Assembly: GCA_025930755.1 (NCBI GenBank)
Contig: JAICOJ010000031.1
Span: forward strand, 1 to 32,299
Direction of reading: 5' to 3'
Length of the DNA: 32,299 nt
DNA from: Gemmatimonadaceae bacterium
GTDB taxonomy: Bacteria; Gemmatimonadota; Gemmatimonadetes; Gemmatimonadales; Gemmatimonadaceae
Shown: positions 1-32,299 of the stretch, piece after piece
Layout of the letters: each line of letters begins with the position of its first letter
Numbering within the stretch: position 1 is the first letter of the stretch
Program-made: the position numbers and the translations under genes
The notes under the pieces: generated by a model
The model's database searches: none
Told to the model about the DNA's origin: nothing
Seen by the model: the letters and a program-made list of their open reading frames with translations, nothing else

Positions 1-37
1 AGCGGGCGAGACCCGCATCCGCGGCGTTGGAATGTCA

Positions 38-162
38 ACGGGGTCAGGGACAAGCGTCAGGTAGCAGGGGTTGTCAGGGATAAGGTGTGAGGGGAACCGC
101 GCGCCACCATGACACCTACCGCCCCGACCCCCCCTGATCCCTGACTCTGACCCCTGATTCCT
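38..162. repeat. Degenerate inverted repeat, GTCAGGGATCAGG-type units
   Basis: The left part (about 38-84) has several copies of GTCAGGGA/GTCAGG-like units. The right part (about 130-160) has the complementary CCTGATCCCTGACTC-type units. The arms are imperfect and the centre is not strongly structured. It uses the same unit family as the far better preserved elements at 13981-14112 and 27719-27866, so I read it as a decayed member. It lies just beyond the 3' end of tRNA-Ser, where it could act as a terminator. Bases 1-37 hold nothing I can recognise. Confidence 0.55.
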
Positions 163-163
163 A

Positions 164-254
164 CGGAGAGGGAGGGATTCGAACCCTCGATAGGGCTTTT
201 CAACCCTATAACGGTTTAGCAAACCGCCGCCTTCAGCCTCTCGGCCACCTCTCC
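164..254 (-). tRNA. tRNA-Ser (anticodon GCU)
   Basis: Read on the minus strand, the acceptor stem GGAGAGG (254-248) pairs with CCTCTCC (171-165), followed by discriminator G at 164. The anticodon stem CGGTTT/AAACCG encloses GCT, which reads AGC/AGU serine codons. The T arm has GAGGG-TTCGAAT-CCCTC. A long variable arm (ATAGGG...CCCTAT), diagnostic of class II tRNAs such as Ser, lies between the anticodon and T arms. The 91-nt body is normal for tRNA-Ser. CCA is not encoded; the next bases read TAG, so it must be added after transcription. Confidence 0.96.
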
Positions 255-354
255 AGGTCCGCCGCGGCGGAACCCGAAATCTAACGGCGATCGAGATGCG
301 CAGTCAACGCGATGACATCATCGTGTACGCATTGCGCGGGCGGGTCTCCCCGGC

Positions 355-383
355 TTGACCCTTCTGGCCGTGCGTGTCAGAAT
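355..383 (+). promoter_or_regulatory. Candidate sigma-70-type promoter for the TonB receptor
   Basis: TTGACC at 355-360 is followed by a 17-nt spacer and CAGAAT at 378-383, a fair match to -35/-10 consensus with ideal spacing. It lies in the otherwise gene-free 255-529 stretch and points toward the receptor start at 530, implying a leader of about 140 nt. I see no other ordered element in this stretch. The call is by inspection only. Confidence 0.42.
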
Positions 384-529
384 CATCCAGCCCGAACGCC
401 CCCGCCTTCCCCCCATCCGCGGAACGCGCGGCTCACATGCCGCGATGTTTTGGAACCGCCGCGCCATTCCGGCGCGTTGCACGTTCATCCCCGCACGCCT
501 CACGCTCCCGCCATACGGAGGCAGGTCGC

Positions 530-3292
530 ATGTCCGCACACGGTGTTTCGCCGAAGTACTCATTGGTGACCCTGCGTCGTCGCATGACGGCGTCGTTTGC
601 CCTTCTCCTGACGGTGGCGGCGTCGGCAGGTGCTCAGGCGATGGGAACGGTTACCGGTCGCGTCACCGATGCCTCGTCAGGCAATCCGGTGGCCGACGCC
701 CAGGTCCGCGTCGTCGGTTCGACGGCGGGTGTCATGACCCGGACCGACGGTACCTATCGGCTCGTCATCGCGCCCGGACGTTACGAGCTCCGCGTCTCAC
801 GCATTGGATATGCTGCCGCGCGCGATTCGGTCATCGTGGATGCCGCCGTGACGGTGACGAAGGACTTCCGACTCGATCAAACGGGACTCTCACTCGATCA
901 GATCGTGGTGGTGGGCTCGCGTCGCCCGGATCGCACGGCCGTCGAGGCACCGGTGCCGATCGACGTGTTGTCCGCCGAAGACCTGCAGAACACCGGCTTG
1001 ACGGAGACGAGCCAGGTCATCCAAATGCTCGCTCCGTCGTTCAATTTCCCGCGCCCATCGGTCAATGACGGCACCGACCACGTGCGCCCGGCGACACTCC
1101 GCGGTCTCGGTCCGGATCAGGTGCTGGTGCTGGTCAACGGCAAGCGCCGTCACACGACGGCACTGGTGCACGTCAATGGCTCCGTGGGTCGCGGGTCGAC
1201 GAGCGTGGATCTCAACGCGATTCCGGTGAGCGCCATCGAGCGCATCGAGATCCTTCGAGACGGCGCTGCCGCGCAGTACGGATCCGACGCCATTGCGGGC
1301 GTGATCAACGTGGTCCTTCGCTCCGACGCGCACCGCTCCATTTCGGCGAGCCTCGGTCAGACCACCGAGGGCGATGGCCGCGTCACGCAGGCGCAGGCCA
1401 ACTATGGCGTCGGGTTCGCCAACAACGGCGTGTTCCATATCAGCGGCGAGTTCCGCGATCGCGACAGCACGAACCGCGCGCGACCCGACCTAACGCCGCA
1501 GTGCACCGGCCCGGGCTGGACGTCGCCGGTTCCAAACTGCGTCGAAGGGCCGAAGCAGAGCTGGCAGGGAGATGCCGACACCCGCGATTGGGGCGTCTTC
1601 GCGAACACGTCGCTCCCCTTCGGAAGCGGGATGGAGTTCTACGGGTTTGGGGGGTACAGCCAGCGTGAAGGCATTGCGGCCGGCTTCTACCGTCGGGCGT
1701 TCGACGACCGCACGGTCCGGGCGGTGTATCCCAACGGCTTCCTGCCGTTGATCAGCAGCGACATTGCCGACGCCTCTCTGTCCGCGGGCGTTCGTGGTGT
1801 GGCGGCAGGATGGAGCTGGGACCTCGGCGGTGTCTACGGGCAGAACGGATTCGAATTCGGCGTGCACAACAGCATCAACACGTCGATGGGCGTGAATAGC
1901 CCCCGCGATTTTTACGCGGGCGCGCTCCGCTTCAACCAGATGACGTTCAATGGCGACATCACCCGGCAGTTCACGACGGGGATTGGTCTCATGAACGTGG
2001 CGGCCGGCGCCGAGTTCCGCCGCGACAACTTCAAGCTCGAGCGCGGCGATGAGGACTCGTACCGCGTGGGCCCCTTCGACATCCTCGACGGGCCCAACGC
2101 GGGGCGGCCTGCCGCGCCCTTTGCGCAGGTCTTCCCCGGATTCCGGCCGGAAGATGAAACCGACGCTTCGCGAAACAACGTTGCGGGATACGTCGACCTC
2201 GAGCTCTCCCCAACGGATCAGCTACTCGTCAGCCTCGCCGGGCGTGCCGAGCGCTACAGCGATTTCGGAAGCACGACGGATGTGAAGGCGGCACTCCGCT
2301 ACGAGCTGCTGCGCGGACTGGCGGTTCGCGGGGCGATGCAAACCGGCTTTCGAGCCCCATCCCTCGGTCAGTCCTATTTTTCGGCGGTGTCGACCAACTT
2401 CATCATCGTGAGCGGCGTGAGCACGCCGTTCGAGATCCGCACGTTCGCCGTCGGGAGTCTCGGTGGTCGGCTGCTGGGCGCAGTGCCACTCAAGCCTGAG
2501 GAGTCCGAGGGGGTCAGTGCCGGCATCACCTTCAATCCAGTTCGGTTCTTCTCCCTCACGGCCGACTGGTACCGGGTCAACATCGACGATCGCATCGTGC
2601 TGTCGGGCAACTTCATCGACTCGACAGTGGCCAATCTGCTGGAGGACAACGGCATCGTGGGCGTGAGCGGTGCGCGCTACTTCACCAACGCCATCAACAC
2701 GCGCACGACGGGGCTGGACATAGTCGCCAGCCTCGCCGTCGACTTGAACACGAAGGGGCTGGTGCGGTTCACCGCGGGCTTCAACGAGAATCGAACGAAA
2801 GTGCTTCAGGTCGATCCGACGCCGCCGCAGCTCGCGGCGGTCAGCGCGGCTTTGTTCGACCGCACTGAGCGCTCGCGCCTGGAGGAAGGACAGCCTCGCA
2901 ATCGCATCTCCCTGACGTCGACATACGACCTCAATCGTTTCGGCCTCATGGCTCACACGAGCCGCTACGGCAAGTTCGTGAGCCGGCCCAGCCAAACGAA
3001 CCCGGCGAACGACCAGGTCTTCCAGCCGAAGTGGATTACCGACCTTTCGCTTTCGTACAAGCTCACGAGCCAGTTTTCGCTCGCCTTGAGCGGGTCGAAC
3101 ATCTTCGACGTCTATCCGGACACGAACATCACGCCTAACCAGACCCGGGGGATCTACCTGTACAACGGCCTCACCCCGTTCGGATTCAACGGCGCGTTCT
3201 GGTCGGTGCGGGCGACGTACGAATACTCGCGCATTCCGTTTCTCAGTCGGCGTAAGAACGGCTCGGCGCCGATGAAGTCGGACGACGAATAG
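530..3292 (+). CDS. TonB-dependent outer-membrane receptor with carboxypeptidase-regulatory-like N-terminus
   Basis: This is an outer-membrane, TonB/ExbB-energised transporter of about 920 residues; the substrate cannot be read from sequence. The start at 530 follows GGAGG at 517-521 with 8-nt spacing, and gives a signal peptide ending near SAGAQA. A carboxypeptidase-regulatory-like domain follows (TVTGRVTDASSGNPVADAQV), then a plug domain with the typical LRGLGPDQVLVLVNGKRR and RIEILRDGAAAQYGSDAIAG motifs. The rest is a beta-barrel with many alternating aromatic strands. The frame is open upstream to 374, but that extension is low-complexity and contains the promoter. It is alone on its strand and ends in a convergent hairpin shared with glnB. 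SusC-like architecture suggests a large organic substrate or siderophore; the inference is weak. Confidence 0.93.
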   Translation: MSAHGVSPKYSLVTLRRRMTASFALLLTVAASAGAQAMGTVTGRVTDASSGNPVADAQVRVVGSTAGVMTRTDGTYRLVIAPGRYELRVSRIGYAAARDSVIVDAAVTVTKDFRLDQTGLSLDQIVVVGSRRPDRTAVEAPVPIDVLSAEDLQNTGLTETSQVIQMLAPSFNFPRPSVNDGTDHVRPATLRGLGPDQVLVLVNGKRRHTTALVHVNGSVGRGSTSVDLNAIPVSAIERIEILRDGAAAQYGSDAIAGVINVVLRSDAHRSISASLGQTTEGDGRVTQAQANYGVGFANNGVFHISGEFRDRDSTNRARPDLTPQCTGPGWTSPVPNCVEGPKQSWQGDADTRDWGVFANTSLPFGSGMEFYGFGGYSQREGIAAGFYRRAFDDRTVRAVYPNGFLPLISSDIADASLSAGVRGVAAGWSWDLGGVYGQNGFEFGVHNSINTSMGVNSPRDFYAGALRFNQMTFNGDITRQFTTGIGLMNVAAGAEFRRDNFKLERGDEDSYRVGPFDILDGPNAGRPAAPFAQVFPGFRPEDETDASRNNVAGYVDLELSPTDQLLVSLAGRAERYSDFGSTTDVKAALRYELLRGLAVRGAMQTGFRAPSLGQSYFSAVSTNFIIVSGVSTPFEIRTFAVGSLGGRLLGAVPLKPEESEGVSAGITFNPVRFFSLTADWYRVNIDDRIVLSGNFIDSTVANLLEDNGIVGVSGARYFTNAINTRTTGLDIVASLAVDLNTKGLVRFTAGFNENRTKVLQVDPTPPQLAAVSAALFDRTERSRLEEGQPRNRISLTSTYDLNRFGLMAHTSRYGKFVSRPSQTNPANDQVFQPKWITDLSLSYKLTSQFSLALSGSNIFDVYPDTNITPNQTRGIYLYNGLTPFGFNGAFWSVRATYEYSRIPFLSRRKNGSAPMKSDDE

Positions 3293-3305
3293 CAGGCCCC
3301 CAAGA

Positions 3306-3410
3306 GACCTGACGGCATTACCACGGAGGCACAGAGGACGGCGACCTGCAATACACTTGCAGGTCGCCGTCCTCTGTGCCTCTGTGCCTCTGTGGCAGTG
3401 CCGTTAGGTC
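3306..3410. terminator. Long perfect hairpin between convergent genes (GGCACAGAG units)
   Basis: The core arms at 3326-3351 and 3357-3382 are complementary over 26 consecutive base pairs around a 5-nt loop. The outer flanks (GACCTGACGGCATTACC against the complement of GGCAGTGCCGTTAGGTC) continue the symmetry with few mismatches. The right arm carries an extra 8-nt unit (TGTGCCTC) that the left lacks, so the arms grow by unit duplication. It sits between the convergent stops of the TonB receptor and glnB and would fold as a bidirectional terminator, but there is no U tract. Confidence 0.75.
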
Positions 3411-3423
3411 CTGCGCGACGGTC

Positions 3424-3783
3424 CTAGTCCGCCTCGGCGAGGGGCGTCACGGCGCCCTCATCGACCTCTCCGGTGCGAATACGGTGCACCCGCTCCACCG
3501 GCAGCACGAAGATCTTCCCGTCGCCGACTTCGCCCGTTCGCGCCGAGCTCATGATGGCGCGGACCGTCGGCTCCACGAAATGGTTCGAGACACCGATCTC
3601 GAAGCGTACCTTGTCCTGAAGCTCCATCTTGACCGTCGTCCCACGATAGGTCTCGACTCGCTCGAGCTCGCCGCCGTGGCCTTGCACGCGAGACACGGTC
3701 AGGCCGCGCACCTCGGCGCGGAACAGCGCTTCGAGCACCTCGTTCGCCTGCTCGGGGCGCACGATCGCGACAATGAGCTTCAT
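3424..3783 (-). CDS. glnB: PII-family signalling protein lacking the uridylylation tyrosine
   Basis: This 119-residue trimeric PII protein senses ATP/ADP and 2-oxoglutarate and typically gates the AmtB channel. It aligns without gaps to E. coli GlnB numbering. The B-loop GDGKIFV (87-93), the RIRTGE C-terminal motif and Lys58 are present. Position 51, the uridylylated Tyr of proteobacterial PII, is Val, and position 39, normally the Gln that helps hold Mg-ATP-2-oxoglutarate, is Glu. Its ATG overlaps the amtB stop by 4 nt, the usual amtB-glnK pairing. Control by uridylylation is therefore unlikely and ligand binding may be altered. Whether to call it GlnB or GlnK cannot be decided. Confidence 0.93.
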   Translation of the reverse strand: MKLIVAIVRPEQANEVLEALFRAEVRGLTVSRVQGHGGELERVETYRGTTVKMELQDKVRFEIGVSNHFVEPTVRAIMSSARTGEVGDGKIFVLPVERVHRIRTGEVDEGAVTPLAEAD

Positions 3784-5066
3784 GGTTGGCTCTCCGGCGT
3801 AGTGGCCCCTTGCACGAGGAGGACGGCGCCTTCGCCGTGTGTATAGGCCTCCTCGCCGTGTTGCGTGATGTCCATCCCGATCGCCTCATCGCGCCCCTGG
3901 CTGCGCAGGGGCATCGCCAGCCCGATCAGCTTGAGCAGAAGCGCGGTCGCAACGCCGCTGTAAAGCATCGCGGCGGCGACTCCGAGTGCCTGCAGGAGGA
4001 CCTGCCGTGGGTTCCCCGCGAGCAATCCGTCGACCCCGCCCGCGGCCGCCGTCGCGAACACACCGGTGAGCAGTGCGCCGGTGGCGCCGCCCAGTCCGTG
4101 CGCCGCGACGACGTCGAGCGAGTCATCGAGCCTCGTGCGCGAGCGCCACAGGATCCCGAAGTAGGAGGGAAGGGCGGCGATCGCGCCGATGGCCATCGCG
4201 GCGAGGGGCGAGACGAATCCCGCCGCCGGCGTGATGGCGACGAGGCCAACGACGATTCCCGTCGCGGCGCCCACCGCGGTCGTCCGCCTGGTGCGCGCGA
4301 GATCGACCAGCATCCAGGCCAGCAGCGTCGCCGCCGGAGCCAGCATCGTGTTGACGAACGCCAGCACCGCCCCGCGGTTGACGCCTAACGCGCTTCCCCC
4401 GTTGAACCCGAACCACCCAAACCAGAGCAACGCCGCGCCGAGGATGACGTACGGCACGTTGTGCGGGAGGAGCGCCTGGCGTGCGTAGTCCTTGCGCGGC
4501 CGAATGAGGATCGCGGCAACCAGCGCGGCCGTTCCCGCATTCACGTGCACCACCGTGCCTCCGGCGTAATCGAGAACGCCGAGGCGACCGAGCCATCCGC
4601 CGCCCCACACCCAGTGCGCCACGGGCGCGTAGACGCCGAGCGTCCAGAGGGCGACGAAGATGAGATAGGGGCCGAACCGCTTGCGCTCGACGATCGCTCC
4701 GGAGATGAGCGCGGCCGTGATGATCGCGAACGTACCCTGGTAGGCCATGAAGAGCAGGTGGGGAATCGTCCCGCGCGTCTCGAGACCGACCCCGCGCAGC
4801 AACGCGTAGCCCGTGCCCCCGATGAACCCGGATCCGTCCGCGAAGGCGAGTGAGTAGCCGAGCAGCGCCCAGACGATCCCCGCCACACCTAACGCGGCAA
4901 TGCTCATCATCATCGTGTTGAGCGCATTCTTCGCCCGCACGAGCCCGCCGTAAAAGAAGCCAAGGGCCGGCGTCATGAGCAGCACGAGCGCCGTGGCGAC
5001 CAGCATCCATACCGTGTCCGGCGCGCTCATGTCCGTGGGCGCGCCGGCCTGGAGGAGCAGGATCAT
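3780..5066 (-). CDS. amtB: Ammonium transporter (Amt family)
   Basis: This 428-residue inner-membrane channel conducts ammonium and has about eleven hydrophobic segments. It carries the Amt signature DYAGGTVVHVNAG with the first pore histidine at H174 and the second in DVVAAHGLGG at H323. The C-terminal GMDITQHGEEAY cytoplasmic motif, needed for coupling to PII, is intact. The start ATG overlaps the mgsA stop by 4 nt; Met13 (MSAPDTVWML) is an alternative start just before the first membrane segment. Its stop overlaps glnB in the same way, so all three are probably translated from one message. Confidence 0.96.
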   Translation of the reverse strand: MILLLQAGAPTDMSAPDTVWMLVATALVLLMTPALGFFYGGLVRAKNALNTMMMSIAALGVAGIVWALLGYSLAFADGSGFIGGTGYALLRGVGLETRGTIPHLLFMAYQGTFAIITAALISGAIVERKRFGPYLIFVALWTLGVYAPVAHWVWGGGWLGRLGVLDYAGGTVVHVNAGTAALVAAILIRPRKDYARQALLPHNVPYVILGAALLWFGWFGFNGGSALGVNRGAVLAFVNTMLAPAATLLAWMLVDLARTRRTTAVGAATGIVVGLVAITPAAGFVSPLAAMAIGAIAALPSYFGILWRSRTRLDDSLDVVAAHGLGGATGALLTGVFATAAAGGVDGLLAGNPRQVLLQALGVAAAMLYSGVATALLLKLIGLAMPLRSQGRDEAIGMDITQHGEEAYTHGEGAVLLVQGATTPESQP

Positions 5067-5515
5067 CCGGCGAGGCCGGTGGGCGTCAGGCGGCGCACCT
5101 TCTCGGTCGGATCGTTGACGAGTCGCTGATACTCTTCGCGCATGAGTGGCGAGGAGAGCATGAAGTCCGCCGAGGCCCGATTGCAGGCGATCGGAATGTT
5201 ATAGACGACGGCGATGCGCAGGAGGGCCTTCACGTCGACGTCGTGCGGATGCGGCTCGAGAGGATCCCAGAAGAAGATCACGAAATCGATTCTCCCCTCG
5301 GCGATGCCGGCGCCGACCTGCTGGTCCCCACCCAGCGGGCCGCTGAAGAACCGGGTGATCTCGAGGTCCAGCTCGGAGCCGAGGACCTCGCCCGTCGTCC
5401 CGGTGGCGAACAGCTGGTGGCCGGCGAGCGTGCCGCGGTTGTATCGCGCCCAGTCGAGCAGGTCGTCCTTGCAGTTGTCGTGGGCGATGAGCGCGATGCG
5501 CTTCACGTCGCGCAT
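5063..5515 (-). CDS. mgsA: Methylglyoxal synthase
   Basis: It converts dihydroxyacetone phosphate to methylglyoxal and phosphate, a glycolytic overflow route that frees phosphate. From the ATG at 5515 it is 150 residues, matching the roughly 150 of the family. The catalytic pattern is intact: AHD with H12, SGPLGGDQQVG with D64, FFWDPL with D84 and PHPHDVDVKALLR with H91. A longer form from ATG 5575 is possible, because GAGGG lies 5 nt upstream of it; that would add a basic 20-residue N-terminus. It leads an operon with amtB and glnB, an unusual partner set. The upstream leader holds a hairpin and a short reading frame. Confidence 0.93.
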   Translation of the reverse strand: MRDVKRIALIAHDNCKDDLLDWARYNRGTLAGHQLFATGTTGEVLGSELDLEITRFFSGPLGGDQQVGAGIAEGRIDFVIFFWDPLEPHPHDVDVKALLRIAVVYNIPIACNRASADFMLSSPLMREEYQRLVNDPTEKVRRLTPTGLAG

Positions 5516-5608
5516 GTAGATGGATCGTCGTCGTGGGGGGTGGCCGTCCGTTGCGGCCAGTCTGCTGGTGACCATGGGAACCCTCGAGAGTGAAGTGACC
5601 ACAAACGA

Positions 5609-5643
5609 CTCGCCCCCGCGTCGGTAGTGAGCGCGGGGGCGAG
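5609..5643 (-). promoter_or_regulatory. Perfect 12-bp GC-rich stem-loop in the mgsA leader
   Basis: CTCGCCCCCGCG (5609-5620) pairs perfectly with 5632-5643 around an 11-nt loop. It lies between the 28-codon reading frame ending at 5670 and the mgsA starts. On the minus strand it is followed by only a TTT, so it is a weak terminator at most. It could be an attenuator for mgsA-amtB-glnB or the terminator of a short upstream transcript. Confidence 0.5.
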
Positions 5644-5669
5644 AACTGCGAACGACCAACGTCGACCCA

Positions 5670-5756
5670 TTATCCGCGCGTGAGTGATCCCGTCCCCAGG
5701 AGATTGAGGACGAAGAAGACGTACTGCGGCTTGGTGCTCGTCGAGACGCTGGTCAC
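5670..5756 (-). CDS. Possible 28-residue leader peptide or gene remnant
   Basis: A GTG-initiated frame of 28 codons plus TAA encodes a Ser/Thr-rich start followed by a hydrophobic stretch (YVFFVLNLLG). It begins about where transcription would start from the candidate promoter at 5763-5791, so a leaderless start is conceivable. The next downstream elements are the 12-bp hairpin and mgsA. I do not recognise the peptide. It may equally be the tail of a decayed gene, since an in-frame stop lies just two codons upstream of the GTG. Confidence 0.3.
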   Translation of the reverse strand: MTSVSTSTKPQYVFFVLNLLGTGSLTRG

Positions 5757-5762
5757 GAATGC

Positions 5763-5791
5763 AAGTTAGGTTTGACCAGGTGGGGGGTCAA
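5763..5791 (-). promoter_or_regulatory. Candidate promoter for the mgsA-amtB-glnB operon
   Basis: On the minus strand TTGACC (5791-5786) is separated by 17 nt from TAACTT (5768-5763). The -35 is good, the -10 is weak. The start point would fall near 5756, giving about 240 nt of leader before mgsA. It lies in the 5757-5857 gap after the beta-propeller lipoprotein gene; I see nothing else ordered in that gap. Confidence 0.35.
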
Positions 5792-5857
5792 GCGAAGCGT
5801 GTGTCATGAGTGTAACGAGCATCACAGTCGAGCAGGGTGGTGGCGACACCGCCGCGG

Positions 5858-6862
5858 CTACCACTCGATGACGTAGATGCGAGGAATGGTGAACGCGAGC
5901 AGCGCCCGCCTGCCTGGAAGCGCAAACAACCGATAGACACCGCCCGGGAGTGCGAGCGACCACAAGGTAGCGCGATCGCTCAACCGGACCTCGCGCAGCT
6001 GACCCTCCGCCGAGAGAAAGGCAGTTTGGCCATCTGGAGCGAGCGTTGTCGGATGCGCCATCGTGTCCCGGATGAACAGCGTGTCGGACGACAACGTATC
6101 GGCGGCATAGTCGAGCACGACGTTCCCCACCAGGAACCGATTGCCATCGCTGCTGGCGGAGACCGAGGGCCCGTACTGGTCGACGGTTCCCTTGCTCGGC
6201 GTGAAGGAGGATGCCGCGGCGTCGTACACGCGGGCGAGCGTCGGACAGCATGAATCGTCGATGAGCATCAGCGCGCGCGACCGGTTCGCGGCGCGAACGA
6301 GCTTCACGTCCTCCGTCACGCAGTCCAGACCGGTGCGGACTTCTTCTGCGCCCGTCGGAAGATGAAGCAGCAGCATCCGTCCCGCGCCACACCCCGATAT
6401 GTACCGGGGATCGGTCAATGCCATCAGCGCGTGGCCGGAGCTCAACACCTTGACGGAGACGGGATGCATCTCCAGGGAATCCGCCCGCTCGAGGCGATGC
6501 ATCTCCATCGCGGGGGCCTGGCCGCTCACGTCCGCGATCGCGATCACTCCCAGCATCGCCGAGGCGATGAAGAGGGAATCTCCCGTCGCGGACAGATCGA
6601 TTCCTAATGGTTTGAACGGAAGGACCAGCGGCTGGTCGTAGGTCAGTCGGTCCAGGTCGAGGATCGCGATGCGCGAGCTGTCCTGGTGGGATAGATACAG
6701 GAGGTCGCGCACCGGATCGTAGGCCAGGTCGCGCACGACGCCGCTCACGGTTACGCTGTCCGCCAGGCGCGCGGCGAGTGCCGGGGGGGAGCCTGGATCG
6801 GCGCACGCGGCGATTGCCAACGCGATGGCCGGTACCGCTCGTGTCAGCTGGGGTAGCGGCAT
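5858..6862 (-). CDS. Beta-propeller-type lipoprotein (YncE/40-residue-repeat-like)
   Basis: A 334-residue putative lipoprotein: a short signal peptide ends in the lipobox-like LAIAAC, then come repeated units of the type VRDLAYDPVRDLLYLSHQ and IAILDLDRL, characteristic of YncE/NHL-like propeller proteins. The ligand and function are unknown. The frame is open further up to 6922, but that would run into the tRNA-Ser gene, so I place the start at the ATG at 6862. No strong Shine-Dalgarno is visible. Several cysteines (SGCGAGR, LDCVTED, DDSCCPT) are unusual for a propeller and could form disulfides outside the cytoplasm. Confidence 0.7.
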   Translation of the reverse strand: MPLPQLTRAVPAIALAIAACADPGSPPALAARLADSVTVSGVVRDLAYDPVRDLLYLSHQDSSRIAILDLDRLTYDQPLVLPFKPLGIDLSATGDSLFIASAMLGVIAIADVSGQAPAMEMHRLERADSLEMHPVSVKVLSSGHALMALTDPRYISGCGAGRMLLLHLPTGAEEVRTGLDCVTEDVKLVRAANRSRALMLIDDSCCPTLARVYDAAASSFTPSKGTVDQYGPSVSASSDGNRFLVGNVVLDYAADTLSSDTLFIRDTMAHPTTLAPDGQTAFLSAEGQLREVRLSDRATLWSLALPGGVYRLFALPGRRALLAFTIPRIYVIEW

Positions 6863-6895
6863 AGAGGAGGCAGGCAAGCGCCCGAAGGACGAACA

Positions 6896-6981
6896 CGGAG
6901 GGCGTGGGACTCGAACCCACAAGGGCGGTGAAGCCCGCCGGTTTTCAAGACCGGTGCCTTACCAGTTAGGTCTAGCCCTCC
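6896..6981 (-). tRNA. tRNA-Ser (anticodon UGA)
   Basis: On the minus strand GGAGGGC (6981-6975) pairs with GCCCTCC (6903-6897), with discriminator G at 6896. The anticodon stem CCGGT/ACCGG encloses loop CTTGAAA, anticodon TGA, reading UCA and wobble serine codons. The variable arm GGGC...GCCC and T arm GTGGG-TTCGAGT-CCCAC are intact. CCA is not encoded. It stands between the DUF2723 gene and the propeller lipoprotein, all on the minus strand. Its D arm contains one copy of the recurring CCTAAC word. Confidence 0.96.
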
Positions 6982-7030
6982 ACCGGGAAATCTAGCGGCG
7001 TCTGGCGCCTTTTGGGAGGTCCGCCATCGG

Positions 7031-9250
7031 TCACCGACGCGTCGTATCGGTGCCTAACGGTATGGCGGGCGCCGTATCCCCACGCGGCGGCGCCGGCGCC
7101 TGCTGCGCGAAGAGATCACCCAGCCCCGTCGCCCGCGCGATCCCTTCCGCGGTCACCATCACCTGCTCGGCAGCGGCGCGATTGCCGGCCAGCATCTCCG
7201 CCTCGTACAGGTTGGCCGCCGTGGAGATGTACAGGTACGGAATACCAACCGAGGCGCGGTCGACCCAGCTGCCGCGCTCGATGATCGACTCCGGGGCCTT
7301 GAAGACATCGGTCCAGAGCGCTCGCGACCGCGGCAGGTCGAACCATCCTTCGCCTTGCAGCATCACCGTGTCGCGATCCGGACTCGGGATGGCCGGTAGC
7401 AGCTTGCGCGCGAGCCCCTGCTGAATGAGGTACGGATCGAGGCCTAACGAACGGCCGTAACTGCCCGACGTGCGTGCGAGGTAGATCGGGCGCTCCGGAA
7501 ACGCGTCGGCGATCATCCGCAGGACGAGCACGCTGGCCTTGTCGAGCACCTGCGGCTGCACCGTCGCGACGAGGGTTCCCTTCCGGAAGATCTGCGGCTC
7601 CCGGATCTCGACGTACGGCGGCAGCGCATCCGCCTGCGCGATCGTCAGGCTGATCGGCGGACCGCTTGGCTTCGTCCACTGCTTCCCGCGGTAGATCGCC
7701 GGCCCGCTGTCCATGTCGTACTCGAACACCGGGCGCCGAATCATCTGGCGGACGTACCAGTCGGTGTTGAGCAGCGACGTGTTGGCGACGACGACGTCCT
7801 TCCGGATGCCTTCCACCTCCTGCGCGTACCAGAGCGGGAAGGTGTCGTTGTCGCCCACGGTGACGAGCACCCCGTACGGCTCCACGGAGTTGAGCATGTC
7901 GTGCGCGAAGTCGGCCGTATCGGTGTGACCGGCGCGGGAGGCCGCCTTCCAGTTCGTGAAGAGCGGGATGAGCGCGATTGCCAGTATCGGGCTGGCCAGC
8001 AGCCATGAGCGCCGGCGTGGAAGCTCCACGGTGTCGCGCCCGACCTTGATTCGCTCCGACCCGATGAGGTGCGCCAGCGCTTCCCACAGATACACGATGC
8101 CGAGCGCCGCCCACACGCCCCATGCGCTGAACGAGATGAGATAGAAGTAGTCTCGATCGCGCACCTCGCTGAGCTCGGTCGGCTGGTTCTGCGAGAATCC
8201 GTACTTGAAGTTCAGGTAGTAGATCAGCAGCACCGTCAGCGTCAGCATGAAGGTGCCGAAGTACCAGAAGGAGCGGCGATCGCGCTTCCAGTGCACCCAC
8301 GCGCCGAGCAGTCCGAGCCCCATGAACAGGACGCCGAGTACCTGCTGCGCGACGCGCCAGTTGCCGTCGAGGTCGCGGAGCCACTGCCAGCGGAAATACA
8401 GCCAGTACATCCCCACTTGTCCGCCGATCGGCGCCTGGCGCTCGATCACGCTCGGCTTCCCGTACTGCTTGCGGTTGAAGTTGTCCCAGAACGCCTGCCA
8501 CGTCGTCGGCTCGCCCTCGTTGATCGGCGGATTGAATGCCGAGCGGATGGGCTGCGTGAGGAAGGGTGTCATTCCCAGGAGCAGGGCACCGGCGCACAGG
8601 GCGAGCAGCTTCCAGTCGAGCAGGAGCTGGGGACGGCGCATGATGACGGCAACCGCCACGGCGGGCGCGGCGAGGAAGCCCATCATGTGGTTGGCGTACC
8701 CCAGCCCGAGGATGTACGCGATGAGAATGAGGAGCCGGTTGGCGCCCGGCGCGTCGGGGTCGTCGGACCAGCGGACGGTGAGCCACGAAATCACCGCCAG
8801 GCCGAGCAGTGAGATCGTGTAGACCTTCTCGTTGACGACCGACTGGTTCCAGACCGTGAACGCGGTCGCGCCGATGAGGGCGGCAGCGACTCCGGCAGCG
8901 ATGCGCTCCCACCGATCGGCGAGCCAGCTCACGAGCACGCGCTCGGTGATCAGGAACCACATGCCCGCCGAGATTGCGCTCGTGAGCGCCGCGAGAATGT
9001 TGATCCGCTGTGCGACTGTCGGGGCGATCGGCAGGATGGCGAAGAATCGCCCAAGGATGACGAACAGCGGATTGCCGGGCGGATGCGGCAGCCCCATCAC
9101 GTAGGCGGCAGCGATGTACTCGCTGGCGTCCCACATCGCCGTCGAGGGGGAGAGCGTGATGAGATATAGAAGCATCACCGCGCCCGCCGTTGCGGCGGCG
9201 GCAATATAGGACGGACGGTAGTCGAGCTCGGCGCGCGTGATCGAAGCCAT
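7031..9250 (-). CDS. DUF2723-family polytopic membrane protein (GT-C glycosyltransferase-like)
   Basis: A 739-residue inner-membrane protein with many hydrophobic helices in its first about 470 residues and a soluble C-terminal part. The first loop reads MWDASEYIAAAYVMGLPHPPGNPLF, the conserved DUF2723 hallmark; an acidic pair after the first helix is typical of GT-C enzymes that use polyprenyl-phosphate sugars. Catalysis is therefore a family-level inference and the acceptor is unknown. I start at ATG 9250 (MASITRAELDY), because the upstream extension to 9319 is a proline-alanine low-complexity tail translated from the repeat at 9283-9338. No clear Shine-Dalgarno is visible. Confidence 0.85.
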   Translation of the reverse strand: MASITRAELDYRPSYIAAAATAGAVMLLYLITLSPSTAMWDASEYIAAAYVMGLPHPPGNPLFVILGRFFAILPIAPTVAQRINILAALTSAISAGMWFLITERVLVSWLADRWERIAAGVAAALIGATAFTVWNQSVVNEKVYTISLLGLAVISWLTVRWSDDPDAPGANRLLILIAYILGLGYANHMMGFLAAPAVAVAVIMRRPQLLLDWKLLALCAGALLLGMTPFLTQPIRSAFNPPINEGEPTTWQAFWDNFNRKQYGKPSVIERQAPIGGQVGMYWLYFRWQWLRDLDGNWRVAQQVLGVLFMGLGLLGAWVHWKRDRRSFWYFGTFMLTLTVLLIYYLNFKYGFSQNQPTELSEVRDRDYFYLISFSAWGVWAALGIVYLWEALAHLIGSERIKVGRDTVELPRRRSWLLASPILAIALIPLFTNWKAASRAGHTDTADFAHDMLNSVEPYGVLVTVGDNDTFPLWYAQEVEGIRKDVVVANTSLLNTDWYVRQMIRRPVFEYDMDSGPAIYRGKQWTKPSGPPISLTIAQADALPPYVEIREPQIFRKGTLVATVQPQVLDKASVLVLRMIADAFPERPIYLARTSGSYGRSLGLDPYLIQQGLARKLLPAIPSPDRDTVMLQGEGWFDLPRSRALWTDVFKAPESIIERGSWVDRASVGIPYLYISTAANLYEAEMLAGNRAAAEQVMVTAEGIARATGLGDLFAQQAPAPPRGDTAPAIPLGTDTTRR

Positions 9251-9282
9251 GGGTCGGGTTGGAGGTCGGGGAAAGATAGTGA

Positions 9283-9338
9283 CAGGCGCTACAGGCGCTA
9301 AGGGCGCCAGAGGCGCCAAGCGCCTCTAGCGCCCTTAG
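9283..9338. repeat. Short inverted repeat between divergent genes (GGCGCTA units)
   Basis: CAGGCGCTA is repeated in tandem at 9283-9300. From 9298 CTAAGGGCGC and AGAGGCGC are mirrored by GCGCCTCT and GCGCCCTTAG up to 9338, giving a nearly perfect hairpin around CAA. It lies between the divergent starts of the DUF2723 gene (9250) and the isomerase-like gene (9363), so it would sit in promoter DNA or leaders rather than at gene ends. Confidence 0.6.
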
Positions 9339-9362
9339 CTCCTTGGCTCCACCTTCTCGCCC

Positions 9363-10205
9363 ATGACTGACCGGCGATCCTTCATCTCGACGTTCGGGGC
9401 TGCCCTCCTGGGCGCGGCGTGCTCGCGCGTCGGCGGCAGCAGCGACTCCGCTCGACGCCTCGAGCGGATTGGCGTTCAGCTCTATACCGTGCGGGACGAT
9501 CTCGCGCGCGACTTCGAGGGCACGTTGTCGCGGATTGCGGAGCTCGGATACCACGAGCTCGAGTTCGCCGGCTACCACGGAAAGTCGCCGAGCGAGGTGC
9601 GAGCCATCATCACGCGGCTCGGCCTCGCGGCGCCGGCATCCCATGTCCCGATCGATGCGTTTCGGCGAGACGCGGACGGTGCGATCGCGGCGGCCAAGGA
9701 GGTTGGCCACCGGTATCTCGTCGTGCCGTGGCTCGACCCCTCGGAGCGACGCACCATCGACGACTACCGGCGGATTGCCGACCAGCTGAACCAGTTCGGC
9801 GAAAAGGTCCGCGCCGCGGGAATGCAGCTCGGCTATCACAACCACGACTTCGAGCTCCTTGCCATCGACGGTACCGTCCCCCTCGACGTCCTGCTCGAGC
9901 GCACCGATCCGAATCTCATGGTGCTCGAGCTCGACCTGTACTGGGTGACGAAGGGCGGGGCCGACCCGCTCACCTACTTCTCACGCCATCCGGGCCGGGT
10001 GCATCTCGTACACGTGAAGGATTCCGCGGGCGCGCCGGAGCATCGCATGGTCGACGTCGGACAGGGAACGATCGACTTTGGGAAACTCCTTTCGCAGCGC
10101 GAGCAAGCCGGCATTCGCCACGCGTTCGTGGAGCATGACAACCCGGCGAATCCCTTCGAGACGCTGCGGGTGAGCTATCAGCATCTGGCGCAGTTGAGGT
10201 GGTGA
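9363..10205 (+). CDS. Exported sugar-isomerase/epimerase-like TIM barrel protein
   Basis: A 280-residue protein of the xylose-isomerase-like TIM barrel superfamily (AP_endonuc_2 type). The N-terminus MTDRRSFISTFG followed by LLGAAC looks like a Tat-type signal with lipobox, so it is probably periplasmic and lipid-anchored. Metal-site motifs visible are LEFAGYHG, GYHNHDFEL, LELDLYW, HVKD and FVEHDNP, the His/Glu/Asp set that holds a divalent metal in these enzymes. Members act as epimerases or as 3-keto-glycoside lyases/isomerases. The next gene is a GMC dehydrogenase, which favours a role on an oxidised sugar. The exact reaction is inferred. Confidence 0.82.
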   Translation: MTDRRSFISTFGAALLGAACSRVGGSSDSARRLERIGVQLYTVRDDLARDFEGTLSRIAELGYHELEFAGYHGKSPSEVRAIITRLGLAAPASHVPIDAFRRDADGAIAAAKEVGHRYLVVPWLDPSERRTIDDYRRIADQLNQFGEKVRAAGMQLGYHNHDFELLAIDGTVPLDVLLERTDPNLMVLELDLYWVTKGGADPLTYFSRHPGRVHLVHVKDSAGAPEHRMVDVGQGTIDFGKLLSQREQAGIRHAFVEHDNPANPFETLRVSYQHLAQLRW

Positions 10206-10210
10206 GGCGC

Positions 10211-10326
10211 GTCAGGGTCGTCAGGGTCCTCGGGGTCCTCAGGGTCCTCGAGGTGCGAGGTGCTCAGGGTTTCGCACCCCGAGGACCTCGAGGACCCCGA
10301 GGACCCTGAGGACCCTGAGGACCCTC
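10211..10326. repeat. Inverted repeat with arms of tandem GGTCCTCAG 9-mers
   Basis: The left arm (about 10211-10257) is a run of GGTCCTCAG variants. The right arm (about 10272-10326) is the complementary GGACCCTGA run with about one unit more. The innermost part closes on AGGTGCG/CGCACC. It lies between two co-oriented genes, 15 nt before the GMC start, and would form a very stable hairpin in the message. The same unit family makes the element at 17465-17580. Confidence 0.8.
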
Positions 10327-10341
10327 AACCAGGACTTCACC

Positions 10342-12033
10342 ATGCTCCAAGCCGCATCCCGCCAATTCGACGTCTGCGTCGTCGGCTCCGGCGCCGGCGG
10401 CGGCATGACCGCGTACGCGCTCACGCGCGCGGGCGCTCGTGTCGTCATGCTCGAAGCAGGACCCGAGTGGTGGAGCACCAAGAATTCCTCCATGCTCCTT
10501 CCCAACGCCGCGTCCCCACGTCGGGGCGGCGCGACGCGCCTGCGGCCGTTCGGAGAGTTCGACGCGTGCGATGGAGGATGGGAAGTCGACGGGGAGCCGT
10601 ACACCCGCGCGGAAGGCACGACCTTCGACTGGTGGCGCGCTCGCATGCTCGGAGGACGGACGAACCATTGGGGACGCATCTCGCTGCGCTTCGGCCCCGA
10701 CGACTTCAAAGGGAAGAGCATCGACGGGCTTGGCGATGACTGGCCCATCAGCTACGAGGATGTGGCGCCGTACTATGATCGTGTCGACGATCTGGTCGGC
10801 ATCTTCGGGAGCGTCGAAGGCCTTCGCAATCATCCCGACGGGCACTTCCACCCTGCGCCGAAGCCCCGGTGCTATGAATTGCTGGTGAAGAAGGCCAGCG
10901 ACAAGCTTGGCGTCACCTGCATTCCCGCTCGTCTCTCGGTCATCACCAAGGCTCACCGCGGCCGGCCCGCGTGCCACTATTGCGGACAATGCAACCGCGG
11001 GTGCTCGGTGAACGCGAACTTCTCCAGTCCGGAGGTGCTGCTGCGTCCCGCGCTCGCCACGGGCCGTCTCCGACTGTTGACCAATGCCATGGCGCGCGAG
11101 GTGACGGTCGGCAGGGACGGACTGGCGACCGGCGTGTCGTACATCGACAAGGCCACCGGCGAGGACCGCCACGTCCGTGCCAGCATCGTCGTGCTCGCCG
11201 CGAGCGCGTGCGAGAGCGCGCGGCTGCTGCTGAACTCACAGTCATCGTCCTTCCCGCAGGGGCTCGCCAACACCAGCGGTGTGGTGGGGAAGTATCTCAC
11301 CGACACGACCGGCACGGACGTCGCGGGCTTCATCCCGGCAATGGTCGACCATGTGCCGCATAACGAGGACGGCGTCGGCGGCGGGCACGTCTACATGCCG
11401 TGGTGGCTCGACAACAGGAAGCTCGACTTTCCGCGCGGCTACCACATCGAGGTGTGGGGCGGCCTTTCGCAGCCCTCGTACGGCTTCATGGGCGGCATTC
11501 ACCGCTATCCGGGCGCGGGCGGATACGGGACGAAGCTCAAGAATGACTACCGTCGCTTCTACGGGGCGACCATTGGGTTCTCGGGACGCGGTGAGCAGAT
11601 CCCGAACGACGACTGCTACTGCGACATCGATCCGCGAGTGGTGGACCAGTGGGGCATCCCGGTGCTTCGCTTCCACTGGAAGTGGACCGATCACGAGTAC
11701 AACCAGGTGAAGCACATGCAGGAGACTTTCCGCGCGCTGATCGCCGAGATGGGGGGACAGGTGTTCTCGCCGATGCCGACGCGCGAGCAAGGATACGGGA
11801 TCGCGGCAGGCGGCCGCATCATTCACGAGCTCGGATGCGTGCGCATGGGATCCGACCCGAAGTCGTCCGCGCTCAACGCGTGGTCGCAGGCGCACGATTG
11901 CAAGAATCTCTTTGTGACGGACGGCGGCCCGTTCGTGTCGCAGTGCGACAAGAATCCCACCTGGACGATTCTGGCGCTGGCCTGGCGCACGAGCGACTAC
12001 ATCACCGAGCAGCGAAAGCAGGGGGCGCTATGA
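10342..12033 (+). CDS. GMC-family FAD sugar dehydrogenase, large subunit
   Basis: A 563-residue GMC oxidoreductase, predicted to oxidise a sugar or glycoside hydroxyl with FAD. The dinucleotide fold VVGSGAGGGMTAYAL is at residues 13-27, with VVMLEAG at 34-40. Cysteines 211, 214, 217 and 221 form CX2CX2CX3C (CHYCGQCNRGC); related fructose and glucose dehydrogenases hold an Fe-S cluster in a comparable region. The C-terminal HELGCVRMG and KNPTWTILALA carry the active-site His and Asn. It has no signal peptide of its own; export as a complex with the Tat-tagged partner encoded next, overlapping by 4 nt, is the usual arrangement. No cytochrome c subunit lies nearby, so the electron acceptor is unknown. 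AGGA lies about 8 nt before the ATG. Confidence 0.92.
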   Translation: MLQAASRQFDVCVVGSGAGGGMTAYALTRAGARVVMLEAGPEWWSTKNSSMLLPNAASPRRGGATRLRPFGEFDACDGGWEVDGEPYTRAEGTTFDWWRARMLGGRTNHWGRISLRFGPDDFKGKSIDGLGDDWPISYEDVAPYYDRVDDLVGIFGSVEGLRNHPDGHFHPAPKPRCYELLVKKASDKLGVTCIPARLSVITKAHRGRPACHYCGQCNRGCSVNANFSSPEVLLRPALATGRLRLLTNAMAREVTVGRDGLATGVSYIDKATGEDRHVRASIVVLAASACESARLLLNSQSSSFPQGLANTSGVVGKYLTDTTGTDVAGFIPAMVDHVPHNEDGVGGGHVYMPWWLDNRKLDFPRGYHIEVWGGLSQPSYGFMGGIHRYPGAGGYGTKLKNDYRRFYGATIGFSGRGEQIPNDDCYCDIDPRVVDQWGIPVLRFHWKWTDHEYNQVKHMQETFRALIAEMGGQVFSPMPTREQGYGIAAGGRIIHELGCVRMGSDPKSSALNAWSQAHDCKNLFVTDGGPFVSQCDKNPTWTILALAWRTSDYITEQRKQGAL

Positions 12034-12740
12034 CCGACGAGCCGGAACGCGATGGCGAGGAAACCCCGGCGCCACGACCGCCCGAGCTGAGCAGGCGAGC
12101 GGCGCTCAAGGTGCTCGGGGCGGTCCCGATCGCTGGCGCCTTTGCGTGGCAGCAGCAGCAGCAGCAAGGCCAGCAGGCCCCACGACAGACGCACGAGGCG
12201 CCTAACCAGCCCGCGGCGGACACGAAGCGTCCGCCCCGCGCCCCGCGGCAGAATCGGTTCTTCAGCGCCCGCGAGAATCGCACGGTACGCGTGCTGGCCG
12301 ACGACATCATTCCGCGCGATGCGCGCTCGGGCAGCGCCACCGACGCGGGCGTTCCTGCGTTCCTCGACCACAACCTCGCCAGCTCCGAGACGTCACCCGA
12401 GATGCGCACGCAGTGGCGTGGCGGTCTCCGGTGGATCGACACGGAGAGCCGACGCCGGTTCGGCGTCGCATACGCCGCCGCGACCGCGGCGCAGCGACAT
12501 CAGATCCTCGATGACATTGCGTATCCGGATCGCGTGCGGCCCGAGTTTCGTCAGGGCTCGGCGTTCTTCCTGCGCTTCAGGGACATGGTGGCGGCGGGAT
12601 TCTTCTCGAGCAGCATCGGCGTCAGGGATCTTCAGTACCAGGGGAACGCCGCCATGCCGACGTGGACGGGTTGTCCGGAGCCGGCGCTCCGCAAGCTCGG
12701 TGTGACCTATGACCTCATGAACAAGGCGGAGACACGATGA
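12030..12740 (+). CDS. Gluconate 2-dehydrogenase subunit 3-like protein, Tat signal
   Basis: A 236-residue small subunit of the gluconate-2-dehydrogenase subunit 3 family, which chaperones and exports the GMC flavosubunit. The Tat-type signal is SRRAALKVLG near residue 25, followed by hydrophobic VPIAGAFA. An unusual glutamine tract (QQQQQQGQQ, encoded mostly by CAG) and a Pro-rich linker precede the folded domain, which begins near FFSARENRTVRVLADDIIPRD, a typical family start. The ATG overlaps the GMC stop by 4 nt and its own stop overlaps the next gene by 4 nt, so the three are translationally coupled. Confidence 0.86.
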   Translation: MTDEPERDGEETPAPRPPELSRRAALKVLGAVPIAGAFAWQQQQQQGQQAPRQTHEAPNQPAADTKRPPRAPRQNRFFSARENRTVRVLADDIIPRDARSGSATDAGVPAFLDHNLASSETSPEMRTQWRGGLRWIDTESRRRFGVAYAAATAAQRHQILDDIAYPDRVRPEFRQGSAFFLRFRDMVAAGFFSSSIGVRDLQYQGNAAMPTWTGCPEPALRKLGVTYDLMNKAETR

Positions 12741-13984
12741 GCGGTGAGCGTCTGGGGGTGGGGTTCATCGGAAGTGGGTTCAACACGAAGTTCCATCTCC
12801 GGGGATGGACCACGGTGCGCGATGGCGATGTGCGCGGCATCTGGAGCCCGAATGCGAAGAACGCCGCGTCGGCCGCGAAATTCGCGCGGGAGCTCGACAT
12901 CGGGGACGCCAAGCCCTACAAGACGATCACCGACATGGTGGCGGATCCCGCCATCGATGCGATCTGGCTCTCGGGCCCGAACCACGCGCGGCTCGAGAAC
13001 GTCGAAGAGATCGTCACCGCCGTCGAGAAGGGAAAGGGAACGCTCAAGGGCATCGCGTGCGAGAAGCCGCTGGCGCGGAACGTCGCCGAGGCGAAGAAGG
13101 TCATGGAGCTCGTGAAGCGCATCGGCGTTCCGACGGGCTATCTCGAGAACCAGTTCTTCGCTCCGCAGGTGGAGACCGGTCACCAGCTCATCTGGGCCCG
13201 TGGGGCGGCGACGACGGGACGGCCCTACCTCGCGCGCGCGGCCGAGGAGCACAGTGGGCCGCACGCTCCCTGGTTCTGGCGTGGGACGTTGCAGGGTGGC
13301 GGCGTGCTCAACGACATGATGTGCCACTCCGCGCTCGTCGTGCGCCATCTGCTCACGAAGCCGGGCGCGCCGCGCAACTCCGTGAAGCCGGTGCGGGTGA
13401 CCGGGCACATCGCCAGCCTCAAGTGGAGCCGGCCCGAGTACGCCAAGCTTCTGAAGGCGCGCATGGGGAAGGAAGTCGATTACACGTCGGCTCCGTCGGA
13501 GGATTTCGCTGCGGTCCACATTGAGTTCGAGACGGACGACGGCCTGACCGTGATTGGCGAGGCGACGACCTCGTGGAGCTTCGTCGGCGCCGGGCTCCGC
13601 CTCTCGGCGGAGCTGCTCGGCCCCGAGTACTCGATGCAATGGAACTCGCTCGACGCGGGGCTCAGGCTCTTCTTCAGCCGCGAGGTCCGCGGCAAGGAGG
13701 GCGAGGACCTGGTCGAGAAGCAGAACGCCGAGATGGGGTTGATGCCAGTCGTCGCGAACGAGGCGGCCGCGTACGGTTACGAGGCGGAGGACCGGCACTT
13801 TGTGCGTGTCTTCCTGGGGAAGGAGAAGCCGCGCCTGACGTTCGAGGACGGGCTCGAGGTGGTGAAGATCCTGATGACGGCGTACGCGAGTGCGGAGGCA
13901 GGGAAGACGCTGCAGTTTCCGCCGAAGGATCTTGATAGCTTCGTGCCGAAAGTCGCGAAGGGAGAATGGAAGGGCGGGGGCTAG
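12737..13984 (+). CDS. Gfo/Idh/MocA-family oxidoreductase (cytoplasmic form)
   Basis: A 415-residue NAD(P)-dependent oxidoreductase. The N-terminal Rossmann motif is VGFIGSGFNTKFH; the conserved lysine lies in CEKPLARN; the C-terminal catalytic pattern GGGVLNDMMCHS supplies the Asp/His pair. It lacks a signal peptide, unlike its counterpart at 14116-15450. Within the cluster it would plausibly reduce or interconvert a keto-sugar made by the GMC enzyme; the substrate is not readable. It is the last gene of the plus-strand operon, and its TAG stop lies in the first bases of the cruciform element. Confidence 0.9.
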   Translation: MSGERLGVGFIGSGFNTKFHLRGWTTVRDGDVRGIWSPNAKNAASAAKFARELDIGDAKPYKTITDMVADPAIDAIWLSGPNHARLENVEEIVTAVEKGKGTLKGIACEKPLARNVAEAKKVMELVKRIGVPTGYLENQFFAPQVETGHQLIWARGAATTGRPYLARAAEEHSGPHAPWFWRGTLQGGGVLNDMMCHSALVVRHLLTKPGAPRNSVKPVRVTGHIASLKWSRPEYAKLLKARMGKEVDYTSAPSEDFAAVHIEFETDDGLTVIGEATTSWSFVGAGLRLSAELLGPEYSMQWNSLDAGLRLFFSREVRGKEGEDLVEKQNAEMGLMPVVANEAAAYGYEAEDRHFVRVFLGKEKPRLTFEDGLEVVKILMTAYASAEAGKTLQFPPKDLDSFVPKVAKGEWKGGG

Positions 13985-14112
13985 GGATCAGGAGTCAGGG
14001 ATCAGGGAAGGAAAGGCGCGGCAGCTATGCTGCCGCGCTCATCTGATGAGGGCCGCACGCGCGAAGCGCGGCGGCCCCTTTCCTTCCCTGATCCCTGACT
14101 CCTGACCCCTAG
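13981..14112. repeat. Cruciform element: 36-bp outer arms around two hairpins and a palindrome
   Basis: Outer arms 13981-14016 and 14077-14112 match at 35 of 36 positions as inverted copies and are built from GATCAGGAGTCAGGG units. Inside are hairpin A (14016-14038, 10-bp stem, loop TAT), the 13-nt near-palindrome CTCATCTGATGAG (14038-14050), and hairpin B (14051-14076, GGCCGC/GCGGCC with a GAA loop). It exactly fills the gap between two convergent operons and overlaps the TAG stop of the plus-strand gene, so it would serve as a bidirectional terminator. Its inner plan is shared with 27719-27866. Confidence 0.88.
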
Positions 14113-14115
14113 CTC

Positions 14116-15450
14116 CTACAACGTCCACCCCTTCCGATACTCCGGCTTCCAATAGTGCTCCGGAATCCCCGTCGTCTTGAGATTCCCCGTCGCCGGGTCG
14201 ACATCGATCGGCTTCCCGGCGCGGACGGCGAAATTGCCTAACAACACCATTTGCGTCAGCGGGCCGGCGTGCTCGGGGAAGTTCGACCCCGCGGCGGGAC
14301 CGCCCTTGCATGCCGCGATCCACTCGGCGTACACGCCGGCGACGCGCGGATACTTTTGCGGCGGCGGTGACGCGGTGAGGTCCTTGTGGCGCGCGGGGTC
14401 GAGGTGGATCAGTCGGTCGCCATACGCGTCGGCCACGAGCGTCCCGTCGCTCCCGATCCACATCTGGCTGCCGACATCGTGGTAGGGCCACGGCTGTTCC
14501 GGCGGGAGCGCCTCGGGACGCGCCGCCGACAGCTCGCCGTCGCGCCAGACGACGCGCACCGGCGGCCGCGCGCCACGCGCGGGAAACTCGTACACGATGC
14601 GCGAGACGCGCGGCGCCGTCTCCGGGAAGTTGCGCGTCGTCTCGGCCTCGATGCGCGAGGGGAAGCCAAGATTGAGCGCCCAGTACGCCGCGTCCATCGC
14701 GTGCGGCGCGATGTCGCCTAACGCCCCGGTGCCGAAGTCCCACCATCCCCGCCACCGGAAGGGAGCGTATGCCGGGTGGTACGGACGGTCGGCGGCCGGG
14801 CCCAGCCAGAGGTCCCAGTCGAGCGTCGGCGGCGGAGCGTGCAGCTCCGTCGGCCGCTCGATGGCCTGAGGCCAGATGGGGCGATTCGTCCAGTAGTGGA
14901 TCTCGCGCACTGTGCCAATGGCGCCCGCCTCGACCCATTCGCGGAGGTTGCGTGTGCCGACACCCGCGTGGCCCTGGTTCCCCATCTGCGTGGCGACCTT
15001 GTAGCGTCGCGCCGCGTCCATGAGCGTGCGTACCTCGTGGATCGTGCGGGCCAGCGGCTTCTGCACGTACACGTGCTTGCCCATGCGCATCGCCGCCATC
15101 GCGATGACCGTGTGCGTGTGGTCGGGCGTTGATACGGTGACCGCGTCGATGCCCTTGCCCTCGCGCTCGAGCATCTGCCGGAAGTCGCGATACTTCTTCG
15201 CGGCCGGGAAACGCGCGTAGCTCTGCTCGGCCATGCGGTCGTCGACGTCGCACATCGCGACGATGTTTTCGCCACTCACGCCGTTGACATCGGAGCGTCC
15301 CATCCCGCCGACACCCACGCAGGCGACGTTCAGCGTGTCACTCGGAGCGCGATAGCCGGGTCCGCCAAGCACATGACGCGGGACGATGGTGAATGCTGCG
15401 CTGGCTTTCGCGACGTCAGCGACGAAGTCGCGTCGAGAGATGTCACTCAT
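14116..15450 (-). CDS. Tat-exported Gfo/Idh/MocA-family oxidoreductase
   Basis: A 444-residue dehydrogenase-fold protein with a Tat signal at residues 5-30 (SRRDFVADVAKASAAF). The Rossmann motif VGVGGMGRSD and the QKPLART variant of the EKP motif are present, followed by GNQGHAG and WWDFGTGALGDIAPHAMD, standard for exported family members. Export with a nicotinamide cofactor, as in other Tat-type members of this family, fits a self-contained redox or hydrolytic cycle on glycosides rather than NADH production. It follows the MFS gene with a 1-nt gap, so it ends the minus-strand operon DUF1080-MFS-Gfo/Idh. Confidence 0.9.
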   Translation of the reverse strand: MSDISRRDFVADVAKASAAFTIVPRHVLGGPGYRAPSDTLNVACVGVGGMGRSDVNGVSGENIVAMCDVDDRMAEQSYARFPAAKKYRDFRQMLEREGKGIDAVTVSTPDHTHTVIAMAAMRMGKHVYVQKPLARTIHEVRTLMDAARRYKVATQMGNQGHAGVGTRNLREWVEAGAIGTVREIHYWTNRPIWPQAIERPTELHAPPPTLDWDLWLGPAADRPYHPAYAPFRWRGWWDFGTGALGDIAPHAMDAAYWALNLGFPSRIEAETTRNFPETAPRVSRIVYEFPARGARPPVRVVWRDGELSAARPEALPPEQPWPYHDVGSQMWIGSDGTLVADAYGDRLIHLDPARHKDLTASPPPQKYPRVAGVYAEWIAACKGGPAAGSNFPEHAGPLTQMVLLGNFAVRAGKPIDVDPATGNLKTTGIPEHYWKPEYRKGWTL

Positions 15451-15451
15451 A

Positions 15452-16720
15452 CTAGGGCCCCGCCGGGGTGGTTTCGGCCGCCGCCAACCCGGCCCGTCGT
15501 TTGGTCTCTACGTCGCGGTCGTGGAAAGCGACGCCGAAGAAGACCAGGACGAGAGCCGCGAAGCCGGCCGGAAGCATCCAGAAGCTTTGCCATTGGTCGA
15601 GGGTCAGCGTCGTCGCTCCGGCGAGGAATCGATTGTAGACGTTCCCGGCCACCTGGGCGCCGATCAGCATCCCCACGCCGTACGTAATGAACACGAAGAA
15701 GCCCTGTGCCTGCCCGCGAATCGCCGGCGTCGACTTCTTGTCGACGTAAATCATCCCGGTGACGAAGAAGAAGTCGTAGCAGATGCCGTGCAGCAGGATG
15801 CCGCCAGCGATCATCCAGAACACCGCACCGGGCGCCCCCGCGGCGAACAGCGCATATCGCAGCACCCACGCCGCCATTCCCGCGAGCAGCATCCGCTTCA
15901 CGCCCCAGCGCGCGAAAAAGAACGGCATCAGGAACATGAAGACCGTCTCGGACATCTGCCCGAGCGTCTGCGTCGCGGCGATGTTCTGGACGCCTGCCGC
16001 CTCGAGGTAGAGCTGGGTGAAGTTGTAGTACGCGGCCAGCGGAATGCAGAGCAACAGGGCGCTGATGATGAACACGTAGAACGGGCGACTGCCGAGCTGC
16101 TGGAACGCGTCCAGCCCCAGGACGCTGCGGGTCGAAACCGCCTGCCCGCGTGCCCGAGGGGGTGTGTGAGGAAGCGTCAGGCTGAAGGCCGCGAGCGCCA
16201 GGCTGGCGATCCCCGCGGTGTACAATGGCAGGGCCGTCTGCTCCGGCCGGAGGCCGGTCACGAACGCCCCGAGGCCGAAGCTGATGAAGAGCCCGGCGAT
16301 GATCCAGCCGATCGTGCCCCACACGCGAATGCGCGGGAACTGCTTTTCCTGGTCGGCGATATTGTGAAAGGCCAGCGAGTTCGAGAGCGCGATCGTCGGC
16401 ATGTAGCAGAGGTTGTACAGCAGCAGCATGACAATGAACAGCGTCGGATTCCCGACGGTCTGCGGCGCCGCGAGCAGGACCACGCCGCCGAGCAGGTGCA
16501 GAATGCCGAAGACCTTCTCGGTCGCGAAGAACCGGTCGGCCACCAATCCGACGAAGAACGGCGCGGCGATCGCCGCGATCGGATTGACGGTATACGGCCA
16601 GTGCGTGAGGGTGGCCATCCCCTCGTTCGTCATGTATACCGCGATCGTCGTGTACCACGCGCCCCACACGAAGAACTGCAGGAACATCATGACCGATAGT
16701 CGCGCGTTCACGCTCTTCAT
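15452..16720 (-). CDS. MFS transporter, NupG/nucleoside-H+ symporter type
   Basis: A 422-residue inner-membrane carrier with twelve predicted helices. The start MKSVNARLSVMMFLQFFVWGAWYTT and the DRFFATEKVFGILHLLGG segment are typical of NupG-like members, which in non-enteric bacteria are often found beside sugar oxidoreductases and DUF1080 genes. Its substrate here is therefore more likely a sugar derivative than a nucleoside; this is inferred from context. The ATG overlaps the DUF1080 stop by 4 nt. Confidence 0.87.
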   Translation of the reverse strand: MKSVNARLSVMMFLQFFVWGAWYTTIAVYMTNEGMATLTHWPYTVNPIAAIAAPFFVGLVADRFFATEKVFGILHLLGGVVLLAAPQTVGNPTLFIVMLLLYNLCYMPTIALSNSLAFHNIADQEKQFPRIRVWGTIGWIIAGLFISFGLGAFVTGLRPEQTALPLYTAGIASLALAAFSLTLPHTPPRARGQAVSTRSVLGLDAFQQLGSRPFYVFIISALLLCIPLAAYYNFTQLYLEAAGVQNIAATQTLGQMSETVFMFLMPFFFARWGVKRMLLAGMAAWVLRYALFAAGAPGAVFWMIAGGILLHGICYDFFFVTGMIYVDKKSTPAIRGQAQGFFVFITYGVGMLIGAQVAGNVYNRFLAGATTLTLDQWQSFWMLPAGFAALVLVFFGVAFHDRDVETKRRAGLAAAETTPAGP

Positions 16721-17445
16721 GGCAGCACCCGGATTTTGATGTTGCGGAAGGCAACCGTGTCACCGTGATCCTGCAGGCCGATGTGTCCGCGGGTGGCGCG
16801 CCCATACTTTGGCCACGCCGCGAACTTGCTCTCGCGTACGCGCTTCTCCCAGTCCGGGCTCCAGAGCTCGTACTCGACCATCTTGGTTCCATTGAGCCAG
16901 TGCTCGATGTGTGCTCCGTGCGCGACGATGCGCGCCTCGTTCCACTGCCCGGCGGGCCGCACGATACCGGCGGGCGCCGGATGCAGCCCATAGTTTGCGC
17001 CGGCAGACGTTAGGCGGGACTGCCCATCAGCGTGACCGGCATCATCGAGCACCTGCATCTCGGGCCCGGTGAAGTAGGTCTGGTCCCCCTCCTCCGTCAC
17101 GCGATAGAAAACGCCGCTGTTGCCGCGCGGCTGCACCTTCCACTCGAGGGAGAGCTCGAAGTTCCCGAACTGGTCGGTGGTGATGATGTCACCGCCCGCT
17201 CCCACGCGTGTGAGCGCGCCGTCGACGACGCGCCATCCATCGGGCACGTCCGGGCGCTTGTAGCCCCGCCAGCCGGCGGTGGTGGACCCGTCGAACAGCG
17301 AGCGCCATTCCGCCCCCTGGTCCGGCGTCGAGCTCGTCATGGCCGTCTCCTGCGTGCGGGCGCTCGTGTCAGCGGTCGAAGACTCTCGTGACGTGGCGGT
17401 GCACGCGGCTAGCGCTGCGAAACCAAGCATCCAGGTTCGAGACAT
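16717..17445 (-). CDS. DUF1080 / 3-keto-disaccharide hydrolase-family lipoprotein
   Basis: A 242-residue secreted lipoprotein: signal ending in FAALAAC, a short Ser/Thr-rich linker, then a concanavalin-like DUF1080 domain beginning at EWRSLFDGSTTAGWRGYK with the family motifs LSLEWKVQPRGNSGVFYR, GPEMQVLDDAGH and GHIGLQDHGD. Members cleave 3-keto-glycosides or bind glycans. The start at 17445 has GGAG 8 nt upstream (CGGAGATTCGCC). The frame runs on upstream to 17634 only because the repeat spacer is open, giving a collagen-like artefact. It heads the minus-strand operon with the MFS and Gfo/Idh genes. Confidence 0.88.
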   Translation of the reverse strand: MSRTWMLGFAALAACTATSRESSTADTSARTQETAMTSSTPDQGAEWRSLFDGSTTAGWRGYKRPDVPDGWRVVDGALTRVGAGGDIITTDQFGNFELSLEWKVQPRGNSGVFYRVTEEGDQTYFTGPEMQVLDDAGHADGQSRLTSAGANYGLHPAPAGIVRPAGQWNEARIVAHGAHIEHWLNGTKMVEYELWSPDWEKRVRESKFAAWPKYGRATRGHIGLQDHGDTVAFRNIKIRVLP

Positions 17446-17464
17446 GGCGAATCTCCGAATGAAA

Positions 17465-17580
17465 GGGTCCTCAGGGTCCTCAGGGTCCTCTAGGTCCTCT
17501 GGGCCCAAGGTCGTGCGTAGGGTTCTTTCACCTCGAGGACCCTGAGGACCCTGAGGACCCCGAGGACCCTGAGGACACTC
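17465..17580. repeat. Inverted repeat with arms of GGTCCTCAG 9-mers (second copy)
   Basis: The left arm 17465-17510 carries GGTCCTCAG-type units, the centre is a 20-nt unpaired stretch, and the right arm 17531-17580 carries GGACCCTGA-type units, including a GGACCCCGA variant as seen at 10211-10326. It lies between the purH stop at 17582 and the DUF1080 start at 17445, both on the minus strand. A hairpin this long would separate purine-gene transcripts from the sugar operon. Confidence 0.8.
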
Positions 17581-17581
17581 C

Positions 17582-19114
17582 TCAATGCCGGAACTGCCGC
17601 TGCCCTGTGAATACCATCGCCATTCCATGCTCATCGGCCGCCGCGATCACCTCGGCGTCCCGAACCGAGCCGCCCGGTTGGACAATGGCGGTAATGCCCG
17701 CTTCCGCCGCCTGATCCACGCCATCGCGGAAGGGAAAGAACGCATCCGAACCCAGCACTGCGCCAGATGTCGCGTGGCTGGCGGTGCGAGCCTTGTGCAC
17801 CGCGAGAAAGGATGCATCCACGCGAGACATCTGGCCGGCGCCAATGCCGATGGTGGCGCCGTCGCGCGCGAGCACGATCGCGTTCGACTTCACCGTCGCC
17901 ACCGCGCGCCACGCGAAGAGGAGATCGTCCCGCTCCGCGTCGGTCGGAGCGCGCCGCGTCACGACCTGCCACGTCTCGTAGGCGCCCATGGCCGCCGGTC
18001 GCTCCTGCACGAGCAAGCCGCCGCGCACGCGCTTGAGGTCGGCCGAGCCCTTCGGCCAGGGAGCCGTGCCCTGGAGCACGCGCAGATTCTTCTTGCGTCC
18101 GAGAATCTCGACCGCGGCGTCGGAGAACCCGGGCGCGACGATGCACTCCACGAACAGGCTCGAAATCGCTTCCGCCGCGGCCTCATCCACGGGTACCGTC
18201 AGCGATATCACCGATCCGAATGCGGACACGGGATCGCACGCCAGCGCCTTACGATACGCATCGAGCGCGTCGCGGCCGACCGCGAGGCCGCACGGCGTGG
18301 TGTGCTTGACGATCGCGCACGCGACCTGCTCGCCGAAGGGATCCGTGGCGAGCAACGCGCCCTCGAGATCGAGGAGATTGTTGAACGACAGCTCTTTCCC
18401 GCCGCGCTGCACGAGGCTCGCGAGCCCGTCGCCGGGACGCTCGACGTAGAATGCCGCACGCTGATCCGGGTTCTCGCCATATCGCAGCGTTTGCGCACGT
18501 TCCAGCCCGAGGGTCATGCGCTCCGGGAACACATCGCTTCGCTGCGCCGCGAACCACGCGGAAATGGCCGCATCGTACGCCGCGGTGTGGGCGAAGACCT
18601 TTCCGGCGAGCAAGCGCCGCAGATCGAGATCATCGTCGCTCGCCTCGAGGGCCGCCAGCACACGTGCGTAGTCGCCGGGATCCACGATCGCGTAGACGGA
18701 GGCGAAATTTTTCGCCGCGGACCGGAGCATCGACGGGCCGCCGATATCGATCTGCTCGATGGCCTCGTCAGGCGCGATGTCGGCGCGCGACACCGTCTCG
18801 CGAAACGGGTAGAGGTTCACCGCCACGAGATCGATCGGCTGAATCCCGTGCTCGGCGAGCGCGCGCATGTGCTCGGGGGCTTCCCGGCGCGCGAGGAGCG
18901 CCCCGTGGACCTTGGGGTGCAGTGTCTTCACGCGGCCGTCGAGCATCTCGGGAAAGCCGGTGATGCTTGCGACGTCCACCGCGGAGAGGCCCGCCTCTCG
19001 CAGTGCCCGCGCGGTCCCCCCGGTCGAGATGAGCTCCCACCCAAGACCGACGAGTCCGCGAGCGAGCTCGACCAGCCCGTCCTTGTTCGATACCGAGAGC
19101 AGCGCGCGAGGCAT
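17582..19114 (-). CDS. purH: Bifunctional AICAR transformylase / IMP cyclohydrolase
   Basis: A 510-residue enzyme for the last two steps of IMP synthesis. The N-terminal cyclohydrolase domain shows [31 protein letters not shown] and [16 protein letters not shown]; the C-terminal transformylase shows LRYGENPDQ and KHTTPCGLA. The second motif reads TT where many bacterial enzymes have AN or TN; animal enzymes also vary here, so activity is not excluded. It ends with the conserved [14 protein letters not shown]. The gene follows the M42 peptidase by 6 nt, with no visible Shine-Dalgarno. Confidence 0.97.
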
Positions 19115-19120
19115 GATCGG

Positions 19121-21187
19121 TTAGTACCGCGCCAGCGCGGCGACGAGTCGCGCGAGGGCGTGCACGTCGCCCAAATCGATGAGCTCGGCCGGCGAGTGGC
19201 TGTAGCGCAACGGCCAGGCGATCGGAACGTCGACCACACCATACCGGGTGAAGACGGAGCCGTCGTTGCCCCCGTTGGTGGTGCCGACCTGAAGCGGGAT
19301 GCGCTGTTGCCGCGCGATACGGACGACGCGATCGATCTCCTGTCGCGGCGCGACACTCGAGTTGTCGAGTGCACGGACGACCGCGCCTCGACCGATCGGT
19401 GCCGCGGCGAACCGTGCGCTCTCGAGTGGCGAATCGGCGGAGACGAACGTGTCTACCGCGTGAACGCGCGTCACGCTGGTGCCGAACGTGGCGGCAGCGG
19501 CGGCGGCGCCAGCCAGCGCCGTCTCCTCGCGAACGGACCACACGAAGATCACCTTGCGCGGAAGTCGCGCCCGGTCGAGCCGGGGCAACGCCAATATGAG
19601 CGCGGCCGAGCCGGCGCGATCGTCGATGGAGCGTGCGGTGAACCTCGTGGCTCCGAGTCGCGCCGACCGCTTCCAGCTCGTGAGGGAGCGTCCGACGGCC
19701 ACGCCCTGGGCGATGAGCGCCGACGAGTCGAGACCGAACCACGCCGTGACATCCCGTGGCTGCTTCGATGTCACGGCTCTTCGCGGGACGAACACTCCAC
19801 GGATGAAGCTCGCCGTGTCCTGTGGGCGCGCTGGAAGATGCAGGAGCGCGGGCTGCCCTTCGAATAACGAGGGGTAGAACCCGCCTCGTTGACGCAGCGA
19901 GACCTGACCATCCGCAGAGATGGCCGTGACCTCGAAGCCGATCTCGTCGAGGTGCGCGACGAAGACCACCGTGTCACGCTCGGGTCCCATCGCGAGGATC
20001 AGATTGCCCGCAGTGTCTACGCGGGAGATCGCGCGCGCCCACGCCGGGAGCGCGTTGCGCACGGCATTACGCGCCGGCTCCTCGTGGCCGGACACACCGT
20101 ACTCATCGGCGAGCAAACGGAGGAGGTCGGCGACCGGGGTGAGCGAGTCGCGTCGCGTCGCGACGGGCGCCAGCGGCGTCGTTCCGCGAAGGAATGGCCA
20201 TGTCACCTCGGCGCCGGTGACGCCAGCCGCCTCGAGCACTTCGCCGAGTAGCACGCGCGCATCGCCCTCCTGCACGCTTTCGGCGAGTGTTCCGCGAAAC
20301 GCCGAGCGTGCGCCGAGCACCATCGTTGCCTGAACGCGAACGCCGGTCGGGAGGTTGAAGGGCAGGGGGAATGGCCGTCGCGACTGCACCGACTCGGTCG
20401 TATCCCCAATCGACGGGTCGACGAGCGTCACCGTGTCCGCGCTACCCAGCTCAGCAAGTGCCGCGGCGAGGCCCACGTGGTTGAATGCGGACTGCGCGGC
20501 GAGAATGTAGACGGTCTCCCCGCTGGCGGGCGTGTGTCGCGAAGCGGCGGCGACGGCGGCGCACGCAGCGCGAGCCGCCGCGCCCGGCCCGGCGACGAAC
20601 TCGCCATACCGCCAGGAGGGCCACTCTCGAACAACCGCGTCCAGCATCTCGATGCCGCGCGCGCGGACCTCCGCGGCGGTGCGCGCGCCGATGTCGACCC
20701 ACAGGTCGTCCACGGATACCACGAGCGTATCCGCGCTTCGGCGTCGCCAGAGATGAACGCTGCGAACGGCGACAACGCCTTGCACGGCGCCAGCTCGCGT
20801 GAGTACGCGCACGCGCTGCCCTTCGTGGAACTGGTCCCACAGCGAGGAACGTCTGGGATTGCCGGACCCGTGCAGTCGCAGGTAGCCGCTCGGTGTGATC
20901 GCCGAGACGACGTACGCGCCCTGGTCGAGCGGACAGGCGACGACTCGACGCGGAGCCCCGGTGCCACGACGCGTGAGGAGATTGCCCATGCGATCACGCG
21001 ACCAGCCCGGCAGCTCGCGACGAATGATGTCGGTGGCGAGCTCTTCATGACCGACCGGGGCGTCGAGGGCGATCCACGTCGCGATCGCGTCCACCGCGCG
21101 GCGCTGACTCAGGGCCGGTGCCGCCATCAGGAGGAGCGCGCCGGCGCTAAGCGCCCACGGCGCCGGCCATGCTTTCGGCAAGAGCAT
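19121..21187 (-). CDS. Secreted M42-family aminopeptidase with a degenerate N-terminal copy
   Basis: A 688-residue protein with a signal peptide (MLLPKAWPAPWALSAG...PALSQ). Residues about 350-688 form an M42 dinuclear metallo-aminopeptidase: HLD (412-414), D522 in SIDDRAG, EE (554-555), VD at 578-579 and H664 in RYSHSP. Residues about 35-330 repeat the same fold (VGHEELATDII, GNLL, PLDQGAYVVSAI) but the metal residues are replaced: H of HLD is Pro, the SIDDR Asp becomes GPG, and EE becomes SAF. This is an internal duplication with a dead copy. The start is uncertain: tandem ATGs at 21190/21187 lie immediately after GGAGG. It overlaps the end of purN by 41 nt. Confidence 0.85.
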   Translation of the reverse strand: MLLPKAWPAPWALSAGALLLMAAPALSQRRAVDAIATWIALDAPVGHEELATDIIRRELPGWSRDRMGNLLTRRGTGAPRRVVACPLDQGAYVVSAITPSGYLRLHGSGNPRRSSLWDQFHEGQRVRVLTRAGAVQGVVAVRSVHLWRRRSADTLVVSVDDLWVDIGARTAAEVRARGIEMLDAVVREWPSWRYGEFVAGPGAAARAACAAVAAASRHTPASGETVYILAAQSAFNHVGLAAALAELGSADTVTLVDPSIGDTTESVQSRRPFPLPFNLPTGVRVQATMVLGARSAFRGTLAESVQEGDARVLLGEVLEAAGVTGAEVTWPFLRGTTPLAPVATRRDSLTPVADLLRLLADEYGVSGHEEPARNAVRNALPAWARAISRVDTAGNLILAMGPERDTVVFVAHLDEIGFEVTAISADGQVSLRQRGGFYPSLFEGQPALLHLPARPQDTASFIRGVFVPRRAVTSKQPRDVTAWFGLDSSALIAQGVAVGRSLTSWKRSARLGATRFTARSIDDRAGSAALILALPRLDRARLPRKVIFVWSVREETALAGAAAAAATFGTSVTRVHAVDTFVSADSPLESARFAAAPIGRGAVVRALDNSSVAPRQEIDRVVRIARQQRIPLQVGTTNGGNDGSVFTRYGVVDVPIAWPLRYSHSPAELIDLGDVHALARLVAALARY

Positions 21188-21839
21188 CATCCTCCGGTGT
21201 GGCAAGAAGAAAGGCCGCGCGCTCGCGCGCTGCCTGTGCGCCTCGCGATCGCTCGTCATCGTGCACGGTGATCCGACCGAGCGCGACGAGGTGCGCCACG
21301 CGCGGCAGCAGCAAGTGCTCGGCGCGCAGTACACGCGCCGCGAGTGCCGCTTCAGTATCGTCGGGAAAGACCGGGACCGGCCATTGCGCGATGATGGCGC
21401 CGTGGTCGTAGACCTCATCGACGAAGTGCACCGTCGGTCCGCTCACGCGTGTGCCCGACGCGAGCACCGCGCGATGAACGCGCGCTCCATACATACCGGG
21501 TCCACCGAATGCAGGGAGCAGAGCGGGGTGCACGTTCACGATGCGTCCTCGATAGGCGCGCACGACCTCCGCGGGCACGAGACGGAGATAGCCGGCCAGG
21601 ACGACGCTATCGATCCGGGATGTCGCCAGCAGGTGAAGGATCGCCCGCGCGTCATCGCCCCCGGAGCCCAGCGTCGACGTGGTAATGCCACGATCGTGTG
21701 CCCACGTCAACGCGCCACTCGCGGCGCGATCAGAGGCGACGAGCACGATCTCGGCGCCGCCGGCGCGCTCGAGATACGTGTGGAGAGCCTGCAGGTTGGA
21801 GCCGCGCCCGGAGGCGAACACTGCGATCCGCGCCGTCAT
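21147..21839 (-). CDS. purN: Phosphoribosylglycinamide formyltransferase
   Basis: A 230-residue enzyme adding formyl from 10-formyl-THF to GAR in purine synthesis. Motifs: FASGRGSNLQAL at residue 8, VLAGYLRLVP, the formyl-transfer NVHPALLPAFGG with catalytic Asn/His, and VSGPTVHFVDEVYDHG with the catalytic Asp. The last about 35 residues extend beyond a compact PurN (about 190-210) as an Ala-rich tail. It starts 12 nt after gmhB and its 3' end overlaps the start of the M42 gene, so purN and purH are separated by a secreted peptidase gene. Confidence 0.95.
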   Translation of the reverse strand: MTARIAVFASGRGSNLQALHTYLERAGGAEIVLVASDRAASGALTWAHDRGITTSTLGSGGDDARAILHLLATSRIDSVVLAGYLRLVPAEVVRAYRGRIVNVHPALLPAFGGPGMYGARVHRAVLASGTRVSGPTVHFVDEVYDHGAIIAQWPVPVFPDDTEAALAARVLRAEHLLLPRVAHLVALGRITVHDDERSRGAQAARERAAFLLATPEDDALAESMAGAVGA

Positions 21840-21851
21840 GCTGCGCAGATG

Positions 21852-22421
21852 TTATCGCGCCCTCTGCCCGCCTGTAAGGGTCGCGATGATCTCCTGGGCG
21901 ACAGCGGCCAGGGAATCGCGGACGAGGCCGATTCGCTGCGCGCGCTCCAGGTCCTCCGACGGGGTGGAGGAGGCCGGGATGAGAAAGCCCTGGCCATGGA
22001 GCGTCAGGGCGGGTTCCACGTCTCGCCACTTGTCACCAGCGTACCATGAGGCCGCGAGGTCCAGACCGTGCTCGCGTGCCGCCTGCTCGAAGAGGCCGAC
22101 GCCGGGCTTGCGACACGCACACGCCGCCGGATTCGCCGGTGGATGCGGGCAGATGTACGTCGCATCGACGTGGGCGCCACCCGCTCCGAGAAGCTCCCCG
22201 ATCCGTGCCTGGACGCGCTCGTAGTCTTCGTAGGTGAAGTAGCCGCGCCCAATCCCCGACTGATTGGAGACGACGATCACCGGGAGGCGGGCATCGTTCA
22301 GGGAACCGATCGCCTCGGCAACGCCAGGCAGGAGTCGCACATCCTCGGCCCGCGCGATGTACTCGACGTCGTGGATGATCGTGCCATCGCGATCGAGAAA
22401 CGCCGCGGGTCGCGATGTCAT
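21852..22421 (-). CDS. gmhB: HAD-type D-glycero-manno-heptose 1,7-bisphosphate 7-phosphatase
   Basis: A 189-residue HAD-IIIA phosphatase. The nucleophile motif FLDRDGTI is at residues 8-15, motif II is VVSNQSGIGRG, and a zinc-binding set CPHPPANPAACACRKP is diagnostic for GmhB; the related histidinol-phosphatase domain shares the zinc set. It removes the C7 phosphate of heptose bisphosphate on the way to ADP-heptose for lipopolysaccharide. The start is either ATG 22421, overlapping the selA stop by 1 nt, or GTG 22424, overlapping by 4. No other heptose gene is in the window. Confidence 0.87.
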   Translation of the reverse strand: MTSRPAAFLDRDGTIIHDVEYIARAEDVRLLPGVAEAIGSLNDARLPVIVVSNQSGIGRGYFTYEDYERVQARIGELLGAGGAHVDATYICPHPPANPAACACRKPGVGLFEQAAREHGLDLAASWYAGDKWRDVEPALTLHGQGFLIPASSTPSEDLERAQRIGLVRDSLAAVAQEIIATLTGGQRAR

Positions 22422-23773
22422 CACGCGAGCACGCGCTCGACCATGTCAGCGAGCCCGTCCTCCAGCCCGGGCTGAATGGTGCGGAGATCGAGCACGATGC
22501 GGCCTTCGATAATGCGCGAGATGACGGGCGGCTCGCCGGCGCGGAGGCGAACGTCCGTCTGCTCGGCGTTTCCGCGGAGGGCGACGGCCGCCGACGGGAT
22601 GCGCGCTGTCGGGAACGCGCCGCCCCCGACGCTCGCCTCGGTGTCGACCACCTCGCACGCGATCCCTCGCGAGGACAATCGCTCCGCGACCGAGCGGGCG
22701 CGCGCTCGCACCTCGGCCACGTCGCGGGCGATCATCGCGAGCGTCGGGATCTCGCGGAACGCGCGGTCGGGTTCGCGATAGAGCGCGAGTGTTGCCTCGA
22801 GCGCCGCCAGGGTGAGCTTGTCCACGCGGAGCGCTCTGGTGAGCGGATTCGAGCGAATCCGCTCGATCGCCGTGCGGCGGCCAAGCAGGATGCCTGCCTG
22901 CGGCCCGCCGAGCAGCTTGTCGCCGCTCATCGTCACGACGGTCGCGCCGTCGCGGACCGCGTCGGAGGCCAGAGGCTCGCCCGTTAGGCCGTATCGCTCG
23001 AGGGAGACGAGCAGGCCGCTGCCCAGGTCGTAGATAACGGGAACGTCATGCGGGTCGGCGAGCCGAGCGAGCCCGGCCAGCGCGACGTCGGCCACGAATC
23101 CCTCGATGGCGAAGTTGCTGCGGTGCACCTTGACGATGACCCCGCCGTGCGCCAGCGCGCGCTCGTAGTCCGCGAGATGCGTCCGGTTCGTCGTTCCCAC
23201 TTCCGCGAGACGAGCCCCGCTCTTCGCCATGATGTCGGGAATGCGAAAGCTGCCGCCGATCTCGACGAGCTCCCCGCGCGAAATGATCGCGGGCTGTCCC
23301 TCGGCGAGCGTGTTCAGCGCCAGGACGAGCGCGGCGGCGCCGTTGTTGACGACCAGCGCATCCTCGGCGCCAGTCAGCTCGCGAAGCAGCCCGACGCAAT
23401 GCGCGTAGCGCGACCCGCGCGCGCCGCGCTCGAGATCGTACTCGAGATTGGAATATCCGTTCGCGACCTCGCGAATCGCCTCCACCGCCACCGCGGCCAG
23501 CGGCGCGCGGCCGAGGTTCGTGTGAAGGACGACGCCGGTCGCGTTGATGACCGGTCGCAACGACCGCCGCTGCCGCATCGCGAGCGCTTCTCGAATTGCC
23601 GTGCCCCACTCGCCGGCACTCCGCGGCGCGTCGGCCGTATCGCGCGCGGCGGCCACGGCGTCCCGCACCGCGTTTACCACCAGCTCCCGCGGTGCCGAGT
23701 CGAGGAGCGGACGTACCGTGTCGCTCTCGAGAAGGGTGTTGATGCTTGGCAATGTGCGGCGCGGGTCGCTCAT
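22421..23773 (-). CDS. selA: L-seryl-tRNA(Sec) selenium transferase
   Basis: A 450-residue PLP enzyme converting Ser-tRNA(Sec) to Sec-tRNA(Sec) with selenophosphate. The N-terminal domain (PSINTLLES) and the motifs INATGVVLHTNLGRAPL and GSRYAHC are characteristic; the PLP lysine is K286 in MSGDKLLGGPQAG, followed by LTRALRVDKLTLAALEATL. Full length for the family. It implies selenocysteine use, but selB, selD and tRNA-Sec are not in this window. The ATG overlaps the preceding lipoprotein stop by 4 nt. Confidence 0.96.
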   Translation of the reverse strand: MSDPRRTLPSINTLLESDTVRPLLDSAPRELVVNAVRDAVAAARDTADAPRSAGEWGTAIREALAMRQRRSLRPVINATGVVLHTNLGRAPLAAVAVEAIREVANGYSNLEYDLERGARGSRYAHCVGLLRELTGAEDALVVNNGAAALVLALNTLAEGQPAIISRGELVEIGGSFRIPDIMAKSGARLAEVGTTNRTHLADYERALAHGGVIVKVHRSNFAIEGFVADVALAGLARLADPHDVPVIYDLGSGLLVSLERYGLTGEPLASDAVRDGATVVTMSGDKLLGGPQAGILLGRRTAIERIRSNPLTRALRVDKLTLAALEATLALYREPDRAFREIPTLAMIARDVAEVRARARSVAERLSSRGIACEVVDTEASVGGGAFPTARIPSAAVALRGNAEQTDVRLRAGEPPVISRIIEGRIVLDLRTIQPGLEDGLADMVERVLA

Positions 23774-24903
23774 GGCGGGGGCGCCGGTGGTGTGGTGTCC
23801 GCGGGCGCGCGGCGCGGCGTGGTGAAGACTCGCGCGCTCGTGCCCGCACGGCCCATCAGATTGCGCGCTTCGACGGCAATGAGCCGGTACGACGCTTCGG
23901 GTTGAAGCGGCAGCGCCGTCACGACGACGAAACGCGACACGGGCACGGGACGCGGGAGCACCACGGAATCTCGAGGCGCGGCGGGCGCCTGCCGCGGGGG
24001 AGCGCGGCGCGTCGTGTCGGCGCGTGCGATCGAATCGGCCTGCGCGCGGTCGAAGGAGTCGGCGGTGAACACCGCGCGGAGGGCGAGGGCACTGGAATCG
24101 GATGCCGTCAGCCGAAAGCGCGTCGTATCGAGAGGCTGCTCCGGGTCGAGGGGCTGATTCAGCTCCACGCGCAGCGTCATGGAGTCCACCACCTGCACCG
24201 TGTTGATGCGCGGCGGCAGCGTATCGTGAACGAACGCGAACAGTGTCAGCGACGCCGTGTCACGCAGCACGACGCTCGCGCTGTCGTACGCCTCTCGAGG
24301 GTCGAGGTCGCGGTTGTTGTTGGCATCGAGCCACGCGCGCAGCACGTACGATCCCGGCGGCAGGTGAGCGAGCGCGAACCGGCCGGCGCTATCGGTCCTC
24401 GCGACGTAGACGATGCTGTCGGGGAGCGCGATCGCCTCGACGGCTCCCAGACGAGCGGCGCTTCCCGCGACCCAGTCGTACAGGATGCCGGCGATGCGCG
24501 TGTCGGGAATCGCCGCTCCGGTGGAAAAGATCACCGATGCGCCGGTCCTCATCACGTTGCCGCGCAAGTCGCTGATGCCGGGGAGCAGTGTGACGGTGTA
24601 CACCGCATTCGCCCTCCAGTCGCGGCGCGGGCGAACCGCGATCGAGCGTCGCCGCCAATCGACGCGAGGCAAGCCATCGCTCGGCGAGATCAAGACCATC
24701 TGTTCGAGCGAGGTCGCGCCCGAAGGGCGCTCGCTCACGACCTCATCGAATCGAAACTCGACACGCTCGGGGCGCACGTTCACGGCGCCGCTCTCCGGCA
24801 CGATACCGATCAGCACCGGTGCTGCCGCGTCGGGCGGACCACCCGGCGGATCACCCTGCGAGGCGCACGCGAGCAGCGCGACGGCGGTGATCAGTCGCCG
24901 CAC
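23770..24903 (-). CDS. Ig-like (Big_5-type) surface lipoprotein with a Pro-rich tail
   Basis: A 377-residue predicted lipoprotein of unknown function. GTG 24903 begins VRRLITAVALLAC, a short signal with lipobox; it overlaps the valS stop by 13 nt. An Ig-like domain starts at PVLIGIVPESGAVNVRPERVEFRFDE, then a prealbumin/SdrD-like unit (DSAGRFALAHLPPGSYVLRAWLDANNN), then a third beta-rich part with a charged, Ala/Pro insert and an APADTTPPAPPP tail. Such proteins are commonly cell-envelope or adhesive components. The ATG-less start is inferred from the signal peptide. Confidence 0.72.
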   Translation of the reverse strand: MRRLITAVALLACASQGDPPGGPPDAAAPVLIGIVPESGAVNVRPERVEFRFDEVVSERPSGATSLEQMVLISPSDGLPRVDWRRRSIAVRPRRDWRANAVYTVTLLPGISDLRGNVMRTGASVIFSTGAAIPDTRIAGILYDWVAGSAARLGAVEAIALPDSIVYVARTDSAGRFALAHLPPGSYVLRAWLDANNNRDLDPREAYDSASVVLRDTASLTLFAFVHDTLPPRINTVQVVDSMTLRVELNQPLDPEQPLDTTRFRLTASDSSALALRAVFTADSFDRAQADSIARADTTRRAPPRQAPAAPRDSVVLPRPVPVSRFVVVTALPLQPEASYRLIAVEARNLMGRAGTSARVFTTPRRAPADTTPPAPPP

Positions 24904-27683
24904 AGCGCCTTGACCTTCTCCGCGAGGACGAGCCGGCGCGCCGACCACTCACGGTGCTTGGCGCGCTCCGCCTCGACGACCTCGGGCTTCGCGCGCGAGA
25001 GGAAGTTCGCGTTCTCCAGGCGAGCGCCAAGCGAGGTCAGCTGCTTCTCGAGATTCGCGAGCTCTCCGCGTTGACGCTCACACTCGCGTCCCACGTCGAT
25101 GAGCCCCTCGAGCGGCACGACGACCGACCAGTGACTCGGAAGCACGGCGTGCGCCGCGGCGCCCGCCGGGGCTGTTCCGGCGATGGCGACCCGGCTCCTC
25201 GTAAGGCGACCGATCAGGGACGCCTCCTCCCGCAGCGCGGCCTCGACCCATCGCCCATCGGCAGAGCCGATTCCGGCCGTGTGTCCCGGCGGGGACAAGA
25301 TGACGTCGACCAGCGTTCCGGGGGGCACGGCGTATTCGGCGCGCAGGCGCCGGATGGTGGTCACGGCGGCGCGGACCTCCTCGAACTCGCGTTCGGTGAC
25401 GCCGAACCGCTCGTCTCTGCCGGGCCACTCGGCAGCGGCGAGGAGCTCGCCCTCGCGCCGGCCCGGAAGCCGTTGCCACAACGCCTCCGTAATGAACGGC
25501 ACGATGGGATGAAGCAGTCGGAGCGCCCGATCGAACACGTGCACGAGCACCGCGCGGGCGGTATCGCGATCGGACCCGCTCTCGCCGAGCCGGCCCTTCG
25601 AGACTTCGACGTACCAGTCCGCCACTTCATCCCAGACAAAGCGGCGCGCGACTTCGGCATACGCATCCAGGCGCATCCCGAGGCGTGCCGAACCCTCGGG
25701 CCAGGCGCCCCCCGGAGGACGGGGGGCGCCTAACGCCGTCTCGATGCTCGCGATGGCGTCGTTGAGCCGCGAGAGAATCCAGCGATCGGCGCGCGTGAGG
25801 CTCCCCGCCTCGAGCTCCGCCAGTGGGAGCACGCTGCCGCCGCCGAGGTTGCCTAACAGGAAGCGGCCGATGTTCCAGAGCTTGGTGGCGAAGTTGCGCC
25901 CGGGCGAAAACGATTGCTCGAGGTTGGTCGGATCGAGGATCTGATCGACCCCGAGTCCCATGCCGGAGACGACCGTCCAGCGCAGCGCGTCCGCCCCGTA
26001 CAGGTTCACGACATCGAGCGGATCGATGCCGTTCGCCAGCGACTTTGACATCTTGCGATGCTGCGTGTCCCGGACGATGCCGTGCAGGAACACGGTGTGG
26101 AACGGGTGCCGGCCGTCGAAAAAATAGCCGGCCATGATCATGCGCGCGACCCAGAAAAACAGAATGTCCGGCCCGGTGACGAGCACATCGGTTGGATAGA
26201 AGGCGCGATAATCCTGCGCGTTCGCATCCGGCCAGCCGAGCGTCGACAGGGGCCACAGCCAGGAGGAGAACCAGGTGTCGAGCACATCCTCATCCTGGCG
26301 AACCGCGCCCGCGCACGTGGGGCACCGGTCGATGTCGGTGCGGCTGGCGGTCTGCGTTCCACACGCGTCGCAGTACCACACCGGAATCCGATGTCCCCAC
26401 CAGAGCTGCCGCGAGATGTTCCAGTCGCGGATGTTCTCCATCCAGTGGACGTAGACTCCCTCCCACCGATCGGGGACGATGCGGATCGTGCCATCGCGCA
26501 CCGCCTGGAGCGCCGGCTCGGCAAGCGGCTTCATGCGGACGAACCACTGATCGCTGAGGCGCGGCTCGACCACGGTATCGCAGCGATAGCACCGGCGCAC
26601 CGCGTGCTGATGCGCGTCGACCTTCAGGAGCTGGCCGCTCGCGCGGAGCCGCTCGACGACGCGCTCGCGCGCTTCGAAGCGGTCGAGGCCGCGCAGCTCG
26701 TCAGGCACGCGCCCTCGCGCCTCGCTCACTTCGCGCACGACCGCATGCTCGTCGATGATCACCGGCGTGGGCAGCGCGTGCCGCATGCCGACCTCGAAGT
26801 CGTTCGCGTCGTGCGCGGGGGTGATCTTCACGACCCCCGTGCCGAAGGCCGGATCGGCGTAGTCGTCGGCAATGATCGGAATCTCGATGTTCACGATCGG
26901 CAGCAGCACCCGACGACCGACGACGTCGCGATAGCGCTCATCCTTCGGGTTCACGGCAACGGCGACGTCGCCGAGCATCGTCTCGGGCCGCGTCGTCGCG
27001 ACGACGAGCGAGCGTGCGGGGTTGCCCGCGAGGGGGTATGCAATGTGGTACAGCTTGCCGGTCGTCTCGTGCGGCTCGGCCTCTTCGTCGGAGAGCGACG
27101 TCAGGCATCGCGGACACCAGTGGATCACGCGATGGCCGCGGTAGACGAGTCCCTTCTCGTAGAGCCTCACGAACGCTTCGCGCACGGCGCGAGACAGCTC
27201 GGGCGAGAGCGTGTACGCCGTGCGCGACCAGTCGCATGAGCTGCCGATCGCTTCGAGCTGACGCAGGATCTCGCCGCCCGTCTCGCGCACGAACGTCTCG
27301 GTGCGCTTGACGAACTCGGCACGGCCGACGTCGAAGCGCGTCTTTTTTTCCGTGTTCCAGATGAGCTTCTCGACGACGTTCTGCGTCGCGATCCCGGCGT
27401 GATCGGTGCCGGGCACCCAGAGCGCCTCGTCGCCGGCCATGCGGCGCCAGCGCATGAGCACGTCCTGCGCGACGTTGTCGAGGCCGTGCCCCATGTGCAG
27501 CACGGCAGTGACGTTCGGGGGCGGGATCACGATCGTGAACGGCTCGCGGTCGCCGCCGACTCGCCTCGATCGCTCGGCGCGGGCGGTAAAGACCCCCGCG
27601 GCGCGCCAGCGCTCGTAGATCGGGCGCTCGATCGCGACGGGGTCGAACTGGGTGGAGAGGGAATCGAGGGAGGGGGTGGTCAT
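24891..27683 (-). CDS. valS: Valyl-tRNA synthetase
   Basis: A 930-residue class I synthetase charging tRNA-Val. The HIGH-type motif is PPNVTAVLHMGH at residues 56-66 and KMSKS is at 544-548. The CP1 editing domain (TTRPETMLGDVAVAVNP) is complete. A zinc-ribbon-like set (WYCDACG...CPTCAG) precedes DVLDTWFSSWLWP, as in Thermus-type enzymes. The C-terminus has a heptad-like coiled coil (ELANLEKQLTSLGARLEN). It heads a run of seven close minus-strand genes. No Shine-Dalgarno is visible before the ATG, only a poly-T stretch. Confidence 0.98.
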   Translation of the reverse strand: MTTPSLDSLSTQFDPVAIERPIYERWRAAGVFTARAERSRRVGGDREPFTIVIPPPNVTAVLHMGHGLDNVAQDVLMRWRRMAGDEALWVPGTDHAGIATQNVVEKLIWNTEKKTRFDVGRAEFVKRTETFVRETGGEILRQLEAIGSSCDWSRTAYTLSPELSRAVREAFVRLYEKGLVYRGHRVIHWCPRCLTSLSDEEAEPHETTGKLYHIAYPLAGNPARSLVVATTRPETMLGDVAVAVNPKDERYRDVVGRRVLLPIVNIEIPIIADDYADPAFGTGVVKITPAHDANDFEVGMRHALPTPVIIDEHAVVREVSEARGRVPDELRGLDRFEARERVVERLRASGQLLKVDAHQHAVRRCYRCDTVVEPRLSDQWFVRMKPLAEPALQAVRDGTIRIVPDRWEGVYVHWMENIRDWNISRQLWWGHRIPVWYCDACGTQTASRTDIDRCPTCAGAVRQDEDVLDTWFSSWLWPLSTLGWPDANAQDYRAFYPTDVLVTGPDILFFWVARMIMAGYFFDGRHPFHTVFLHGIVRDTQHRKMSKSLANGIDPLDVVNLYGADALRWTVVSGMGLGVDQILDPTNLEQSFSPGRNFATKLWNIGRFLLGNLGGGSVLPLAELEAGSLTRADRWILSRLNDAIASIETALGAPRPPGGAWPEGSARLGMRLDAYAEVARRFVWDEVADWYVEVSKGRLGESGSDRDTARAVLVHVFDRALRLLHPIVPFITEALWQRLPGRREGELLAAAEWPGRDERFGVTEREFEEVRAAVTTIRRLRAEYAVPPGTLVDVILSPPGHTAGIGSADGRWVEAALREEASLIGRLTRSRVAIAGTAPAGAAAHAVLPSHWSVVVPLEGLIDVGRECERQRGELANLEKQLTSLGARLENANFLSRAKPEVVEAERAKHREWSARRLVLAEKVKALCGD

Positions 27684-27718
27684 GGGTGAAAAAAAGTCTA
27701 AGCGCAGGGTTGGAGTAA

Positions 27719-27866
27719 GGGGTCAGGAATCAGGAGTCAGGGGTCAGGGGTGGAAACGGCGCCGCGGCTTCGCCGCAGGCGCCTCATCAGATGAGCAAAC
27801 GGCCGCGCTGTGCGCGGCCGTTTGCCTTTCCACCCCTGACCCGTGATCCCTGATCCCTGACTCCTA
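27719..27866. repeat. Cruciform element, second copy of the two-hairpin plan
   Basis: Outer arms (about 27719-27756 and 27827-27866) are imperfect inverted copies made of GTCAGGAATCAGGAGTCAGG-type units joined to GGTGGAAA/TTTCCACC. Inside are hairpin A (GGCGCCGCGGC/GCCGCAGGCGCC, 27759-27783), the near-palindrome CTCATCAGATGAG (27783-27795) and hairpin B (27795-27825, 14-bp perfect stem, loop TGT). It lies between co-oriented valS and the BON gene, unlike the convergent copy at 13981. Confidence 0.85.
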
Positions 27867-27870
27867 GCTC

Positions 27871-28659
27871 CTAGTCCGCGCGAGGGGGCTCCTCGACTCC
27901 CAACGGATCCGCCACATGGTCCGCCTTCGGCACGCCCGTCGGCGCGACGGGAGACCCATCGGCCCGCCCACCGCGACGCGCCTTGCGAGTCGTGCTCCGT
28001 CGTACGCCCGTGTCAGGCGTGTCATCCGCGGCCTGTTCGAGCGCGTGCTGCTCGGCGAGCCAGCGATCCTCCAGCTCGGGCTTGGGATCCGCGTGACGGT
28101 CGAGCTCCTCGGAATTTCCCTGGCGCCGCCGACCGGTGCCGACGCGTTGACCTTCCCACCGCGCCTCGTTCAGCGCGGGATCGCCGTCGGCATGCCGCCG
28201 CGCATTGTCGTCGAGCATGTCTTCCTCCTCCCCAACGATGATTCGATTCACGACGGTCGCCACGCCGGGAACGCCGCGCGTGATCGTCGTCGCTCGCTCC
28301 GACTCGTCCGGTGTCTCGACCCAGCCCGTCAGCTCGATCGTCCCCTCGCCGACGGACCCGATGTCGATGCCGCGCTCGCTCAGGATGGGATCGTTGCGGA
28401 AAGCCTCGAGCACGCGCTCCTCGAGCACCGTGTCGAGACCGTCGTCAGCGGTAAGGCCTCGCGACACGCGGTAGCGATCCACGTCGTCTCCGCCGAGTCC
28501 CGCGATCCTGTCGCGCAGTCTGGACGAGATGCCCGAGATACCGCCGACCTTCTGCGCCATGATGACGCCGACGACGAAACCTGCGGCGACCCCAACCCCG
28601 ATCTTCGCGAGGGCGCCGCCGAGGGACTCGCCCTCGTCACGATACCGAAATGGAGCCAT
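27871..28659 (-). CDS. BON-domain membrane-anchored protein
   Basis: A 262-residue protein, function unknown. One membrane segment lies at residues 18-38 (KIGVGVAAGFVVGVIMAQKVG) and a single BON domain at about 77-143 (LEERVLEAFRNDP to VVNRIIVGEEED); BON domains bind phospholipid or act in envelope stress proteins. The C-terminal 110 residues are charged and probably disordered. The ATG at 28659 has an AGGGA 4-5 nt upstream; the longer frame to 28761 overlaps the divergent region. It is divergent from the small protein at 28775, and the 115-nt gap holds no promoter I can call with confidence. Confidence 0.8.
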   Translation of the reverse strand: MAPFRYRDEGESLGGALAKIGVGVAAGFVVGVIMAQKVGGISGISSRLRDRIAGLGGDDVDRYRVSRGLTADDGLDTVLEERVLEAFRNDPILSERGIDIGSVGEGTIELTGWVETPDESERATTITRGVPGVATVVNRIIVGEEEDMLDDNARRHADGDPALNEARWEGQRVGTGRRRQGNSEELDRHADPKPELEDRWLAEQHALEQAADDTPDTGVRRSTTRKARRGGRADGSPVAPTGVPKADHVADPLGVEEPPRAD

Positions 28660-28774
28660 GCTTTCCCTGTGGCGGAGGTTGTCTCGTAAGGGTAGCTTTC
28701 TGGGTGAGTACGCGCGAGTAGAGGCAAGAAGAAGGCCACCTACCGCCTCACCTTCGCCCATCCGAAATCACGCA

Positions 28775-28927
28775 ATGACCTCACCTGAGCCCTCTCGTCC
28801 GGAGCGAGGATACGCCGGCCGCGCGGTGATCTGGCTCATCGCCGCCGTGCTGCTGCTCATCGGACTTTACCTGTACTTCCGATTCGCGCGCGAGACGCCG
28901 TCGGTCATCCACGGGATCTCTTCGTGA
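28775..28927 (+). CDS. 50-residue single-pass membrane protein upstream of thrS
   Basis: A short frame with a charged, Pro-rich N-terminus, one hydrophobic helix (AVIWLIAAVLLLIGLYLYF) and a short tail. Its TGA overlaps the thrS GTG start by 4 nt, which suggests translational coupling. No homologue is recognised. Its coding status rests on the clean membrane helix and the overlap; no Shine-Dalgarno is visible before the ATG. Confidence 0.6.
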   Translation: MTSPEPSRPERGYAGRAVIWLIAAVLLLIGLYLYFRFARETPSVIHGISS

Positions 28928-30906
28928 TTCAAAGCGCCACCGACATGTTGACGCTGAAGCTGCCCGACGGCTCGACTCGCGAGGTCGAGCATGGCGCCCT
29001 GCCTCGCGACGTTGTTGCCTCGATCGGGGCCGGCCTCCTTCGGGCCGCCATCGCCGTCGAGGTGAACGGCCACGTTCAGGATCTCGTGACGCCCATTCGC
29101 GAGAGCGGCTCGTTCACGGTGCTGACCGAGCGGGACAGGCCCGCCCTCGACGTGCTCCGCCATTCCGCCGCGCACATTCTCGCGACCGCGGTGCGGCGCC
29201 TCCGCCCGGACGCGAAGATCGGGTTTGGTCCGGCCATCGAGGACGGGTTCTACTACGATTTCGAGGTGACGCGACCCTTTACGCCCGACGATGTCGCGGT
29301 CTTCGAGGACGAGATGCGCAAGGTCGTCGCGGAGAAGCTTCCCTTCGTGCGCGAGGAAGTGGACAAGCCCGCGGCGCGTCGCCGCTTCACCGATGATCCG
29401 CTGAAGCTCGAGCGCCTGGAAGAGCTCGGGTCGGATGAAGTGATCTCGGTGTACACCGACGGCCCGTTCGTCGATCTCTGTCGCGGCCCGCACGTGCCCG
29501 ACACGTCGTACGTGAAGCATTTCAAGCTCTTGTCGACCGCGGCCGCGTACTGGCGCGGCGACGAGAAGCGGCAGACGCTGCAGCGCATCTATGGCACTGC
29601 TTTCTTCAAGAAGGACGAGCTCGAGACGCACCTGCATCGGCTCGAAGAGGCGAAGCGGCGGGATCACCGGGTGATCGGCAAGCAGCTCGATCTCTTCTCG
29701 ATTCAGGACATCGTCGGCCCGGGCCTGGTCTTCTGGCATCCGCGAGGCGCCAGGATCAAGTGGCTGCTCTCGCGCGCCGTCGAGGACGACAACATCGCCA
29801 ACGGCTACGAGCTCGTGTACACGCCGAACATCACGCGCGAGGAGCTGTTTCGCGTCTCCGGCCACCTCCCGCTCTATGAATCGAATCAGTATCCGCCAAT
29901 GGCGGCCGGGGCGGGCGAGGCGGACGACGTGCGGTATCGCGTGAAGCCGATGAATTGCCCGATGCACGCGCTCGTCTACAAGTCGCAGCCGCGGAGTTAC
30001 CGGGATTTGCCGCTGCGGCTGTCGGAGGTGGCGAACGTCTATCGCAACGAGAAATCCGGCGTGCTCCACGGCCTGCTGCGCGTGCGCGGCCTGTCGATGG
30101 ACGACGCCCACATCTTCTGCACCCTCGACCAGGCGGAGGACGAGATCTTCCTCTGCCTGGATCAGGTGGAGCGGCTGATTCGCCAGACGTTCGGCTTCGA
30201 GCTGGATTTCGAGGTCTCGACGAGACCCCCGGAAAAGCTCGGCGACGACGCGGCCTGGGATCGCGCCGAGGATACGCTCAAGCGCGCCCTCGAGCGCAAA
30301 CAGATTCCTTACCGTATCGATGCTGGCGGGGGCGCCTTCTACGGGCCAAAGATTGACGTGAAGTTCAGGGACGCGATTGGCCGTCTCTGGCAGGGCCCCA
30401 CCATCCAGCTCGATTTCCAGCTCCCGGAGCGGTTCGAGCTGGAGTACGCGGGCGCGGACAACAAGCCGCATCGACCGGTGATGATCCACCGTGCGATCTA
30501 CGGAACGCTGGAGCGGTTCATCGGCGCGCTGATCGAGCATCTCGCCGGCGCGTTTCCCACCTGGCTGTCGCCGGAACAGGTCCGCGTCATCTCGATCACC
30601 GATGCGCAGCGCGACGCGGCGGCCGACGCCGCTCGCCGGATGACGGAGGCGGGGATTCGCGTACACCTCGATGATCGTTCCGAGACGTTGAAGTACAAGA
30701 TCGCGGAAGGCATGCGGCTCAAGGTTCCGTATCTCGCGGTGGTCGGGAAGCGAGAGGCGGAGCAGGGCACGATCGCGGTGAGCGTCCGCGGCGCGGGGGA
30801 GAAGCAGCATCCGGTGCCCGTGCCGGTGGATGAGTTCATCGCGAGGGTGCGCGAGGAGATTTCTACTCGCGCCCTAGAGCTGCGTGCCGCGGCTTCTCCC
30901 GCGTGA
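28924..30906 (+). CDS. thrS: Threonyl-tRNA synthetase
   Basis: A 660-residue class II synthetase charging tRNA-Thr. Domains in order: TGS (MLTLKLPDGSTREVEHG), editing domain with intact HSAAH and CRGPHVPDT, class II core with zinc ligands in KPMNCPMHALVY, the RNEKSGVLHGLLRVRG arginine motif, and GGAFYGPKIDV, then an anticodon-binding domain ending near VPVDEFIARV. The GTG at 28924 overlaps the preceding stop; an ATG at 28945 (MLTLKLPDGS) would be the compact alternative. I prefer GTG because of the overlap, weakly. Confidence 0.97.
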   Translation: MIQSATDMLTLKLPDGSTREVEHGALPRDVVASIGAGLLRAAIAVEVNGHVQDLVTPIRESGSFTVLTERDRPALDVLRHSAAHILATAVRRLRPDAKIGFGPAIEDGFYYDFEVTRPFTPDDVAVFEDEMRKVVAEKLPFVREEVDKPAARRRFTDDPLKLERLEELGSDEVISVYTDGPFVDLCRGPHVPDTSYVKHFKLLSTAAAYWRGDEKRQTLQRIYGTAFFKKDELETHLHRLEEAKRRDHRVIGKQLDLFSIQDIVGPGLVFWHPRGARIKWLLSRAVEDDNIANGYELVYTPNITREELFRVSGHLPLYESNQYPPMAAGAGEADDVRYRVKPMNCPMHALVYKSQPRSYRDLPLRLSEVANVYRNEKSGVLHGLLRVRGLSMDDAHIFCTLDQAEDEIFLCLDQVERLIRQTFGFELDFEVSTRPPEKLGDDAAWDRAEDTLKRALERKQIPYRIDAGGGAFYGPKIDVKFRDAIGRLWQGPTIQLDFQLPERFELEYAGADNKPHRPVMIHRAIYGTLERFIGALIEHLAGAFPTWLSPEQVRVISITDAQRDAAADAARRMTEAGIRVHLDDRSETLKYKIAEGMRLKVPYLAVVGKREAEQGTIAVSVRGAGEKQHPVPVPVDEFIARVREEISTRALELRAAASPA

Positions 30907-30908
30907 GC

Positions 30909-31162
30909 AAGGAACCGCAGATGGCCGCAGGCGGCCGCAGAAACTGCAAACGCGTTAGCCAGAGATGAACACGGATGGGAGCACGGATCGGCTCCGAGCC
31001 CGAACTAGCTCCGCGTAGCTGTTAACAAAACAACGCTGGGAACTTCCTCTACCGTGGCACCCTCCACCCACAGAGAAGTATCGGTGTTGCTTCCGTGCAC
31101 ATCCGTGGTAAATGCTTTTGATGGCGACGTTACAGCGTGTCTGCGGCCTTCTGCGGTTCCTC
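30909..31162. repeat. Nested inverted repeats of two different unit families
   Basis: The outer pair GGAACCGCAGATGGCCGCAG (30911-30930) and its inverted copy (31141-31160) differ at one of 20 positions. Inside, a second family (ATGAACACGGATGGGAGCACGG at 30965-30986) is mirrored by CCGTGCACATCCGTGGTAAAT (31093-31113). The left outer arm has an added GGCCGCAG unit (30932-30941). The central about 105 nt have no repeat I can see. It separates thrS from the peptidase gene, both on the plus strand. Confidence 0.75.
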
Positions 31163-31208
31163 GTCCTTGCACCCCAACGCACGTCCAAAGAGTCTTTCAG
31201 GAGGTTTC

Positions 31209-32299
31209 ATGAGCAGGTCCTCGTTCTCAATGCGCGCGCGCACTCTCGCATGGACGCTCGCGCTGGCACTTCCCCTCGCGACAACCGTCGCGCAAACGCC
31301 GGCGCCGCCTCTCGCGAAGCCGATCGCCAAAGTCGACACCATTCACGGCGACATCCTCGTCGACAACTACTTCTGGCTGCGCGATCGCAAGAATCCCGAC
31401 GTCATCAAGTACCTCGAGGCGGAGAACGCCTACACGGACCAGATGACGAAGCATCTCGCTCCGCTCCAGGAGCAGCTGTACAAGGAGATGCTCGGTCGCA
31501 TCAAGCAGACGGATCTCTCCGTCCCCGTGCGCCGCGATTCTTTCTACTACTACACGCGTACCGAGGAGGGGAAGCAGTATCAGATCTACGCGCGCAAGAA
31601 GGGATCGCTCGACGCGCCCGAGGAAGTGCTGCTCGATGAGAACGTGATGGCGGCAGGGAAAGGCTACTTCCGCCTCGGCGGCACCCAGGTGAGCCCCGAC
31701 CACCGGCTGTTCGCGTTTCTCGTCGACACCGCCGGATCGGAGCACTTCACGCTCGTCGTGAAGAACATTGCGCGGGGCACGATGCTGCCCGATCAGATCC
31801 ACGACGTCCATTTCGGCATTCAGTGGGCGAACGACAATCGGACGCTGTTCTACACCCGCACCGACTCCGCCCAGCGCCCCGATCGCATTTTCCGCCACAC
31901 CCTCGGCATGCCGACGTCGAGCGATGTGATGGTGCACCATCAGCCGGACGTGCTGTTCGGCCTCGGCATTACCAAGACCAAGGACGATCGCTTTCTGCTC
32001 ATTGGGGACGAAAGCTTCACACAGTCCACCTGGTACTACATCGATGCGTACCGTCCGGGCGAATCGCCGAAGGTCATCTCGGCGGGACGACCGAACGTGG
32101 AGTACTCGGTGGAGCATCACGGCACCCATTTCTACATCCGTACCAACGACAACGCGACGAACTTCAGGCTCGTGCGCGCGCCGGACCGCGACCCGAATCC
32201 CGCGAACTGGACGACGGTGGTCCCGCACCGCGACTCGGTGCTGCTCGCCGACTTCGACGTCTTCCGGAATCACCTCGTGTTGATGGAGCGTGAAAAGGC
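31209..32299 (+). CDS. Prolyl-oligopeptidase (S9A)-family peptidase, N-terminal part
   Basis: A partial gene: 363 codons are present and the frame stays open to the window edge. The ATG follows AGGAGG at 31199-31204 with a 4-nt spacer. A signal peptide (MSRSSFSMRARTLAWTLALALPLATTVAQ) points to export. The mature start KVDTIHGDILVDNYFWLRDRKNPDVIKYLEAEN is the classic entry to oligopeptidase B/prolyl oligopeptidase, followed by beta-propeller blades (YYYTRTEEGKQYQIYARKKG, FRLGGTQVSPDHRLFAFLVD). The Ser/Asp/His catalytic domain lies beyond the window, so activity cannot be judged. Confidence 0.92.
   Translation, partial: MSRSSFSMRARTLAWTLALALPLATTVAQTPAPPLAKPIAKVDTIHGDILVDNYFWLRDRKNPDVIKYLEAENAYTDQMTKHLAPLQEQLYKEMLGRIKQTDLSVPVRRDSFYYYTRTEEGKQYQIYARKKGSLDAPEEVLLDENVMAAGKGYFRLGGTQVSPDHRLFAFLVDTAGSEHFTLVVKNIARGTMLPDQIHDVHFGIQWANDNRTLFYTRTDSAQRPDRIFRHTLGMPTSSDVMVHHQPDVLFGLGITKTKDDRFLLIGDESFTQSTWYYIDAYRPGESPKVISAGRPNVEYSVEHHGTHFYIRTNDNATNFRLVRAPDRDPNPANWTTVVPHRDSVLLADFDVFRNHLVLMEREK

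Follow-up and report, generated by a model that had tools for sequence, protein, structure and literature searches.

Intergenic palindromes made of short tandem units are known yet unexplained. Among the described systems, the tandem arrays of the heptamers GGGAATC in Xanthomonas and GGGGA(C/T)T in Nostoc come closest to the element presented here. These arrays are mostly intergenic, are found near ORF ends, are under-represented between divergent ORFs and, in Xanthomonas, are frequently paired in inverted orientation (70 cases in Xcc and 75 in Xac; PMC4692102). In the parts of that paper that deal with them, the arrays have one unit type per genome, a single ring and quadruplex-forming units, and nesting is not described. 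REP, BIME and REPIN sequences are extragenic palindromes and mosaics of palindromic motifs located downstream of genes, features that our element shares with them as they are presented in the relevant parts of PMC3733652 (see also PMC2817692 and PMC3116915). The same parts of PMC3733652 report REP dimers inserted inside longer palindromes (GTAG-15 in A. variabilis and CGTC-1 in H. neapolitanus), which is a precedent for nesting. Hairpin clusters and terminators place hairpins soon after stop codons, and according to a section heading poly A/U trails are not necessary (PMC8355165); compared with intrinsic terminators and hairpin clusters as presented there, our element is far longer, is repeated between loci and is devoid of a U-tract. 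Finally, the survey of perfect inverted repeats in PMC13155455 covers spacers of up to eight bases and, judged by these limits, would therefore miss palindromes of the present form as a whole.

The element lies in a spacer in the genome of a Gemmatimonadaceae bacterium related to Gemmatirosa, and most likely represents a nested variant of the palindromes that tandem units form between genes in Xanthomonas and Nostoc. In cyanobacteria, the STRR heptamers (short tandemly repeated repetitive sequences) are tandem units of 7 nt as well, like the units in the dialects of two genomes of our set (G007 and G018), and are not known to be arranged as nested palindromes. Heptanucleotides of Calothrix are mentioned in the parts of PMC4692102 concerned. 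As in the Xanthomonas and Nostoc arrays described there, the element consists of inverted short tandem units, is intergenic, lies near ORF ends and is rare between divergent genes. In contrast to those arrays, two or three rings, each of its own unit, are arranged concentrically around a centre that copies share, the two linkers are unlike each other, the interior varies between orthologous sites, and the units CCGCAGATGG and ACACGGATGG, upon reading, lack the runs of at least three G residues of a quadruplex. Concentric rings with interiors differing at orthologous sites are not described in the parts of PMC4692102 and PMC3733652 that treat these palindromes. A literature text search for the unit sequences returned nothing relevant, with one 13-mer matching only papers on kidney development, viral diagnostics and, by title, a herpesvirus. 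A search combining Gemmatimonadetes with repeat terms found nothing, in a search on repeats in Gemmatirosa or Gemmatimonas neither name occurred among the matches listed, and the string 'Gemmatimon' is absent from the main text of PMC4692102, PMC2267715, PMC13155455 and PMC3733652.

The window, i.e. the whole stretch of 32,299 nucleotides that was analysed, is contig C57 of a genome of 4.27 Mb in 275 contigs (the own genome hereafter). The palindrome occupies most of the spacer between two genes on the + strand (Table 1). The upstream ORF we take to be thrS, encoding threonyl-tRNA synthetase, a name that follows the earlier note. The downstream ORF presumably encodes an S9 prolyl oligopeptidase-like protein; its start at the ATG at 31209 was picked by us, the ORF tool giving 31137, and homologues were found in 53 of the 60 genomes compared, the own genome counted.

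Table 1. Features of the nested palindrome and its flanking genes (positions in the window)
Feature	Position	Strand	Basis or remark
thrS, threonyl-tRNA synthetase gene (presumed)	28924..30906	+	ORF; stop 2 bases 5' of outer arm
Outer (ring 2) left arm CAAGGAACCGCAGATGGCCGCAG	30908..30930	+	Sequence, inverted-repeat search
Decamer units CCGCAGATGG, CCGCAGGCGG, CCGCAGAAAC	30915-30944	+	TRF: period 10, 30915-30941
Left linker AAACTGCAAACGCGTTAGCC...	30941..30968	+	Like AACTGCAACG linkers of other copies, by eye
Inner (ring 3) left arm	30969..30988	+	ACACGGATGG 30969-30978; second unit CACGGAT 30982-30988
Central module CTCCGCGTAGCTGTTAACAAAACAACGCTGGGAACTTCCTCTAC	31009..31052	+	Common to other copies, either orientation
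Inner (ring 3) right arm TCCGTGCACATCCGTGGTA	31092..31110	+	Exact complement CATCCGTG 31100-31107
Right linker AATGCTTTTGATGGCGACGTTACAGCGTGT	31111..31140	+	Sequence
Outer (ring 2) right arm CTGCGGCCTTCTGCGGTTCCTCG	31141..31163	+	Sequence, inverted-repeat search
S9 prolyl oligopeptidase-like gene (presumed)	31209..32297	+	ORF; extends past window end

The earlier note described an outer inverted pair that encloses an inner one, and this nested palindrome is indeed there. The outer arms, AGGAACCGCAGATGGCCGCAG at 30910-30930 and CTGCGGCCTTCTGCGGTTCCT at 31141-31161, are 21 nt long and 95% complementary, and can be extended to 30908-30930/31141-31163 with two mismatches. The longest inverted match in the spacer, allowing at most one mismatch, was 21 nt, as against a mean of 10.0 and a maximum of 14 in 200 dinucleotide shuffles. 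The DNA fold of 30905-31166 had a z of -4.8, with none of 200 shuffles equally stable, and the RNA fold of the spacer 30907-31208 a z of -5.3, with none of 100 equally stable. The inner pair exists as well, although its exact arm is 8 nt and not 10 (ACACGGATGG versus CATCCGTG). An 8-nt pair is by itself unremarkable; it is credible because, of the 15 copies that outer arms bound in the own genome, five carry exact matches to CACGGAT (5' half) and ATCCGTG (3' half), while shuffled copies carried the pair in both halves in none of 200 rounds.

These copies came from a reading of 19 loci in the own genome, where the pattern CCGCAGATNRCCGCAGA had 45 matches with at most two mismatches. Fifteen copies of 130-298 bp were bounded on both sides and the other four loci, lacking such a copy, were excluded from this set. 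All 15 start with AACCGC or GACCGC and finish with GCGGTT. Besides the five with both inner halves exact, a sixth has the inner pair with mismatches only and nine are without a complete pair, two of these having the unit on one side. The tandem inner unit ACACGGATGNNNACACGGAT (at most two mismatches) occurs at only two places in the own genome, the thrS spacer and contig C136 (control 0). The core of the central module, GTAGCTGTTAACAAAACAACGCTGGGAACTTC at 31015-31046, is present again in other copies in both orientations, and the centre aligned with a score of at least 12, a threshold that we set against a random-sequence 99th percentile of 10.0, in nine of the 15 copies, which split five to four between the two orientations. 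Given that unrelated loci share linkers and centre, in both orientations, descent or copying connects these copies, and they did not arise separately site by site. In one outer-family copy (L037 1234-1519, contig C16) a palindrome of GAGG dialect, ACCGCAGAGG..CCTCTGCGTCCTCTGCGG, constitutes a third kind of nest; the corresponding site in the congener G001 is without it.

Among the 60 genomes (own included), the outer-unit pattern was matched in seven and was numerous in three, with 28 matches in the own genome, 13 in G001 and 118 in a genome that is Gemmatirosa kalamazoonensis by its identity to plasmid NZ_CP007129.1. In the latter, where a pattern for ring 3 gave 160 matches and its reversed control none, the same design is clearer. 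By eye, ring 2 (TTGAACCGCAGAGGGCCGCAGAGG) is followed by a linker, ring 3 (TTGAACCACAGAGGACACGGAGGACACAGAGG) and a loop, and then the order runs back, some copies having an extra outermost ring (CTCACGCGGAGGCGCGGAG). The units differ from those of the own genome by the same shift in both rings, GATGG becoming GAGG. The outer and inner units (CCGCAGATGG/ACACGGATGG in the own genome, CCGCAGAGG/ACACGGAGG in G. kalamazoonensis) appear to be related dialects rather than two unrelated families. We read 69 unit clusters in this genome. Ring 3 was matched in 57 of the 70 stretches among the matches listed, and several of the other 13 show it by eye. Single-ring forms occur (ring 2 only at L211:227 and L255, ring 3 only at L233), and ring 2 can also enclose another type of inner hairpin (L222, L244) or flank a third type on one side (L274).

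The linkers of G. kalamazoonensis fall into three types; we set these up by eye from the very data to which they were then applied, with scoring by alignment. Both linkers could be classified in 36 of the 57 elements among the matches listed, the other 21 having an unclassified linker. They were unlike in 33 and alike in three of these 36, where permutation gave a mean of 13.3 alike and 0 of 100,000 permutations reached three or fewer. With A/B in 15 and B/A in six elements among the matches listed, the elements are therefore polar and present in both orientations, which speaks for the copying of whole composites. BIME-like mosaics alternate palindromic motifs with linkers drawn from a small set; here the linkers are of three types, mostly unlike within an element, and the arrangement is concentric, not head-to-tail. 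When the 3' arms were permuted, arm likeness within versus between elements had a z of -2.0 for ring 3 and +2.1 for ring 2 (117 of 5000 permutations as high), so that arm-to-arm correction within an element was rejected for ring 3 and reaches only z 2.1 for ring 2. Because the arms of one element are barely more alike than those of others, no compensatory-change argument for selection of the hairpin can be made, and the covariation that mirrored variants in the own genome (contigs C24, C136 and C160) had suggested by eye was dropped upon this result. A 36-bp segment of a Halomarina plasmid (NZ_CP100459.1:90382-90417) matches a G. kalamazoonensis stretch inside the L260 element at 97%.

The earlier note proposed a comparison of the spacer downstream of thrS in relatives. 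Among the S9 loci of 29 relatives, ThrRS lies directly upstream in two, G001 and G007 (ThrRS C-terminal part). In G001 the outer arms align with those of the own genome and the interior does not, the ACACGGATGG pair being absent (RNA fold z -4.6). In G007, which belongs to another genus, the spacer holds a nested palindrome of different units, with GTGACTA outside and GTGCTGC plus a TCCTAGATGGATCTAGGA hairpin inside (DNA fold z -5.8); the GTGACTA pattern has 383 matches in that genome (control 5) and at most three in any other of the 60. An inverted repeat with arms of at least 18 nt and at most two mismatches was present in seven of 27 S9 loci of other genera and in none of the remaining 20; the phenomenon is therefore not universal in the order.

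To widen the comparison with G001, the flanks of 18 own elements were used as queries, of which 14 could be placed (L003, L007, L020 and L030 were unplaced; L004, L005, L027 and L031 were placed on one side only). At the 11 sites with both flanks aligned, thrS included, G001 had outer arms with another interior at two (thrS and L008), the CACGGAT type only at two, another palindrome family at two (L002, z -8.6; L028, z -6.3), no palindrome by eye at four (L011, L024, L035, L037) and an unclassified sequence at one (L016, z +0.4). The two inner-type sites, L292 (orthologous to L006) and L296 (orthologous to L033), have CACGGAT-type palindromes without outer arms; their folds reach only z -2.3 each and their assignment rests on the CACGGAT/ATCCGTG units. 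L006 itself has both outer and inner rings. L008 has outer ring and centre where its G001 orthologue L297 (z -5.1) has outer ring, inner ring and centre. Among the one-sided sites, L005 (z -7.9) and L027 (z -10.8) have other palindromes in G001 and L031 a weaker one (z -2.6). Between the own genome and G001, we found no clear-cut pair of sites where one species has an undisturbed outer-only loop and the other has that loop with an insert added. In a single case, that of L008 1505-1655 and L297, the central module is inverted between orthologues.

The nest is thus modular: outer ring, inner ring and centre occur together in one order and also apart, and the interiors at orthologous sites differ. 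The modular part of the suggestion that one element had inserted within, or been copied around, another is thereby borne out, as is the separability of the two families. The idea that nesting provides relative ages is not, given that the pairs L008/L297 and L006/L292 do not differ in the same way, with the direction unpolarised by an outgroup. Because the differences between sites point in more than one direction, and the rings resemble related dialects, no relative age can be assigned, and dating by nesting was rejected. Across 40 elements of G. kalamazoonensis the arms of ring 3 had a mean identity of 0.93 and those of ring 2 of 0.74 (ring 3 better in 27, worse in ten), which would fit a younger inner ring, although the pattern mis-cuts some ring-2 arms and no date was rested on it.

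Considering these data, our main reading, to which we assign a probability of around one half, is that the element represents one copy of an interspersed, modular, non-coding family of concentric palindromes, whose modules insert or are exchanged and which forms a hairpin at the transcript 3' end. A hairpin module would insert in, or be exchanged within, the loop of an existing hairpin, or be copied around it, presumably since landing in a hairpin between genes does no harm. Transcribed along with thrS, the element might fold into a long hairpin at the 3' end, which would dampen read-through or shield the end of the message, a role that position and fold suggest. Such a role would explain the placement at gene 3' ends and the scarcity between divergent genes in G. 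kalamazoonensis. Weighing against our main reading are the negative outcomes of the searches for a PF01797 enzyme in G001 and G. kalamazoonensis, for direct repeats at the ends and for a U-tract (see below), the lack of a clear-cut pair of sites and of covarying arms, the mostly tandem setting of the own-genome sites, the 20 S9 loci of other genera devoid of an inverted repeat and the by-eye definition of the linker types.

That the element is a mobile miniature element of the MITE or REPIN kind, moved by a transposase in trans and nested by transposons landing in transposons, we consider rather unlikely. Like MITEs, it has terminal inverted repeats (around 21 nt), a length between 100 and 300 bp, hence within the 100-500 bp by which MITEs are recognized, and a non-coding, dispersed character; interior sequence is common to copies in both orientations, and four orthologous sites in G001 are, by eye, without the element. 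Against this stand ends that are tandem-unit arrays of variable unit number, and the lack of any excess of shared flank words or direct repeats indicative of a target site duplication (15 own copies and 33 of G. kalamazoonensis), with the proviso that the true ends may lie elsewhere. A search with PF01797 (Y1/RAYT) gave a single match in the own genome (C64:10760-11086) and none in G001 (81% complete), G. kalamazoonensis, G006 and G010, so that no cognate transposase of this type was found for two of the three genomes where the element is numerous; for the same reason a RAYT/REPIN origin is unlikely. The element is also much larger than REPs and REPINs (130-298 versus 20-40 bp), has arms of tandem 9-10 nt units, and the GTAG or CGTC tag on a 20-40 nt palindrome is absent at the ends of the 15 own copies.

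The surrounding gene orientation bears on a further alternative. Strands were called on the basis of GC phase, and for the window this caller gave the correct strand in 135 of the 136 pieces used as a test. The G. kalamazoonensis clusters with a clear frame on both sides (55 of 67, among the matches listed) were convergent in 26, tandem in 27 and divergent in two cases; for all 67, including 12 with a weak frame signal, the numbers were 26, 34 and seven. Assuming a circular replicon, on which there are as many convergent as divergent gene pairs, 26 versus 2 indicates a bias towards gene 3' ends (p 3e-6; 26 versus 7, p 0.001). The 19 sites of the own genome were 17 tandem, two divergent and none convergent. 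We folded eight non-divergent stretches of the window, with spacer limits that we drew from the ORFs. Six of them had z values between -5.3 and -14.0, the other two being 5560-5857 (z -2.4) and 6935-7040 (z -0.4, with part of a tRNA gene included); two divergent stretches had z values of -1.1 and +0.5, and 24 coding pieces a mean of -0.1. An array of tandem 9-nt units at 9282-9343, with a 24-nt inverted repeat (9293-9343), lies at a third, divergent junction and is an exception to the 3'-end rule.

This bias, the strong folding of most non-divergent stretches and the presence in three genomes of a palindrome downstream of thrS, different in sequence in each, all favour functional 3' hairpins (terminators or RNA-end barriers) selected in place, the sequence drifting and being rewritten by slippage and template switching without mobility. 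We nevertheless regard this explanation as unlikely: unrelated loci have linkers, loops and centres in common, which slippage at each site cannot give, the arms do not covary, and four of the 11 resolved congeneric sites have no palindrome by eye. An intrinsic terminator in the usual sense was rejected, as no stem-loop with U-tract was called in 30800-31300, and so was a known RNA, since Rfam gave no match at E<=1 in 30890-31180 (at the gathering cut-off, the whole window yielded two tRNAs).

One obligate composite, in which outer and inner arms always go together, agrees with the fixed order of outer ring, inner ring and centre wherever both rings were seen; it is nevertheless highly improbable, considering the outer arms without complete inner pair in nine of 15 own copies and at thrS in G001, the inner type without outer arms at two G001 sites, and the different hairpins inside ring 2 in L222, L244 and L274. 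The constant co-occurrence that the earlier note named as the mark of such a composite is thus not what we find. Chance similarity within a GC-rich spacer, to which at most the 8 nt exact inner pair of the thrS copy would testify, is practically inconceivable in view of the outer arm length relative to the shuffles and of reversed-pattern controls that stay below the real patterns (CCGCAGATNRCCGCAGA, 13 versus 45; outer unit, 0 versus 28 in the own genome and 0 versus 118 in G. kalamazoonensis).

Beyond the modular family of our main reading, it is tempting, if still tentative, to think of an unexplained process in the Gemmatimonadales that writes and rewrites concentric palindromes from genome-specific units of 7-10 nt at gene 3' ends. 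The spacer would stay a hairpin while species come to differ in their unit family, rings become nested or swapped and linkers are kept unlike. For each of the five unit patterns that we followed, the genomes with abundant matches numbered between one and three out of 60. Related unit vocabulary, in the form of CCGCAGAG-type palindromes, was found in a Bacteroidales MAG and a Methanocella MAG, and the process or its units may cross phyla. Concentric copies with exchangeable interiors, together with dialects that diverge between congeners (133 versus 2 matches for the 9-nt pattern below), constitute a natural series for the birth, nesting, movement and loss of hairpins, and could also reveal whether the cell uses palindromes at transcript ends.

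Several other palindromes were observed in the window. Those at 10212-10324 and 17464-17576 are single-ring palindromes of 9-nt units, TCAGGGTCC/GGACCCTGA, whose pattern has 133 matches in the own genome, two in the congener, two in G016 and none in the other 57 of 60. Those at 13977-14116 and 27712-27860 are nested, with an outer ring of TCAGGGA-type heptamers around two inner hairpins that are GC-rich and have TCATCTGATGA/TCATCAGATGA between them; the TCAGGGA-type pattern has 92 matches in the own genome, 15 in the congener, three in G003, one in G037 and none in the other 56, and its reversed control, GGACTAGGGACTAGGGACTAG, matched 28 times in G018, four times in G029 and once each in G021 and G053. 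A nested hairpin at 3319-3395, with ACCACGGAGGCACAGAGG of the G. kalamazoonensis dialect outside and GGCGACCTGCAA/TTGCAGGTCGCC inside, sits in a spacer between convergent genes (z -10.5).

Further dialects occur outside the window. The heptamer GGGACTA has 53 matches in G018 and at most four in any other of the 60 genomes. Near the S9 gene of G020, another genus, inverted arms of 49 nt (at most two mismatches) contain GAGTTGA-like units (L087, 1104-1383). In the Bacteroidales MAG CAIQUS, palindromes of ACCGCAGAGGGCCGCAGAG units lie within a longer element (L107, L123, L127, L150, L163, L165, L166 and L174) that in several copies has GAGGGCACTCCGA-like inverted ends; many of these matches are around 200 bases or less from the start of the sequence piece, which may correspond to contig starts, i.e. 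assembly breaks. Archaeal palindromes with GGCCGCAGAGACCGCAGAGG-type units were observed at two loci (L139 and L164) of the Methanocella MAG.
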